Assembly (NCBI RefSeq): GCF_036492425.1
Contig: NZ_AP025293.1
Location: 124,001 to 188,000 of the forward strand
Reading direction: 5' to 3'
DNA: 64,000 nucleotides
Origin: Persicobacter psychrovividus
GTDB taxonomy: Bacteria; Bacteroidota; Bacteroidia; Cytophagales; Cyclobacteriaceae
The notes under the pieces are model-generated. The model saw only the letters and a program-made list of their open reading frames with translations, had not been told where the DNA came from and did no database searches. Below are positions 1 through 64,000 of this stretch, one piece after another. How positions within the stretch are numbered: position 1 is the stretch's first letter; the number at the start of each line of letters is the position of its first letter. The translations under genes and the position numbers were made by a program.

Positions 1-14
1 GAGAAAATTGGAAT

Positions 15-105
15 GTGAGACACAATGAACTATGCCTGTAAAGCATCACTCTAACCACCAACATCTCATTGAAATGAAAGGTCAACCTGCTTTAGCGGGT
101 TTTTG
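15..105 (+). repeat. Partial copy of the 226-bp array unit
   Basis: This stretch matches the first ~90 bases of the repeat unit found in tandem at 9531-10886. It starts with GTGAGACA and keeps the small stem AACCTGC-ttta-GCGGGTT followed by T residues. The match stops just before the element at 117, so the copy is truncated there. No coding capacity is seen. Confidence 0.7.
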
Positions 106-116
106 TATAGATAGGG

Positions 117-306
117 GGGGCTGTTGCACAACTTGAATTGTAAATTATATCACCAAATAATATTTCGTTTCGGTAGGGTCAGACCTGTGTGTCTGACCGA
201 AATGGCCATTTTATAAGGTAATTTCGGGCGAACACGTGGGTTCGCCCGTACCCAACAGAATAAAATTTTTCGGGTAGATATCAATTTATGGTTGTGCGAC
301 AGCCCC
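117..306. mobile_element. MITE-like element, 190 bp, with terminal inverted repeats
   Basis: The ends are near-perfect inverted repeats, GGGGCTGTTGCACAAC on the left and GTTGTGCGACAGCCCC on the right, with one mismatch in 16. The interior carries two perfect hairpins: 177-184 pairs with 191-198 (GGTCAGAC/GTCTGACC) and 225-233 pairs with 240-248 (CGGGCGAAC/GTTCGCCCG). There is no open reading frame of note, so mobility would need a transposase supplied from elsewhere. Short TA-rich flanks could be a target duplication, but its length is unclear. It sits at the broken end of the array-unit copy before it. Confidence 0.65.
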
Positions 307-404
307 TATATAATCATTGGATTGGATCGTAGCGAGACGCTACAACCAGAGGTGATTGGTCTTAGTTTGGAGACCAAGACCAGTGATAGAAAATCACACC
401 TCAC

Positions 405-436
405 AAAAAAAGGAACAGAAAAGCCATTCCTTTTTT
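405..436 (-). terminator. Intrinsic terminator of the 456-968 gene
   Basis: AAAAAAGGAA and TTCCTTTTTT form a stem around an 11-base loop. On the minus strand the stem runs into a T tract. It lies about 20 bases past the stop codon of the minus-strand gene. Confidence 0.6.
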
Positions 437-455
437 CATAGGTTGTGTGTTGGGA

Positions 456-968
456 TTAGGAAGCCGTATAAGTGTTCCCATCATAGGTTACACTTCCAGC
501 CCCCAAGTTGCCGGCGGCAATCCATTCGCAATAGCCGACGATTGATTCTTTCAATGCCGTTACCAATTGCTCCTGGTTCTTGCGATCCAATTGTGAGCGG
601 ATTCCATTTTCAGAAAACTCTCCAACACGTAGATCGAAATTTGCTTTCTCGATGGCTCGCTCGATGTCGGTGATCTGGTCCTGTAATGGCACACGGCGAT
701 CAACATCTGCTGCGTCGGTGTCCGCCAACTTTTGCTGAAGGACGGTTAGTTCGGCAGACATCGTATCGCGTTTGTCCATTAGGCCTTCACGGCTTTCGGC
801 ATCTTTACGATCTTTCACAGAACTGCTAAGTTCTTTTGCTTCTAAGCTGTCGGTCATCTGATCCAGCTTATTGATTTTGTACTGAGCCCGCTCAATAGTA
901 TCCGCAAAATAGGGATAGTTTGTCGGGTTGAAAATGTCAGCGACATTGTAGGTTACCTCTGTAGGCAT
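456..968 (-). CDS. Hypothetical coiled-coil protein, 170 aa
   Basis: I do not recognise a family. The protein is strongly helical and charged. Heptad-like stretches run over about residues 25-125 (for example RAQYKINKLDQMTDSLEAK and SAELTVLQQKLADTD), then a short C-terminal segment rich in Gly, Thr and Tyr. There is no signal peptide or membrane segment, so it is probably cytoplasmic, or a structural or phage-type component. It starts with ATG and is followed by a convincing terminator, which supports a real transcription unit. It stands alone, divergent from the helix-turn-helix gene at 1114. Function unknown. Confidence 0.55.
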   Translation of the reverse strand: MPTEVTYNVADIFNPTNYPYFADTIERAQYKINKLDQMTDSLEAKELSSSVKDRKDAESREGLMDKRDTMSAELTVLQQKLADTDAADVDRRVPLQDQITDIERAIEKANFDLRVGEFSENGIRSQLDRKNQEQLVTALKESIVGYCEWIAAGNLGAGSVTYDGNTYTAS

Positions 969-1113
969 AGGCTTACGAAGTTAGGTTTGAAATATAACTC
1001 ACCTCAGACTTATATTTATTAAGCACTGAGACTTACATGCTTATATGGTCTCCCGTAAAAAAAGTTGAGAACCTACCCGTCAAGAACTCTTATATGTAAT
1101 AAAAGAAATAGGA

Positions 1114-1728
1114 ATGTATTTAACCTACAAAGAAAGACAGGAACTAAGCAGGTGTTACCATGGAGGCATGAGTAATAAGGACATCGCCTTGCGTATGGGG
1201 CGTCATCCTTCTACGATCAGTAGGGAGCTGAGTAGGAATAAATTTTTTGGGACTTATGATCCATACTATGCCCACCGTAAATACATGTGTCGGAAGATTT
1301 TTGTAGGAAGAAAGAGCGCTATTTTCTGTAATAAAATTCGGCTGCGAACTTTTCACATGGACAAATTCGTGAGGCGGATAACCCAATGGTTATCGGATTA
1401 TTTTGACAATTATTTGCGTTATCGAAGGCGTCCTTCCCGCATTACGAACTATAACCTGTGCTTTCGATACATGCGCCGTACCATGAAATTCAAAGGGCCA
1501 TTGTGGTATGGCTTCATGGCCAAATGGATTTTGAATCTTTGGGATAAGGAAACCGCCATCATGCAATCATTCAAGGAATCTGCCGAGGAACTTGAAGAGC
1601 ACTATCAAGGAGTGGAGCGGGACCTCAATGAGATCGAGCAAAGAATCAAAAAGCTCCACCAAGAAATCGATGAGCTGTTGGACGATCAGCGAAAGATTGT
1701 CGCCCCCGCCGAGCGACAGGTGGCTTAG
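1114..1728 (+). CDS. IS30-type HTH protein without integrase domain, 204 aa
   Basis: Residues 1-45 match the IS30-family N-terminal helix-turn-helix (LTYKERQELSRCYHGG, then HPSTISRELSRNKF and a Tyr-rich YDPYYAHRKY). An IS30 transposase would continue into a rve/DDE catalytic domain of about 200 residues. Here the chain instead continues with a basic middle part, then a coiled coil at about residues 145-195 (EELEEHYQGVERDLNEIEQR), and stops. It may be a DNA-binding protein built from an IS30 head, or a decayed transposase fused out of frame. No inverted repeats were found around it. The sequence downstream (1860-2157) is a separate, broken gene. Confidence 0.5.
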   Translation: MYLTYKERQELSRCYHGGMSNKDIALRMGRHPSTISRELSRNKFFGTYDPYYAHRKYMCRKIFVGRKSAIFCNKIRLRTFHMDKFVRRITQWLSDYFDNYLRYRRRPSRITNYNLCFRYMRRTMKFKGPLWYGFMAKWILNLWDKETAIMQSFKESAEELEEHYQGVERDLNEIEQRIKKLHQEIDELLDDQRKIVAPAERQVA

Positions 1729-1859
1729 TGTGTCCAAGCTACAAAGAAATCCATCACCTAAGCCGTTCGAAGTATCATCTTCTCTCCAAAAATACTTTCA
1801 GAAAAAAATTGCAATTACTGTTCCTTTCGAACGGTATTTTTTTTGCCTATTTCTTACGT

Positions 1860-2157
1860 GGATCTGTGGGCTTTCACTCAGAAATTTTTTGCGAAGGCTT
1901 TTGAAGATGAATTGCGATTGCTCACGTGCAGCAGGTCGCTGGCAAAATTTTCTTGTGACTGGTCAGGATTTTTTTCCAGCTGATGAAGGCGTAATCCATT
2001 TGGCCTCGCGGCTTGTTGATTATCGGCAACTCTCGGCGCTCATTGATGGGCACGCAACAAAGAAGCGATCCTCTCCATCAAAAGAGAGATGGAGTGCACA
2101 CTGAAGGTGACTGTTCCTAATTTGGTGGAAGATGATTTGTTGGAGGGGTTGTTTTAG
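1860..2157 (+). pseudogene. Decayed gene 3' end with frameshifts
   Basis: Three reading frames in succession show protein-like sequence with no usable single frame. The segments are DLWAFTQKFFAKAFEDELR (near 1860-1920), then DEGVIHLASRLVDYRQLSA (near 1985-2040), then ARNKEAILSIKREMECTL up to VEDDLLEGLF and a TAG stop at 2155-2157. A strong terminator follows at once, as expected for the real end of a gene. The family is not recognised. At least two frameshifts are needed to join the pieces. Confidence 0.4.
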
Positions 2158-2179
2158 GATTTTAATTGAGGAGATGGAG

Positions 2180-2213
2180 AACCTCCAATGCCGTAGGCGT
2201 TGGAGGTTTTTTT
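2180..2213 (+). terminator. Strong intrinsic terminator
   Basis: AACCTCCAA pairs with TTGGAGGTT, extended by GCC/GGC around a GTA loop, followed by a run of T. It lies 23 bases after the TAG of the decayed gene. Confidence 0.75.
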
Positions 2214-2281
2214 AGACGGTATAGGCTATGAGTAGTTGCGTGGTTTAGCACTAGTGCTGCAACCCTTAAATACCACACGGT

Positions 2282-2911
2282 TTAAAATCCGCCAAAACAC
2301 CATTCAATTGGCTTCTTCCATCTTTCATTGTAATACTCAATGTAGTTGGTGATTTTTCTTTCCAAATTAGCAACCGAGTTAAATTGCCCATTGCGAATTA
2401 CATGCTTCTGTAAGCGGCCAAACCAATTCTCTATTTGGTTCAACCAAGAGCAATGTTTTGGAGTATATTGAAATCTGATTTTATGGTCTTTATCCTCTAA
2501 AAATTCCATCCTAGACTTCATCGTCTTTAATATTCCACACCGGCCTTTCTTACCTAAATCACTGTCATAATTTATTTTATCAGCAATGAGCTTGACTAAT
2601 GACTCTGATTTATGTGTATTAAGTTGGTCTGCAACAAAAACGATTTTTTTGTTAGGGTATTTATCGATGATCGACTCTATAAATTTACAAAAATCCTCCT
2701 CATTCCGAGTCTGTCCAAGTTGATATTTGGTGACCTCGCCGTCCATTATATTCATGCCTGCGATTAAACAGGTCGTTCCGTTCCGCTTGTATTCTGGGTC
2801 TACTCGCTTAACTTGACCGCTTTTCGCCGTGGTTATTTTTATGTTTTGTTTAGCTTGAATACCCGTCTTTTCATCCACAGAAATAGTCACAACGTCGTCT
2901 GATTGCTCCAA
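2282..2911 (-). CDS. IS630-family transposase, catalytic part (copy 1)
   Basis: This is the DDE domain of an IS630/Tc1-like transposase. Catalytic residues are visible as Asp in ISVDEKTGIQA, Asp in VFVADQLNTHKS and Glu in WLNQIENWFGRL. Homology extends upstream of the first ATG: in-frame codons read KTEYWIHPKIGDQQEH and connect to the HTH gene only by a frame change at the T7 run 3009-3015 (A7 on the coding strand). The functional enzyme is therefore probably a fusion made by slippage. It acts in the cytoplasm on the element ends. Identical to the protein at 5653. Confidence 0.85.
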   Translation of the reverse strand: MEQSDDVVTISVDEKTGIQAKQNIKITTAKSGQVKRVDPEYKRNGTTCLIAGMNIMDGEVTKYQLGQTRNEEDFCKFIESIIDKYPNKKIVFVADQLNTHKSESLVKLIADKINYDSDLGKKGRCGILKTMKSRMEFLEDKDHKIRFQYTPKHCSWLNQIENWFGRLQKHVIRNGQFNSVANLERKITNYIEYYNERWKKPIEWCFGGF

Positions 2912-2990
2912 ATAAACACTGCAAACATCAGAAACACGGTCATTATGCTCCTGTTGGTCACCTATTTTTGGATGTATCCAATATTCAGTT

Positions 2991-3500
2991 TTATGAGGAC
3001 TTAATTCGTTTTTTTAAAAGTCGACCAACATGACTTGATGAGATTTCGATTCCCATTTTCTTCGCTTGCTCACTCAAAGACTCATGAGACCATTCAGTGA
3101 TTGGAACATCATAATCTTGAGGGTCTTCACAACTCAATGTTTGCACTCGAATTTTTTCTTCGACAGTTAAACGAGGTTTCCTTCCGCTTCTTTTAGAATC
3201 AGTTAATCGTTCATGAATAAGTCGGATAAATTCAGCGTCTCCTATTTTATTTTGGGTTTCATCTAACTCATTGATTGCCTCCCATTTGTTAAGCCATCTT
3301 TTCACTGTGTTGGGATCTGCTTTTTCAGTTTTACAAATCTCTTTAAAGCTTAACCCTTGATGAAAAAGGTAAACAAATGAGGCTCGGCGACGAATATTTG
3401 AAGGCGTCTTCCCACTACCAATAATTTTAAATAGTAGTGTCTTTTCTCGCTCCGTCAGATCAATGACAATAGATGTTTTTCTTCCCATATAGTGATTCAA
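2991..3500 (-). CDS. IS630-family transposase, HTH part (copy 1)
   Basis: This is the N-terminal DNA-binding half of the transposase. It has a helix-turn-helix near residues 35-75 (GLSFKEICKTEKADPNTVKR), a basic linker (DSKRSGRKPRLTVEEKIRV) and a second HTH near 130-165 (SLSEQAKKMGIEISSSHV). It ends at LLKKRIKSS where an A7 run allows a shift into the DDE frame. Translation may begin at TTG (3500) or at the ATG four codons in. Identical to the gene at 5064. Confidence 0.8.
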   Translation of the reverse strand: MNHYMGRKTSIVIDLTEREKTLLFKIIGSGKTPSNIRRRASFVYLFHQGLSFKEICKTEKADPNTVKRWLNKWEAINELDETQNKIGDAEFIRLIHERLTDSKRSGRKPRLTVEEKIRVQTLSCEDPQDYDVPITEWSHESLSEQAKKMGIEISSSHVGRLLKKRIKSS

Positions 3501-3536
3501 GAAAAAATCATGCTAAATTTAGGGGCTGTTGCACTA

Positions 3537-5027
3537 GCCTGTCGAAAATTCACAAAAAAAGCGATTCCAGAAAAAAGGTTAAATTTGAGTGTCCAAACCG
3601 TCATTCAACCTTACCAGAATCGCTTTGAGTTTTAAAAATAACAAACAATCTCTAAAAAAGAAAAAGTCAACAGAAAGAGCTAAACGAAAAAGGCGAAACG
3701 ACAGTATCAAAATTAAAAGGTATAAGGCTCGGGCTTCCTTTTGGGAAAAGAAGTACAAAGAGGAAAAGTCTAAAAACAAGTCGGAGTTTGGGGGGAAAAA
3801 AATCAAGCACCACAGCTACTGTTCGGCCATTATTACTTTGGCTTTAATTTTACATACTGAAACCAGCATGAGCCTTCGTGATAGTGAGACGGTATTGCGT
3901 ATTTTCATTCAACAAATGCACATAGATAGTAAATGCCCTGACCATTCGACGATTGATAATTGGTTAAAAAAAGCAGGAATGCAGGCCATCGAACCATTTT
4001 CACCTGAGCGGCCATGTGTTTTGATTTGTGATGAAAGCATTTCATTCAACGGGAAGAAATTGTTTTTGGTACTTGCCGTTCCTGTGTCGGTTTCTGACCA
4101 GCAGCGTACATTACGTTTTGAGGACTGTCACTTGGTTTATCTTGGTGCGAAAAAAGGTTGGTCGGCAGATGTAATTTATAAGGAACTTCAACCACTCGTT
4201 CAGAAGCTGAAAATTCAATATGTCCTAAGCGATAAAGGTTCTAATTTACTTAAGGCTACAGCCTTGCTGGGGCTTGATCATGTTTCGGATATCACCCATG
4301 AAGTATCAAGGACACTGAAAAATCTATATAACGATACAGATGATTACAAGAATTTCATCAAATGGGTTGGTGAACTCAGAAAAGATTTAGCGTGTGGGGA
4401 ATATGCACATTTGGCCCCTCCAAAAGTAAGGCATCATTGTAGGTTTCATCAGCTTGGGCAATATGAAAAGTGGTTTAGAAAGGTCGGTCCTGAGCTGAAA
4501 AATGTCGCCGAAGAAAGCAAAGGTGCGGCTTTGAGCCTCCTCCAAATCAGTGATCATACACCTTTCATCAAGGATTTGATATCTTTGACCCCAGTGATCA
4601 AAGAAATATTATCGGTTGGCAGAACGGAAGGGATAAGTCACAAAACTATTTTGAAATTAACTCAAAAAATGGAAGAACTCGAAGGGGATCGGCCAACTAT
4701 ATTCAGAGAAAAAATCACTCATTATTTTCATAAAACCTATAAAACGATTGGTGAAGACATCCCTTTTTGTTGCAGTGCTATCATCGAAAGCGTATTCGGA
4801 AAGTACAAATCAAAAATGAGCAGCCACCCACAGAAAATGTGCACCAACCACTTGCTGACCATTCCCTTATTTTTTGTGAAAGAAAATGAAATTGCCGAAC
4901 TTGTTTCAGGATTTGACACCGTAAAAGTGGCAGAAATCAAAGATAAGGAAGCCGTGGCAAAAGCAATGATGAGCGTTCAAATGGCTGCTTAACTCGTGTA
5001 CATGTTTTTTGAAAATATTCGACAGGC
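3537..5027 (+). mobile_element. DDE insertion sequence inside the IS630 pair (1491 bp)
   Basis: The ends are inverted repeats, GCCTGTCGAAAATTC on the left and the complement of GAATATTTTC reading GCCTGTCGAATATTT on the right. TA is present at both edges, shared with the abutting IS630 copies. The interior is almost filled by one 467-aa transposase gene. The terminal sequence GCCTGTCGAA recurs in short repeats elsewhere in the window (21946, 41476, 43300s), which look like non-autonomous derivatives. Confidence 0.75.
3589..4992 (+). CDS. DDE transposase, unassigned family, 467 aa
   Basis: A very basic N-terminus (residues 1-65, many Lys/Arg) is followed by a helical region with a likely DNA-binding HTH (CPDHSTIDNWLKKAGM near 117-131) and an RNase H-like core. 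Candidate catalytic residues are Asp148 in VLICDESISF, Asp215 in YVLSDKGSN and Glu400 in CCSAIIESVFGKYK. Translation starts at GTG 3589. The family is not one I can name with confidence; it resembles Bacteroidota transposases of 450-480 aa. It is intact, so it could also move the short repeats that share its terminal sequence. Confidence 0.75.
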   Translation: MSKPSFNLTRIALSFKNNKQSLKKKKSTERAKRKRRNDSIKIKRYKARASFWEKKYKEEKSKNKSEFGGKKIKHHSYCSAIITLALILHTETSMSLRDSETVLRIFIQQMHIDSKCPDHSTIDNWLKKAGMQAIEPFSPERPCVLICDESISFNGKKLFLVLAVPVSVSDQQRTLRFEDCHLVYLGAKKGWSADVIYKELQPLVQKLKIQYVLSDKGSNLLKATALLGLDHVSDITHEVSRTLKNLYNDTDDYKNFIKWVGELRKDLACGEYAHLAPPKVRHHCRFHQLGQYEKWFRKVGPELKNVAEESKGAALSLLQISDHTPFIKDLISLTPVIKEILSVGRTEGISHKTILKLTQKMEELEGDRPTIFREKITHYFHKTYKTIGEDIPFCCSAIIESVFGKYKSKMSSHPQKMCTNHLLTIPLFFVKENEIAELVSGFDTVKVAEIKDKEAVAKAMMSVQMAA

Positions 5028-5063
5028 TAGTGCAACAGCCCCTAAATTTAGCATGATTTTTTC

Positions 5064-5573
5064 TTGAATCACTATATGGGAAGAAAAACATCTATTGTCA
5101 TTGATCTGACGGAGCGAGAAAAGACACTACTATTTAAAATTATTGGTAGTGGGAAGACGCCTTCAAATATTCGTCGCCGAGCCTCATTTGTTTACCTTTT
5201 TCATCAAGGGTTAAGCTTTAAAGAGATTTGTAAAACTGAAAAAGCAGATCCCAACACAGTGAAAAGATGGCTTAACAAATGGGAGGCAATCAATGAGTTA
5301 GATGAAACCCAAAATAAAATAGGAGACGCTGAATTTATCCGACTTATTCATGAACGATTAACTGATTCTAAAAGAAGCGGAAGGAAACCTCGTTTAACTG
5401 TCGAAGAAAAAATTCGAGTGCAAACATTGAGTTGTGAAGACCCTCAAGATTATGATGTTCCAATCACTGAATGGTCTCATGAGTCTTTGAGTGAGCAAGC
5501 GAAGAAAATGGGAATCGAAATCTCATCAAGTCATGTTGGTCGACTTTTAAAAAAACGAATTAAGTCCTCATAA
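5064..5573 (+). CDS. IS630-family transposase, HTH part (copy 2)
   Basis: Same protein as the minus-strand copy at 2991-3500: two HTH regions around a basic linker. The start may be TTG 5064 or ATG 5076. The run A7 at 5549-5555 lies 6 codons before the stop. Loss of one A, by transcript slippage or a +1 shift, would read KNELSPHKTEYWIHPK and continue into the DDE half at 5653, which fits the usual continuous IS630 transposase of about 350-370 aa. Confidence 0.8.
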   Translation: MNHYMGRKTSIVIDLTEREKTLLFKIIGSGKTPSNIRRRASFVYLFHQGLSFKEICKTEKADPNTVKRWLNKWEAINELDETQNKIGDAEFIRLIHERLTDSKRSGRKPRLTVEEKIRVQTLSCEDPQDYDVPITEWSHESLSEQAKKMGIEISSSHVGRLLKKRIKSS

Positions 5574-5652
5574 AACTGAATATTGGATACATCCAAAAAT
5601 AGGTGACCAACAGGAGCATAATGACCGTGTTTCTGATGTTTGCAGTGTTTAT

Positions 5653-6282
5653 TTGGAGCAATCAGACGACGTTGTGACTATTTCTGTGGATGAAAAGACG
5701 GGTATTCAAGCTAAACAAAACATAAAAATAACCACGGCGAAAAGCGGTCAAGTTAAGCGAGTAGACCCAGAATACAAGCGGAACGGAACGACCTGTTTAA
5801 TCGCAGGCATGAATATAATGGACGGCGAGGTCACCAAATATCAACTTGGACAGACTCGGAATGAGGAGGATTTTTGTAAATTTATAGAGTCGATCATCGA
5901 TAAATACCCTAACAAAAAAATCGTTTTTGTTGCAGACCAACTTAATACACATAAATCAGAGTCATTAGTCAAGCTCATTGCTGATAAAATAAATTATGAC
6001 AGTGATTTAGGTAAGAAAGGCCGGTGTGGAATATTAAAGACGATGAAGTCTAGGATGGAATTTTTAGAGGATAAAGACCATAAAATCAGATTTCAATATA
6101 CTCCAAAACATTGCTCTTGGTTGAACCAAATAGAGAATTGGTTTGGCCGCTTACAGAAGCATGTAATTCGCAATGGGCAATTTAACTCGGTTGCTAATTT
6201 GGAAAGAAAAATCACCAACTACATTGAGTATTACAATGAAAGATGGAAGAAGCCAATTGAATGGTGTTTTGGCGGATTTTAA
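5653..6282 (+). CDS. IS630-family transposase, catalytic part (copy 2)
   Basis: Identical to the protein at 2282-2911, with the DDE residues in DEKTG, ADQLNTH and IENWFG. The open frame extends upstream to the A7 slippage site, so ATG 5653 is probably not the working start. It ends 28 bases before the right element end. Confidence 0.85.
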   Translation: MEQSDDVVTISVDEKTGIQAKQNIKITTAKSGQVKRVDPEYKRNGTTCLIAGMNIMDGEVTKYQLGQTRNEEDFCKFIESIIDKYPNKKIVFVADQLNTHKSESLVKLIADKINYDSDLGKKGRCGILKTMKSRMEFLEDKDHKIRFQYTPKHCSWLNQIENWFGRLQKHVIRNGQFNSVANLERKITNYIEYYNERWKKPIEWCFGGF

Positions 6283-6349
6283 ACCGTGTGGTATTTAAGG
6301 GTTGCAGCACTAGTTTAGCACTTAACTTTTGCAAGTACTCTCCAAACTG

Positions 6350-6373
6350 AAAATCCGCGAGGATTTTCAGTAG
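6350..6373. other. Perfect 10-bp stem hairpin
   Basis: CTGAAAATCC pairs perfectly with GGATTTTCAG around a GCGA loop. There is no T tract on either side, so it is not a typical terminator. It lies in the short gap between the IS630 copy and the hydrolase 3' fragment, which otherwise holds nothing recognisable. Confidence 0.5.
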
Positions 6374-6418
6374 TAGGCGAGAACAAGCAATTACTTATAG
6401 CCAATGTTGTACACAGTT

Positions 6419-6486
6419 TTATTTTTTTAATATCCAGCTTACCAAATCTTTTTTATCTACTATCGACCAACTATGAGGATGTCTTT
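6419..6486 (-). pseudogene. 3' fragment of the split alpha/beta hydrolase gene
   Basis: Read on the minus strand this encodes RHPHSWSIVDKKDLVSWILKK and a stop (TAA at 6421-6419). This is the C-terminus expected for the lipoprotein hydrolase whose 5' part lies at 7870-8734, including the HPHSW motif that should carry the catalytic His. The IS3 element 6487-7869 separates the two. Joining them after removing one TTT target copy restores an uninterrupted frame (Gly-Glu-Arg-His). Confidence 0.85.
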
Positions 6487-6544
6487 TATAATTACCCCAA
6501 CAATTCAGACAGCAAGTTAAAATAATATACTAACTTGTAAATCA

Positions 6545-6832
6545 ATGAAAAGCAGAAGAAAATTTAGCCCCAAGTTTAAAGCCAAGGTAGCACTTGAAGC
6601 GATCAAAGAACAACAAAGCACAGCGGAACTTTGTCAGAAATATGAAATCAGTCCTGCACAGATTGGCCAATGGAAACAACTTTTTTTGGAGAATGCATCG
6701 AGTGTTTTTGAAAAAGGGAGTAAGGCTATCAAGCAGGAATCTGATCATGAAGGAGCGTTAAATAAATTATACTCTAAAATAGGACAACTTCAAGTTGAGA
6801 ATGATTTTTTAAAAAAGGCCTCATCGAAGTAA
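6545..6832 (+). CDS. IS3-family OrfA, 95 aa
   Basis: Typical OrfA: an HTH of the HTH_Tnp_1 type at residues 5-55 (FSPKFKAKVALEAIKEQQST, then YEISPAQIGQWKQLF) and a short leucine-zipper-like coiled coil at 65-92. The slippery heptamer AAAAAAG at 6811-6817 is in the correct phase (A AAA AAG) for a -1 shift that gives the OrfAB transposase. OrfA alone normally acts as an inhibitor. Confidence 0.9.
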   Translation: MKSRRKFSPKFKAKVALEAIKEQQSTAELCQKYEISPAQIGQWKQLFLENASSVFEKGSKAIKQESDHEGALNKLYSKIGQLQVENDFLKKASSK

Positions 6833-6852
6833 AGAGCGTTACCGAAAGACAG

Positions 6853-7728
6853 GTGATGGTCGATGAGGAACATGCTGATTTAAGCATTAGACGTCAATGT
6901 GAGCTTCTCCAAATTTCTCGTTCGGGCTGGTATTACAAGCCAAAAGGGGAAAGTGAATTGAATCTTGAATTGATGCGTGTAATTGACAAAGAATACCTTG
7001 AGCATCCTTTTCGAGGGGTACCTTCTATGACTTCGTTTTTGATTAATGATTGCGGTTATCCGATCAATAAGAAGCGAATTGAACGTCTGTACAAAGTCAT
7101 GGGGCTTCGTTCTCTTCTTCCTGGTCCGCACACTTCAAAACCTTCACCTGAAAATAAAATATACCCCTATTTACTTAGAAACCTTGAAATAACCCATTCA
7201 AATCAAGTTTGGGAGACGGATATCAGCTATGTTCCTATTGCAAAAGGGTTCATGTATCTGATGGCTGTGATTGATGTCCACTCTCGATATATTGTAGGCT
7301 GGTCACTCTCAAACACCATGTCAGCAGAGTGGTGCCGCAATACAATTCAAGAATGTATTAACAACCATGGCGCTCCTGAAATTGTCAATACAGACCAAGG
7401 GAGTCAATTTACGAGTGATCTCTTTACGGGCTATCTCTTAGGCCAAGGAGTAACTATTAGCATGGATGGAAAAGGTCGAGCAACCGACAATATTTACATT
7501 GAACGATTTTGGCGAACGGTCAAATATGAAGATATTTATTTGAATGAGTATCGCGATGGATTAAAGCTGCAGATAGGACTTATCGAATATATGAACTTTT
7601 ACAATAACGAAAGAAGGCATAGCTCAATCGATGAGAAAAGGCCCTGCGATCTTTACCAATCCAAGCCGCACTCAACAACATCAGAAGCAAAAGTAAGCGC
7701 TTCCTTAGAATCAGTCAAGGGCGGGTAA
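6853..7728 (+). CDS. IS3-family OrfB, rve integrase domain, 291 aa
   Basis: An N-terminal HTH_21 region (about 1-90, with SRSGWYYKPK) precedes an rve DDE domain. Catalytic residues are Asp in VWETDISYVP, Asp in IVNTDQGSQF and Glu in YIERFWRTVKYE. The frame is open back to 6811 in the -1 phase of OrfA, so the active protein is most likely an OrfAB fusion. The start given is GTG followed by ATG. It appears intact. Confidence 0.9.
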   Translation: MMVDEEHADLSIRRQCELLQISRSGWYYKPKGESELNLELMRVIDKEYLEHPFRGVPSMTSFLINDCGYPINKKRIERLYKVMGLRSLLPGPHTSKPSPENKIYPYLLRNLEITHSNQVWETDISYVPIAKGFMYLMAVIDVHSRYIVGWSLSNTMSAEWCRNTIQECINNHGAPEIVNTDQGSQFTSDLFTGYLLGQGVTISMDGKGRATDNIYIERFWRTVKYEDIYLNEYRDGLKLQIGLIEYMNFYNNERRHSSIDEKRPCDLYQSKPHSTTSEAKVSASLESVKGG

Positions 7729-7869
7729 ATGCTCCTGCCGCAGGCGCAACACAGGAGCACCCTTGACAAGATTCACTGAAGCACTTGATAACTCGCTCAG
7801 ATGTTTTGAGTTCAAGGGAAAATAATTTAAATAGCAGAGATGGCTGTCTGAAGATTGGGGGAAATTATA

Positions 7870-8734
7870 TTTCACCATTTGCTCTGAATCCTTTATCAGT
7901 TGTCGGAATATATTCAACACCTTCAAATCCTTTTTGGGCCAGACTTTCAGATAATTTTTTGATGTAAAAAGCGTTCATTTGTTCGTAATCAGCCATTCGA
8001 TTTTCTTTCCACCACAGAGTGTCAGGTTCTGTATAAAGTCTGATTTTTGTCCTCTTTAATTTTTTTAGGTTTGAGATGTTATTCGTGCGATATGTGAACA
8101 CAGCATTTTTCTCATATTTTTCAATATTGTCTTTTGGGTTACCAAAATTTTTACCCAAATTTTCTAAAAGCCAAGTGCTTTCTTGAATTGAAGGTTTTGA
8201 AAAATTTCGTTCTATATTTTTTTCTGATGATTTGTATAATGCAATCAAATCTATTGGTGAATCAACTATAAACACTCCCTTTGGGTCAATATAGAATTGC
8301 TTCATCCCAATAATAAAATCACTTATTAAAAGACTGACAACTCCACCACTCGAAAATCCACCTACAAAAATATTTTCGGTTGGTAGTTCATTTTCAACAA
8401 CTATATCCTGTAATTTTTTAGCGAGTTGATGTTTTTCATTTTCCTTAAGCCACAGTTTTTGATTAAAATTTGACAACAAAACAGCGATACTGTTTTCCCT
8501 CGCAATGTCAAGAATTTGAAATTCCCTTTTTATATCATCAGCACTTTCGGGATAACCACCAAATAAAATTAAAACGCCTTTTATTTCTTTATTTGGCTTA
8601 TAAAGTTCGTAGTCTTCTTTAACTATTTCTGTAAACTCAATTTTTTCAGAAACTATTTGTCCCTTCTCTTTTTTGTTTTGTTTACACGAAACAATTAAAA
8701 TAAAAAATATAAGTAAAATTGATGCTTTTTTCAT
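7870..8734 (-). pseudogene. Lipoprotein alpha/beta hydrolase, 5' part, cut by the IS3 element
   Basis: It starts with a lipoprotein signal (MKKASILLIFFILIVSCKQ, lipobox Cys17). The body has an alpha/beta-hydrolase pattern: VLILFGGYPE strand, nucleophile elbow GFSSGG (Ser) and an acid loop near TEPDTLWW. The native chain ends in NGE here; the apparent stop two codons later lies inside the IS3 terminal repeat. The lost tail, with HPHSW and so probably the catalytic His, is found at 6419-6486. The intact protein would have been about 310 aa, likely periplasmic or outer-membrane-anchored. The truncated product is expected to be inactive. Confidence 0.85.
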
Positions 8735-8836
8735 TTGTTAAATTGTGTATAACTACCTTATGAACCCATTATGTATATCCCCAATATATCAATAGGTTTA
8801 TGTCTTAAAAAATAATTTTTATTAAGATAATCATGT

Positions 8837-9325
8837 TTACCAATTATTTGGAACTTGATTAGGAGCCTGTTGCAAGGTGTAAATCTGTTTTGGAATATCC
8901 GAATTACCAGAGAACCTTGAAGGAGCCAAAACAACAACTTTACTATATCCTCCTTTTGAATTTACATAGGTTAAAATAAAAAATTTATTTAATGACAAAG
9001 GATCCAAAAATCCAAGACTTATCTCTTTCGACAAATATGACTTTATATCAGTTATATTTATAATTCTTTTATCTTTGGGAAATAGATTGGTCAGATGTAC
9101 TTCTCTATTAACTATTTTTACTGTGGTCAAACTCAAACTTATTAGTAGATAAAATAAAGCTATTGGAAGTAAAACAAGTAAGATAATCGAGATTGAATCC
9201 CAGTAACGAAAACTTATTGAGGACAAAATATTTGATGAGAAGTAGAGTATTCCAATTGATAAAGGAAGAAAAACTATCTTAAATAAGTTTGTTCTTGATG
9301 AAGAAATCCTTATTGATTCTATCAT
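8837..9325 (-). CDS. Hypothetical membrane protein, 162 aa
   Basis: Two hydrophobic helices lie at about residues 15-35 and 45-68, followed by a mixed alpha/beta soluble part of ~90 residues. This arrangement is seen in many small bacterial PH-like membrane proteins, but no signature motif is present and I do not assign a family. It is rich in Ile, Leu and Ser, with low-GC codon use like the hydrolase gene next to it. The gene lies 100 bp upstream of that gene on the same strand and may have arrived with it. Confidence 0.6.
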   Translation of the reverse strand: MIESIRISSSRTNLFKIVFLPLSIGILYFSSNILSSISFRYWDSISIILLVLLPIALFYLLISLSLTTVKIVNREVHLTNLFPKDKRIINITDIKSYLSKEISLGFLDPLSLNKFFILTYVNSKGGYSKVVVLAPSRFSGNSDIPKQIYTLQQAPNQVPNNW

Positions 9326-9469
9326 GTATAGGGAAAATTGAGGTTGTGACTTTGTATTCTGTTAAAAAATAGGAAGAACCAAGCACCGAGTGCCTCTGTC
9401 TTGCCTTATCCTTAAATTTACCCAAAATAACCACAAAACCCACTCATATAGATTATTATTCTTGTGAAA

Positions 9470-9520
9470 TATACCGCCTTCAATATGTAGGGATGTTACA
9501 TGCAACACCCGTACGGATAA
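9470..9520. repeat. Degenerate palindromic repeat
   Basis: GTAGGGATGTTACATGCAAC followed by ACCCGTACGG is a diverged form of the palindrome GACGTTGCATGCAACGTC seen inside the short element at 21946-22050 and partly at 43244-43256. It lies just before the tandem array. The gap 9326-9530 holds nothing else that I can recognise. Confidence 0.4.
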
Positions 9521-9530
9521 CCACCAAGCC

Positions 9531-10886
9531 GTGAGACATTATGAATTATGTCTTTACAGCATCACGCTCCCCAACAACCTCCAATTGAAATACAAGACCA
9601 ACCTGCTTTAGCGGGTTTTACTTTGTTAGGCCACTGCTTCAGCTGTGGTAACACAGGATAGGTTGGTCGAGGGCAGGAGCCTACAACCCAACCAATTCAG
9701 ATTGGTTGGATCTATCACGAGAGGGACGCTCCCGATAGCGTTAAGATCAATAAGCCGTGAGTCATCATGAATCACGCCTGTACAGCATCAGGCTCCCCAA
9801 CAACCTCCAATTGAAATAAAAGACCAACCTGCTTTAGCGGGTTTAACTTTGTTAGGCCACTGCTTCAGCTGTGGTAACAAAGGATAGGTTGGTCGAGGAC
9901 AGGAGCCTACAACCAAACCAATTCAGATTGGTTGGATCTATCACGAGAGGGACTCTCGCGATAGCAATAAGATCAATAAAACGTGAGACAGCATGAATTA
10001 TGCCTTTACAGGAGCACGCTAAGCGCCAACCTCCAATTGAAATGCAGAACCAACCTGCTTTAGCGGGTTTCACTTTGGTAGGCCACTGCTTCAGCTGTGG
10101 TTATAAAGAAAAGTTTAATTTTAAATATGCGCCTACAACCCAACCAATTCAGATTGGTTGGATCCATCACGAGAGGGACTCTCGTGATAGCAATAAGATC
10201 AATAAAACGTGAGACAGCATGAATTACGTCTTTACAGCATTAGGCTATCTACCAACATCACATTGAAATGCAGGTTCAACCTGCTTTAGCGGGTTTTACG
10301 TTGTTAGGCCACTGCTTCAGCTGTGGTAACACAGGATAGGTTGGTCGAGGGCAGGAGCCTACAACCCAACCAATTCAGATTGGTTGGATCTATCACGAGA
10401 GGGACGCTCCCGATAGCGTTAAGATCAATAAGCCGTGAGTCATCATGAATCACGCCTGTACAGCATCACGCTCCCCAACAACCTCCAATTGAAATACACG
10501 ACCAACCTGCTTTAGCGGGTTTTACGTTGTTAGGCCACTGCTTCAGCTGTGGTTATAAAGAAAAGTTTAATTTTAAATATGCGCCTACAACCAGACCAAT
10601 TCAGATTGGTTGGATTTATCACAAGAGGGACGCTCCCGATAGCGTTAAGATCAATAAGGCGTGAGACATCATGAATTACGTCTTTACAGCATTAGGCTAT
10701 CTACCAACATCACATTGAAATGCAGGCTCAACCTGCTTTAGCGGGTTTCACTTTGGCAGGCCACTGCTTCAGCTGTGGTTATAAAGAAAAGTTTAATTTT
10801 AAATATGCGCCTACAACCCAACCAATTCAGATTGGTTGGATCTATCACGAGAGGGACGCTCCCGATAGCGTTGAGATCAATAAGCC
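9531..10886. repeat. Tandem array of six 226-bp units
   Basis: Units begin at 9531, 9757, 9983, 10209, 10435 and 10661, each beginning GTGAG. Every unit has three potential hairpins: AACCTGC/GCGGGTT with a TTTA loop, CCAACCAAT/ATTGGTTGG with a CAG-containing loop, and CTATCACGAGAG paired with CTCTCGCGATAG or variants. One 33-base block exists in two unrelated versions of equal length: units 1, 2 and 4 carry TAACACAGGATAGGTTGG..., units 3, 5 and 6 carry TTATAAAGAAAAGTTTAA.... Other sub-blocks also occur in two versions. Because 226 is not a multiple of three, no frame is kept across units, so coding is unlikely. Confidence 0.9.
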
Positions 10887-11047
10887 GTTGAAATGTAAAT
10901 TATTATTCCGTTATTTCTTAGGCCATTGCTTGGTTCCTGCACTTCGATAAACTCAGTCACCAATCCTGTCGGAGGATGAGCGGTGGTTACCAAGAATAGG
11001 CCTTGAACTATTTTCATGCTTGTTCGTTGGGCTTTGGGTTTTTGCCC

Positions 11048-13846
11048 CTAAATACTTTTAATATAATCCTTGAGATTAATTTCTTTGTTGAGCCCAAGCT
11101 TTTTCTTGAGGCGATACCGTCGCAGTTCGACGCTTTTTGGGGTGATGTTAAAGATTGGTGCCAGTTCTTTGGTCGATAGGTTGACTTTCAGATAGGCGCA
11201 TAGTTTGAGGTCTTCGGTGGTGAGTTTTTCATGCTTTTCCTGTAATCTTTTGAAAAAGTCCTGGTGGGTTTGGGAGAAGGCGGACTCAAAAACAAGCCAG
11301 TCTTTCTTTTCGTCAAACTGTTCTTGAATGATGCCATCCAAACGCTCAATGTCCCGAATTCTCAGCGGTTTTTTATGTTCCCGCAGCTGCTGTATCTGTT
11401 GTTGCAGGTTGGCAATAATTTCTTTCTTTTTCCCGTCCTGAATTAACAGCTTTGACAGTTCGCCATTTTTATTGTTAATCTCTTTTTGTAGCTGTTCTTC
11501 TTTGAGCTGCTGCATCTTTTTTTCGTGCAGGCGGCGGGTTTTGTGCATGGTCTGACGTTCACGTCGGAGCATATTTTTGCGTTGCAGGCGCAGGCGTCCA
11601 CGGTGATATTTGTAGCCAAGGAACAGCAGGCCAATCAGCAAGAGCACATACGCCAGGTAAGCTGCGGTGCTCAGATACCAGGGCGACTCAATGGTAAAAT
11701 GGTAGGCAGCGGCCTGTTTTTCTCCCCGAATCCGAACCATCAGGGTGTAATCGCCATGGGGTAGGTTCTGAAATTCAAGGTGGTTGCTCAGTCCATTGGT
11801 CTGCCACTGATTATTGTAGCCTTTCAGCTGGTATTCGTAATCGGTGGCCTCGCCATAGCGGTATGCGGTAAAGGAGAACTCAATGCTGTTGTCCTGGTGT
11901 GCAAGGGTAGGGTGTTGTTGCTTTATGCGCTTGGCGGTTCCTTTTCGGTGGTCGTGCACGGTTACCGATGTAAAACTGATGGGGCGATGAGCGCTGTCCA
12001 TTTGTGGTTTGTTCAGGTTCCAAAACGCCATGCCATGATCTGTCGGCAGTGCAAAAAGGGAATCTGCGAGCGTGCTGACATGGGCAAATTTATAAACCAG
12101 TGGCTGGGCAAGCTGATTATAATGTTGTGGTAAGAGGCGCAACTCCTTTCGGCCCGCATGATAGAGGTAAAGCTGATCTTTAATACTCACCATGCTATAT
12201 TGCTGTACGGGCTGCGAAATGTACTGTAGATCATTAAGGGGTGGAGCGGTGGCAGAAATCTTCCCGTTGGCAAACGTCACGGACTGCTGTTGGCTGGTAA
12301 TGATCGTTTGGCCATTCAGAGCCACTGCACGGACATTCTTTGTTGCCCCAAGCTGATAGGTCGCCTTAAAGTCAATGGCCTTAACGACTTTCTTATAGGT
12401 GTGATCCAGCCACAATTGAACAATGCGGTCGCTGAAGGTGGTCACCAGCAGGCTGCCGTCGGCTTGTTCAACAATGTTTTTCGTCCGCTCTTGCAGTTGT
12501 TCATCAACTGTTGCCCAATATTGCCATTGTCCCGCCATTTTGCGGAAGATCGCTATGCCGTAGTAACTGCTTTCATAAATAATATCGGGCATGATTTGAC
12601 TGCGCTGAAACTCAAAGCCGCCAGCGGTTTTGGCAATTTTTTTCAGTCGTTGGTTTTCGATCACATAGGTGCCATCATTATGCCCACACCACAGCAGGCT
12701 GTCCACCTCACTGATGTTCCACACCAAGCCGTCGGAGCCTTTCAATAGTGTGAATCGGGGGAAATCGTCGGTAAAGATTTTTTGGCCGTGGTAAATCCCC
12801 TGGTTGGTGGCAATATAGTAATCTTGCCCCTGCTGACAGATGTCATTGATGGCCCCAAAATGCTCCATCAGGTCATTGATGAACGTGGAGGGCGACTGTA
12901 AATTGATCAGCGAAATGCCATCATCAAGGCCGAGCCAAAGTTTTCCCTGCTGATATTCAATGCTATGGATTCGGTTGTTCTGAAGCCCCGTTTTGGTGGA
13001 CAGGTGATAGCGGATATTGCCATTCAGTTCTGCGACAATTAAGCCGGCGTTCATGGTCCCGAAGGCGTACAGCTGGTCGTCGATCCGCTTTATTTTATTG
13101 ATGCCCGCCCGTTTCAGTAAACTGTTCAGCCCATTGTTTAGCGGCTTGAGGTTTTCGCCATCATAGATAAACAAGCCTGCCCGCAGGGTGCCGATCAAAA
13201 GGGTGTGGTCTGTCTGTTTAATAATTGATTTTACCCGATAGTGATGCAGGTCGGGAATTTTGATGCGTTGTTTGAGTCCGTTGGTTTTGAGCTCAAAAAG
13301 GTCATTATATACAATCTGATAGTAGATGTCATTGTTAATAGGGTAGGAGAAGGTGATATTCCCAGGCAGACGCTCATAGCCCAATGCTCCTGAATGATTC
13401 AGAAAGTAGAAACGGTTGAAGGCCTGAAAAACCACCTGCTGCCCCGCCTCGAAAATCTTCCAGATGCTTTCCTGTATGGTTCGAATTAAATGAAATCCAT
13501 CCTCAAGGTGGTCGGCCAGAAAGTAGCCCATAAACTGGTTTCCGCCCACATAAATGGTGTCGTTCTGGTAATGGACGGCATGCAACATATTGGGCGTGGG
13601 GTAGGATTGCCAGTTTTCGCCGTCGTAGCGGAGCAAGCCCGCCGAATTGGCAAAATATACGGCACCATTTTCACCAATGCTGATGTCCCAGTTTTTATTG
13701 TCGGCCCCATATTGCGCCTTATTGTAGTTGGTCAGTTGTGGCGTAATGGGAATCGAAAAATGAGCAGGGAATTGCTCATTACCCGCCAACTGATGATAGG
13801 GGTTAGGCATTAATAGGCAAAAAAGGCAATATATATAAGCAATCAT
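11048..13846 (-). CDS. Y_Y_Y-domain sensor with LuxR-type HTH output
   Basis: Predicted one-component membrane regulator of Bacteroidota carbohydrate loci. The frame is open to 13936, but the ATG at 13846 starts a plausible signal peptide (MIAYIYCLFCLLMPNPYH), so it is preferred (932 aa). In order it has a large periplasmic beta-propeller of Reg_prop-like repeats (LWLGLDDGISLINL, DQLYAFGTMNAGLI), a Y_Y_Y domain ending near YTLMVRIRG, one membrane helix (AYLAYVLLLIGLLFLGYKYH), a long coiled coil and a C-terminal HTH (LSTKELAPIFNITPKSVELR). There is no kinase domain, so signal output is direct DNA binding. It is divergent from the SusC/SusD pair at 14486, which it probably controls. Confidence 0.85.
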   Translation of the reverse strand: MIAYIYCLFCLLMPNPYHQLAGNEQFPAHFSIPITPQLTNYNKAQYGADNKNWDISIGENGAVYFANSAGLLRYDGENWQSYPTPNMLHAVHYQNDTIYVGGNQFMGYFLADHLEDGFHLIRTIQESIWKIFEAGQQVVFQAFNRFYFLNHSGALGYERLPGNITFSYPINNDIYYQIVYNDLFELKTNGLKQRIKIPDLHHYRVKSIIKQTDHTLLIGTLRAGLFIYDGENLKPLNNGLNSLLKRAGINKIKRIDDQLYAFGTMNAGLIVAELNGNIRYHLSTKTGLQNNRIHSIEYQQGKLWLGLDDGISLINLQSPSTFINDLMEHFGAINDICQQGQDYYIATNQGIYHGQKIFTDDFPRFTLLKGSDGLVWNISEVDSLLWCGHNDGTYVIENQRLKKIAKTAGGFEFQRSQIMPDIIYESSYYGIAIFRKMAGQWQYWATVDEQLQERTKNIVEQADGSLLVTTFSDRIVQLWLDHTYKKVVKAIDFKATYQLGATKNVRAVALNGQTIITSQQQSVTFANGKISATAPPLNDLQYISQPVQQYSMVSIKDQLYLYHAGRKELRLLPQHYNQLAQPLVYKFAHVSTLADSLFALPTDHGMAFWNLNKPQMDSAHRPISFTSVTVHDHRKGTAKRIKQQHPTLAHQDNSIEFSFTAYRYGEATDYEYQLKGYNNQWQTNGLSNHLEFQNLPHGDYTLMVRIRGEKQAAAYHFTIESPWYLSTAAYLAYVLLLIGLLFLGYKYHRGRLRLQRKNMLRRERQTMHKTRRLHEKKMQQLKEEQLQKEINNKNGELSKLLIQDGKKKEIIANLQQQIQQLREHKKPLRIRDIERLDGIIQEQFDEKKDWLVFESAFSQTHQDFFKRLQEKHEKLTTEDLKLCAYLKVNLSTKELAPIFNITPKSVELRRYRLKKKLGLNKEINLKDYIKSI

Positions 13847-13997
13847 ATCGTTTTTTAGGTCTAAACCAGGCAGAGAAACATCATTACCGGCTGTATGGTG
13901 CAAAATAATTGTTTCAACTGAAGCATCCATTGTCAAAATACACTTTTGTATTTCGAAAAAATCATGCCTAAAAATCCCTCAATTTTAAATTTTCGAC

Positions 13998-14005
13998 CAA
14001 ATGTA
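13998..14005 (-). promoter_or_regulatory. Candidate -7 element for the Y_Y_Y regulator
   Basis: On the minus strand this reads TACATTTG, matching the Bacteroidota -7 consensus TAnnTTTG. No clear -33 TTG is found at the usual spacing. The remaining 13,850-14,480 intergenic DNA shows no gene, repeat or strong hairpin; it must carry the divergent promoters. Confidence 0.3.
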
Positions 14006-14485
14006 GGGCTCGATTCTGCATAATTGTTAAAAAAATTAAGCAAGGTGGTTTCAGTATTGATGGGTTTTCGCCACTTCACGCCTTGGGTCTTGGCTGTTTT
14101 CAGTTAAAAATACAAAATATAATTTATTGAAAATAAGGGGTTTGCTAAAAATGTAACCCGTCGCAGTGCTTTTGATGTAGGCCTTTCTGTACGAGATCGG
14201 TAGCAAAACAGGATATTTGTGTGGTCAATTGGTGAGTTCGTTGACGGCTATTGAAAAGCAGGCATGAGGCCGAAAAATTGATGGAATTACATCAAATGTT
14301 CGTGTGTTTTGTGGAGGTTTTCAATCCGTTGTTTTTTTTAGGACGATACACCAGGGAGGTGCCGGGCGGGCTATGGTCGTGGCGGACACCTTTGTTTTTT
14401 TGATAGATGAACTAAACAGCAACAGCGCTTTCGCCTTATGGCGCGGGGCGGTTGCATCCTGATAATTTTTTTTAAATCTACTTTT

Positions 14486-17400
14486 ATGCGTAAACATCTA
14501 TTTTTGATTTTGTTCATCATGATAGGTCACCTGACATTTGCTCAGGGGAATTTATCCATCTCGGGGATTGTCCGGGATATTGATGGAAGTGGCTTGCCGG
14601 GCGCAAGTGTGTTGGTAAAAGGAACCACCCACGGGGTTTCGACGGATATGGATGGGAAATTTACCCTTGACGGTTTATCGGCCGACAATACGGTTGTTTT
14701 TTCTTTCATAGGCATGAAGGCTCAGGAAGCGGTGGTGGGTCACCGGTCCAACTTCGATATACAGCTCGAATCGGCAGTAAATAACCTCGAAGAAGTAGTG
14801 GTGGTAGGTTATGGGCAGGCGAAGTCTAAAGATTTGACTTCTCCGATCGTTACCCTGAAATCTGACGAACTGACCAAAGTCCACAGTACTTCACCGATGG
14901 CGAGTATTCAGGGGAAAATCCCTGGGGTTACCGTGGTAAATTCCGGTGCGCCGGGAGCAGGTGCTTCGGTACATATTCGTGGCGTGGGTTCGATCGGCAA
15001 TTCCGATCCGCTATATGTGGTGGATGGGATGTTTTTCTCGGACATCAACTTTTTGAATCCCAATGATATCGAATCGATGTCGATTTTGAAAGATGCTTCG
15101 GCAGCAGCAATTTACGGGGTGAAGGCCGCCAATGGGGTGGTACTGATTACCACTAAAGGCGGTGTGAAAAATACCAAGCTTAAAGTGGTTTACGATGGGT
15201 ATTACGGTGTACAGACCGTTACACAAAGACTGAAAATGGCCAACAGTGCGCAGTATTCGGAATTAATGCGTGCTTCGGGCAATGCAGATTTTTCGGGGCT
15301 CATAACAAAATCAATGGATTATTACGGAAAAAATGGTAACCTTCCTGCCGTGGATACCGACTGGTACGGCGAATTGCTGAAAGATTCCGCGCCTATTCAA
15401 AGTCATAACCTGACCCTTTCTGGCGGGACTGAAAAATCGACTTACTCTTTTGGAGTGAGCTATTTTGATCAGGATGGGATAATGAATGCTACCGGAAATT
15501 ATAACCGATTATCGTTCCGGAACAAGATGACCTACCAACTGACCAAAGGGTTGAAGTTGGGCTCGAACTTAATGTTCACCAAAGAAAACAATCAGCACGA
15601 CGATAATTCTGCATGGTTTCAGGCGTTCATCAATGCGCCAATCTATCCTGTAATGGATGAAAAACTGACCGATGCACAATCTCACCCAACCAAATTTGCC
15701 TCTCCACACTTCTTCGGAGCCGGGGTGGATGGTTATGAAACTTATTACTCCAACCCTATGCTGATTGCCAGCTATAATGGCGACGATAAAAATGAGGCTT
15801 ATCGTTTTATGCCCTCTTTCTTTGCAGACCTGAAACCTGTTCAGGGCAAAGACATCACGCTCCATTCTGCAATCAATATGGATTTCCGCTATGGCCGCGG
15901 ACGTAAATTTACGCCGGCATTCGTTAACGGGAAAGCCAAACAGGAGCAAAACCAACTCTATAAATACAACCAGTGGAACGCCAACTATATTTGGGATAAC
16001 ACCGCAACCTGGGGAATGCACTTTGGTGACAACGACCTGACCGTTATGGCGGGCTTCTCGGTTCGTCAAAACAACTATCGCCGTTCCTGGGCAACAGCTT
16101 CTGACCTGAAAAACCCTGACTATATTAATTCAGGAGATAAAACCTCTACCTCTGCTGATGATGCCGGTAGTCGATTCCGCGGACTGTCTGCTTTCTCACG
16201 GGTATCTTATGCCCTGAAAGATCGCTACCTGGTTTCGGCGACTATGCGTGCTGATGGTTCCTCCAAATATCAGGAAACTTGGGGTTACTACCCATCTATT
16301 GGTTTGGGCTGGGTAATCTCTGATGAGCACTTTATGGAAGGACTGAAAAATCATGGCGTGGATTTCCTTAAACTTCGCGCTTCTTGGGGGCAGCTTGGAA
16401 ACGACAACGTGCCGGCCAACGACGGTTTTGCCAAAGTCGCGCATGGCGGACTGAACGACTCAGGTGTTTTTGGGGGCACCAACATGGTTCCGGGTATGGT
16501 GAACCAGACCAACTTCACGGATCTTAAATGGGAAAAAGTGGAGGAAACCAACATCGGTATCGATGCCAAATTACTGGACTACCGCTTGAACTTTGAAGCC
16601 GATTATTTCCAGCGGGACACTAAGGAATTGGCCTTCCATAACAAATTGCCCAACGGCAAAGGTTCCTTGCTCAGAAACTCCGGCACTGTTCGCAACTCAG
16701 GCGTGGAACTGAATATCAACTGGAATGATAAAATTGGAGATGATTTCAGCTATACCGTTGGTGCGAACCTTTCCAAATTGCATAATGAGGTGATTTCCCT
16801 CGGCGATCAGCCAAATTATTATACCGGTGCAGCGGAGTACCCTCAGCTGTCGGAAGTGGGCAGCCCATTGTTCTCCTTCTATGGCTATAAAATGATGGGG
16901 GTTTACCAGAATCAGGCAGAGATTGAAGGGGATCCCGTAGCAAAAGCCAATGGTTTACAGCCTGGGGATTTCAAATACCAGGATTTGAACGGGGATGGTC
17001 AGATTGACGCACACGATCGCCAGATTATCGGTAACTACCAGCCGGATTACACCTATGGTATTAACCTCAGCCTGACTTATAAAGCATGGACGCTGGGGGC
17101 TACTTTCCAAGGTGTTCAGGGCGTAGATTTGTTCAACCGTCGTCGTGCGGATATCAACAAACACCCTCGTAACAACATGGATGCTGCAATGGCTGAAGGG
17201 CTATGGACTGGCGAAGGAAGCACCAACGCTTATCCGTCGGCAGCAGGCTTGTTCAAGCCCTGGAATACACAGAAGTTCTCTACATTTTATATCGAAGATG
17301 GCGCTTACTTCCGAGTTCAAAATGTTCGACTGGCCTACAATTTGCCAAAATCGCTGCTGAGCAAAGTTCAGATTTCTTCTGCACAGCTGTACTTGAATGC

Positions 17401-17521
17401 TGACCGCCCATTCACCGCTTTCCATTCCAACGGATTTACGCCTGAGGTTTCGGGAGGGATTGACAATGGAGTGTATCCGATTTCTTCGGTATTCTCTTTG
17501 GGCGCTAATGTAACATTCTAA
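14486..17521 (+). CDS. SusC-like TonB-dependent receptor, 1011 aa
   Basis: Outer-membrane receptor that imports oligosaccharides with its SusD partner. The frame is open from 14438, but ATG 14486 begins a clear signal peptide (MRKHLFLILFIMIGHLTFAQ). The mature part starts with a carboxypeptidase-like regulatory domain (ISGIVRDIDGSGLPGASVLV), a TonB-box region (EEVVVVGYGQ), the plug with YVVDGMFFSDINFL and AAIYGVKAANGVVLITTK, and a barrel ending in GANVTF, the aromatic C-terminal signal. It is 21 bp upstream of the SusD gene. No glycosidase follows directly; the sulfatase and GH remnants at 24.1-26.7 kb may once have been part of the same locus. Confidence 0.95.
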   Translation: MRKHLFLILFIMIGHLTFAQGNLSISGIVRDIDGSGLPGASVLVKGTTHGVSTDMDGKFTLDGLSADNTVVFSFIGMKAQEAVVGHRSNFDIQLESAVNNLEEVVVVGYGQAKSKDLTSPIVTLKSDELTKVHSTSPMASIQGKIPGVTVVNSGAPGAGASVHIRGVGSIGNSDPLYVVDGMFFSDINFLNPNDIESMSILKDASAAAIYGVKAANGVVLITTKGGVKNTKLKVVYDGYYGVQTVTQRLKMANSAQYSELMRASGNADFSGLITKSMDYYGKNGNLPAVDTDWYGELLKDSAPIQSHNLTLSGGTEKSTYSFGVSYFDQDGIMNATGNYNRLSFRNKMTYQLTKGLKLGSNLMFTKENNQHDDNSAWFQAFINAPIYPVMDEKLTDAQSHPTKFASPHFFGAGVDGYETYYSNPMLIASYNGDDKNEAYRFMPSFFADLKPVQGKDITLHSAINMDFRYGRGRKFTPAFVNGKAKQEQNQLYKYNQWNANYIWDNTATWGMHFGDNDLTVMAGFSVRQNNYRRSWATASDLKNPDYINSGDKTSTSADDAGSRFRGLSAFSRVSYALKDRYLVSATMRADGSSKYQETWGYYPSIGLGWVISDEHFMEGLKNHGVDFLKLRASWGQLGNDNVPANDGFAKVAHGGLNDSGVFGGTNMVPGMVNQTNFTDLKWEKVEETNIGIDAKLLDYRLNFEADYFQRDTKELAFHNKLPNGKGSLLRNSGTVRNSGVELNINWNDKIGDDFSYTVGANLSKLHNEVISLGDQPNYYTGAAEYPQLSEVGSPLFSFYGYKMMGVYQNQAEIEGDPVAKANGLQPGDFKYQDLNGDGQIDAHDRQIIGNYQPDYTYGINLSLTYKAWTLGATFQGVQGVDLFNRRRADINKHPRNNMDAAMAEGLWTGEGSTNAYPSAAGLFKPWNTQKFSTFYIEDGAYFRVQNVRLAYNLPKSLLSKVQISSAQLYLNADRPFTAFHSNGFTPEVSGGIDNGVYPISSVFSLGANVTF

Positions 17522-17542
17522 GAACCTTAATTTTTTAAACCG

Positions 17543-19021
17543 ATGAAATTTAAATATTTAGTGGCAGCAGCCATGATGGGCATGGTCGTGCTTCCGTCAT
17601 GTAACAACTTTTTGGATATTACCCAGGAGAATACAAATCCTACGGAGGCGATTAATTACCAGGACCTTTCACAGATGTATGCACCCGTTTCAGGCGTGTA
17701 TGCGGTGGCGCGTTCAAAATTTACCCAGTGGGAGATCGCCCCAATATTTAATATCCGTGGCGATGAAGTGACCAAGGGGGGAGGATCAGATGCCGACCAG
17801 CACGATTACCTGGAATTGGAGCACTTTAATTATAGTGCCATTCAGAACTTCTGGGCACTGAACAATGCCTGGATGGCCCTGTATGGGGTGGTTTACAATA
17901 CTTTTGATAATCAGAAGCTGTTGGATAATTTCAAGCCATACCTAAAGACCGATAAGGATCAGGCACTTTATGCCCAATACCGCGGGGAAATTGTTTTTCA
18001 CCGTGCACTGGCCTATTATTTTATTGCCAATCTGTGGGGAGATGCACCGATTATTCCTGAAGACAACCAGATGGCGGTGGTAATCCCGAAATCGTCTCAG
18101 CAGGAAATTCGCAGCAGTGTGATTGACATGCTGAAAGATGTGCTTCCGGCATTGCCGGCACAACAGCCCGAACATCCTGGAGCCGTAACGAAATATGCCG
18201 CCGAGATGCTTATTGCTAAAGTGGCCTTACAAACAAAAGATATGGCCACGGTGAAGCAAATGACCGACGACATTATAGCGAATGGTGGCTTTAAACTGGT
18301 GGCAGGGGCAGAGTATTCGAAGCTCTTTCAGCGGGATGGTAAACTTTCTCCGGAATCGTTGTACGAATTTCAATATACCGATTTTGGAAATGCTTCCGGA
18401 GATAATATCTACGGGGGATCGTGGTTTCAATCGCAGGGACCACGTGGAGGTTTTGCGCCAATCACCGGCTGGGGTTTTGGTACGCTGGAGCCTGGATTTA
18501 TCAAATTCATGAAAGACCGCGGTGAAAAAATGCGCTATCAGGTTGATGTGCTGGAATCTGGAAAAACAACCCCTGAAGGAGACGTGATTCCATTATTCAA
18601 TCCTTCTTACGCCCCATATAATGGCGATACGGCCAATTATAATGGTAAGGCGTATAATCCCGCAAATCAGACCACTCCTGGCAGAACGCAGTATGGCACA
18701 GACAATAATATTCGCTTGTTCCGATATGCTGATGTATTGCTGATGAATGCCGAGGCCAAGCTGAGCCTTGGCGGTGATGCCGCAACCCCTTTGAATCAGG
18801 TGCGTCATCGGGCAGGTTTGCAGGCAATTGCCAATCCTACTTTGGATGATATTCTGAATGAAAGAAGGGCAGAGCTTTCTGTAGAGTGGGGGAATCGATT
18901 TGATGATCTCGTGCGGACGGATAAGGCCAAAGAGGTGCTGAAAGGGTTTGTAAAAGGGCAGTCAGAATTTTTGCCTTACCCAACAGCTCAGGTGGATTTG
19001 AATCCTGAGCTTGCAAAATAA
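17543..19021 (+). CDS. SusD/RagB-like lipoprotein, 492 aa
   Basis: Surface glycan-binding partner of the SusC-like receptor before it. It has a lipobox ending at Cys20 (MVVLPSCNNFLD) and helical TPR-like segments. The conserved C-terminal pattern is present: RLFRYADVLLMNAEAKLSLG, LNQVRHRAG, then LNERRAELSVEWGNRFDDLV. Length is typical. The closing LPYPTAQVDLNPELAK matches the usual family end. It is co-transcribed with the SusC gene, and a terminator lies 210 bp downstream. Confidence 0.95.
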   Translation: MKFKYLVAAAMMGMVVLPSCNNFLDITQENTNPTEAINYQDLSQMYAPVSGVYAVARSKFTQWEIAPIFNIRGDEVTKGGGSDADQHDYLELEHFNYSAIQNFWALNNAWMALYGVVYNTFDNQKLLDNFKPYLKTDKDQALYAQYRGEIVFHRALAYYFIANLWGDAPIIPEDNQMAVVIPKSSQQEIRSSVIDMLKDVLPALPAQQPEHPGAVTKYAAEMLIAKVALQTKDMATVKQMTDDIIANGGFKLVAGAEYSKLFQRDGKLSPESLYEFQYTDFGNASGDNIYGGSWFQSQGPRGGFAPITGWGFGTLEPGFIKFMKDRGEKMRYQVDVLESGKTTPEGDVIPLFNPSYAPYNGDTANYNGKAYNPANQTTPGRTQYGTDNNIRLFRYADVLLMNAEAKLSLGGDAATPLNQVRHRAGLQAIANPTLDDILNERRAELSVEWGNRFDDLVRTDKAKEVLKGFVKGQSEFLPYPTAQVDLNPELAK

Positions 19022-19230
19022 TCGCCTGAATAATAGGCCTTGCAAGCCCTGCGGAAGAAGGGATTCTTAAGCCGGAACTCCTGCTAAGAGAATCCGTGGA
19101 ATTATGGGGCTATTGAAGAGCATGTTTAACACTTTAAATCTGAAGTAGGATGGTAAGTTTTTGAACATGTGCTTAGAGGTATTCCTAATATTGCAGGCCC
19201 AAAACACTACACTTTGTTTATATTTTTTGA

Positions 19231-19257
19231 AAGGGACTCCTTATGGGGTCCCTTTTT
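19231..19257 (+). terminator. Intrinsic terminator after the first SusC/SusD pair
   Basis: AAGGGACTCC and GGGGTCCCTT form a stem followed by T5. The rest of 19,022-19,430 contains no gene that I can support. Confidence 0.7.
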
Positions 19258-19435
19258 GTATTTCAAAGGGTCAACCATTTTCCTGGGCTTAGCACCCCGG
19301 GCTAAGTTATTTCATCCCTTCGGGATTGTCTTTACTTTAGTAGCTCTTAACTTAACTTAAATTAATACAAACCACCAAGCAAGGCAACCTTAACTTAATG
19401 ACAATGTGGATGCACCGGTGTATATCCAAACAGGA

Positions 19436-19506
19436 CTATCGAAAATTTTCCCTACGGCGGTAGAAATCATGTTGTTGATTGGGGTGATGGCCTATTTTCA
19501 ACGAGA
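19436..19506. repeat. Short MITE-like repeat, copy A
   Basis: It contains the block CCCTACGGCGGTAGAAATCA and GTTGATTGGGGTGATGGCC also found at 21946-22050, 41476-41551 (inverted) and 43238-43315. The left end CTATCGAAAATTTT and right end TTTTCAACGAG are degenerate forms of the terminus GCCTGTCGAA / TTCGACAGGC of the 467-aa transposase element. It abuts the 5' break of the first toxin remnant. Confidence 0.5.
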
Positions 19507-19509
19507 TAA

Positions 19510-20217
19510 TTTAAGCTTTGCAGCACTAACAAAGACTGTTTGAGCCTCCCACAAGCCTACATTCTTTGGGCTTTGTTACAAGCCAAGCTAAACCACCACA
19601 CGCTTGCATTCCCAACAAAAAGTGATAGTTTTATATATCCATCAATCAAAAATCATGTGCGAGAAGCCTCATCAAATATTGTCACGACCTACGGTCAAAA
19701 CCTCAACAAAAAGGAGATCATGAGCTATGGGTGTGGTCAAGTCAGGGTGCATTATACCGCTGATGCCCCAAGAAAATTACGATTCACTTTTGAGGTTGAG
19801 GACAACATGCTTCTCAAACATAGCCAGATGTGTAATACAGGGTTTGCTGGAAGTAAATAAAGCTTAAAGCTTGAATATGAATTTGTAGATAAGGCGAAAA
19901 GATACCTTTAAGATGGAAAAGACCAGTTTGACCGAATTTATCGCACCAAAGAAGGTAAATTTATCATCGTGGAAGCCAAAGGAGGAAATTCTTCTTTGGG
20001 TAGTCGGAAGGGGCACCAACAAGGTTCAAAAAGATATTTTGAGGATTTATTGAGTACTTTGGAAGAGAAAGGGGCGAATCCAGAGTTAGAAGAGACAATT
20101 CGGGAATCCTTGAGAAAAAATTCAACTAATATTGAATATTACAAGGTACATCAAAAGTTTGATACAATGGGTAATTTGAAAAATACGGAAATACAAAAAT
20201 TTAAATTCGATAAGTAA
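19510..20217 (+). pseudogene. Polymorphic toxin 3' remnant, copy 1 (restriction-fold nuclease-like)
   Basis: One frame runs from 19510 to TAA 20215-20217 and is broken by two in-frame TAA codons (19858-19860 and near 19909). The middle part reads DQFDRIYRTKEGKFIIVEAK, then GG with LGSRKGHQQGSKRYF. The E-x-K motif after hydrophobic strands suggests a PD-(D/E)xK-like nuclease toxin; this is inference. The 5' end stops at the short repeat before it, so delivery domains are missing. The stop overlaps the ATG of the immunity gene (TAATG), the usual toxin-immunity arrangement. Confidence 0.6.
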
Positions 20218-21113
20218 TGAAAGTTAACCGTCATAAATTAATTTTTGAAAAAGTTAGGACTGAAGAATATTTTTCTAATTCATATTTAAAGAGCATTGAA
20301 TTAGAAAAGGAATTAATAGATAAATATAAATCAGGGGATGCCGACTTGTTTTATTTTAAGGGTATTTTAAGAAAGCTAAAATCTTACTATAGAATTCCTT
20401 TAAATAAAATAAATAGAGAAAAAGAAAAAGAAGGAATAGCTATAGCATTAAAACTATCATGTTCCTTCTTCAACAAAGCCTATCACCCCAATCAAAAGGT
20501 AAAAGTTCAATTTGATAATGAGGTGATAGAACATGAGGGGGTTGATACTACCGATAATATGGACTTTGAGGTATGGATGAAATATATGCACTTGTACATT
20601 ACCTGCCGTTGTGATACGGGCATTAACCTGTTAAAAAACACAACAAGGGAACGTTTGTTGAACTCAACAATAATGCACACCAGTGAGGCGGATTTCACTT
20701 TTATTGAATTCATTCAGTCCATCTTTTTGCCAGAAGTAAAATCTTCAGAAGCTTTTCAAAAGGCATGGCAGGCTTGTATGAATGCCAAAGAGGAATATAC
20801 GGGACAAGATTTGGGTGAAATATTGATGATTTATGCACCTACTTTATTGGTCTATCAAGCCTTATTTTCGGGTAATTCAGAAGCCTTCAATGAGCAATTA
20901 TTTGAAGCTTTAGAACTACATAAAGAATTCTATGACAGTGATAGAGAAGGCGCATTTTTCGACTACCCAGAAAATGATGGTGCTGTTTCATGGCCTTTAT
21001 TAGCTGCTTGTAGCATTGCGCATGATTCAGGTTTGAAAGTAAATGTGGAATCAGATTATATCCCAAAATGGCTTTATGAAGGAGAAGTAAGAGATTGGGG
21101 CTTGAAGTTTTAA
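20217..21113 (+). CDS. Immunity protein, Imm49-like, 298 aa
   Basis: All-helical cytoplasmic protein without signal or membrane segments. It follows the toxin remnant with a one-base overlap, and the C-terminal pattern (SDYIPKWLYEGE) resembles the Imm49 family of toxin-neutralising proteins (moderate certainty). Residues ~1-80 differ from the paralogue at 22740, while residues ~80-298 are almost identical, so specificity probably lies at the N-terminal part. The gene is intact although its toxin is broken, so it may now serve as an orphan immunity gene against relatives. Confidence 0.65.
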   Translation: MKVNRHKLIFEKVRTEEYFSNSYLKSIELEKELIDKYKSGDADLFYFKGILRKLKSYYRIPLNKINREKEKEGIAIALKLSCSFFNKAYHPNQKVKVQFDNEVIEHEGVDTTDNMDFEVWMKYMHLYITCRCDTGINLLKNTTRERLLNSTIMHTSEADFTFIEFIQSIFLPEVKSSEAFQKAWQACMNAKEEYTGQDLGEILMIYAPTLLVYQALFSGNSEAFNEQLFEALELHKEFYDSDREGAFFDYPENDGAVSWPLLAACSIAHDSGLKVNVESDYIPKWLYEGEVRDWGLKF

Positions 21114-21222
21114 ATCCAATTCTTATTGAACATATACATTTTTCAAATATCCCTGATTGTAGTTTGAAAGCTACTATCAGGGGTTGTAAATCAACCTTCT
21201 GAATACCACCAACCCACCCAAC

Positions 21223-21492
21223 ATGAAAAAACCACTACTCCTCATCCTATTCATTCTCCCCGCCTGGGCACACGCCCAGATGGGAGGCTTCAGCGCCCTG
21301 CGGAATTTTTCCGCCTTGCGCTATGCCCCAGCGAGCTCCGCTTTGTCGGAAGATTTCAGTGTGGGGCTGTTGCATCGCAGTCAGGCGTATGAAGGCGGCA
21401 TCAGCAGGAACCGTTCAATCCTCAGGGCGGTCATGGGGTGGGTGGATGCGCAAGAGAACAGCCTGCAGGCAGTTGCAGGTTTGTTTTTATGA
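21223..21492 (+). pseudogene. Signal-peptide fragment, possibly PorP/SprF-like, copy 1
   Basis: A clean signal peptide (MKKPLLLILFILPAWAHAQ) is followed by about 65 residues (FSALRYAPASSALSEDF, VGLLHRSQAYEGG) that resemble the start of type IX secretion PorP/SprF outer-membrane proteins, which are normally ~300 aa. The frame then runs into unrelated sequence and stops. It is best read as a truncated gene carried at the end of the duplicated block; family assignment is tentative. Confidence 0.4.
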
Positions 21493-21615
21493 ATGAACAG
21501 CCTTTGGATATTATGGGGGATTCAGTGCTTTTGGTGTACCACGAGTAGAAGGGATTTACATGGGGCATACCACATTCATCTGGTGTGTCAATTTTAAGTA
21601 AAAATAATTATAAAT

Positions 21616-21852
21616 ATGAAAAAAATTATTGAGCACTTTAAGCAATTTGAACTATCGGTAAAATACATGCATACCGACCATGAGGTGCGTAATTTTCAAT
21701 CTTTAATGGCATCCAAAGGAATTTCACTTCCTGAATCCTATTACGAGTTCATTAATTATTTTGGATCTGTTTTTATAATGAGTGAGGCAGCTCAGCTCTT
21801 GCAGCAGGTTAAGGATTGGAATCGCAAAATTAAAACGTCACCAAATCCGTAA
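21616..21852 (+). CDS. Short hypothetical protein, possible SUKH/SMI1-like fragment
   Basis: 78 aa with the stretch GISLPESYYEFINYFGS, which recalls the start of SMI1/KNR4 (SUKH) immunity domains of 130-150 aa. The chain ends soon after with a low-complexity tail, so it is probably truncated. It lies between the two toxin-immunity blocks, a setting where extra immunity fragments are common. Function not established. Confidence 0.35.
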   Translation: MKKIIEHFKQFELSVKYMHTDHEVRNFQSLMASKGISLPESYYEFINYFGSVFIMSEAAQLLQQVKDWNRKIKTSPNP

Positions 21853-21925
21853 GAATAGGGCTGTATGTTGCTACATCCAACCTGTGGTTGTAAAAATCAT
21901 GGATTTTGGCGGGTGTTAATGTTCA

Positions 21926-22050
21926 TTTTCGATAGGTTAGAATTAGCCTGTCGAATTTTTTTGTGCCTATATTTTCGGACGTTGCATGCAACGTCCCTAC
22001 GGCGGTAGAAATCATGTTGTTGATTGGGGTGATGGCCCATTTTCAACGAG
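21926..22050. mobile_element. Short MITE-like repeat, copy B
   Basis: A well-preserved left end TA-GCCTGTCGAATTTTT (from 21944) is followed by the palindrome GACGTTGCATGCAACGTC, the CCCTACGGCGGTAGAAATCA block, and a degenerate right end TTTTCAACGAG. Just upstream, TTTTCGATAGGTTAG at 21926-21940 looks like the right end of another copy. The terminal sequence equals that of the DDE element at 3537-5027. Confidence 0.55.
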
Positions 22051-22054
22051 ATAA

Positions 22055-22740
22055 TTTAAGCTTTGCAGCACTAACAAAGACTGTTTGAGCCTCCCACAAG
22101 CCTACATTCTTTGGGCTGTGTTACAAGCCAAGCTAAACCACCACACGCTTGCATTCCCAACAAAAAGTGATAGTTTTATATATCCATCAATCAAAAATCA
22201 TGTGCGAGAAGCCTCATCAAATATTGTCACAACCTACGGTCAAAACCTCAACAAAAAGGAGGTCATGAGCTATGGATGTGGTCAAGTCAGAGTGCATTAT
22301 ACCACTGATGCCCCAAGAAAATTACGATTCACTTTTAAGGTTGAGGACAACATGCTTCCTGAAGATAGCCCGATGTGTAATACAGGGTTTGCTGGAAGTA
22401 AATAAAGCTTAAAGCTTGAATATGAATTTGTAGATAAGGCGAAAAGATACCTTTAAGATGGAAAAGACCAGTTTGACCGAATTTATCATTGTGGAAGCCA
22501 AAGGAGGTTATTCTTTGGGTAGTCGGAACGGTTTCCAGCAAGGGTCGAAGGAGTATTTTGATGATTTGTTAAGTACTTTGGAAAAAAAGGTGGGGGAGGT
22601 ACTCTGAAACGATTAAAGACTTAAAAAGGTCGTTAGAGTCTAACTCATCCGGGGTTGAATATTTTAAAGTACATCAAAAATTTGATGTAAATGGCAACTT
22701 AAAAAATACTGAATTACAAAAATTTAATTTAAATAAATAA
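22055..22740 (+). pseudogene. Polymorphic toxin 3' remnant, copy 2
   Basis: The 5' half is nearly identical to copy 1, including both TAA codons. Compared with copy 1, about 23 bp are missing between two AATTTATC repeats, removing the segment before IIVEAKGG, and a frameshift occurs near 22,605 (after LLSTLEKK). The last part reads GVEYFKVHQKFDVNGNLKNT, recognisably related to but different from copy 1. The stop TAA overlaps the next ATG (TAATG). Confidence 0.6.
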
Positions 22741-23642
22741 TGAAAATTAAAAGACATAAATTGTTCTATCCAGAAATGAGATCAGAACAGTTCTTCGTTC
22801 GATCATTTTTTAAGGATATTGAGGCAAAAAAACGTCAAATAGAATCTTATATTCCTGACGAAGAAATAGGGAATAAATTATTGCCTGTTTATCTCCTTGG
22901 GGGGTTAAAATCATATTATCAAATTCCTTTAAATAAAATTGACAGACAAAAGGAAAAGGAAGGAATTAGCATGATCTTAAAATTATCTTGCTCTTTCTTT
23001 AACAAAGCTTATCATCCTAATCAAAAGGTTAAGGTTCAATTTGATGATGAGGTGATAGAACATGAGGGTATTGAGACGAGTGACTACATGGGCTATACAG
23101 TATGGTTACAATACATGCATTTATACATTACCTGTCGTTGTGATACGGGTATTAACCTGCTGAAAACCACTACAAGGGAACGGTTGTTGAACTCTGCGCA
23201 AATGCATACCAGTGAGGCAGATTTCACTTTTATTGAATTCATCCAGTCCATCTTTTTGCCAGAAGTAAAATCTTCAGAAGCTTTTCAAAAGGCATGGCAA
23301 GCTTGTATGAATGCTAAAGAGGAATATACAGGACAAGATTTGGGTGAAATATTGATGATTTATGCACCTACTTTATTGGTCTATCAAGCCTTATTTTCGG
23401 GTAATTCAGAAGCCTTCAATGAACAGTTATTTGAAGCTTTAGAACTACACAAAGAATTTTATGACAGTGATCGAGAAGGTGCATTTTTCGACTACCCAGA
23501 AAATGATGGTGCTGTTTCATGGCCTTTATTAGCTGCTTGTAGCATTGCACATGATTCAGGTTTGAAAGTAAATGTGGAATCAGATTATATCCCAAAATGG
23601 CTTTATGAAGGAGAAGTAAGAGATTGGGGCTTGAAGTTTTAA
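22740..23642 (+). CDS. Immunity protein, Imm49-like, 300 aa (paralogue)
   Basis: Paralogue of the protein at 20217. From about KLSCSFFNKAYHPNQKVKVQ to the C-terminus it is almost identical; the first ~75 residues share only a framework (KRHKL, LKSYY-IPLNKI-R-KEKEGI). The switch in similarity coincides with the diverged 3' end of the toxin remnant, as expected when toxin and immunity specificities are exchanged together. No signal peptide. The gene is intact. Confidence 0.65.
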   Translation: MKIKRHKLFYPEMRSEQFFVRSFFKDIEAKKRQIESYIPDEEIGNKLLPVYLLGGLKSYYQIPLNKIDRQKEKEGISMILKLSCSFFNKAYHPNQKVKVQFDDEVIEHEGIETSDYMGYTVWLQYMHLYITCRCDTGINLLKTTTRERLLNSAQMHTSEADFTFIEFIQSIFLPEVKSSEAFQKAWQACMNAKEEYTGQDLGEILMIYAPTLLVYQALFSGNSEAFNEQLFEALELHKEFYDSDREGAFFDYPENDGAVSWPLLAACSIAHDSGLKVNVESDYIPKWLYEGEVRDWGLKF

Positions 23643-23750
23643 AACCAATTCTTATTGAACATATACATTTCTCAAATATCCCTGATTGTAGTTTGAAAGC
23701 TACTATCAGGGATTATAAATCAACCTTCTGAATAGTACCAACCACCCAAC

Positions 23751-23921
23751 ATGAAAAAACCACTACTCCTCATCCTATTCATTCTCCCCGCCTGGACACA
23801 CGCACATATGGGAGGCTTCAGCGCCCTGCGGGATTTTTCCGCCTTGCGCTATGCCCCTGCGAGTTCCGCTTTGTCGGAAGATTTCAGTGTGGGGCTGTTG
23901 CATCGCAGTCAGGCGTATTAA
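23751..23921 (+). pseudogene. Signal-peptide fragment, possibly PorP/SprF-like, copy 2
   Basis: Second copy of the fragment at 21223: the signal peptide is kept with substitutions, but the frame stops at TAA 23919-23921 where copy 1 has a Glu codon. The following sequence matches copy 1 for about 50 more bases. Confidence 0.5.
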
Positions 23922-23994
23922 GGCGGCATCAGCAGAAACCGTTCAATCCTCACGGCGGTCATGGCGAGGGTGGATAAGTTATCATGCGGTACAA

Positions 23995-24009
23995 AAATAT
24001 TCGACAGCC
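23995..24009. repeat. Right-end fragment of the short MITE-like repeat
   Basis: AAATATTCGACAGCC matches the right end of the repeat at 41476-41551. It marks the end of the duplicated region. Confidence 0.4.
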
Positions 24010-24022
24010 TTAGTTCATAAGC

Positions 24023-24069
24023 AAAAAAACCATTAGCCATCGATCGATCATGATGTTGGCTAATGGTTT
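24023..24069 (-). terminator. Terminator of the GH63-like remnant
   Basis: AAACCATTAGCC (24027-24038) pairs with GGCTAATGGTTT (24058-24069). On the minus strand the stem is followed by a run of T. It sits just beyond the stop of the minus-strand gene remnant. Confidence 0.7.
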
Positions 24070-24096
24070 CGTGCGCATAAAGGCATTAAGCGATGT

Positions 24097-24621
24097 CTAT
24101 TGAATAAGCTGTAATTGCTGTTCGGTTGGCGGCATGAAACCGTATTCAATCATGTTAATCATGCCCAACAGTGCTCCCCAGTGGTAAAAATACTCACTTC
24201 TATATCCGGGATATTCGCCCGTCTCGGCATGGTAGTTTTCAAGGACTTGTCCTTTTGATTCCCAATTTTTGAGCAGTAAATCACTTGATTTTCTTGCCAA
24301 ATCCTTTCTCGCCTTTGGGAGGTCGTAGTTTCTGAAGCCTAAATACACGAGGAAGTTCATAGGAGCCCAAATGGCGCCCTTCCAGTAATCCCGACCTGTA
24401 TACCCAGGGTCGTTACGTGCTATTGAGGGCATAATATAATCGCCCCAAAATTCTTGAGGGTTATAAAAGTGCTCCTGAATCATTCTTTCAGCTTGCGCTT
24501 GAGTGGCGACTTTGCCGTTTAGCGCATAAAAATTCGTTGGGCTGATGCTGTAATTCCAGGCATTGGTATCCAGTCGTTTATTCAAAAACATCCCAGCGTC
24601 ATCATTCCAGAGTGTTTTTAA
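24097..24621 (-). pseudogene. GH63-like glycosidase, C-terminal remnant
   Basis: About 175 residues match the end of the (alpha/alpha)6 barrel of GH63/trehalase-like glycosidases: DTNAWNYSISPTNFYALNG, GRDYWKGAIWAPMNFLVYLG and a terminal EYFYHWGALLGMINMIE. A full enzyme would be 450-800 aa; the N-terminal part is absent. The frame continues upstream only into sequence antisense to the GH2 remnant, which is not GH63. The gene was cut at about 24,620. The remaining piece lacks most of the active site. Confidence 0.75.
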
Positions 24622-24631
24622 ATTGGTTTGG

Positions 24632-25018
24632 TATTTACAATACCATGGCTGGTATGGTGGAGACATTGATGATTTCCCTAACCTTAAATGGGAAATAAAA
24701 TATGACAAGCCGGTCATTATCAGTGAGTGGGGGGCAGGTGCCAAATACGGTTTTAGAGCTGATCACAAGACTATTTGGTCCGAAGATTATCAAGCACACC
24801 TTTACAAAAAAACCTTGGAAGGAATAGAGAACATCCCTAACCTTGCTGGTTTTACCCCTTGGATTTTGGCCGACTTTAAATCTCCGCGGAGGCCTTTGGC
24901 GCATATTCAGGATATGTGGAATAGAAAGGGAATCATTGCGGAAGGAGGCTTCAAAAAAGAGGCGTTTTACGTGTTACAGAAATATTATTCCGATAAGAAA
25001 AATGCCGTTGCGCAATAA
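24632..25018 (+). pseudogene. GH2 beta-glycosidase, C-terminal remnant
   Basis: About 125 residues match the end of the TIM barrel of GH2 enzymes (beta-galactosidase/beta-glucuronidase type): YHGWYGGDIDDFP, the nucleophile-bearing PVIISEWGAGAKYG, GFTPWILADFKSPRRPL and WNRKGII. The first ~500 residues are missing. It points away from the GH63-like remnant, and both lose homology at ~24,620-24,635, so one deletion probably removed the 5' halves of two divergent genes. Confidence 0.75.
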
Positions 25019-25090
25019 TTTTTTACCTGAAGCTACCGGCCATTCGTTCGTGGTCGGGGCTTTTTGTTTAACAGTATTCAATTTAACATA

Positions 25091-26734
25091 ATGTATATGT
25101 ACTGTCATATAGAACGTTTTGCAATATTATGCGGCTTTCTTCCACTGATTATAGGTTGTAAAACCATCCGGCAGGAGCAAGTAGAAAAGACGAAAAAACC
25201 GAACATTCTCATCTTTTTCACTGATGACAATGATTTCTCCTATTGGGGTTTTGGGGGTGGGCCTTTACTTTCCCCAAAAATTGATCAGTTGGCAAAAGAA
25301 GGGGTTACTGCTCAGCAATTTTACGCCAATTCTTCCGTCTGCGCCCCATCAAGGTATACCCTGCACACCGGGAAATATGCCGGCCGATGCCAGTCGCCAA
25401 GTTTTCGAGAGGATTTCCCCATAACCAAACCCTACAATATTGTGTGGAATACACCGCTTGAAGCAGAAGTGGGGGATCAATCCATAGGTAAATATTTTCA
25501 GCAAGAAGGTTATCAGACAGGGCTGGTCGGTAAATGGCATTTGGGTTTTGAAATGGAGAATTATGGCCTCAAGGCTTCGGACAATCCATTTGACGCAGCG
25601 GTAGATAAGGTCTTGAAAAAAATGCAAGAAGATGTCGAAGCCCGGGTCCGATCTGTTGGCTTCGATTATGCCGCATCCATTATTCCCGTAAACAATGATT
25701 ATCATCCCGTAGAAGCCCTGAGGGTGCATAATTTGGAATGGCTGGCACAGGGCGCTAATAAATTCCTTGATCAGCAAACTGCCTCAGAAGACCCTTTTAT
25801 GCTCATGGTAAATATTACCACGCACCACGGCCCATGTCATGTTGCATCTCTAAATTCAGATGTCCGGCTGACTTCCGCGGGAGTGGTAGAGGGCTTGGAC
25901 GGATTAATGACCTCTCGGGAAGAAATTGCTAATCAGATCAAATCCAAAGGGATGGAGCTAAATTTTAGAACTGTTGGTACCCGCTGGACAGATGCGATGG
26001 TTGGGGCGGTGCTGCAAAAGCTTGAGGACAGTGGGCAAGCCGACAATACAATTGTGATTTTTACTACAGATCATAATCGATATGATGGAAAGGGAACCGT
26101 CTATCAGGGGGGTGTTCATATTCCTTTCATCATAAAATATCCAGGGGTATTGGCCGCAGATAGCCAAAGTTCACAGGTGTTTTCTATGGTGGATGTGATG
26201 CCAACATTGCTTGACGCAGTGGGAGCGACGCCTCCAGAAAACATCGATGGGAAAAGTATATGGCCACAACTGACCAAAAAATCAGCGAATATTGAGCGCA
26301 GTGTGTATTTGGAAATGGGCTATGCCCGGGGCTTGTTAAAGGGCAATAAAAAATACATCACTTTTAGGTATCCGGAGGATTTGCTTCAAAAAATGAAAAA
26401 TAATGAAGTTACCGAAGCATTCGATTACAAAGGAAGCTTACAAGATACGCCGGAGGTTGTTCGGTATGGGCATTATTTCGATAGCGAACAGTTCTATTTA
26501 ATTGATGAAGATAATCAGGAATCAAAAAATAGGATTCAGGACCCAGAACATCAAGAGGAGATCAAAGCAATGAAAGCGGAACTTACAACAATGCTCTCTT
26601 CCTTTGAAAATCCTTACCCGATTGATCGGCCTATTGATCATTTTTTACTTTCGAAAACATATCAACAGATGAAAGACAGTGCCAAATCATTAAAGATGGA
26701 TCAGTATTATTGGTACCGAGAAATGTGTTATTAG
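25091..26734 (+). CDS. Sulfatase lipoprotein, S1-type, ~547 aa
   Basis: Formylglycine-dependent sulfatase, expected to remove sulfate esters from polysaccharide fragments in the periplasm or at the surface. ATG 25091 gives a lipoprotein signal with Cys in LPLIIGCKT; the frame is open a little further upstream. The family begins NILIFFTDDNDFSYWGFGGG (metal Asp pair), and the maturation motif CAPSR sits in SSVCAPSRYTLHTGKYAGR. VGKWHLG and a late metal site (FTTDHNRYDGKGTVYQGG) follow. Cys-type sulfatases need a maturase, not seen here. It lies 70 bp after the GH2 remnant, suggesting a former shared operon. Confidence 0.9.
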   Translation: MYMYCHIERFAILCGFLPLIIGCKTIRQEQVEKTKKPNILIFFTDDNDFSYWGFGGGPLLSPKIDQLAKEGVTAQQFYANSSVCAPSRYTLHTGKYAGRCQSPSFREDFPITKPYNIVWNTPLEAEVGDQSIGKYFQQEGYQTGLVGKWHLGFEMENYGLKASDNPFDAAVDKVLKKMQEDVEARVRSVGFDYAASIIPVNNDYHPVEALRVHNLEWLAQGANKFLDQQTASEDPFMLMVNITTHHGPCHVASLNSDVRLTSAGVVEGLDGLMTSREEIANQIKSKGMELNFRTVGTRWTDAMVGAVLQKLEDSGQADNTIVIFTTDHNRYDGKGTVYQGGVHIPFIIKYPGVLAADSQSSQVFSMVDVMPTLLDAVGATPPENIDGKSIWPQLTKKSANIERSVYLEMGYARGLLKGNKKYITFRYPEDLLQKMKNNEVTEAFDYKGSLQDTPEVVRYGHYFDSEQFYLIDEDNQESKNRIQDPEHQEEIKAMKAELTTMLSSFENPYPIDRPIDHFLLSKTYQQMKDSAKSLKMDQYYWYREMCY

Positions 26735-26751
26735 TCATTACATAAATTCAC

Positions 26752-26801
26752 AAAAAGCCCTCCCCAGTATGCGCGATCGCTAAAAAAGGGAGGGCTTTTT
26801 T
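26752..26801. terminator. Bidirectional terminator between sulfatase and hmuY-like genes
   Basis: AAAAAGCCCTCCC and GGGAGGGCTTTTT form a long stem with A and T tracts on either side, serving the convergent genes on both strands. Confidence 0.8.
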
Positions 26802-26802
26802 A

Positions 26803-27489
26803 TTAGTCTAATTCTTCATAGGTAAACACCGTGGTACCTTTAATATCGGTCCCTTTCTCTCCATAAAAGGAAGTAAAAGCGAGTTTATAGAATTTCCCTT
26901 GTTCAGTTTTTATCACATAGTAAGTGTCTGCTACCATGGTGTACAATCCCGTATCAGTATTGACTGATTTCCAGTCGTAACCAATGGCATCCACATTTTC
27001 CTGAAGCGATAAAGCTTCTGCTTGCTCCAGGGTCATGTCAGCAAAAGGAACGAAATCCTCCTGAGCATCTTCCTTCGTTATTTTTACTGCTTTGGTCATC
27101 GAAGTGGTATTGATCAAGGCACCAGTGGCATTGACCACATAAATACTCCCTGGCCCCATTTCAACATCCTGAACATGATAGTTCGTCAGCACGATGTCCC
27201 ATCCGGGCATGGCATCAGAAACGGTAACGTCTTTTTCTATACTGAAATGGACATAATTATCATCTGCAACCTGATTCAATTTGGTCGGGTCAACGGCAGG
27301 CTGATCGAGATCAAAATACAATTGGTTCTCGTAACTCACCTCCCCATCGTCTCCGCTGGTTACCCCAATATCTGCTACACGAACGGTGGTCGGAATTCTC
27401 GGATCAAACTCCGCCTCTGTATTGCATGAACATAAAACAAAGGCAAATTGAATGGCCAATAGGCTGAAAAGGTTAAATTTAGTTGTCAT
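26803..27489 (-). CDS. HmuY-family heme-binding lipoprotein, 228 aa
   Basis: Surface lipoprotein of the HmuY family, which captures heme and passes it to a TonB-dependent receptor. Lipobox Cys21 lies in FVLCSCNTEAEF. The family pattern of paired beta-strands is seen (YFDLDQ, DNYVHFSIEK, GWDIVLTNY, and near the end YYVIKTEQGKFYKLAFTSFY). Length is typical. It is the last gene of a minus-strand operon; its start overlaps the end of the receptor fusion by 11 bp, so the two are tightly coupled. The heme axial ligands cannot be assigned from sequence alone. Confidence 0.85.
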   Translation of the reverse strand: MTTKFNLFSLLAIQFAFVLCSCNTEAEFDPRIPTTVRVADIGVTSGDDGEVSYENQLYFDLDQPAVDPTKLNQVADDNYVHFSIEKDVTVSDAMPGWDIVLTNYHVQDVEMGPGSIYVVNATGALINTTSMTKAVKITKEDAQEDFVPFADMTLEQAEALSLQENVDAIGYDWKSVNTDTGLYTMVADTYYVIKTEQGKFYKLAFTSFYGEKGTDIKGTTVFTYEELD

Positions 27490-30400
27490 TTTTATTTGAT
27501 TTAAAGGTATAACTTATGCTTATAAAGTAACTTCGTCCCCAGGCAACAGGCATTGTTGGACCTGAACTGTGCGCCCCACTGTTGCCCGAAGTATTGATCT
27601 GATTAACATTGAAAATATTCTTCACACCACCACTCAGATTCATGGCATTATTCCATAGGGGTTTTGAGAACGTCAGGTTCATGATTTTATAAGGATCCCT
27701 TACAGATTGCGTGTAACTATCCTCCTCCTCTGTGGCGGGAATCAGTTGTACAAACTGCCCATAATATCTAAAATCAAGTCGGGTATTTATGCCCGTCTTT
27801 TCCCAGAGGTATTCCGTGCTCAGGGTAAAATTATAATTGGGACTGAATTCCATTTTCGCCGTAGCAGGCATGTAATATCCAATATTGGCCACCTGCGCCT
27901 CGGCACTTAACTGCCATTGACCCTGCCAGTTGACTTTGGTGCTGAAATGCCCGCCATAGGTCTTTTTTTCCTGAACATTTCCATAGACATAATCCGCCTG
28001 TCCCTGTTGGTCATCGTTAGGAATCACCATCAATTCTATACCGTTCTTCAGGTGATTATAGTAGGAATTCATTTCAAGTCGAAATTGTAAATCACCAGCG
28101 ATGACTTGCTTCGAAAGGCCTGCGGAAACATTGAAGCCTTCTTCTGCCAACAAATTTTCATTGCCATAAATCTGATGATTGCTATCTACAAAGGTCATAT
28201 AGAGCTCTTTTAGAGAAGGCGATCTGAAGGCGGTGGCCATCGAAAGCCGACCACTCCAGTGTTGAGCGCCCTGCCATCTGTAATGAAGGTTATAAATCAC
28301 GGGGGCATCAAATTTTGAATTATGCATATATCGCAAACCTGGCTGAAGCGTATGCTGATCGGTCAGCTTTATTTCTGCGGAAGAGAAGAGCGCCACTTCA
28401 GTAAGGCCGTCATTTTCTGGCACTTTATCCCCTGAGCCTTCATCCTGTTTGTATTCGCCACCAATTTGTAGCTGAATCCTATCCCAGTTTTGTACAAAAA
28501 TCCAACGACTCAACAAAGTATTAAAATGGTCAGAAGTTTCACCCGTAACGACCTCATCATTATTGATCAGGTCCTTGGTGAGGTGTTGTGTATTTCGGTC
28601 AAAAATCTGATAAGAGGTCAGTCCAGTAAGGGAGGCCTTTTCACCGATGTTCAGCTTCAGTTTCTGATATAAATTATACCTTTTTGTCAGAAACTGAATA
28701 TCGTAAACGGTACTTCCAAATGCTGGGAAATCACCCAAAGCAGAAATGGTTTCATCAAAATTTCTTAGCCCAATTTTAAAATCTATTTTATGATTTTTAA
28801 ATTGATAATAGGGGGAATACTGAAACTGTGTCTTTGGCCGCCAGTCATGGCTCCGGCGCTGACCTTCAGAAGTCGAATTGTAACCATTGAAATAATTGTA
28901 GCTCGTCGCGATGCCCATCAGGTGATTCCCCGATTTATAATTCAGGTCAAGGGAATTCTGAAATTGTCCGACAGATTCCGCATAAGACCGGACCCCAATG
29001 TCAAGCTTGTTCCGTTCATGTTTTTTACTGATAATATTGATCGTGCCCGCCAGAGCATTGGAACCATATATCACCGACATCGGCCCCTCGATAATCTCAA
29101 TTTGTTCAATTTCTGATAGATTGATTTGCGATAAATCGATGTTCCCATCCTGTCGGCCAATCAGCGGTATGCCGTCAATCATTACATTGACGTGCTCTCC
29201 ACCAAGCCCCTGCATCATGATTTTGGTGCCCAGCATGGGGTCCTCAGAAAGATTAATGCCGGACTGAAAGTGAAGAAGATCGGGCAGTTGTGCAGCACCC
29301 ATTTTTGTAATTTCAGGAGAAGCAATAAGCTTGACTTTGTAAACCGATTGATCCACAGGTTTGGGGGTGCCTTGTGCGGTAACCACCACCTGCTGCAACG
29401 ACCTGACATCAGGAGCAAGCTGACAGCGGAGGTTGGCCTTTTTTAGCTTCACCTGCTGATCAATATAGCAAAGATGGTGAACCGTGGCCGTCAGCCCTTC
29501 CTGATAATTAAACCTTGCTTCGCCATTTCTATTGGTGGTCAGGAGTTGTTGCTGTCCGCTTTCCGTATTTTTTATCAGAATGCTTGCACCAGCAATAGGG
29601 GTGGCGTTTTCGTTGTCGGCGACCGATATTTTAAAAACTTGGGCATCAACCGCCAAATGACTGAAAAGCAAAACGCCGATGGCCATGGCTTTTTTGAATG
29701 CCGGCTGTTGTACAAGTGTCCTTTTGGGTAGTTTTCCGCGGCTACTTTTCTTCGCCCATTTGCGCTCCGATAAGTCACTGACGGTATCAAGAATACAGCC
29801 CGTAGGGCAGGTCATTCTACACCAGATCATGGGGTAACGCATGGAAATTGCAATCACCAGGGCTGCAACAAAAAACCAGTAATTTTGCAGCTGATATCCG
29901 AACAGATCTGGGAAAAGTTCAAAATTGGACCAACCACGGAAACCGTAAATTATTCCCGTTAAAATGGCGAGTGTCAGTGCGTAACGAATGGCTGCGAGCT
30001 GTCGGTTGCTGATCATGATTTTCTTGGATTTAAAAGGGGAAAACCGCAAGGCAATCATTTGTGCGGCACCAAAAGGGCAAACATATTTACAATAGGTATT
30101 CTTTCCCCAAATGGCACTCAGCACCACCATAGAGGTATAAATGACCATAAACATGGACAGCTTCGTTCCGATAAAGGGCTGTAATATACTGATATAGGTA
30201 AACGACTGGTTATTGATAAAACCAAGAAAGAGCAGTGTGATACAGCCATATATCAAACGGCCTTTTTTTGTGAATTTGTACCACTTTTGAAAATGGATCA
30301 TGAACAGCAGGCCAATCAATACGGCCTGGAAAATCCACCGATAACCCAATAGGGCTTTAATATTAAAATCACTCGTCGATTCACTTAAATACGCACGCCA

Positions 30401-31150
30401 CATAGGCGCCGCCTGATGCAGCAAAGCGGTGGTCGCATCGGCCATGGCCTTGGTGGTAATAGTTGCCCCGGATACGGCATCAATTTCATGCGCATCGCCA
30501 TAGGATAAATCCTGATATTGCTCGAGATATGAGGTCTGGAAAATTTTCCGCAAATAACTTTCCGTTTCAATGGATTCAATATAGTCTATGCCCTGAATTT
30601 CGCCTCCTGGCGCAATATACATGCCCAGAAAGATTGGCCCCGCATAGCCTTGCACATTATTATGCAGCATATTTTCTGTATAGAGTGCTTCGAGGTGTTG
30701 CCCTTTATAAAGTTCAGCATAGCAGAAATCTTCATGCAGCTTGATGGTCACCTGACGATCCTGCCCCCATTTTTTTTCCAGCCGCTCCCGCATTTGTGCG
30801 GCCCATTCATGGTTATTCAATAAGTTGGTATCTGCCTCTTTTTGAGCGATCAACCCATGAGAGGAAGCTTCTTTTTGCCTGCTGCTGACTATTCCGTAAG
30901 CAAAACGGACTTTGCTTTCCTGCTGAGAAATCAACCCGAATTTTGCAGCCTCCCGTTGTTGGCCCACAAATTTAGGGTTGAAAAATGTTGTCGTCGCAGC
31001 GGTATTGTTCAATACGACCGGGGTAGGGTTGAGCGGTGCATTCAGGCTGAAATAGATTCCCCAGGTCAGCACAACGAAGGTTAATGCTGCCTTGAGGTAA
31101 TCAATTTTCAAGCCTTTTTTAAGCGGAAATAGTCTTAACCAAGCCGACAT
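27479..31150 (-). CDS. FMN/polyferredoxin membrane module fused to a TonB-dependent receptor, 1223 aa
   Basis: The first ~475 residues form an inner-membrane electron-transfer module like NosR: a membrane helix (20-38), an FMN-binding domain with the flavinylation motif DAVSGATIT (224-232), several membrane helices, and two ferredoxin-type cysteine motifs (CKYVCPFG near 354, CRMTCPTGC near 444). A basic stretch and a typical signal peptide (KKAMAIGVLLFSHLAVDAQ, ending at 504) follow. The rest is an outer-membrane receptor: carboxypeptidase-like domain, plug (VNVMIDGIPLIGRQDG, SVIYGSNALAGTINIIS) and barrel. One continuous frame covers both, though the parts belong in different membranes. Internal cleavage at DAQ|V or an internal start at Met489 could separate them. 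The context is heme uptake. Confidence 0.9.
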   Translation of the reverse strand: MSAWLRLFPLKKGLKIDYLKAALTFVVLTWGIYFSLNAPLNPTPVVLNNTAATTTFFNPKFVGQQREAAKFGLISQQESKVRFAYGIVSSRQKEASSHGLIAQKEADTNLLNNHEWAAQMRERLEKKWGQDRQVTIKLHEDFCYAELYKGQHLEALYTENMLHNNVQGYAGPIFLGMYIAPGGEIQGIDYIESIETESYLRKIFQTSYLEQYQDLSYGDAHEIDAVSGATITTKAMADATTALLHQAAPMWRAYLSESTSDFNIKALLGYRWIFQAVLIGLLFMIHFQKWYKFTKKGRLIYGCITLLFLGFINNQSFTYISILQPFIGTKLSMFMVIYTSMVVLSAIWGKNTYCKYVCPFGAAQMIALRFSPFKSKKIMISNRQLAAIRYALTLAILTGIIYGFRGWSNFELFPDLFGYQLQNYWFFVAALVIAISMRYPMIWCRMTCPTGCILDTVSDLSERKWAKKSSRGKLPKRTLVQQPAFKKAMAIGVLLFSHLAVDAQVFKISVADNENATPIAGASILIKNTESGQQQLLTTNRNGEARFNYQEGLTATVHHLCYIDQQVKLKKANLRCQLAPDVRSLQQVVVTAQGTPKPVDQSVYKVKLIASPEITKMGAAQLPDLLHFQSGINLSEDPMLGTKIMMQGLGGEHVNVMIDGIPLIGRQDGNIDLSQINLSEIEQIEIIEGPMSVIYGSNALAGTINIISKKHERNKLDIGVRSYAESVGQFQNSLDLNYKSGNHLMGIATSYNYFNGYNSTSEGQRRSHDWRPKTQFQYSPYYQFKNHKIDFKIGLRNFDETISALGDFPAFGSTVYDIQFLTKRYNLYQKLKLNIGEKASLTGLTSYQIFDRNTQHLTKDLINNDEVVTGETSDHFNTLLSRWIFVQNWDRIQLQIGGEYKQDEGSGDKVPENDGLTEVALFSSAEIKLTDQHTLQPGLRYMHNSKFDAPVIYNLHYRWQGAQHWSGRLSMATAFRSPSLKELYMTFVDSNHQIYGNENLLAEEGFNVSAGLSKQVIAGDLQFRLEMNSYYNHLKNGIELMVIPNDDQQGQADYVYGNVQEKKTYGGHFSTKVNWQGQWQLSAEAQVANIGYYMPATAKMEFSPNYNFTLSTEYLWEKTGINTRLDFRYYGQFVQLIPATEEEDSYTQSVRDPYKIMNLTFSKPLWNNAMNLSGGVKNIFNVNQINTSGNSGAHSSGPTMPVAWGRSYFISISYTFKSNKNDN

Positions 31151-31175
31151 TCTAAAAAGCGTTAAATGAGATAAA

Positions 31176-32096
31176 TTAAATTGCTGGACTGATTTTATCG
31201 ACCATCTCTTTGGTAATGTTCACTACCCATTTGTTGATGTTGGCATCAGGAAGAATAGCATCCTGCTTATAGGCTACCCGGTCTTCGTGCTGTTCGATGG
31301 CATTGACGCCATTTTGGATAATTTCTCCCTGAAAATATTCATCATTTGCCACCAACACGGGAATGACAATCGCCTTTTCTTCCAGTTCAAGCACTTTCTC
31401 AATCGCCTTTTTTGTTGGTTCAGAGGAGTAACGTACCAAATGCCCACACCAACCGTAACTGATAGAACCGATGCCGGTTTGAACTTTCAAATATTTCCCA
31501 ATATCCTCTACAAGTTCCTCCCACTGTTGATTAAAACTGGCATCACCATAGGCAATCAATGCAACACCTTCATCGCCTGACTGATCCGAAAGGGCAGCCA
31601 CCCGGCGAGCAATATTTTTCTTTAATACAGAAGGGTAATCAAGCAAAGGCGCCACCGTAACTTTGGCCTTGGCACGGTAAACCTCAATTTTTTCCGCCGC
31701 CAATTCCTTCTGAACATCCGGATTGTTGGCCAGGCCACAAATATTCGGGATATCGGAATTGGTATGTGAGCTGATGGTCAGGAAGATAGGGACGATCACG
31801 ACTTCATCGTATCCCTCTGCATCAAACGCTTTCAGCTGCGTAGCGATCGAAGGTTCGGTATATTCCATAAATGCCGTCCGGACATCGGAAACTCTGCCAT
31901 CAGTTTTAATATCAGCAGTAACACTTTTTTCCACATCAAGCAGCATTGAGCGCCAATTTTTGGATACGGAACCATGATTAACCAGCAGTACACCGATTTT
32001 TGAGGAGGATACCGATGCTTCAACAGTAGATTTCTTGGGGTTCGTCTGGCAAGACCATAGCATGAGCATGGTCAGTGCGAAATAGATTGATTTCAT
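31176..32096 (-). CDS. CbiK/CbiX-like chelatase lipoprotein, 306 aa
   Basis: Class II chelatase-fold protein (sirohydrochlorin cobaltochelatase family) with a lipoprotein signal (MLMLWSCQTN, Cys16), so it acts in the periplasm or at a membrane surface, not in cytoplasmic cobalamin synthesis. Family features are IGVLLVNHGS (His41, expected metal-site His), IVPIFLTISSH with His111, and the repeated half near YGWCGHLVRYS. Between the heme receptor fusion (25 bp downstream) and the small Cys protein, it is more likely to bind or demetallate imported heme or another tetrapyrrole than to insert cobalt; this is inference. Confidence 0.8.
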   Translation of the reverse strand: MKSIYFALTMLMLWSCQTNPKKSTVEASVSSSKIGVLLVNHGSVSKNWRSMLLDVEKSVTADIKTDGRVSDVRTAFMEYTEPSIATQLKAFDAEGYDEVVIVPIFLTISSHTNSDIPNICGLANNPDVQKELAAEKIEVYRAKAKVTVAPLLDYPSVLKKNIARRVAALSDQSGDEGVALIAYGDASFNQQWEELVEDIGKYLKVQTGIGSISYGWCGHLVRYSSEPTKKAIEKVLELEEKAIVIPVLVANDEYFQGEIIQNGVNAIEQHEDRVAYKQDAILPDANINKWVVNITKEMVDKISPAI

Positions 32097-32141
32097 TGTT
32101 ATTTTTAATTAGACTTATTATAAATAGTAATACAAAAAAGG

Positions 32142-32465
32142 TTAAGCAGAAGCGATAAGAGTCTGTGCCTCCACTAACAGTTTGGCTTGCTGACAAGCCT
32201 GCTGAAGATCGTGAAGCTCCGTTTCAGTCAAATGATAGGAGAAATTTTGATCCGCAGTTCGCAACACAATGCGCGCTTGCTGATCCTGCAACCGGTAGGC
32301 ATGATCCTTAAAATTCAGGGCAGATAATTCCTCCGTAAATTGGAAATAAGCCGATTTGCTGAAGTTAAACATCAGATTGAGATATTGAATGCTGATCTTA
32401 TTGCACTGGCGACACTGACCAATGTGTAGACCGTCGCTTTTATAGAGGGATCGATGTTGGCACAT
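32142..32465 (-). CDS. Small Cys-containing Bacteroidota protein, 107 aa
   Basis: It starts MCQHRSLYKSDGLHIGQCRQC, a Cys/His cluster that could bind metal, followed by a beta-strand-rich part typical of a small uncharacterised Bacteroidota family (possibly DUF6686). No signal peptide, so it is cytoplasmic. It is the first gene of the heme operon, 45 bp ahead of the chelatase gene. It may sense or handle metal, but the sequence does not prove this. Confidence 0.6.
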   Translation of the reverse strand: MCQHRSLYKSDGLHIGQCRQCNKISIQYLNLMFNFSKSAYFQFTEELSALNFKDHAYRLQDQQARIVLRTADQNFSYHLTETELHDLQQACQQAKLLVEAQTLIASA

Positions 32466-32516
32466 GAATCTTTTCGTTTTTGTTTGGATTGTAAGCCTTT
32501 AGCGGCTTTGTTATCA

Positions 32517-32547
32517 CAAACATAATCACTATTCTTATTTAGATCAA
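32517..32547 (-). promoter_or_regulatory. Bacteroidota-type promoter of the heme operon
   Basis: On the minus strand TTG (32547-32545), a 20-base spacer and TATGTTTG (32524-32517) match the -33 TTG / -7 TAnnTTTG consensus. It lies about 50 bases ahead of the first gene. An imperfect palindrome, CTTATTT...AAATAAG with mismatches (about 32,533-32,560), overlaps the -33 region and could be a Fur-type operator. Confidence 0.5.
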
Positions 32548-32643
32548 TTAAAAATAAAGAAACTTCTATAATTTTTATTAGACACCCTTGTATTACATGA
32601 CCATCAAAGACCCGTTAAGCGCCTTTCAAATCCCATATCAGCT

Positions 32644-32681
32644 AAAAAAAGGGTGCTGATCGTCTTCAGCACCCTTTATAA
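32644..32681. terminator. Terminator hairpin
   Basis: GGGTGCTGA pairs with TCAGCACCC, preceded by A7 and followed by TTT. It serves the minus-strand gene remnant that ends at 32694. Confidence 0.7.
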
Positions 32682-32693
32682 AAAAGTTTGGCT

Positions 32694-32880
32694 TTACATC
32701 GATTTCACCGCATTATTGAACTCGACAATCATATAAACGGGAAAATGATCAGAGTATCCTCCTTGGTAGGTGTCGCCAAAGCTGAAATCTATAAAGATAG
32801 TTTTTGGCCACCAATCGCCTGATTTTTACCGTTATTTGCATTCATCTCATCGCAGAACATTCTGGTTTTTGGCGACAAGT
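32694..32880 (-). pseudogene. Endonuclease/exonuclease/phosphatase family, C-terminal remnant
   Basis: The last ~40 codons read DWWPKTIFIDFSFGDTYQGG, then YSDHFPVYMIVEFNNAVKSM and a stop. SDHFPV is the hallmark C-terminal motif of this phosphoesterase superfamily. Upstream the frame breaks (TAA, then LSPKTRMFCDEMNANNGK in another frame) and homology fades, so only a decayed tail is left. The remaining 32,880-33,200 holds nothing else recognisable. Confidence 0.6.
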
Positions 32881-33225
32881 GCTAATTGTATTTTTTTTGT
32901 TGTTGGTAAAGTCCCTGTGGCTAAGGCCGACTTGCATGGTAATTGATTTATGAGGAACTTTCGTTTTGTTGTTTTCATAATTAACTAAAATTTAACAAGT
33001 TATACAACTGTGTAGACATATTTTAGCTCATTTCAAAAAGTTCATAATTAAGCTTATGTTAAATAGGCCCAAGGATATAATTTCATTGCTTTCCGTCATC
33101 ACACTGACACTTCGGTAATTAAGGGTGACGGTATTTGGCTGTTCCCTCTTGAGTTGATAAATTGAATCTTCATCAACCTTACCTGAAGGGATTTCAGTTT
33201 GAGAAATTCCTTCCTTCGACTATTT

Positions 33226-34152
33226 ATGCAAAAATATTATAAACTAAGCCTAAGTATTCTCCTCACTACAGTCATTCTGCTGATCAAGCCCCTTGCATCC
33301 TTGGTGTTCTCTGAGGAGGTGATCAGTCAGTCGATCATTATCGCACAGCGCAATAATCTTTTCATCGCAAGCTTTGCCTGGCTGTTAATAGAGTTCATCA
33401 ATGTATTGAAGAAATTTCTCCTCAAGCAATACGACCTTTCTGATGAAGACAACCTCCGCTCACGGAAGCTGCACACGCAGATCAATATCCTTGAGAAAGT
33501 GATGGTCTTTATCATCATCCTGTTGGGTATCGGACTGATTTTACTGTCGTTTGAAAGCATCAGAAAAGTTGGTGTGGGCATCTTCGCCTCCGCAGGGATT
33601 GCAGGAATTATTGTCGGTTTATCGGCGCAAAAAGTCGTTGGTGCACTCATTGCGGGTATACAGATCGCCATCACGCAGCCCTTCCGAATTGATGATGCCG
33701 TGGTGGTGGAAAATGAATGGGGATGGATTGAAGAAATTAACCTTACCTACGTGGTGGTTCGTATCTGGGATAAACGCCGCCTCGTTCTGCCCTCTACCTA
33801 TTTCCTTGAAAAACCTTTTCAAAACTGGACGCGCTCTTCGGCGGATATTCTGGGGACGGTCTTTTTATATACCGACTATACCATCCCGATTGATGCGCTC
33901 CGTTCAGCCCTTGACCAAATATTGGAAGGCAATGAACTGTGGGACGGTGAAGTGAAGGTTATTCAGGTGACGGATACCAAAGCGACACATATCGAGGTGC
34001 GCATTTTGGTCAGTGCCAAAAACTCCCCTACCGCCTGGGACCTACGGGTAATGGTTCGGGAACAGATGATTACTTTTATTCAGGAAAATTACCCCGAGAG
34101 TCTGCCAAAAACACGCATAGCAATGGAAGCCGAGAGGCCCGTCATGCAATAG
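33226..34152 (+). CDS. MscS-family mechanosensitive channel, ~308 aa
   Basis: Small-conductance mechanosensitive or ion channel of the inner membrane. Three membrane helices are visible; the pore helix region is rich in Gly and Ala (VGVGIFASAGIAGIIVGLSAQ), followed by the beta domain (PFRIDDAVVVENEWGWIEEI, LTYVVVRIWDKRRLVLPSTY). The ATG at 33226 is preferred to the TTG nine codons upstream. It is monocistronic and protects against osmotic downshock by family knowledge. Confidence 0.9.
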   Translation: MQKYYKLSLSILLTTVILLIKPLASLVFSEEVISQSIIIAQRNNLFIASFAWLLIEFINVLKKFLLKQYDLSDEDNLRSRKLHTQINILEKVMVFIIILLGIGLILLSFESIRKVGVGIFASAGIAGIIVGLSAQKVVGALIAGIQIAITQPFRIDDAVVVENEWGWIEEINLTYVVVRIWDKRRLVLPSTYFLEKPFQNWTRSSADILGTVFLYTDYTIPIDALRSALDQILEGNELWDGEVKVIQVTDTKATHIEVRILVSAKNSPTAWDLRVMVREQMITFIQENYPESLPKTRIAMEAERPVMQ

Positions 34153-34216
34153 TTTCGCCAGATTCCGCCATAGGGCTATACTCCCTCGTGCTCAGAAGAT
34201 TTTTTTTGACAAGCCA

Positions 34217-34241
34217 ATGGGCGTACGATCTGTACGCCCAT
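34217..34241. other. Perfect 10-bp stem hairpin between convergent genes
   Basis: ATGGGCGTAC pairs with GTACGCCCAT around GATCT. There is no adjacent T tract on the right strand side, so termination is possible but not clear. It is followed by GCCTGTCGAA (34243-34252), the terminal sequence of the 467-aa transposase element, without a visible partner end. Confidence 0.5.
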
Positions 34242-34263
34242 CGCCTGTCGAATAGTTTAAAAA

Positions 34264-35067
34264 TCAAGGTTCGAAATTCACCCATTTTTCGGCATATAAG
34301 TCTGGGCGGGGCACAAACTCAAAGCGGTCAGGCTGTTCTTCAAACTGCTGATAAATGGATTTTGAAGGATCGATTCCAAATTCCGTATAATTTCTCGGCG
34401 ATTTTTTGATGATCAGATTACTCGGTTCATAATGAGGGTTCGCCACCCATTTCAGTCCCTTGTTTTCCGCATCGACCAAAGGGAAATAGCTCAAGCCGTG
34501 ATGCGCCCTGACGTCCTCATAATCAAAACCATAATCGCGGTCGCACCAGGCACCGAATGTCAAAGGCGTACTGGGGTCTGCGGAAATGGTCGCATGTGCC
34601 CATGATGGAGGCACGATCACCACTTCTCCAGCTTTGGCATGTACAGCAAAGCAACGACCAGGTTGATCTTTGGCCGTTTCCTGCATATAAATGACGGCTT
34701 CTCCCTGCCAGATTTCATAAACCTCAGGCGTAGACCAGCCATTGGCATAGGCCGACTTTTTATGGATATGCCCCTGACTTCGGATCGGCTCCTCCCCTAA
34801 CTGACCAGCCGCATAAGTCACCGCACCATAGAGCAGGTGCATCTCTTTGAGCAATGGCAAATGGTGGTTTTTACCCACATCCATTGCAATAGAATAGACA
34901 ATTTCTGGGCCCTCACAGTCTGGCTGACGTAAACTTGGGCGTATCGCATCAAGCTTTCGGTGTTCAACAGTTGGTCCGAAATAACCATCTCCATAGGTGA
35001 AGCCTGTCACCATATCTGCCGGCTGAATATCCAGCCCGTTATCAAAAGTGCTTACTGCTGTTTTCAT
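34264..35067 (-). CDS. Cupin-type glucose-6-phosphate isomerase family protein, 267 aa
   Basis: Cupin isomerase of the GPI/PF06560 type, which interconverts glucose-6-phosphate and fructose-6-phosphate in known members, using a bound metal. The cupin motifs are GHIHKKSAYANGWSTPEVYE (His, His, Glu) and VIVPPSWAHATIS (second motif His). The chain is longer than usual, with extra N- and C-terminal segments. It is the last gene of the minus-strand sugar-phosphate operon; its start overlaps the preceding gene by 4 bp (ATGA type). A second cupin isomerase in the same operon suggests that the two act on different sugar phosphates. Confidence 0.8.
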   Translation of the reverse strand: MKTAVSTFDNGLDIQPADMVTGFTYGDGYFGPTVEHRKLDAIRPSLRQPDCEGPEIVYSIAMDVGKNHHLPLLKEMHLLYGAVTYAAGQLGEEPIRSQGHIHKKSAYANGWSTPEVYEIWQGEAVIYMQETAKDQPGRCFAVHAKAGEVVIVPPSWAHATISADPSTPLTFGAWCDRDYGFDYEDVRAHHGLSYFPLVDAENKGLKWVANPHYEPSNLIIKKSPRNYTEFGIDPSKSIYQQFEEQPDRFEFVPRPDLYAEKWVNFEP

Positions 35068-36806
35068 GGTTGTGTTCTTACAAATGCTTTCATGGTTCCA
35101 CAGGTTTTCCCCTGACTTTTTTCTGTTGGGCGAACGGTATATTGTCCGAGTGCCGCAGGTAATATCACCACTTCAGCAAAATTCAGCAGAAATGGTTCAA
35201 AGGCGTTGGTAGGTGATTCAATGACCACCTGAGCCCCTTCCACCAAAGAAATCACGTTCACGGAATTTTGGGTATCATGCGTGGTGGTTTTTGTGAACCA
35301 GTGGCGACGGGTTTCAATAAACTCGGCCTCATGCAAACCAGTGCGCTCTTCTACCCAGCCGTCGCCTTCACCCACAACGGTTACCTGATTAACGAGATTA
35401 TTTTTGGTCCATTCTGTCGTTCTATTCCACTGAATAACCTGCTTTCCATGCTCTATATTGATTGGGCGCGGTCTTCCGTCCATTCCAACACGACCCCAGT
35501 CATAGAGTTTAAAAGTGAAAATATAAGGCGTCGCACTGATTTCCAAAACCATAGAATCTGCCCCCTGACAATGCACCGTACCTGCAGGAATCAGGAAATG
35601 ATCATGTTTGTTGGCGGGGAATCGTTGAACATGCTTGGTGTCATCGAAAGCCTCCCCGGTCGCTTGCGCGTGGTTAAGATCTCCCAAAAATTCTTCAGGG
35701 TCCACGCCTTCTTTCAGGCCAAGGTAAACCTCGGCATCAGGCTTGGCATCCATAATATAATAGCTTTCGTCCTGCGTATAATGCATGCCAAACTCTTGCT
35801 GAATGTACTGCGTAAGTGGGTGTACCTGCAAACTGAGATTTCCCCCGCCCATGGTGTCAAGGAAATCAAAACGGATAGGGAATTCGTCACCAAATCGACC
35901 ATAAACAGGCAATCCCAAAAGGGCTTCAGGGTGTCTGAAAACCACATTGATAGACGGCACCTCAATCAGTTCCTCACCTGCCTGCACAAGCAAGCTGTTT
36001 TCTTCGGGAACCCCATTGAAACACCAGGCGTAATTTTTCTGTGCTGGATCAAGTCCGCAGACCTCTTTCATCCATTGTCCACCCCATGGCCCTGGATCGA
36101 AAAATGGCACCACGCTGAACGGCTGTTTTACCGACTGATCATAAGCCTCCAAAATCGCCTGATGTGCGATCAGTTTCGGCTGATCCTCCTTATTGGTATC
36201 CAGCAGAAAATCAATTTTATCGAAGAGCGTTTTTTTCAGTCGATCCAACACACGCCAGTCTACAAAAAATCCCTGCTTGTAAAGCAACATCCAATCGGGC
36301 GTATTGCGGTTACTCAGTCCCAGGCTATCCACCTCATTTCTGCGCATTCTTTGCTGAATTTCCCAGCGGGCCATATCCGCATAAACCAGCAAAGCAGGCG
36401 ATTCACAAATGACGCTCGCCCCACTACCATATACCACAACCAAACCTTCGGCAGCTTCAATTTTTTGCTGTAAGGCTTCTACCTTTTCACCATCAAAATA
36501 GGCATCAATCTTCAATCGGCTCAGGTACCCGAAAATCCTGTCGTCAGTTACATCAGGCTGAACCATCGCTTTAATGTCTTCCTCGGATTTCATCCCACTT
36601 TTGGCATCAATCAGCAATGCAGGCTGAAGGTGCTCGGTGATGGCCGATTTCAGGCTGTCCATCGACACCCCATTGTAGCATTCGATGACTACCGTTTTGG
36701 CATTGGCAGCTTTGAGCTGTTCAAAAATCGCCGTCCATCCTATCGCCACATCATATGGATTTTTCAGCTTGATGGCAGGTTGAAGGTTAAACTGTTGGCT
36801 CGACAT
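35064..36806 (-). CDS. Class I mannose-6-phosphate isomerase with N-terminal kinase-like domain, 580 aa
   Basis: Residues ~235-580 form a class I phosphomannose isomerase, a zinc enzyme interconverting mannose-6-P and fructose-6-P. Motifs are GGGNLSLQVHPLTQYIQ (metal Gln/His), TQDESYYI (Glu), FLIPAGTVHCQG (His) and FKLYDWGR. Residues ~15-200 are an added domain resembling a nucleoside or uridine kinase fold (AKTVVIECYNGVSMDSL), but the P-loop Gly-x-x-Gly-Lys-Ser is absent, so it is probably a non-catalytic regulator. Such two-domain proteins occur in Bacteroidota. It overlaps both neighbours in the operon. Confidence 0.85.
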   Translation of the reverse strand: MSSQQFNLQPAIKLKNPYDVAIGWTAIFEQLKAANAKTVVIECYNGVSMDSLKSAITEHLQPALLIDAKSGMKSEEDIKAMVQPDVTDDRIFGYLSRLKIDAYFDGEKVEALQQKIEAAEGLVVVYGSGASVICESPALLVYADMARWEIQQRMRRNEVDSLGLSNRNTPDWMLLYKQGFFVDWRVLDRLKKTLFDKIDFLLDTNKEDQPKLIAHQAILEAYDQSVKQPFSVVPFFDPGPWGGQWMKEVCGLDPAQKNYAWCFNGVPEENSLLVQAGEELIEVPSINVVFRHPEALLGLPVYGRFGDEFPIRFDFLDTMGGGNLSLQVHPLTQYIQQEFGMHYTQDESYYIMDAKPDAEVYLGLKEGVDPEEFLGDLNHAQATGEAFDDTKHVQRFPANKHDHFLIPAGTVHCQGADSMVLEISATPYIFTFKLYDWGRVGMDGRPRPINIEHGKQVIQWNRTTEWTKNNLVNQVTVVGEGDGWVEERTGLHEAEFIETRRHWFTKTTTHDTQNSVNVISLVEGAQVVIESPTNAFEPFLLNFAEVVILPAALGQYTVRPTEKSQGKTCGTMKAFVRTQP

Positions 36807-37749
36807 TTTTTATCTTTTCTTTTAGTAAATAATTGATTCCAAGGCAGCCGGCAAGATTTTCAAGGGCGGCTGCACGTACTGATACTTTTGCACAGGGCGT
36901 CCAGGCTCTCTGGTCCACCTGTTTTTGAATATAGGGCAGGATGATGTCCTGACTTTTCATCACTCCTCCGCCAATCACCACCACTTCAGGGTCGTAAGCA
37001 TGGATCATCGTGATTACCCCAGCACTCCATGCCGAAAGGCATTGTTCTACCAAATCAATGGCGACCACTTCTTTTGTGCGGTAGGCCTCAAAGAGGTGGT
37101 AGAAATCCAGTTGCTCGGCCTGCTGAAGGGTCGATTGTTCAAATAATCGGTGACCCTTAATAATGTCTGGCAACTTCCAGCTCGAAGCAACAGCCTCAAC
37201 ACATCCCACATTCCCACAGGAACAACGGTCCCCCTGATGGTCCACGACGAAATGCCCACCGAGGCAACCTGCCTGATAGTGCTTTCCGTAGAGTAGTTGA
37301 TTGTTGATCATCGCTGCCCCGCCGATCCCCGTGCCGAGGGTTATCATATTGACTTCTGAAAAGCCTTTTGCAGCACCAAATTGCCACTCACCAATAAGCG
37401 CTGCCCGGGCGTCATTTTCCATCACAATATGGTTCACCCCCAATGCCACTGCCCAGCTTCGGAAATCAAAATCCACCGCCCCGGCATGTTTTTCATTGAT
37501 TGACAAGACCCGCTCCTGCACCACATCCACAATGCCAGGAATGGAAAAACCTATTCCCAAAATATCGGAAAAGGTCAATTGGTTAGCTGATAATAGCTGC
37601 TGGCACGCCGTGGCTACAGCCGACATCAACTCGGTAAAGTCCCCTTTTGAATTGGAAGGGAAAGTGGTTTCCTCCTTCACCTGATCCCCGATTACCAGGG
37701 ACAATTTCACAAAGGTGCCGCCCAAATCAGCGGCAATTACCGCGCTCAT
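36787..37749 (-). CDS. ROK-family sugar kinase, 320 aa
   Basis: Cytoplasmic ATP-dependent sugar kinase of the ROK family. The N-terminal ATP motif is AADLGGTFVKLSLV; VMENDARAALIGEW and MITLGTGIGGAAM follow; the zinc motif is CSCGNVGCVEAVASS, and VVIGGGVM lies near the end. There is no HTH, so it is a kinase and not a NagC-type repressor. Between the cupin isomerase and the mannose-6-P isomerase genes (20-bp overlap with the latter), it probably phosphorylates a hexose such as glucose, mannose or fructose to feed those isomerases. Confidence 0.9.
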   Translation of the reverse strand: MSAVIAADLGGTFVKLSLVIGDQVKEETTFPSNSKGDFTELMSAVATACQQLLSANQLTFSDILGIGFSIPGIVDVVQERVLSINEKHAGAVDFDFRSWAVALGVNHIVMENDARAALIGEWQFGAAKGFSEVNMITLGTGIGGAAMINNQLLYGKHYQAGCLGGHFVVDHQGDRCSCGNVGCVEAVASSWKLPDIIKGHRLFEQSTLQQAEQLDFYHLFEAYRTKEVVAIDLVEQCLSAWSAGVITMIHAYDPEVVVIGGGVMKSQDIILPYIQKQVDQRAWTPCAKVSVRAAALENLAGCLGINYLLKEKIKNVEPTV

Positions 37750-38306
37750 TCTTCTACCAGTTTTGGCTCGCCGTCCACCTCAAGCAGTCGGGCAGAAAAG
37801 CCATGTTCGGCAATAGACTCATAATCGTGCCCCGCATCAGAGGGCCAGCAGGCGTTAAAAACCAATGGCTCGCTTCCTGTATTCGCCACTCGGTGAGCCA
37901 CCTTTCCAGGGATATAATGAACAGAACCTGGGGTCATCTTCTCGGCCCAGATTTTACGATTTTCATCCATCAAAATCAGGTATCCTTCCCCTTTAACTCC
38001 CCAATAATATTCGGCGGTATCGAAATTACTGTGGAAGTGCCCACGGGTCATAAAATACTCCTGATCCACCTTCCCAGGGTAAATGGTAGAGTTGCCGAAA
38101 AACAGGCCGCCCGATTTCCCCTCCTCAACAGGCATGTAAGCCTGCACTTCGTAAATCAGGGCATCCTGATCCATCTCGGCACGTGCCGTTTCATTTTTAA
38201 ATACCCCCGCAAGCGCATTGAGATACTTATAGGATTGCTTGATTTCCGTCCCCTCTAACTTTCCTTCGGTCAAGGTTAAAAATACTTTCGGATTAAAAAG
38301 TGCCAT
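37746..38306 (-). CDS. Cupin-type glucose-6-phosphate isomerase, 186 aa
   Basis: Compact cupin isomerase of the archaeal/PF06560 type and of usual length. Motif 1 is RGHFHSNFDTAEYYWGVKG (His, His, Glu) and motif 2 is VHYIPGKVAHRVAN (His). Known members convert glucose-6-P to fructose-6-P. It is directly downstream of the GntR gene (2-bp gap) and overlaps the ROK gene by 4 bp. Together with the 267-aa paralogue it brackets the kinase and mannose isomerase in one operon. Confidence 0.9.
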   Translation of the reverse strand: MALFNPKVFLTLTEGKLEGTEIKQSYKYLNALAGVFKNETARAEMDQDALIYEVQAYMPVEEGKSGGLFFGNSTIYPGKVDQEYFMTRGHFHSNFDTAEYYWGVKGEGYLILMDENRKIWAEKMTPGSVHYIPGKVAHRVANTGSEPLVFNACWPSDAGHDYESIAEHGFSARLLEVDGEPKLVEE

Positions 38307-38308
38307 AA

Positions 38309-39310
38309 TTATACAGATTTTCTTATGATTAGTTGAGCTATATTCTTGAGTTGTATTTGATTTTGTTCCTTCACCAACTGGCTGACCTTTTGGCCCATAG
38401 CGGCGAAGTCCGTGGATATGCAGGTAATTCCCTGACCTATCACGGCTTTCAGTGGCGTATCATTATAGGAGATCACACCTACCTGCTGAGCCAGGGTAAA
38501 GCCCTCGGAATGAATTTGTTGCATAACAGCGGCCAGGTCTTTGTCATAAATGGCAATCACCAGATCCCCTGCCTGTAATTTGTATTTTGCGGCTGAATTG
38601 ACCACCTTAAATTTAAGGTCGGCCTGCTGAGCAAAAGCTTGTGCGCCCTCCATAATCTGCGCCATTTGCAACTGACGATGCGGTAGTAATAAAACCAGCC
38701 GCTGGTATTTTTTTATAGGATCGGCAATACTGTTCAAGGCATTGAAAGTGTCTTGCTGAAAGTCCTGAAATACCCCCCCATACTGATGCTGCAAATTGCC
38801 GGGCAAGCGATCGAGCAGAAACACCCGTTTTTGGGGGAGTCGTTCGATACTCGATTCAAAAGCTGGATCATCGAAAGGAATAATCAGGTAATCAGTGTAC
38901 TGTCCATGTATTTTTTCAAGTAAAGACTGAAATGCCAATGGCTGGTTGTGATGAAAAAAGATATCCACCTGATCCTGACTTTCAAACTGCGTAACGATCG
39001 ATTCATACAATTCCTCCTTATAGAGTGTCAGCTTGTCGAAGATCAAACAAATCTTTCGACCAAGGCGGTGGTCCTGCGCTACAAAGTAGCCTTTTCCATA
39101 AGTGGACACCACCAGCCCCTCGTTCATCAGCTGGCGGTAAGCCAACAAAATAGTATCCTGAGATACTCCATGTGCCTTTTTTATGGCATTCAGCGAAGGC
39201 AATTTTGCCCCCTGCTGCAGCTCCCCTTTATAAATGGCGTGCTTTATACTGTTTTTGATCTGCGCATACTTAGGCAGATCGCTATTTTCTGCTACTTCGA
39301 TATATTCCAT
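38309..39310 (-). CDS. GntR-family regulator with LacI-type sensor domain, 333 aa
   Basis: It has an N-terminal GntR winged helix (LPKYAQIKNSIKHAIYKGEL, HGVSQDTILLAYRQLMNEGL, STYGKGYFV) and a C-terminal periplasmic-binding-protein-like effector domain of the LacI type (residues ~85-330, GVISYNDTPLKAVI near the end). It is the first gene of the sugar-phosphate operon and probably controls it in response to a sugar. The palindrome TAGTACTA lies 16 bases upstream of its start and may be its operator, which would mean autoregulation. Confidence 0.9.
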   Translation of the reverse strand: MEYIEVAENSDLPKYAQIKNSIKHAIYKGELQQGAKLPSLNAIKKAHGVSQDTILLAYRQLMNEGLVVSTYGKGYFVAQDHRLGRKICLIFDKLTLYKEELYESIVTQFESQDQVDIFFHHNQPLAFQSLLEKIHGQYTDYLIIPFDDPAFESSIERLPQKRVFLLDRLPGNLQHQYGGVFQDFQQDTFNALNSIADPIKKYQRLVLLLPHRQLQMAQIMEGAQAFAQQADLKFKVVNSAAKYKLQAGDLVIAIYDKDLAAVMQQIHSEGFTLAQQVGVISYNDTPLKAVIGQGITCISTDFAAMGQKVSQLVKEQNQIQLKNIAQLIIRKSV

Positions 39311-39325
39311 TACCCAACCACTATG

Positions 39326-39333
39326 TAGTACTA
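39326..39333. promoter_or_regulatory. Candidate GntR operator
   Basis: TAGTACTA is a perfect 8-bp palindrome inside a wider imperfect repeat (ACTATGTAGTACTATGG). Its position just ahead of the GntR gene fits an autoregulatory site. This is an inference from position and symmetry only. Confidence 0.3.
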
Positions 39334-39495
39334 TGGTAAGTAGGGCATTTTTTTTGATTCTGTGAAATAATTTTTGATATTTTTTCCTTCCCCCCCTGAA
39401 AGTACCGCTGGCGGCTAAAAAATAAAATTATATAGAACTTGCTTTTATTTTGACTAAATTCAAACAACTAAACACCAACCTAAAATAATAACAGT

Positions 39496-40941
39496 ATGTC
39501 AAGCCCCATTTTTTGGAAGGACCTTCCTCAGCCCAAATCCAACTGGCTCACGGGCAATATGTCCGAATTTCAGGATGAAAACAAACACCTCATTCTTGAG
39601 CAATGGGCTGCTGAAAGTGGCGAATGCTTTAAGATAAGGCTCGTCAACCAGTGGTTTATCGTCAGTACAAATGAAAAAATGAATGCCGAAATCCTGAAGC
39701 TCAGGCCTCGGTTTTTCAGAAGATTCCATAAAATTGACCAGGTGGTAGGTGAAATGGGGCTTACGGGGGTATTCACCGCTGAGGGCGAACCGTGGCGGAA
39801 GCAAAGGCGGCTGACGGTGCAGGCACTGAACATGAAATCGGTGAAAAGTTATTTTCCTGTGTTGGAAAAAATCACCCAAAGACTCATGGACCGATGGGCA
39901 AAGCAGGACCCTCAGAAACCCATCGATCTGCAAAAAGAGATGATGCGTTTTACCATTGACATCACCACCATTATTGCTTTTGGCCACGACAGCAATACCC
40001 TCGAAGATACCGATGATGTGATTCAGCAATATTTGCAACACATCTTCCCGATGATCAATGAGCGTATTACCAGTCCGTTACCCTTCTGGAAAATTTACAA
40101 GCAGGGCAAAGACCGACAGCTTGATAAGGCTGTAAAAGAACTCAAAATTTATATCGATGGCCTGATCCGTAAAACAAAGCACCTGATGGAGCATGAGCCA
40201 GAACGTTGTGAGCATCCTCAAAATTTTCTGGAAAACCTCATTGCCCAACAGATGGTCAAGGCTGAAATGACTGAAGAAGAGGTTTTCGGGAATGTATTTA
40301 CCATGCTTCTGGCTGGCGAAGACACGACCTCAAACACCATTTCATGGACGATTTTTGAGTTACTGAAATCTCCCGATGATCTCCAGAAGCTCGTTCATGA
40401 AATAGACCAAACCCTTGGCAAAGAAACTCAGCCCGTGAGCATGGAGCAAATCGATCAGATGCCCTACCTGAATGCCGTGATTCAGGAGTCTTTGCGGGTG
40501 ATGCCTGTGACTCCGAACCTGTATATGGAAGCGCTTGAGGAAGTAACGGTCGAGGGCTTGACCATCCCAAAAGGAATGACCGTAATGATGCAAAACAAGG
40601 TCGCCAACACTTCGGATACTTACTTTACAGATGCGAAGGCATTTCGTCCTGTACGCTGGCTCGGCACCTGTCCGTACCACAGCACGCACGACCCTTCGGT
40701 GATCAAAACTTTTGGCGCTGGGGCGAGATTCTGCCCTGGCAAACAGCTCGCCATTTATGAAATTGGCATGGCGCTCGTGGCAATTCTCAAAAATTTTGAG
40801 ATTGGTTTGGCCGTGCCTGCCGAGGCGGTAACCGAACGTTTTGCTTTCACGGTTTTCCCAGAAAACCTGATGATTTACCTTGAAAAACGGGAGCCTATTT
40901 CACTGATCAGCCAACAACAATCTGATACCGTGGAGGGATAA
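39496..40941 (+). CDS. Cytochrome P450, 481 aa
   Basis: Heme-thiolate monooxygenase with no N-terminal anchor, so soluble. It has the I-helix oxygen-binding motif LLAGEDTTS (271-279), the K-helix ESLR (Glu331, Arg334), the PERF-like segment AFRPVRW, and the heme loop FGAGARFCPGKQL with Cys413. It resembles long-chain fatty-acid-type or CYP102-like P450s, but the substrate cannot be told. No ferredoxin or reductase gene lies next to it, so electron partners must be elsewhere. It is divergent from the GntR operon and monocistronic, with a terminator. Confidence 0.93.
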   Translation: MSSPIFWKDLPQPKSNWLTGNMSEFQDENKHLILEQWAAESGECFKIRLVNQWFIVSTNEKMNAEILKLRPRFFRRFHKIDQVVGEMGLTGVFTAEGEPWRKQRRLTVQALNMKSVKSYFPVLEKITQRLMDRWAKQDPQKPIDLQKEMMRFTIDITTIIAFGHDSNTLEDTDDVIQQYLQHIFPMINERITSPLPFWKIYKQGKDRQLDKAVKELKIYIDGLIRKTKHLMEHEPERCEHPQNFLENLIAQQMVKAEMTEEEVFGNVFTMLLAGEDTTSNTISWTIFELLKSPDDLQKLVHEIDQTLGKETQPVSMEQIDQMPYLNAVIQESLRVMPVTPNLYMEALEEVTVEGLTIPKGMTVMMQNKVANTSDTYFTDAKAFRPVRWLGTCPYHSTHDPSVIKTFGAGARFCPGKQLAIYEIGMALVAILKNFEIGLAVPAEAVTERFAFTVFPENLMIYLEKREPISLISQQQSDTVEG

Positions 40942-40953
40942 CCAACATCAATT

Positions 40954-40998
40954 AAAAAAAGTGGCTGCGGGTTTCTTGATCCTCAGCCACTTTTTTTT
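40954..40998 (+). terminator. Terminator of the P450 gene
   Basis: AGTGGCTG pairs with CAGCCACT, followed by T8 and preceded by A7. Confidence 0.8.
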
Positions 40999-41059
40999 GA
41001 AGGTGGTGGTTTTATGGGTTTGATAAGGCTCAGTGCAATTACACTTCCCTTAGGTAGAA

Positions 41060-41067
41060 TACATTTG
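41060..41067 (+). promoter_or_regulatory. Candidate -7 element
   Basis: TACATTTG matches TAnnTTTG and lies 26 bases before the ATG at 41093. No clear -33 element was found. Confidence 0.35.
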
Positions 41068-41092
41068 TATCGAAACAAAAATAGGATACCAA

Positions 41093-41350
41093 ATGATTTT
41101 CCCTTTAAAAACATACCTGCAATATTTGATCGAAGAAAAGTTGAATCTTCAAATACAGAATTATCATTTACTGACCCTTTCCCCTGTACATTTTCTGGTA
41201 GAAACCACCGCCCCTGACCGCCAGGAGGTAGAAATGCGAATGACTGATCAGGAACAGTTTCAATTGATCAGGGAAGGCGAAGTGTTGCTTAGCGCAAGCT
41301 GTTCAACTATTGAACAACAGATGACAAAAAATGGGCAATACGACCGTTAG
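41093..41350 (+). CDS. Small hypothetical protein, 85 aa
   Basis: Soluble, no signal peptide. It starts MIFPLKTYLQYLIEEKLNLQ and includes a strand-rich middle (LLTLSPVHFLVET). Family not recognised. A matching -7 element just upstream and normal amino-acid composition support expression, but no other evidence is available. Confidence 0.45.
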   Translation: MIFPLKTYLQYLIEEKLNLQIQNYHLLTLSPVHFLVETTAPDRQEVEMRMTDQEQFQLIREGEVLLSASCSTIEQQMTKNGQYDR

Positions 41351-41475
41351 CAGCCCTCATTCAGTAAATTCAGCATGCGAAATATTGAAAAATGGCAACG
41401 CCTATTATTTCTATCAGGATGCAAATCACGCTTAAAACTCACAACGAAAATTTGGCATATGGTAGCAGAGATGAA

Positions 41476-41551
41476 GCCTGTCGGAAATATGCCATCACGC
41501 TAATAAAAAACAGGATTTCTACCGCCGTAGGGACGGAAATATTCGACAGCC
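41476..41551. mobile_element. Short MITE-like repeat, copy D (76 bp, both ends present)
   Basis: The ends GCCTGTCGGAAATAT and (complement) GGCTGTCGAATATTT are inverted repeats equal to those of the 467-aa transposase element. The interior carries TTTCTACCGCCGTAGGGA, shared in inverted orientation with copies A, B and E. The rest of 41,351-41,720 contains nothing else recognisable. Confidence 0.6.
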
Positions 41552-41719
41552 CAGATGCAGGGGTATGTTGATTGATGGCATCACTATCAATGATGAAAAT
41601 TCAAAATCAACTGAATATGCAGTAAGATTAAAACACGCTTTCAGCCTTAATTTTAGTTAAGAATATTGAATTGGCAAAGACAGGAAGTTTTTTCCATCTC
41701 TACCCACTGAACAAAAAAA

Positions 41720-41751
41720 TTAACCCCTCAAAATGCAGGGGTTAATTTTTT
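41720..41751. terminator. Bidirectional terminator
   Basis: TTAACCCCT pairs with AGGGGTTAA, with A-rich sequence before and T6 after. It can serve the SIMPL gene on the minus strand. Confidence 0.7.
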
Positions 41752-41779
41752 GTGATTACGGAAATAGTAAAGCGTATTT

Positions 41780-42480
41780 TTAATCAATTCTAAATTTAAC
41801 GGTTACTTCTGTTACCACTCTCATGGGTTTAAATTCAATCGCTACGGGTTTCGGTGCTTTTTGGGGTCTACCCTTTGAACTATACCCCCTACTACAACCT
41901 CGTTCAAAGTGCGTTGATAATCTAAGTCGTATTTATCAGTGATGAATAAAGCCCCACCAATTTTTTGATTTAATGGTGCTACCAGGTATTCTGCTTGAAG
42001 CTTAGCCTTACGCACTGCCTTTGATTTTAAGGCCAGTTTTAAGGCTTCAATTTTAGAAAATTCTGTTTTGTCGAGTGATACATTTGAGATGCCAATATTT
42101 TCAAGTTCGACGATGACTTTCCCAGCCGTTTGAGCATCAAAAACTTTAAGCTTATAGGCTTTACTTTTTAAAACATCCTTTTGCTTTAAAAAATGCTTTT
42201 TGAAATTACTTGCCAAATCAGATAGCGTTAATTGCGTCTCTAAGTCAATGCCTAAATCCGATAACTTTGCCGCCATTGAATTTTCAAGTACCTCTACAGA
42301 AGTTCTGTTTTTACTATCCTTTTCATCTAATAATATATCTAAATATATGATGTCAGGCTTAACCAGTGAATCCACCTTTGCTGTTGTTTCTAAATAAGGC
42401 TGATCAATAAAATTTTTTGATTGCCCATTCGCTAACTGACAGGTGAAAATTACCGCCAAAGTCAAGAATATTCTGTTCAT
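41780..42480 (-). pseudogene. SIMPL-domain protein with a late frameshift
   Basis: Periplasmic SIMPL-domain protein (signal peptide MNRIFLTLAVIFTCQLANGQ). The 212-codon frame ends prematurely at VDPKKHRNP. One base missing at the C4A5 run (near 41,868) explains this: in the neighbouring frame the sequence goes on as APKPVAIEFKPMRVVTEVTV, then KFRID and a stop at 41780, the normal family ending. The break may be a real mutation or a base-call error. SIMPL proteins are poorly understood; known members are periplasmic or outer-membrane-associated stress proteins. Confidence 0.75.
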
Positions 42481-42516
42481 CTTATTTTCAGTTTGATTTA
42501 CTGCCCGCCTACAAGA

Positions 42517-43044
42517 TCAGGCCGTTTGCAATGCTGCATTTTTTAGGATTCTTTCAAGTTCCTCAAAGCCGGTTACTTCCTGCGGAATAACCATTTTGCT
42601 GGTTAAATCCCCGTCTACAGACAACACGAGGTTACCATCCTTCATGGAGGCTTTACTGATTCGATCCAAAGGGATAATTTTTGAAACGAAGGGCGCACTG
42701 CGATTATTTACCGCATAGAAACCACCTTCACCATCCTCAACCCTAAAATCTGTCATGATTTTATCCTCCGTCATTTTTACATAAAAACCAGCTGCCACAC
42801 GGCTCAAGGTTGCACGTTTCTTCAAGTGGATGCCCCACACTACGCCTATCGACAGCAATGAGGTGGTGCTCAACGTACAGGCTAAAAGCAAGGGTGGCGT
42901 TGATTCAGAAAGCATCAGGTACATTTGTCCATTAACCAGCAAGAGCACTGAAACAAGCACTACTATCAGTATTTTTGGAAACTTGCCGGTTCGTTGTACA
43001 AAGTTCGAAACCTGATCTGCCGATATATTATAGGTTGTTGCCAT
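42517..43044 (-). CDS. Hypothetical membrane protein, ~175 aa
   Basis: The frame is open to 43110, but the ATG at 43044 (MATTYNISADQVSNFVQ) is the more natural start. Two membrane helices (ILIVVLVSVLLLVNGQMYLM and LLLACTLSTTSLLSIGVVWG) precede a soluble C-terminal PH-like part (DRISKASMKDGNLVLSVDG). Family not recognised. It lies 36 bp upstream of the SIMPL gene on the same strand, so the two may be co-transcribed. Confidence 0.6.
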   Translation of the reverse strand: MATTYNISADQVSNFVQRTGKFPKILIVVLVSVLLLVNGQMYLMLSESTPPLLLACTLSTTSLLSIGVVWGIHLKKRATLSRVAAGFYVKMTEDKIMTDFRVEDGEGGFYAVNNRSAPFVSKIIPLDRISKASMKDGNLVLSVDGDLTSKMVIPQEVTGFEELERILKNAALQTA

Positions 43045-43237
43045 AGGAAAGATAAAAATTGTAAAGTGAAAAAATTTAAATGTATTTCGGAAAAATAATA
43101 GCAATTGCAATATAGCTTTTTATCACTCAATGAAAAGTGCTTCTCCATTAATATTGCATCCACCCGCGATTTCCGTTATGGCGTTCTTAAATCAGCCATC
43201 GTGGCACATGCCGATGATGTAAACTTGTGCTTAGTCA

Positions 43238-43317
43238 GTACGGCGTTGCATGCAACTTCCCTACGGCGGTAGAAATTATGTTTTTGATTGGGGTGATGCC
43301 GTATTTTCGACAGGCTA
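43238..43317. mobile_element. Short MITE-like repeat, copy E
   Basis: It contains GCGTTGCATGCAAC, CCCTACGGCGGTAGAAATTA and GATTGGGGTGATG, and ends in an intact terminus TATTTTCGACAGGC-TA. The left terminus is not recognisable. The remaining 43,111-43,554 holds the promoter region of the GH30 gene and no other feature that I can name. Confidence 0.5.
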
Positions 43318-43554
43318 CCTCGGAGCATGACTTGAGCGGGAATCAGCTCGTCCCTTTATTTTGGCCAACAGACTGCTGATAGGCTAAACTTCAAATCCAC
43401 TTTTGATCCACTTTTTTTTGTGGAAAATCGCTCAACACGCCTTAAAATCCGCCTTTAGTGTTCACCATTTATTTAGCGGTATCAACCTCTCATTGATACC
43501 TTAAAGGGATCCATCTATCTTCAGTAAACATTTTTTTCACCCAAAATAATTTTC

Positions 43555-46347
43555 ATGAAACACTTTTTAACAAATCTCTACTTATACCTGCTTTGCACGC
43601 TGTCATTCCTTGGCTGTCTCACTCATCGCAGTTTCGCTCAAAATGTTCAGGGTATCCTTACCACGGGTAACCGAAGTCATGAACTTGCTGATTTCAGTCT
43701 TGCTTTTCAAGATGGACAAGGAAGTGGAAATGCGCTCATTACTGTTAATGATCAGCAGCAGGAGCAGGTGATTGATGGTTTTGGCTTTGCGCTTACCCAG
43801 GGAAGTGCAGAGGCGATCATGAGCCTTCCTGAGAATAAACAATTGACTTTACTTGAGGAATTTTTCGGCCCTGAGCAGGGCAACAACACGGTGGTCAGAA
43901 TCAGTATTGGCGCCTCTGATTTAAGCAACTCTACCTATTCTTACAATGAAGTGGATGGTGATGTCAATATGGAGCACTTCAGTTTTCAAGGTCCTGATGC
44001 TCAGTATCTGCTTCCTGTTCTTAAAAAAATAAAGCAGATTCAGCCCTCTGTAAAGCTGTTAGCAACCCCATGGACCGCACCCACCTGGATGAAAACCAAT
44101 CGCGCCTGGATTGGTGGTTCACTGGCATCAAATTACTATGCCGCCTATGCAAATTATTTCGTCAAGTACCTTCAGTTGATGAAGCAGGAAGGTTTAGAAG
44201 TTTGGGCTATTACGCCACAAAATGAGCCTGAAAACCCGTGGAACGAGCCCAGCATGCTGATGAATGCACAGCAACAGCTTGATTTTATTGATCACCACTT
44301 GGGACCAAAACTGGCAGCTCATCAACTCGATACCAAGATTATTGCTTTTGATCATAATTGCGATAACACCAGTTACCCTATATCAGTGCTTAATGGCAGC
44401 AGCTATGTCGATGGTGCGGCTTTTCACCTTTATGGCGGGGATATCTCGGCCATGTCGACGGTGCACAATGCCACCAATAAGAATGTGTATTTTACCGAGC
44501 AATATACGGATGTTGCAGGGGATTTTTCCGCAGATTTAAAATGGCATACCCAGAATATTGTCGTTGGTTCGCTGCGAAATTATGCCAAAACGGTTATCGA
44601 ATGGAATTTGGCATCTTTTGCTGATCACGGTCCCCGGACCCCTGGAGGTTGCACAGAATGCCTCGGTGCAGTTACGGTCCAGGATGGTCAATACCAACGA
44701 AATGTTTCTTATTATATCATCCACCAAATATCCACGATGGTGAATGCTGGAGCAAGAATCATTCACTCGTCATCACAAGACAGCCAACTGAGTAACGTTG
44801 GGGCGATAAACCCTGATGGCACCAAGGCACTGCTGGTGCATAATGGGCATAGTCAGGCAAAAACAATTCGGGTCGTTTGGGGCAACAAACACTTCAGTTA
44901 CATTCTCGAAGGCAATTCTGTGGCCACCTTCAAATGGGACGGCGATACGGATCAGGAGGAAATCATCAGGGATGCTTTTGTGCAAAATGAGGCTGAACAG
45001 TATGACCACCAGCAAGGGACCCAACTGGAAGCCTGCTCCGATGTCGGCGGCGGCCAAAATGTTGGATACCTTGATGAGGGAGATTTTCTGTATTATAAAA
45101 AAATGGATTTTGCCAATGGGGCTGCCTCAGTTGCTTTAAGGTATGCCAATAATAGTGAGGATGGAAAATGGGTGGATTTTAGAACAGGCAGCGACCATGG
45201 GCCAGTAGTTGGCAGTGTGGAGCTCAAGCCTACGGGCGGTTGGCAAAGCTGGCAAACCGTAGAAGCTTCCGTGGTGGTTGAAGGAGTGCAGGACCTCTAC
45301 CTTACTTTCCGAGGTGGCAGCAGTATAGGAAATCTCAATTGGTTTCAGTTCCACACCTCTGAGGTTACAATTCCTGCCCCCATTAGCCCTTCAAATTTTC
45401 AGGTAGTGAGCCAAACCTCTTCTTCCCTTTCCCTTGTATGGGATCATACCCCTGCAGATGCTTTCCTGCTTCAGTATCGGGAATTGGGCGGCAGTTGGCA
45501 AAGTGTTGACCTTGGCGGGAGTTTGAGCACGCACAAAATTAACGGCCTCCCCCACTCCACCACCTATGAACTCAGAATAAGGACTGAACGCAATGGCCTG
45601 AACTCCGCTTGGGCTCCCCAAATTCAGGCAAGCACCCTGCAGGCACCCGTTGCGGGCACTATTCCAGATGGTTTGTATGCCTTTATCAGCAAACAAAGTG
45701 GCAAGGCAATTGATGTTAGCGATAGGTCTCTTCATGATGGTGCTGGTATTCAGCAATGGGAATATAGCCAAAATTCTAACCAGCAGTGGGAAGTCAGTAA
45801 ACAGGCAGACGGCCATTACAAAATCATTGCCCACCACAGCGGAAAGGCTTTGGATGTACGAGACGGGGGCATTGGATATGGGAATCAACTTCAGCAATGG
45901 GCAGATTCCTATAATGAAAATCAGCAGTGGGATATTCAGACCGAAGGTGATTTCGTAACTTTGTTGGCCGTCAAGAGTGGCCGATTTATCGGTCCGCAAG
46001 CCAATGAGAATGGCGCGAACATCATTCTTGGCCCAGCAACCATTTCAGATCAGGTATTATTTACTCTCGTGCCTGTTGAGGAGAACCTAAGAACAGGCCT
46101 CGCTGAAAGTAAGCCTGTGGTGATTAGCCCAAACCCTATACGTGGTCAAAAAATTACACTGACCAATTTATCGCATGGGCTTAACCAATATATTTTGTTT
46201 GACCAGCACGGCCGGGAGGTTACCCAGGGATGCTTACTTACTGGAGAACGGGAAATCTTCTTGCGCTCGCCTTTGGCAGCAGGAATGTACTACCTTCAAA
46301 TTCACCACAAAGGAGGCGTGATCACCTTAAAACTAATTGCAATATAA
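43555..46347 (+). CDS. Secreted GH30 glycosidase with CBM6, FN3, ricin-type and T9SS domains, 930 aa
   Basis: Signal peptide (1-29), then a GH30 TIM barrel (~55-460) with acid/base Glu224 in ITPQNEPENP and nucleophile Glu315 in VYFTEQYTD. Next come a CBM6-like domain (~475-600, NEAEQYD, GYLDEGDFLYY, LYLTFRGG), FN3 (~608-697), a ricin/CBM13-type lectin domain (~703-845, repeated QQW motifs), and a type IX sorting domain (~855-930, VVISPNPIRGQK). GH30 members include endo-beta-1,6-glucanases and beta-glucosidases; a secreted depolymerase role is likely. It stands just before the DUF6377 regulator of the GH30 locus. The sorting domain implies export across the outer membrane. Confidence 0.93.
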   Translation: MKHFLTNLYLYLLCTLSFLGCLTHRSFAQNVQGILTTGNRSHELADFSLAFQDGQGSGNALITVNDQQQEQVIDGFGFALTQGSAEAIMSLPENKQLTLLEEFFGPEQGNNTVVRISIGASDLSNSTYSYNEVDGDVNMEHFSFQGPDAQYLLPVLKKIKQIQPSVKLLATPWTAPTWMKTNRAWIGGSLASNYYAAYANYFVKYLQLMKQEGLEVWAITPQNEPENPWNEPSMLMNAQQQLDFIDHHLGPKLAAHQLDTKIIAFDHNCDNTSYPISVLNGSSYVDGAAFHLYGGDISAMSTVHNATNKNVYFTEQYTDVAGDFSADLKWHTQNIVVGSLRNYAKTVIEWNLASFADHGPRTPGGCTECLGAVTVQDGQYQRNVSYYIIHQISTMVNAGARIIHSSSQDSQLSNVGAINPDGTKALLVHNGHSQAKTIRVVWGNKHFSYILEGNSVATFKWDGDTDQEEIIRDAFVQNEAEQYDHQQGTQLEACSDVGGGQNVGYLDEGDFLYYKKMDFANGAASVALRYANNSEDGKWVDFRTGSDHGPVVGSVELKPTGGWQSWQTVEASVVVEGVQDLYLTFRGGSSIGNLNWFQFHTSEVTIPAPISPSNFQVVSQTSSSLSLVWDHTPADAFLLQYRELGGSWQSVDLGGSLSTHKINGLPHSTTYELRIRTERNGLNSAWAPQIQASTLQAPVAGTIPDGLYAFISKQSGKAIDVSDRSLHDGAGIQQWEYSQNSNQQWEVSKQADGHYKIIAHHSGKALDVRDGGIGYGNQLQQWADSYNENQQWDIQTEGDFVTLLAVKSGRFIGPQANENGANIILGPATISDQVLFTLVPVEENLRTGLAESKPVVISPNPIRGQKITLTNLSHGLNQYILFDQHGREVTQGCLLTGEREIFLRSPLAAGMYYLQIHHKGGVITLKLIAI

Positions 46348-46479
46348 ATCCTGCGACATCGTTTAATTTTTATGTAAAGGTCATAAATTTGCATCCAGCG
46401 ATTTATGGCCTTTTTTTATTATATCCTTTGAGATTAATCAAAATAGACTATTTTTAAATACAAATTCATTTTTTCGCCT

Positions 46480-48177
46480 ATGAATAAGCAACTACAATTA
46501 TTTTTTTTACTCCTGTGTCCTGTATTGATGTTTTCTCCCGTTCAGGCACAATCCTCTGAAGAGCTGCTCCCCAAGCTTTTGGAAGTCATGGATCAGCAGC
46601 CCAAATATGAGCTGCAGAAGCTCAGTGAAATCGGCCTGCTCAAGCAGCGTCTTGAGCGGACCAACCATCCCATGAAGCAATATTGGCTGTACCGAGAAAT
46701 CGGTTTGGCCTATGAAGCGTTTGTTTTTGATTCGGCCATGGTTTATGTTCAGCAAGCCAACCGCATGGCCAGACAGATCAAAGATCCTAACAGCATTTTA
46801 GAAGCACAGCTCGATTTGGCCATGCTTTTGGCCGTTTCTGGCCGTCCGCAGGAGGCCCTTAATGTGGTAAAAAGAACCCATAGCCAAACCGACAATCCCG
46901 AGATCAGGCTTCAATATCTGAAAGTTTGCCATAAAATTTATGGTGACCTGTGGTTCTATGGCTACCTGCCCGAAGAGAAAAAGCGTTATGAAGCCCTGCA
47001 TTTGCAGTATGGCGACAGTGTGAAACAACTTGCGAGCCTTTCCTCCTACGATTACCTTGTGGTGCAGGAAGGACAATACCTCGATGCGCGCCAACTCATG
47101 GACTGCCGCAGGATCAATACACAGATTTTAAAAATGTTTGATTCTGGCAGTCGGGCCTATTCCAAGGCGGCTTTTACGCGATCGCAGAGTTATGAACTGG
47201 AACAGAATACTGAAAAGCAAAAGTGTTTCCTGATAGCGTCGGCAATTTCAGACCTTAAAGGAGCAGTAAAGGACAATGCCGCCATGGCTACACTGGCGGG
47301 CCTGTATTTCAATGAAGGCCGCGTGGAACTCGCCTATCAGCTGATTAAATGCTCCCTGAAAGATGCCGAATATTTTAATTCCAAGCTTCGTCAGGTGGAG
47401 GTCTCCAATATTGAGCCTTTGATTTCTGCCGCCTATCAGCTCGAAACTGAACGGCAAAAGCAGCACTTGCGCCAGATGTTATACCTCACCATATTTTTGA
47501 TCGCCCTCATCTGTGCGGCTTTGATGTTGCTCTATTATCAGGTTCGGAAAGTTCGGCTGACAAAGAAAAAACTGGAGCGGTCCAATGCTCGACTGCAACA
47601 GCTTAACCACGATTTGGCGGCAAGTAACGAACACCTGAACCAACTTTTTGAAGCGCTTTCAGAGTCTGATCATATCAAAGAGCAGTATATTGGCAACTTT
47701 TTCAAAATTTGCTCCGACTACATTGATAAGCTCGATGAACAGCGCAAGTACGCCAAAAAACTGGTCAGCAATAAAAAAGGAGCCCAGCTTGTGAGGGAGC
47801 TTTCCGACCCGGATTTTCTTGAGGAAGAGATCAAAGCTTTTTATGAGAATTTTGACCGCACCTTCCTGAAGATTTACCCCAATTTTGTGACCGAGTTTAA
47901 TGCACTGATGCTTCCGGAAAATCAGTTTGAACCAAAGCAAGGCGAGCAGCTCAACAGTGAGCTGCGCATTTTCGCCCTGATCCGCCTCGGTATTCAGGAC
48001 AGCGGAAAAATCGCCAAGCTGTTACGCTACTCCGTTCACACGATTTACAACTACCGCGCAAAGGTCAAGAAGAAAACCATGGTGCCCAAAGAAAATTTTG
48101 AGGATGAAATTATGAAAATCGGCACGAAAAAATCATCGAACACGCTCGAAAAGGAAAAAGAAGTGGCTGTTTTTTGA
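46480..48177 (+). CDS. TPR/DUF6377-type membrane transcriptional regulator, 565 aa
   Basis: Signal peptide (MNKQLQLFFLLLCPVLMFSP), periplasmic TPR-like helical repeats (~25-325), one membrane helix (YLTIFLIALICAALMLLYYQ), coiled coil, and a cytoplasmic DUF6377 region with a C-terminal HTH (LRIFALIRLGIQDSGKIAKL then RYSVHTIYNYRAKVK). Such proteins regulate adjacent SusCD loci in Bacteroidota. Its place directly upstream of SusC at 48434 supports the same role here. No kinase domain is present. Confidence 0.85.
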   Translation: MNKQLQLFFLLLCPVLMFSPVQAQSSEELLPKLLEVMDQQPKYELQKLSEIGLLKQRLERTNHPMKQYWLYREIGLAYEAFVFDSAMVYVQQANRMARQIKDPNSILEAQLDLAMLLAVSGRPQEALNVVKRTHSQTDNPEIRLQYLKVCHKIYGDLWFYGYLPEEKKRYEALHLQYGDSVKQLASLSSYDYLVVQEGQYLDARQLMDCRRINTQILKMFDSGSRAYSKAAFTRSQSYELEQNTEKQKCFLIASAISDLKGAVKDNAAMATLAGLYFNEGRVELAYQLIKCSLKDAEYFNSKLRQVEVSNIEPLISAAYQLETERQKQHLRQMLYLTIFLIALICAALMLLYYQVRKVRLTKKKLERSNARLQQLNHDLAASNEHLNQLFEALSESDHIKEQYIGNFFKICSDYIDKLDEQRKYAKKLVSNKKGAQLVRELSDPDFLEEEIKAFYENFDRTFLKIYPNFVTEFNALMLPENQFEPKQGEQLNSELRIFALIRLGIQDSGKIAKLLRYSVHTIYNYRAKVKKKTMVPKENFEDEIMKIGTKKSSNTLEKEKEVAVF

Positions 48178-48288
48178 TGAAAGACATCCACTTTTACACC
48201 GGAGCAACACTTCATTAACCTATTTATTTTCAATCACTTAACATTTAACACGCTTTATATTTATCCACTTTTTTGTTCATCATCTCCA

Positions 48289-48316
48289 TTTGGCCTGTAA
48301 AAGTCTTTTACCTTCG
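48289..48316 (+). promoter_or_regulatory. Candidate promoter of the GH30 SusCD operon
   Basis: TTTG (48289-48292) and TACCTTCG (48309-48316, one mismatch to TAnnTTTG) are spaced by 16 bases, slightly short. It lies 118 bases ahead of the SusC start. Weak evidence. Confidence 0.25.
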
Positions 48317-48433
48317 ATCATGACGAATGCAGAAGAAGCATAGCGCGCTTCGACCTGCTTCATTTTTTAATTTCAATGCGGCGTGACTGTGCACACACTT
48401 TGTATTGAAGCTTTACTAAACCTATTATATCTT

Positions 48434-51403
48434 ATGGAGATGATTACCATAAAAGCACCAAATTTTTTGCGGTGCATAGCGGCGTATTTATTTCTTACGC
48501 TTTTATTTGCGCCTTCTTTACTTAGGGCTCAATCGAAATTAAACGGAGAAGTTACCGACAATAATGGGGAAGCATTACCCGGCGTTACAATCCAGAAAAT
48601 TGGCGATACGGAAGGGACCATCACTGACATGAACGGGAAGTTCACCTTCCCTGTAGTGCTTGAAGTGGGGGACAGTCTTCGTTTTTCATCCATCGGGATG
48701 AAGACAAAAACAGCAGCTTACACGGGTCAGCTTTCATTAAAAGTGAAAATGGAAACCAGCGTCATCGGACTCAACGAGGTGGTGGTTATAGGTTATGGCA
48801 CACAGGCGAAAAAAGATGTGACGGGCGCGGTTGCCATGGTTGGCGCCGAGGATATGAAGGCCCGTGCCAATACCCAAATTGGTGCCCTTATTCAGGGAAA
48901 AGCACCCGGTGTTCAGGTGTTGTCCAGCTCGGGAAAGCCTTCTGAAGGTTTCCGTATTCGTATTCGTGGGACGAACTCGATTAACGCTGGCAGTGAGCCA
49001 TTGTATGTAGTAGATGGTGTACCCACACAGGACACCCGCGCGCTGAATCCGGCAGATATCGAAAATGTTACGGTACTGAAAGATGCTTCTTCAGCAGCAA
49101 TTTATGGCTCGCAAGGCTCCAACGGGGTGGTTTTAATCACTACAAAAAGAGGAAATACCGACCGTCCGCAAGTTACATTTGACACCTACGCCGGTGTGGC
49201 GGAAGTGTGGAAAATGCAGAAAGTGCTTAACGGTGAGCAATACCGCGACCTGATGACGGAGATGGGGCAGAATACCGAATGGGATAAATATCAGGAAAAT
49301 ACCGACTGGCAAAACAAAGTTTTTCAAAAGGGTTACAGCCAAAACTATCAGGTATCGGTTTCAGGAAAAAGCAATAAAACCAACTATTACTTTTCTGGCG
49401 GTTACCTCGATCAGACCGGTGTGGTACGCACCTCGGAAATGCAACGGGCCAACTTCAAGATCAACCTCGATCAGGAAGTTACCTCATGGCTGAAGGTCGG
49501 TACAAGAATGGCCTATACGAGCTATTCAGATGTGGATGTCAAGGACAACCTCGATGTTAATCAGGGAGGGGTCATTCTGGGGAGCCTTTCTACGCCGCCC
49601 ATCATCGGTGTGAAAAATCCCGATGGCACTTATACCAGTAACCCCCTTCAGAACTGGGAAAACCCTTTGGCACATACCGACGCCCCAGTTCGTGGTTACA
49701 GTAATCAGCGCATGCTGGCCAATGTGTATGCCGAATTGCAGTTGGTAAAAGGGCTGAGCTTCCGTACGAATTTTGGTATCGACAATAATAATGATGTTTA
49801 CGATTACTTCCTGGATCCTTTCAGCACCAGCTATGGCCGTGCACTCGAAGGTCAGGGGATTAACTCAACAAACAATAATGGTTACTTCACTTTTGAAAAT
49901 ATCCTGAAGTACAACACTTCCATCAAGAAACATCAGCTCGACTTCCTTGCCGGTTCAGTCATTCAGAAATGGAACTGGGAAAGCACCCATATCGAACGAC
50001 GTAAATTCTCGGGAGGAAACATCCAGACGCCAAACGCAGGTGCTGTCATTACTGCTGCCGATGCCCGCAAATCTGAAAAATCCAATGTCTCTTTGATGAG
50101 CCGGGTAAACTACAGCTTTGCCGACCGCTACCTGCTAACGGTCAACTTTAGAGCTGATGCATCAAGCATTTTCGGTCAAGACCAGCGTTGGGGGTATTTC
50201 CCTTCTGCCTCGGCAGGCTGGCGAATTTCCGAAGAGGCCTTCCTTAAAGATGTACAGGTGATCTCTGACCTAAAACTTCGTGCAGGTTGGGGTATTGTAG
50301 GAAATGACCAAATTGGTAGCCCTTATGCATCTCGCGGACTGATCGGTTCTTCCAACAATGGCTATCCTATTGGCGGAAGCTCACAGCCGGGCACCTACCC
50401 TTCATCGCTGGAAAATCGATCCCTGAAATGGGAAGAATCTGAGCAGATAAATGTTGGACTTGACCTGGCCCTTTACAATGGTCGCCTGAGAGTTACAGCA
50501 GATGCTTACCAAAAAGATACCCGCGACCTGTTGCTACAAAGTCCTCTGCCTACCAGTACCGGTTTCAACAGCGCATGGCGCAATGTTGGGCAACTGCAAA
50601 ACAGGGGTATTGAGTTTAACATCGGTACACTGAACATCGACAAAGCTGTAAGCTGGAATACTGATTTCAATATCTCTTTCAACAGAAATGAAGTCATCTC
50701 CCTGGTCGATGACATGTACGAAGGACAAATTGCCGGTCGTGGTGCCGCAATTCTTGTACAGGAAGGTTTGCCGCTTGGTAGCATTTATGGCTATCGCTAT
50801 GCGGGCGTAGATCCAAAAACAGGAAACGCCTATTACCTCACCAAAGAAGGTGAAACGACCTTCACCCCTACCCCCGAAGACCGGGAGATTATTGGTGATG
50901 CCAACCCTAATTTCATCTACGGGATGACCAACACGGTTAGCTACAAGGGCTGGAGTTTGATGATGTTCATTGAAGGGGCGCAGGGACGCGATATGCTCAA
51001 CGCTACCCGATTTGATACGGAAGGCATGACGGACCCTAAAAACCAGACCTCAGCGGTATTAAGACGATGGAGAAAAGAAGGCGACATTACAGACATCCCG
51101 AAAGCATCATGGGGAAATCGTGACAATTCAAGAATTTCCGACCGCTTTGTGGAGGACGCCTCTTACCTGAGAATTAAAGCCCTGACTTTAGGCTACAACT
51201 TCCCAGCATCATGGCTCGACCCTGCAAGTATCTCAGGACTGAGAGTCTATGTTACCGGAGAGAACTTGTTCACCTGGACAAACTACTCAGGCTTTGACCC
51301 TGAGGTGAACGCCTTTGGCGGAAGCAATACCGTTCAGGGCATCGATTACGGAACTTTCCCACAATCGCGAAGCCTGATCATTGGTCTTAATGTAACTTTT
51401 TAA
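48434..51403 (+). CDS. SusC-like TonB-dependent receptor, 989 aa
   Basis: Outer-membrane importer for the GH30 locus. ATG 48434 begins the signal region (ending LLFAPSLLRAQ); the open frame reaches 48383 without a better start. It has a carboxypeptidase-like domain (LNGEVTDNNGEALPGVTI), TonB-box region (NEVVVIGYGTQ), plug (PLYVVDGVPTQDTRALNP, AAIYGSQGSNGVVLITTKRG) and a barrel ending GLNVTF. The SusD gene follows after 8 bp. Together they form the pedal-bin type uptake complex for oligosaccharides released by the GH30 enzymes. Confidence 0.95.
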   Translation: MEMITIKAPNFLRCIAAYLFLTLLFAPSLLRAQSKLNGEVTDNNGEALPGVTIQKIGDTEGTITDMNGKFTFPVVLEVGDSLRFSSIGMKTKTAAYTGQLSLKVKMETSVIGLNEVVVIGYGTQAKKDVTGAVAMVGAEDMKARANTQIGALIQGKAPGVQVLSSSGKPSEGFRIRIRGTNSINAGSEPLYVVDGVPTQDTRALNPADIENVTVLKDASSAAIYGSQGSNGVVLITTKRGNTDRPQVTFDTYAGVAEVWKMQKVLNGEQYRDLMTEMGQNTEWDKYQENTDWQNKVFQKGYSQNYQVSVSGKSNKTNYYFSGGYLDQTGVVRTSEMQRANFKINLDQEVTSWLKVGTRMAYTSYSDVDVKDNLDVNQGGVILGSLSTPPIIGVKNPDGTYTSNPLQNWENPLAHTDAPVRGYSNQRMLANVYAELQLVKGLSFRTNFGIDNNNDVYDYFLDPFSTSYGRALEGQGINSTNNNGYFTFENILKYNTSIKKHQLDFLAGSVIQKWNWESTHIERRKFSGGNIQTPNAGAVITAADARKSEKSNVSLMSRVNYSFADRYLLTVNFRADASSIFGQDQRWGYFPSASAGWRISEEAFLKDVQVISDLKLRAGWGIVGNDQIGSPYASRGLIGSSNNGYPIGGSSQPGTYPSSLENRSLKWEESEQINVGLDLALYNGRLRVTADAYQKDTRDLLLQSPLPTSTGFNSAWRNVGQLQNRGIEFNIGTLNIDKAVSWNTDFNISFNRNEVISLVDDMYEGQIAGRGAAILVQEGLPLGSIYGYRYAGVDPKTGNAYYLTKEGETTFTPTPEDREIIGDANPNFIYGMTNTVSYKGWSLMMFIEGAQGRDMLNATRFDTEGMTDPKNQTSAVLRRWRKEGDITDIPKASWGNRDNSRISDRFVEDASYLRIKALTLGYNFPASWLDPASISGLRVYVTGENLFTWTNYSGFDPEVNAFGGSNTVQGIDYGTFPQSRSLIIGLNVTF

Positions 51404-51411
51404 ACTTCCTG

Positions 51412-52896
51412 ATGATGAACTTAAAACCTATTAAATCATATCTTTTAGGATTGTTGATCGCTTTTTCAGCATCCTCTTGTAACGATTTCCTGGAGCTCAC
51501 TCCAATCTCCGAAGATACCGTAGAGAACGGGTACAATTCCGCTCCGCAAATTGAGGCGGCACTCAACGGTGCTTACGAGTCGTTTCAGACCACCGATTAC
51601 TACGTATGGGACAACATCCTTTTGGGTGATGTTCGGTCGGATAATTTCTATGCCGGAGGCGATAACCCTGAAGTATTCGAATACGACCTGCTCACGACCT
51701 CCCCAACCAACGGGCGGGTAAACAAAGCCTGGAGTGAAATCTACAATGCCATTCTGAAAGCCAATGTGGTTTTGGAATATGCCCCAAAGGTGGAGGATCC
51801 AAAATTATCCGAGGAGCGTAAAAATCAGATTTTGGGCGAAGCCTACTTTCTCCGTGCTTATCACTACTTTAATTTGGTGAGGTTATACGGTGGCGTACCT
51901 TTGGTTTTGGAGATGACGAAATCCGCTGATCCGGAAAAGACCAACCTGCCACGTGCCGCTGCCGAAGACGTTTATGCTCAGATTGCGACAGATTTACAAA
52001 TGGCCATTGACATGCTCCCTGAGCGTTATGAAAGTGCCATGATTGATAAAGCACGTGCGACAAAAGGGGCGGCGGCAGCTCTTGCGGCAAAGGCCGAAGC
52101 ACAAAGCCCTAACCGCGATTACAACAAGGTGCTGAAGTACATCGAAACGGTAGAAAACAGCGCAGCAGCCTATAAGCTCATCGACTTTAACCACCTGTTT
52201 GATGGTGGGCATTTCAACAATGAGGAGTCCATTATGGAGGTGCAGTTTATTGAAGGAACCGACGGAAACTGGGAGCCACAAATGAACCTGCCGAAATCAA
52301 TCTCTGGCGACGACTGGCGTAAGTTTGTAACCCCATCCCATGATTTGATCAATGCCTATGATGCCCAGGGAGATGATATCCGCAAGAACAACACGGTACT
52401 TTTCGAGGAAGTCAGCTGGTCGGATGAATACTGGTTCAACACCCCAAACAGCAGCATTCCCTTTGCTTACCGCAGAAAAAATGCCAGTGGCTGGGCAAGT
52501 GCTGACCGTCAGTATATTTTACGCTACGCGGACGTGATCCTGCTGAAAGCCGAAGCCTTCAATGCGCTGGGCAACATCAGTGCTGCCGCTGCGGAGGTCA
52601 ACCAAGTCCGTGCGAGGGTAAACCTGCCCGAACTTACCGCTGATGATATGTCAAGCAAGGAAAATATGAATGCGGCAATCTTGCTGGAAAGAAGACTGGA
52701 ATTTGCGCATGAAGGTCAGCGTTGGTACGATTTGCAGAGATTCGGGAAATTGGTTTCTACCATGAATAATTTGGTGGAGATTGATCTTCGCACAGGAAAG
52801 CCTACTGCTTACAACATGACCGAAGCCAAAGTATTACTGCCAATTCCGCAAAATGAATTGGACAGAAATGCCGCTTTGGAGCAAAATCCGCTTTAA
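51412..52896 (+). CDS. SusD/RagB-like lipoprotein, 494 aa
   Basis: Lipoprotein (Cys23 in FSASSCNDFLELTP) of typical length. Conserved parts are GEAYFLRAYHYFNLVRLYGG, RYADVILLKAEAFNALG, INQVR-type AAEVNQVRARVNLP, and LLERRLEFAHEGQRWYDLQR. The C-terminal VLLPIPQNELDRNAALEQNP is the family ending. It pairs with the SusC protein upstream. The product binds glycan at the cell surface. Confidence 0.95.
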   Translation: MMNLKPIKSYLLGLLIAFSASSCNDFLELTPISEDTVENGYNSAPQIEAALNGAYESFQTTDYYVWDNILLGDVRSDNFYAGGDNPEVFEYDLLTTSPTNGRVNKAWSEIYNAILKANVVLEYAPKVEDPKLSEERKNQILGEAYFLRAYHYFNLVRLYGGVPLVLEMTKSADPEKTNLPRAAAEDVYAQIATDLQMAIDMLPERYESAMIDKARATKGAAAALAAKAEAQSPNRDYNKVLKYIETVENSAAAYKLIDFNHLFDGGHFNNEESIMEVQFIEGTDGNWEPQMNLPKSISGDDWRKFVTPSHDLINAYDAQGDDIRKNNTVLFEEVSWSDEYWFNTPNSSIPFAYRRKNASGWASADRQYILRYADVILLKAEAFNALGNISAAAAEVNQVRARVNLPELTADDMSSKENMNAAILLERRLEFAHEGQRWYDLQRFGKLVSTMNNLVEIDLRTGKPTAYNMTEAKVLLPIPQNELDRNAALEQNPL

Positions 52897-52903
52897 TAAT
52901 TTT

Positions 52904-52981
52904 CAGGCAGGGCATGATTTATATTCATCTTTTCTCTGGTTCAAGCCTCCCGCCTGAACCAAAGAACCGCCCTGCCCTTTT
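52904..52981 (+). promoter_or_regulatory. Nested hairpin between SusD and SusE-like genes
   Basis: GGCAGGGC (52906-52913) pairs with GCCCTGCC (52969-52976), enclosing a second stem GGTTCA/TGAACC (52938-52960) and followed by CTTTTC. It resembles a weak terminator or processing site that could lower expression of the downstream genes relative to SusC/D. Confidence 0.5.
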
Positions 52982-53002
52982 CACAACCCAAGATTATCAA
53001 TC

Positions 53003-54733
53003 ATGAGAAATCATATCATATATATTTATTTCCTCGCCATGACCATGATGCTGTCATGTACGACAGAAACCATGGATCCGGTAGGTAACTGGGACCTCAG
53101 CAAGCCTGTGGCTACAAGCCCAAAAGCCGACAGTAAAATTGTCCTCAATGAGGAGACCCCAAACACGGCGATCAATTTCAGCTGGGAACCCGCAAGCAAT
53201 ACCGCTGGCTACGGCATCACTTACAGCGTAGTGCTCGACACCGCAGGAAGTAGCGATTTGTCCCACCCAATTTTGGCCGTAAAATCTGGCAATGCCGGCA
53301 CGGACCTTTCCCTGAAATTAACCCATAAGGAAATTGACGATGCCCTCGCTCTTGCAGGATTTCCGGTAGCAGCTGAAGCCAAAATTGCCTGGTATGCCGT
53401 GGCTTCTTCCCTGTCCAAAAACAGCATGGACAGCAAGGCCATCACCTTTACGCGATTCGTGAGTGAAGAACTGCCTACCGAATTATTTATCGGTGGTACA
53501 GCAACAGAAGTTGGAGAACAATTGGCCAATGCGGCAAGCCTGAAAAGACTGCTTGAAGCAGACGGAAATCCTGGTTATCAATTTGAGGTTTATCACCAAC
53601 TCAATGCCGATGAAGCCTTCTTCTTTTACAATAGAAATTCCGCGCCTGCCGTAGCATTCGGTGGTGCTGATGGCACGCTTGAAAAAGGGGGCAACGGCAT
53701 TACAGTGGCAGAAAGCGGTGTGTACCGCATAAAAGTAGACCTTGAAAGCATGACTTACGATTTGATGAAAGTCGAGCACCTCTCGGTGGTTGGTGATGCG
53801 ATCGAAGGCGGATGGGGCGGAGACGAACCAATCGCCTATGAAGGAAATGGCGTTTTCAAAGGCAAAATAAACATCTTACAGAAAGCAGGTTTTGTGTTCC
53901 GTCTGAATGGCGACTGGGATTACCTGATAAAGCAGGTGGTCGGTACAGCGAATGAGCTGGTCATGGAAAATGACGCAGAGGGCCAGGGTCTTGAATTTAT
54001 GGATATTCCATTCGATGCCAAGGGCGCGTTTATATTTACGGTAGATCTTTCGGGGGACGGATTCACCTATACTTATGAACGTGACCCTAACGGCGGAGAC
54101 CCAATGCCTGCACCAGACAATTTGTATTTCTTTGCGGATGGTGTGAAAGTATTTGAATTTACCAAAGACGAAAACACCTTCACCGCACCACAATATATTG
54201 CAATGCAAACAGGGGTGAATTATACCATCAATGCTGCCGAAGATGGCAGTGGCGACGGCTATTCTATCCTGGAAATGATCGGCGAAACGCAAACGCCTGA
54301 GGCGGACTGGGTGAATAAGGGCATCACGCTGATTCCTGATGAAGCCAACATGACTGTCGCAAGAGATCAGGCATATATGCTCGAGCTGGATTTCTCGGTA
54401 TCCAAATTCAATTGGTCCTATTACAACCTCAAACTGTTCCACTGGGATGATGCCAACAGCGGATGGGACGACCGTATTGAAGCCGTGATGACCTACTCCC
54501 ACCCTTTCACTTTTAGGGTAACAACTGACCTGAGTGCCAATTTCGATTCTAAAATCAACTCCCCATGGGCCATTCAGTTTGGTGCTCAGGATGGGAAGGA
54601 AGGCGAGCTTTCTGGTACAGCGGTGAATGGGGGTAACAACTTCCTGAACATTACCAAAGATGGCAGTTACGAAGTAAGTATTGTAGTGGCTGAAGATTAC
54701 CAAACAGGTCAATACGCCTTCACAGAACAATAA
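53003..54733 (+). CDS. SusE/SusF-like outer-membrane lipoprotein, 576 aa
   Basis: Lipoprotein signal (MTMMLSCTTETMDP, Cys19). The N-terminal SusE domain is seen (ATSPKADSKIVLNEETPNT and INFSWEPASNTAGYGITYSV), followed by tandem beta-sandwich glycan-binding-like domains (YRIKVDLESMTYDLMKVEHL, then VVGDAIEGGWGGDEP). Function by family: surface binding of the target glycan without catalysis. It is the fourth gene of the GH30 operon (48434-57830), and a terminator-like hairpin follows it. Confidence 0.85.
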   Translation: MRNHIIYIYFLAMTMMLSCTTETMDPVGNWDLSKPVATSPKADSKIVLNEETPNTAINFSWEPASNTAGYGITYSVVLDTAGSSDLSHPILAVKSGNAGTDLSLKLTHKEIDDALALAGFPVAAEAKIAWYAVASSLSKNSMDSKAITFTRFVSEELPTELFIGGTATEVGEQLANAASLKRLLEADGNPGYQFEVYHQLNADEAFFFYNRNSAPAVAFGGADGTLEKGGNGITVAESGVYRIKVDLESMTYDLMKVEHLSVVGDAIEGGWGGDEPIAYEGNGVFKGKINILQKAGFVFRLNGDWDYLIKQVVGTANELVMENDAEGQGLEFMDIPFDAKGAFIFTVDLSGDGFTYTYERDPNGGDPMPAPDNLYFFADGVKVFEFTKDENTFTAPQYIAMQTGVNYTINAAEDGSGDGYSILEMIGETQTPEADWVNKGITLIPDEANMTVARDQAYMLELDFSVSKFNWSYYNLKLFHWDDANSGWDDRIEAVMTYSHPFTFRVTTDLSANFDSKINSPWAIQFGAQDGKEGELSGTAVNGGNNFLNITKDGSYEVSIVVAEDYQTGQYAFTEQ

Positions 54734-54775
54734 GGTGTAAAGTATTTTCGCTGGCACGACCATGCAAGATCAGAA

Positions 54776-54808
54776 CTATCGCGAGGGGTTCTCTCGTGAT
54801 AGTTTTTT
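54776..54808 (+). terminator. Terminator-like hairpin inside the GH30 operon
   Basis: CTATCGCGAG pairs with CTCGTGATAG (one G-T pair) followed by T6. The stem resembles hairpin III of the 226-bp array units. The two GH30 genes downstream would need read-through or their own promoter. Confidence 0.7.
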
Positions 54809-54876
54809 AAATCTTGACAAAACCCAATACTGGCGGCCACTGAAAATATCCCTGCACTACCCCAATTTTTAATGAT

Positions 54877-56319
54877 ATGAAGAGGAGAAAGATGAATTTG
54901 TTTTTAAGTTTTTTATTGTTCAGCTGTTTAAGCTATGGCAATTTTGGCTGCCAGAAGGATGAGCCAATAATATTGCCGCCGCCACCAGAAACCTTGTCGG
55001 TAAAATTTTACCTCAGCACCCCTGACCAAACCAATCAGTTCAGCCCACAGGAAACAGGGATTGATATTGCCAAAGACAATAATTTTCAGACCATCAACAT
55101 TCATGCAGAGGAGCGCTATCAGCAAATGCAAGGCTTCGGCTATACCATGACCGGGGGGAGTGCGATGCACCTGATGAAAATGTCGGCAGGAAAAAGAAAA
55201 GCCCTTTTAACGGAACTTTTCGATCCACAGGAAGAAAATGCCATCGGTGTTAGTTACCTGCGCCTGAGTATTGCCGCATCGGATTTGGACGAGAAAGTAT
55301 TCTCCTACAATGACCTCCCCGAAGGGCAAACCGATGAATCCATGAGTCATTTCAGCCTCAAGGAAGACCAGCGATACCTGATTCCAGTGCTTAAAGAAAT
55401 TCTGGAGATCAACCCAGAGATCAAGTTTCTCAGCTCTCCGTGGTCGGCGCCGATATGGATGAAAACCAACAAAGCCTCCAAAGGCGGTAGCCTGCTGCCC
55501 GTTTTTTACGATGCCTATGCACTGTACCTGCAAAGATATGTGGAAGAAATGGCAAAAAATGGTATTGACATTGACGCCATCACGATTCAAAACGAACCGT
55601 TGCATCCTGGAAATAATCCAAGTATGTATATGGAGGCGGAAGATCAGGCAGCCTTTGTTAAGCAAAGCCTCGGCCCTGCCTTTGAACGCGCCGGACTGAA
55701 AACCAAACTGATTGTCTATGACCATAATGCCGACCGTGTGGATTATCCAATGGATATTCTTAAAGATACTGAGGCCAATAAATATGTTGCAGGAAGTGCA
55801 TTCCACTTGTACGCCGGCGACATCAATGCGCTGGAAGGTTTGCATGCTTCCTTTCCTCAAAAGTCCCTCTATTTTACAGAACAATGGGTGGGTGCTCCGG
55901 GCGATTTTGCGGCAGATTTGCAATGGCACACCCAAAATGTGACCATCGGGGCAAGCAGAAACTGGTGTGAGGTGATCTTGGAATGGAACCTGGCCGCCGA
56001 TGCCAACCTGGAACCCCACACTGAAGGCGGTTGCGATCAGTGCCTTGGTGCACTGACCATCAATGGCGATCAGGTCAGCAGAAATCCCGCCTACTATATT
56101 ATTGCACATTTATCAAAATTTGTGCGTCCCGGGGCTTACCGCATCAACTCCAACACCTCGAATAAGCTGCCCAATGTGGCTTTCGAAAATGAAGATGGAA
56201 GCGTGATCCTATTAGTGATGAACAACAGCCAGGAAGAGACACACTTTAATGTAGCAGTAGGTGGCGAATCCTATGTTACCAGCCTGCTGCCCGGTGCAGT
56301 AGCCACTTATGTCTTTTAA
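54877..56319 (+). CDS. GH30 glycosidase lipoprotein, 480 aa
   Basis: Lipoprotein (Cys25 in LSYGNFGCQKD) with a GH30 barrel and little else. Acid/base Glu240 is in AITIQNEPLHPG and nucleophile Glu335 in LYFTEQWVG. Motifs QGFGYTMTGGSA and LSSPWSAPIWMKTN are typical of GH30. It is close in sequence to the catalytic part of the secreted 930-aa enzyme (shared PWxAPxWMKTN, FHLYAGD, GGC-CLGA), so it probably attacks the same linkage at the cell surface or in the periplasm. Confidence 0.93.
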   Translation: MKRRKMNLFLSFLLFSCLSYGNFGCQKDEPIILPPPPETLSVKFYLSTPDQTNQFSPQETGIDIAKDNNFQTINIHAEERYQQMQGFGYTMTGGSAMHLMKMSAGKRKALLTELFDPQEENAIGVSYLRLSIAASDLDEKVFSYNDLPEGQTDESMSHFSLKEDQRYLIPVLKEILEINPEIKFLSSPWSAPIWMKTNKASKGGSLLPVFYDAYALYLQRYVEEMAKNGIDIDAITIQNEPLHPGNNPSMYMEAEDQAAFVKQSLGPAFERAGLKTKLIVYDHNADRVDYPMDILKDTEANKYVAGSAFHLYAGDINALEGLHASFPQKSLYFTEQWVGAPGDFAADLQWHTQNVTIGASRNWCEVILEWNLAADANLEPHTEGGCDQCLGALTINGDQVSRNPAYYIIAHLSKFVRPGAYRINSNTSNKLPNVAFENEDGSVILLVMNNSQEETHFNVAVGGESYVTSLLPGAVATYVF

Positions 56320-56360
56320 ATGATCCAGACAAAATGCTCATTCAACTTAAACGATTTAAC

Positions 56361-57830
56361 ATGAAATATCCTAAATTATGGGCTGCCCTGTTGCTGTGTT
56401 CAGCAGTGATTGGCTGCCAGCCCAAAGAAAATAAATCGACCCTTAATGCTGCCATCAAATTCAAGGTGGCAGGCAAAACGGCCAAAGTTTATACCACCGC
56501 TCAAAAGTCCGATCAGCGATTGGCTTTTGAAGGCGAACAGACCTTCAATACCGAGCCGCAACCGCTCGAGGCGAGTGTCAATATCTTTGTAAACCCCCAA
56601 AAGCAATTTCAGGAGTTTATCGGTATTGGTGGCGCAATTACCGATGCCTCTGCAGAAGTACTGGCCAAACTCCCTGAAGACAAGCAGCAGGAGTTACTCA
56701 ACGCCTATTATTCTGAAGATGGTATCCGGTATTCCCTCTTGCGAACCACAATCCACAGTTGTGATTTCAGCTCCAACAGCTATACCTATATTCAGGAGGG
56801 GGACAAAGAACTGAAAACTTTCAGCATTGAAAAAGACAAGCAATTACGATTGCCGACCATCAAGCGGGCAATGGCCACCGCCAAAGAACCACTGATGATC
56901 TACGCGAGCCCGTGGTCACCTCCTGCTTTCATGAAAGACAATAAAAACATGCTGCAAGGCGGGCACCTGTTGCCGGAATATTACGATAGCTGGGCAAAAT
57001 ATTATGCCAAATTTATCAAAGCCTACGAAGCGGAAGGCATCCCACTTTGGGGAATTACCATTCAGAATGAACCGATGGCCGTACAGCGATGGGAGTCTTG
57101 TATTTATACCGCTGAACAAGAAAGAGACTTCCTGAAAAATCACCTCGGGCCGGTCCTTGAAAATGAAGGACTTGGAGATAAAAATATCGTGGTTTGGGAC
57201 CATAACCGGGACCTGATCAACCAACGGGCCAATACCATCTTTGAAGATCCCGAAGCAGCGAAATATGCCTGGGGAACAGGTTTCCACTGGTATGAAAACT
57301 GGGCAGGTGGAGAACCGATGTGGGGCAACCTTACCAACCTGTCGGAATCATTTCCTGATAAGAAATTGCTCTTTACGGAAGGCTGTAACGAAGCTTTTGA
57401 CCCTCAAAAATACCAGTTCTGGGGCAATGCTGAACGCTATGGAAAATCGATGATCAATGATTTCAACCGTGGAACTGCGGGATGGACCGACTGGAATATT
57501 CTTTTGGATGAAAATGGCGGGCCAAACCATGTAGGTAACTTCTGCTTTGCCCCCGTTCACGCAGACACCAAAAAAGGAAGCCTGATCTTCACCCCTTCCT
57601 ATTACTATATCGGTCATTTTTCTAAATTTATCCGACCAGGTGCCAAACGAATCAGTACCGTTTCCAGCAGAAGCCACCTGCTGAGTACGTCCTTCCTGAA
57701 CAAGGATGATCAAATGGTTACCGTGGTAATGAACCAATCCGACATGGATATCGATTATCATTTGTATATTGAAAACCAGGCCATTGATCTTAGCATCCCT
57801 GCGCACGGCATTCAGTCGGTAATATATTAA
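56361..57830 (+). CDS. GH30 glycosidase lipoprotein, ~489 aa
   Basis: The frame is open from 56334, but ATG 56361 (MKYPKLWAALLLCSAVIGC) gives a clean lipoprotein signal. It is a GH30 barrel of the beta-glucosidase/glucosylceramidase type. Acid/base Glu is in GITIQNEPMAVQRW and nucleophile Glu in LLFTEGCNEAF; QEFIGIGGAITDASAEV opens the barrel. It belongs to a different GH30 subgroup from its two neighbours, so it may act as the exo-enzyme that finishes oligosaccharides. It is the last gene of the operon, with a terminator 40 bp downstream. Confidence 0.93.
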   Translation: MKYPKLWAALLLCSAVIGCQPKENKSTLNAAIKFKVAGKTAKVYTTAQKSDQRLAFEGEQTFNTEPQPLEASVNIFVNPQKQFQEFIGIGGAITDASAEVLAKLPEDKQQELLNAYYSEDGIRYSLLRTTIHSCDFSSNSYTYIQEGDKELKTFSIEKDKQLRLPTIKRAMATAKEPLMIYASPWSPPAFMKDNKNMLQGGHLLPEYYDSWAKYYAKFIKAYEAEGIPLWGITIQNEPMAVQRWESCIYTAEQERDFLKNHLGPVLENEGLGDKNIVVWDHNRDLINQRANTIFEDPEAAKYAWGTGFHWYENWAGGEPMWGNLTNLSESFPDKKLLFTEGCNEAFDPQKYQFWGNAERYGKSMINDFNRGTAGWTDWNILLDENGGPNHVGNFCFAPVHADTKKGSLIFTPSYYYIGHFSKFIRPGAKRISTVSSRSHLLSTSFLNKDDQMVTVVMNQSDMDIDYHLYIENQAIDLSIPAHGIQSVIY

Positions 57831-57869
57831 ATAGTATTTCCTTCCCTGAAAAGGGAGAAAAATAAGCAT

Positions 57870-57905
57870 CAGCCTTTTGCACACCGCAAAAGGCTGATTT
57901 GTTTT
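57870..57905 (+). terminator. Terminator of the GH30 operon
   Basis: CAGCCTTTTGC and GCAAAAGGCTG form a perfect 11-bp stem around ACACC, followed by a T-rich stretch. The rest of 57,906-58,115 shows no gene. Confidence 0.75.
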
Positions 57906-58119
57906 ACCGCCCAGCCAACTTCATAGCGCGATAACCGATTTACACTCCCCGCAAAACCTGTTTGAATTTCTGCCTGCTGTGAACCACAGAAAATCAAGTA
58001 AATTTTGAGGTGTGATTCATGAACTCGCAGCACCTTGAAACCATTAAAAACAGCTGGCCTGCCTATGAGATCATCTTTAAGTAATCTATATTGGGGTTGT
58101 TAACCACCACCTTTTGACA

Positions 58120-58551
58120 ATGACTGTTTTGACCATCACACTTGGGGTATTTTTAATTTTTGAAACCCTCAATATTATCCTGTTGTATTTTTTCCCAGGT
58201 TCTACCAAAGGCAATGCTTTGGGGGTATTCAAGGCCTATGAGGCATCGAAACAACATCCGGAACTGCACCGGCTTATTCGTTACCTGATCAATTGGGTGG
58301 CGGGCACAAAATTAATTTTTGTGGTGCTGTTGCTCGTGATTCTCATTGCCGGTGATTCGGAACTAAAACTGCTCAGCATGGCAGCATTGATCATCACCAT
58401 CACTACTTTCTTTTGGCGGATGTATCCGATGATCCGCCAAATGGACCGGCAGCATCAACTGACGATCCGTGGCTATTCGGTAACTTTGGGCAGGATGATC
58501 GGCCTGCTGATTGCCGGTTTTGCACTGGCTTTATGGTTATCGATTCAGTAG
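58120..58551 (+). CDS. Hypothetical four-helix membrane protein, 143 aa
   Basis: ATG 58120 is preferred to the TTG two codons upstream. Hydrophobic segments are LTITLGVFLIFETLNIILLY, KLIFVVLLLVILIAG, LLSMAALIITITTFFWRMYP and MIGLLIAGFALALWL. Family not recognised; similar small membrane proteins are common in Bacteroidota. It is convergent with the hybrid regulator and separated from the GH30 operon by its terminator. Confidence 0.65.
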   Translation: MTVLTITLGVFLIFETLNIILLYFFPGSTKGNALGVFKAYEASKQHPELHRLIRYLINWVAGTKLIFVVLLLVILIAGDSELKLLSMAALIITITTFFWRMYPMIRQMDRQHQLTIRGYSVTLGRMIGLLIAGFALALWLSIQ

Positions 58552-58567
58552 CGCCGGTTGAGCGCCC

Positions 58568-61500
58568 TTACTCCCCTTGTTTGTATTTTGATGGCGCAAG
58601 GCCGAAGTAGGCTTTAAAGCTTTTTGAGAAAGTGGATCGGGAAGAAAAACCCACCGCATACATAATGTCGGTGATATTGCCTTCATTATTGCGAATCATC
58701 GCGCCTGCCTTTTCCATACGATAAACAGTAATCAGTTCCTTGGGTGTTCTTCCGTCAATGTCCTTCACCTTGCGGTAGAGGTGCGTACTGCTGATGTTCA
58801 TTTTATCGGCGACCAACTGTACATTTAAGGTTTCCTCGCTGAGGTGTTCCTCAATAAAATGTAAAACCGTATGCATGAATTCATAATCCTGATTATCTGC
58901 AGGGTCTACGGTTGGTATGGGCGATTGGGATTGCGATTGCATAAAATCACGCACGGCCTGATCTTTCCGTAAAATCCGCTTGATTTTCTCTTTCAGGAAC
59001 TGTAAATCAAAGGGTTTGGCAATAAAGCTGTCGCCACCCACAAGCACACTTTTCAGTTGGTCCTCCGGGGCTCCCTTAGCCGTGAGAAACACAATAGGAA
59101 CCGCCTGTAATTCGGCGATGTTCCGTATTTTTTCGCATGCTTCAAAGCCGTCCATAATTGGCATCATTACATCCATCAGAATAAGGTCGGGCAGAATTGT
59201 TTTGGCCTGCTCCACCGCCGACAGCCCATCGTATGCAAAATGCAGTTCATAGTCCGCCTTCAGGGAAAGGGACAAAAACGAAAGAATGTCCTCATTATCA
59301 TCGACCAGCAATAATTTTTGTCCCATTGGTTTTTCAGTATTTGGCATTACCGAAGTGCCTGCGGGCTTGTCGGTGCGAGTGTGCGTCTGCTTGCTCAGCT
59401 CCACGGGCAGACGGAGACTAAAACAACTCCCTTGCCCCTGTTCAGAGGTAACGGTCACGCTGCCCTGCATCAATTGGACGAACTGCCGAACCATCGCCAG
59501 GCCTATACCGGTACCTTCCGCAACACTTTTCCCCTTCTCGGTCTGGTAAAAGAGGTCGAAAATTTTTGCCTTCTGTGCTTCCCCAATCCCGATGCCATTA
59601 TCCGTAACGGTCAGGGTAATTTGTTGGTCCGCAGGCTGGGCAGAAAACCCCAGAACAACCGCTCCCCCCTGTGGGGTGAATTTCATTGCGTTCCCCAATA
59701 AGTTCAGCAGGATGGTTTCGAGCTTTTGGGTGTCGAGGGCACAAAAGAAGGTCGGCAGGTTTGTGTCGAGTTTCAGCTGAATTTGCTTACGATCGGCCAA
59801 ATGGGTGAAGGCCTGCAAGAGGGTCTGTAAAAAAGCCACCAGCTCTACGGGAACGGGTGTTAATTGCGCAACGCCACTTTCAACCATCTGATACTCCAAA
59901 ATTTGCGAGCTTAAACTTTGCAGCCGGTCAATGTTTTTAAAACTGATATTGAACAACTCCCGCTGTTGATCATTCAGGGGCAATTCATGCACAATACTGC
60001 GCAAAGGAGGGCCGATGAGGCTCAAAGGAGTTTTAAGTTCATGGGAAATATTGACCATAAAGGTCTGCCGGTTTTCAAGGTCCTGCCGGATATGTTGCTG
60101 ATTTAGCTGCGCAATTTTCATGGCATTTTTCAGCCTTTCTTCCCGCAGATAGATGTAAATTCCTGTTCCTGCCAACAACAGAAAAAGGAGGAAATATCCC
60201 GCCAATGCAGGTACGGACTTCCACCATGGAGGCAAAATACTCAGCTGAATGACCATCGGTTTGGTGTTGGTAATCCCATATTGATTATAGCTATTGATGC
60301 TCAGCTGGTATTTCCCCGCCGGCAGGTGGCTATATGCAATGGCATTATCTCCATCCTTGAGAATATGTGCCCGCTGGTCAAGAGGCGCAAGCTGATAAGT
60401 AAAAGTCTGATTAGCCGGATTGGTAAACATAAAGTTACTCAGCTCAATTTTAACGGAAGACGCGTCGTGGTGTAGGGTGATGTTCCGGTGATCATTAATT
60501 TCCGTGGTTCGGGCATGGTCCATTTTACCATTAATTTTCAGCCTACTAATTTTCAGCTGCGGAATTTTGTTGGGATAATTCAGTTGGTCGATATCAATGG
60601 AAAGGTAACCATTTTTCCCACCGATATACATCATATTATCGGGGCTGATAAACGCACAATTGGCATGAAGATGTACCGCCGAATACACCTGCACCAAAGG
60701 AAAAATCACACAATGGTCGGCTTCCACTTTGAAAAAAACATGGGCGGTGGTCCCCCAGAGTCCCCCCTGCCGGTCTATCGCCAAATTGATGATCGGCATG
60801 GGCTGTGGCAAAGGGTAATGAATAATTTTCAACAGGCGCTTTTGGTGGAGGTCAAACTGGTAAACCTTCCCTTCGCTGCCAATATAAAGGCAATTTTTAT
60901 GGGCAATTCCGGCAAAGGTTACCGGAACATCGGCCAGTAATTTGTTCAGCCATTCAAGCGGCTGAATCTGCCCATCAATATATTGGTAATAGGCATGATC
61001 ATGAAAAATCAATTTTGATGATGGCGTTGCTATGAACTGCGCGCCGGAATAATCTCCGATCTTTTTAAAAAGGTGCCTCTGCCCCTTTTGAGCGGAAAAC
61101 ACCCCTCCCTCCCACGCACTGACGAGCTGTTCCTGTGCCGTGATCATCAGGTCGGCAATGTAATTGGACTGCAAGCCATTTTCCTTTCCTGCCCGAATGG
61201 ATTGCATATGTTCTGTGGCAGGATCCCAGATATTGATGCCGGCAGAGGTGCCGATCCACAGTTGATCAGCTGGCGACTTCCTGACCACATTAACCTGATC
61301 GAGATTCAGCCGTGCCCTGCTGTCCTTCTCCGCCGTGAGGTATTGGTGCTCGTGGGTGGCAAGGGTTTCACTGATGAGCCCGTGTTCTGTGGCCATCCAC
61401 AATTTACCACTCATCAGGGCCATGCTTTTGATGTGGTTACCACTTTTAATCCCGTGGTCGGAATAAAATACCGGATGAAACCGAATGGCCGGATCCTGTT

Positions 61501-62509
61501 GTTGAAGCAAGCCGATGCCGTCGTCAGTCATTAGCCAGATCATCCCATATTTGTCCTGAAAAAGGGCACGGATAATATTGCTTGGCAGGCTGTGTAATTG
61601 CTCAGGATCATGATAAAAGGATTGCACCTGACCGCTGTTCAGGTCTAATATATTCAGCCCAAAATCTGTGCCCAGCAAAAGCTTGTTCTCCAGCGGAAGC
61701 ATGGATTTTATCACCTCATTGCTTAATGCCGAATTTTTCTGATTGTAGTAGGCCAGCTCATGCCCCGCTTCATCGAGAATACGGAGGCCCGTCTGTGTAC
61801 CGACCGCTACGGCTTGTTGTTTTTTGTAAATAATCGGCAAAATGCTCAAAATAAGGTCATTGCCGATAGTCGTAGCATTTTTCAGGATTTCCTTCGGGAA
61901 TTCTACTTTTTCCCACAAAGCATTATGATAAATAGAAAGGCCGTTATATGTACCAACCCAGACGCTATTCTGATCGATGTTAGCCACACATCGCACGGTA
62001 TGATGTGGCAGGTTTTGGGTCAGGTTGTTTCGAAGAAGTTTCCCCTTTTGAAACTGATAGGTGGCGAGTCCTGTATTGCTACCGACCCACAGTTGGCCTT
62101 GCTGATCCAGCATCAGGCTTCGCACCGCCGCTTGTTTGGAGGCTTCAACCCTGCAAATTTTTTCCTGCTTCAGGTCGAGGTAAGAAAGGCCGCGCCAGGT
62201 TCCAATCCACAGGATATTGCGGCTGCGGTCGTAGTTGAGGGCACTGATGCGGTTGCTCGCCAGTTGTGGGTATTGGCTTTTGCTGAAGGTGCGCACCGAG
62301 TAACCATCAAATTGGCACAGCCCCTGATCGGTACCCACCCAGATAAAGCCCTGCTCATCCTGCACAATAGAATTGGTAATGGCTGAGGGAAAAGCACTTA
62401 CATTAAGCTGACTGATATTGACCCGCATCCGTTGCTGAGCAGCAATTGGTGCGGCCGTATTCAAAATACAGGACAAAATACAGGTCAAAATAATCAGTAA
62501 TTTTCTCAT
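58568..62509 (-). CDS. Hybrid two-component system (HTCS) regulator, 1313 aa
   Basis: Single-chain sensor, kinase and transcription factor. Signal peptide (1-25), two-propeller periplasmic sensor of Reg_prop repeats (GFIWVGTDQGLCQFDG, LWIGTSAGINIWDP), Y_Y_Y domain (~690-755), membrane helix (~768-788), HisKA with His823 (NISHELKTPLS), HATPase (NLLGNAMKFTP, DNGIGIG, GTGIGLAM), receiver with Asp1113 in LMDVMMPIMDG and Lys1165, and AraC HTH (~1225-1310, AVGFSSRSTFSKSFKAYFG). All catalytic residues are present. It lies between the GH30 operon and the SusE/F-like gene at the window end and may control either. Confidence 0.93.
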   Translation of the reverse strand: MRKLLIILTCILSCILNTAAPIAAQQRMRVNISQLNVSAFPSAITNSIVQDEQGFIWVGTDQGLCQFDGYSVRTFSKSQYPQLASNRISALNYDRSRNILWIGTWRGLSYLDLKQEKICRVEASKQAAVRSLMLDQQGQLWVGSNTGLATYQFQKGKLLRNNLTQNLPHHTVRCVANIDQNSVWVGTYNGLSIYHNALWEKVEFPKEILKNATTIGNDLILSILPIIYKKQQAVAVGTQTGLRILDEAGHELAYYNQKNSALSNEVIKSMLPLENKLLLGTDFGLNILDLNSGQVQSFYHDPEQLHSLPSNIIRALFQDKYGMIWLMTDDGIGLLQQQDPAIRFHPVFYSDHGIKSGNHIKSMALMSGKLWMATEHGLISETLATHEHQYLTAEKDSRARLNLDQVNVVRKSPADQLWIGTSAGINIWDPATEHMQSIRAGKENGLQSNYIADLMITAQEQLVSAWEGGVFSAQKGQRHLFKKIGDYSGAQFIATPSSKLIFHDHAYYQYIDGQIQPLEWLNKLLADVPVTFAGIAHKNCLYIGSEGKVYQFDLHQKRLLKIIHYPLPQPMPIINLAIDRQGGLWGTTAHVFFKVEADHCVIFPLVQVYSAVHLHANCAFISPDNMMYIGGKNGYLSIDIDQLNYPNKIPQLKISRLKINGKMDHARTTEINDHRNITLHHDASSVKIELSNFMFTNPANQTFTYQLAPLDQRAHILKDGDNAIAYSHLPAGKYQLSINSYNQYGITNTKPMVIQLSILPPWWKSVPALAGYFLLFLLLAGTGIYIYLREERLKNAMKIAQLNQQHIRQDLENRQTFMVNISHELKTPLSLIGPPLRSIVHELPLNDQQRELFNISFKNIDRLQSLSSQILEYQMVESGVAQLTPVPVELVAFLQTLLQAFTHLADRKQIQLKLDTNLPTFFCALDTQKLETILLNLLGNAMKFTPQGGAVVLGFSAQPADQQITLTVTDNGIGIGEAQKAKIFDLFYQTEKGKSVAEGTGIGLAMVRQFVQLMQGSVTVTSEQGQGSCFSLRLPVELSKQTHTRTDKPAGTSVMPNTEKPMGQKLLLVDDNEDILSFLSLSLKADYELHFAYDGLSAVEQAKTILPDLILMDVMMPIMDGFEACEKIRNIAELQAVPIVFLTAKGAPEDQLKSVLVGGDSFIAKPFDLQFLKEKIKRILRKDQAVRDFMQSQSQSPIPTVDPADNQDYEFMHTVLHFIEEHLSEETLNVQLVADKMNISSTHLYRKVKDIDGRTPKELITVYRMEKAGAMIRNNEGNITDIMYAVGFSSRSTFSKSFKAYFGLAPSKYKQGE

Positions 62510-62532
62510 AATATATCCGTTCCGAGGGAGGG

Positions 62533-62540
62533 CAAAATTA
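62533..62540 (-). promoter_or_regulatory. Candidate -7 element for the HTCS gene
   Basis: On the minus strand TAATTTTG matches TAnnTTTG, 24 bases before the ATG. No convincing -33 TTG is seen. Confidence 0.35.
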
Positions 62541-62578
62541 GCCTAATAAAGTGGTATTCCCACTGTTTTATATCATAC

Positions 62579-62609
62579 AAAAACCCGCCCCTATATAAGG
62601 CAGGTTTTT
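62579..62609. terminator. Hairpin with A and T tracts
   Basis: AAAAACC-GCC pairs with GGC-GGTTTTT. It is placed between the HTCS promoter and the SusE/F-like gene and could end transcripts of the latter on the minus strand. Confidence 0.55.
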
Positions 62610-62742
62610 GGTATTCATATTCATCAATTTAGACCTCATGATCTTCCGTTCAGCAAGCCATTCCTTGCTGACGGTAAGTGAAATCGTGCTTCTTGATCAA
62701 TATTTTTTGCGTTCATTACCTTATGGCAAAAGGCCGTGGCAT

Positions 62743-62772
62743 CGAAGGGCTATCGGTTTGCCCTTCGGTTTT
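62743..62772. other. Hairpin downstream of the SusE/F-like gene
   Basis: CGAAGGGC pairs with GCCCTTCG around a 9-base loop. It sits 12-40 bases past the stop codon; the T tract lies on the opposite strand, so its role in termination is uncertain. Confidence 0.35.
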
Positions 62773-62783
62773 CTGCGCTGCAA

Positions 62784-64000
62784 TTATTGCTTCAGCGTGA
62801 TGGTTTTTTCAGTGGTATTAATAATAACCGTTTGCGTGGAGGCATCATCAGAAGCATAAGTGAAATTCCCATTGTCCTGATAATCCTTTAAAAGATCGGT
62901 ACCGACGATCGTGAAGCTGTTGGCATCCACGAGATCATCCCAGTTATCCAGCACTTTCAGAAATTTGAATTTTTCCCATGCGGAAAAATCCACAGAAAAT
63001 TCAAACAGACCATCTTCGGTTTCAGCAATGGCGCCATTCGGGTCAGGTGTCCAGCTGTTTCGGTCGCCGACCAGATACAGCACTTTGGACACTACCACTT
63101 CTTTTTCCTCCAGCTGAATGGTATTGGCCTTCAAATCTACGGTAAATTTATAGATAGCGCCCTCAGCCCCCGTGTATTCGAAATGATTATTGGCCGATTG
63201 TACCAAAGGACTGTTGGCAAGGATGGTCAGTTTGGTGGCATCAATAATGTCGGTGCCTTCCAAATCTGCTTCAAAGCTAAATTGCTCCCCTTGCTTCATC
63301 GTGAATTCGCCTTGAAACACCTGATCGGTAGCCGGAAGCAAAACTTCAGACCGATCATCTTCCCCAAGCTTATCCCCTACTTTGAATAATTTAGTGATCG
63401 TAGGGTCCGTCGCCGAAATTAAGGTAATGCCAATGCTTTGTTCTTTTTGGTTATACACCATTTTGTAGCGGCCATTTTCACCGGCAAGATCAAAATTGGA
63501 TTCATTATCCACCAGCAGATCCGGGCTTGTGATTGTCGTGTTTTCCGTGCTAATCTCGTTGTCCCAGTCCCCTTTTTCAGGCAATAATTTGAACTTCTTG
63601 CCTTGCTGAAGATCAAATTCCCCTTCAAAAATACCCGGCTCTTCTTCACTCAATGTCAGCGAATAATCATCCCATCCATTGCTGTCACCCACTTTATAAA
63701 TCACTTTTTTCTGTGATGCATATGGCTTCACAAAGCATTGGTGGATGTTGGGGTCAAGTTGCAAAGAAGATTCCTGAGGCATGCCTGTATCATCAAGCAT
63801 TTCGCTTTTCAGCTGAAAGAAAAGCTGACCGCCGTCCATCGAAATTCCCGATGCCAAGGCGACAGTATTCAGTGTACCGACGGTAACGACTACCGAAGTT
63901 TCCCCACTTACCGTGAGTAAGGGCTGAGGATTTTCAAAGCGATCATTCGTCGCTACTTCCACCGTATAGCTCACTTCCGTAGGCACCCCATAATCCGCTT
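62784..64000 (-). CDS. SusE/SusF-like outer-membrane protein, 5' end beyond the window
   Basis: The frame is open to the window edge (residues ADYGVPTEVSYTVEVATN precede the first possible internal start), so the N-terminus with signal peptide and part of the SusE domain is missing. The visible ~400 residues contain three similar SusF-like domains with the recurring pattern VGDxxxWDD, EGEFDLQQGKKFKLL or GEFTMKQGEQFSFE, and TLKQ at the end. Family role: binding starch or another glycan at the surface. It probably ends a further SusCDE operon that lies outside this window. Confidence 0.85.
   Translation of the reverse strand, partial: ADYGVPTEVSYTVEVATNDRFENPQPLLTVSGETSVVVTVGTLNTVALASGISMDGGQLFFQLKSEMLDDTGMPQESSLQLDPNIHQCFVKPYASQKKVIYKVGDSNGWDDYSLTLSEEEPGIFEGEFDLQQGKKFKLLPEKGDWDNEISTENTTITSPDLLVDNESNFDLAGENGRYKMVYNQKEQSIGITLISATDPTITKLFKVGDKLGEDDRSEVLLPATDQVFQGEFTMKQGEQFSFEADLEGTDIIDATKLTILANSPLVQSANNHFEYTGAEGAIYKFTVDLKANTIQLEEKEVVVSKVLYLVGDRNSWTPDPNGAIAETEDGLFEFSVDFSAWEKFKFLKVLDNWDDLVDANSFTIVGTDLLKDYQDNGNFTYASDDASTQTVIINTTEKTITLKQ

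Follow-up and report, generated by a model that had tools for sequence, protein, structure and literature searches.

The window, a stretch of 64,000 nucleotides from Persicobacter psychrovividus, carries on its reverse strand a gene (27479-31150) that ORF analysis shows to be a single uninterrupted open frame of 1223 codons, encoding a predicted inner-membrane FMN/Fe-S module followed by a TonB-dependent heme-type receptor. This fused gene sits between the gene of a CbiX/SirB-like chelatase lipoprotein in front (31176-32096, reverse strand) and the gene of a HmuY-family lipoprotein behind (26803-27489, reverse strand), the first 11 bp of which are shared with the end of the fused gene. Directly upstream of the chelatase gene stands a DUF6686 gene (32142-32465, reverse strand), which we discarded as a fifth member of the set, none being among the matches listed in the 16 loci compared below. 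The ORF list also holds a transposase-like frame with a GTG start at 3589-4992 of the forward strand.

By combining Pfam searches, motifs and alignments, we could divide the fused gene into three parts, all on the reverse strand. First, residues 1-455 (29786-31150), hereafter the N-module, form a multi-helix membrane module with an FMN_bind domain at residues 168-244 (45.8 bits, cut-off 22), the SGAT motif of which occupies residues 227-230, and with Fer4_5 in two stretches (47.5 bits, cut-off 22) and two CxxxCP motifs that begin at C354 and C444. The two CxxxCP(F/T)G cores and SGAT were invariant at 9/9 residues in a 14-row alignment. Second, residues 456-503 (29642-29785) comprise a basic linker and an internal signal-peptide-like segment, as judged from hydropathy and from alignment with the start regions of split receptors. 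Third, residues 504-1223 (27482-29641) constitute the predicted mature receptor, in which Plug (604-703) and TonB_dep_Rec_b-barrel (774-1179) were found above their Pfam cut-offs and a CarboxypepD_reg-like region (510-590) below its cut-off. The content of the frame is thus as the preliminary description had it: an FMN_bind domain with SGAT, helices, two Cys motifs, a signal-like segment and a complete receptor. The label “NosR-like” given there suits the architecture and not the membership. NosR / NapH / RnfG-type FMN and Fe-S membrane proteins share FMN_bind and the Fer4_5 CxxxCP motifs with the N-module, but all curated models scored far below cut-off, including the NosR model NF046105 (26.7 bits, cut-off 1000), which rules out NosR itself, and the partner genes here point to heme uptake.

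The lipoprotein encoded in front of the fused gene was assigned from its Pfam CbiX match (59.2 bits, cut-off 22), from invariant columns and from a structure model (pLDDT 81) compared by Foldseek. Its lipobox Cys16, His41 and His111 were invariant in 16/16 rows, and the two His residues align with His positions of CfbA, which we take to be the catalytic His of chelatases. The top Foldseek match was SirB (E 7.9e-8), ferrochelatases and CbiK being found too, and Porphyromonas gingivalis FetB appeared at rank 45 (E 7.6e-4). Since the rmsd of the chelatase matches was high (5.4-9.5 Å) and periplasmic binding proteins were listed from rank 25, similarity to the chelatase fold is moderate; with this fold, the profile and the His positions, the lipoprotein belongs to the CbiX/SirB/HemH superfamily. 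FetB, presumably identical to IhtB, is likewise a chelatase-type protein, although PDB searches returned no sequence match between it and the lipoprotein, and we know of no flavin/Fe-S partner for it in P. gingivalis. One paper calls FetB a putative ferrochelatase/reverse ferrochelatase (PMC13227078).

Then, we looked at what ties the receptor to heme. The HmuY gene, which adjoins the receptor end of the fused gene, scored 39 bits against a Pfam cut-off of 27, and the fused protein contains FRSP...H...NENL at residues 975-1000 (FRSPSLKELYMTFVDSNHQIYGNENL), an arrangement that follows the FRAP/NxxL receptor motif as described in PMC9331221. Persicobacter sp. JZB09, the second species discussed below, has the FRAP form, and the FRxP/H/NxxL heme-receptor motif occurred in 8/8 receptors examined (that of the window and seven others). 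Heme would accordingly be read as the substrate from these sequence features. Another tetrapyrrole role for a cut chain, such as metal insertion or exchange by the chelatase or transport of another metallo-tetrapyrrole, for example a corrinoid, by the receptor, appears fairly unlikely to us, given that the HmuY partner and the FRxP/H/NxxL motif indicate heme and that metal insertion alone would not seem to call for an electron carrier. On its side, the vitamin B12 receptor model TIGR01779 (120.1 bits) and the heme receptor model (120.6 bits) match the receptor about equally, both far below cut-off, and the curated models closest to the lipoprotein are nickelo- and cobaltochelatases, also below cut-off. 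CbiX-type enzymes usually insert metal, and FetB, the Foldseek match named above, is described in PMC13402209 as putting manganese into protoporphyrin.

The system resembles Bacteroidota Hmu uptake (HmuY, HmuR, HmuS), where HmuY likewise accompanies an FRxP/H/NxxL receptor and a chelatase belongs to the operon, but it differs in having a CbiX/SirB-like instead of a CobN-like chelatase and an additional flavin/Fe-S membrane protein, which in Persicobacter forms one chain with the receptor. The HmuY neighbour, the FRAP/NxxL motif and the loop His are thus present and a CobN-like HmuS is absent: CobN (PF02514) had 0 matches in the genome, with a control search matching in 5/14 named genomes. Because no CobN-like HmuS de-chelatase was found in the genome, we did not file the locus as an hmu operon. 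Among 26 further loci fetched by receptor match, 22 contain HmuY (two of these are in the profile used); of the other four, one has no receptor, one is a distant paralogue and two have the receptor where the contig ends. CobN was present in 4 of the 22 HmuY loci, and neither CbiX nor the N-module was found in any of the 26. As 18/22 receptor-HmuY pairs lacked both CobN and CbiX in the stretch examined, such pairs do not require a chelatase as neighbour, and the notion that CbiX stands in for HmuS draws on few cases. On plasmid pAT2 of Aureibacter tunicatorum, of the same NCBI family as Persicobacter, receptor, HmuY and CobN lie in a row (L049, 5986-14227, forward strand) and make up an HmuS-type counterpart of the set.

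We also assessed whether the fusion is genuine and how old it is. Another assembly of the species (G098, locus L056; also found as L037, from an uncultured Persicobacter) has the frame open with 99% identity, and Persicobacter sp. JZB09 carries an uninterrupted frame of 1211 codons with the same four main domains. In a protein search of annotated plasmids, the JZB09 product aligned with that of the window in one piece over residues 14-1216 at 51.9% identity (57% over residues 1-455, 39% at the junction and 50% over the receptor), and synonymous sites are saturated between the two. The JZB09 locus (L048) lies on a 1.58 Mb plasmid, CP012852.1, the record of which is almost unannotated; as it holds only 2 features, the JZB09 fused protein is probably absent from protein databases under that record. 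The fusion is thus genuine and old: the frame recurs in this second assembly and also in JZB09, there at 52% identity and with synonymous change at saturation, which rules out assembly error, recent stop loss and the recent accident considered in the preliminary description. With three assemblies of two species in agreement, the chance of an artefact or of a stop lost in one isolate is negligible.

Both halves are under purifying selection: the fused gene differs between the genome of the window (G000) and G098 in 63 codons, 48 of them synonymous and 15 nonsynonymous (dN/dS 0.087), the junction (residues 456-505) accounting for two synonymous and one nonsynonymous difference. This selection speaks against a precursor that stays uncut, leaving the receptor tied to the inner membrane, or a gene in decay. 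Neither fits with the retention of the FMN, Cys, Plug and barrel features, and no second copy of the receptor, nor of the N-half with an attached receptor, was found by searching the genome, where the other receptor matches share 26-33% identity or less with the fused receptor. What such a reading has in its favour is that cleavage is predicted by a sequence rule only, and we hold it to be very improbable. In the receptor tree the fused receptors form one clade (support 100/99), and the fused N-modules group together (91/94) in a tree with a very long G196 branch.

Only Persicobacter showed the fusion, in 2 species. Within the genus, 2/3 genomes have the fused frame (G000 and G098, both of the same species), and the third, G001 (91% complete), gave no match at E 1e-20. 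N-module searches, run on overlapping genome samples with differing thresholds, matched 7/390 genomes at family level (E 1e-20), 11/390 at order level (E 1e-60), 1/395 at phylum level (the genome of the window; E 1e-50), 10/18 genomes of the family of G092 and 1/8 of the genus of G276. Among all genomes with N-module matches, only G000 and G098 had frames long enough for the fusion. No match was found in the viral contigs searched, and our literature search, with most subscription journals outside its reach, found no paper on such a fusion. The split four-gene set was found in few of these genomes and is a rarer variant of Bacteroidota heme uptake.

To trace the origin of the fusion, we compared JZB09 with 15 unfused loci in which the N-module was matched, scanning these 16 loci for partner genes with phmmer (ORFs of at least 80 aa, E 1e-4). 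N-module and receptor are adjacent genes in 12/15 unfused loci (L050-L052, L059, L061-L068), which indicates that the fusion arose from neighbouring genes. The gap from the N-module stop to the receptor is 5-12 bp in seven of the 12 and 85 bp in one, and in the remaining four more than 100 bp separate it from the first ATG-started receptor frame. CbiX precedes the N-module in 14/15 unfused loci, and wherever the order is kept, N-module and receptor are downstream of CbiX. Relatives outside Persicobacter thus have separate genes, while the fusion is common to two species inside the genus; the preliminary description had proposed such a search, with separate genes in all relatives as the refuting outcome, which is thus only half borne out. 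Three loci depart from the common arrangement: L053 (G059) has the order receptor, HmuY, CbiX, N-module, its N-module frame (10259-11674, forward strand) being broken into two by a TAA; L054 stops at a contig edge; and L046, a distant N-module match (27% identity), has no partner genes within 3.9 kb.

The preliminary description had left three readings of the junction side by side: cleavage by signal peptidase, an internal start at Met489 and the recent accident dismissed above. Behind the N-half, a basic stretch (KWAKKSSRGKLPKR) gives way to a hydrophobic one; in the signal-like segment KKAMAIGVLLFSHLAVDA|Q, the predicted cut is after residue 503 (VDA|Q), the JZB09 counterpart being AWA|Q. 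The preliminary description placed the cut at DAQ|V; the likelier bond lies one residue earlier, at A|Q. Each fused junction combines basic residues with a hydrophobic stretch and A|Q (FKKAMAIGVLLFSHLAVDA|Q in the window and KIKRNVPKVATLLLLFMGLGNAWA|Q in JZB09), and the separate receptor of the split relative G196 starts with MKRALLISGFFFLAGICSA|Q. A simple rule that left Q unscored, and for which other membrane helices did not serve as controls, predicted a signal peptide in 34/37 separate receptor-like frames from the fetched loci, 20/34 with Q at +1; judged by sequence rule, the fused frame contains an internal signal peptide and a cut site. PMC5837995 describes Gln as the residue that most signal peptidase I substrates expose in Bacteroidetes (the Q-rule, with a mean of 71% for Bacteroidetes species), and both fused junctions agree with it.

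Alternatively, ribosomes could also start at Met489, making a separate receptor with MAIGVLLFSHLAVDA as signal peptide and leaving the fused product as a by-product. Met489 is the sole ATG at the signal-like segment of the window and stands behind an A-rich stretch, which favours an internal start. However, this start lacks conservation: in JZB09, residues 446-481, between the last Fe-S motif and the hydrophobic core, contain neither ATG nor GTG nor TTG but only ATT, at 463 and 472 (CTG, TTG and ATG occur inside the core). Moreover, a signal peptide beginning at Met489 would open without basic residues, and the FKK preceding it aligns with the MKR of a split relative. We therefore consider internal initiation improbable, and Met489 falls as a general explanation. 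Because JZB09 lacks a start codon there and both junctions carry A|Q, internal cleavage by signal peptidase is favoured as the best reading, and the fused gene probably encodes a polyprotein conserved in one genus and cut by this enzyme.

Hydropathy of the N-half gave five segments above the 1.4 threshold, the expected sixth (about 297-315) falling below it; modelling of residues 1-620 gave a structure of too low confidence for use (pLDDT 46). Six helices would put both ends of the N-half in the cytoplasm and the FMN domain in the periplasm; with such ends, the basic-then-hydrophobic stretch fits a signal peptide starting from the cytoplasm. In the mechanism that we infer, the first ~455 residues would become an inner-membrane protein that exposes its FMN domain on the outside and its Fe-S motifs on the inside. 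The basic linker and the hydrophobic segment after it would serve as an internal signal peptide, and signal peptidase I would cut behind A503. Once released, the C-terminal part would reach the outer membrane and act there as a heme receptor partnered with HmuY. The flavin/Fe-S half would remain in the inner membrane and supply the periplasm with electrons from the cytoplasm or from quinol; there, the CbiX/SirB-like lipoprotein would remove reduced iron from imported heme. We regard this proposal as a whole, that is a cut polyprotein precursor yielding carrier and heme receptor, with de-chelation by a CbiX-type lipoprotein, as reasonably probable from the sequences. That one translation and one cut supply equal amounts of inner-membrane donor and TonB receptor, as part of a new kind of heme-iron operon whose carrier drives the lipoprotein, is put forward more tentatively, as a little short of an even chance.

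By analogy, the FMN/Fe-S half may power a periplasmic CbiX-type chelatase in the role that CobN-type HmuS plays elsewhere. Together, chelatase, electron carrier, heme-type receptor and HmuY make the set a direct candidate for the electron source of heme iron removal, and the Persicobacter fusion links carrier and receptor genetically. If the cut is real, one precursor serves both membranes of a diderm cell. The Bradyrhizobium cytochrome b/c1 precursor FbcH is a bacterial membrane precursor cut into two, both products staying in the inner membrane; in contrast, one predicted Persicobacter product would go to the outer membrane. One paper presents HmuS as an NADH-dependent de-chelatase with an electron path stated as unknown (PMC12583661), and a 2026 paper leaves its in vivo electron donor open and suggests flavoproteins or quinones (PMC13227078). 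Two further sources offer parallels rather than proof: the hfp heme locus of Flavobacterium psychrophilum is situated in a region that holds iron-responsive genes of putative transmembrane electron transfer (PMC9331221), and PepSY-type proteins are known from flavin clusters that include TonB genes (PMC8238504). The genome of the window has two other FMN_bind sites, in frames of 236 and 246 residues. ApbE, which is needed for FMN attachment, is represented there by 3 match rows at 2 places.
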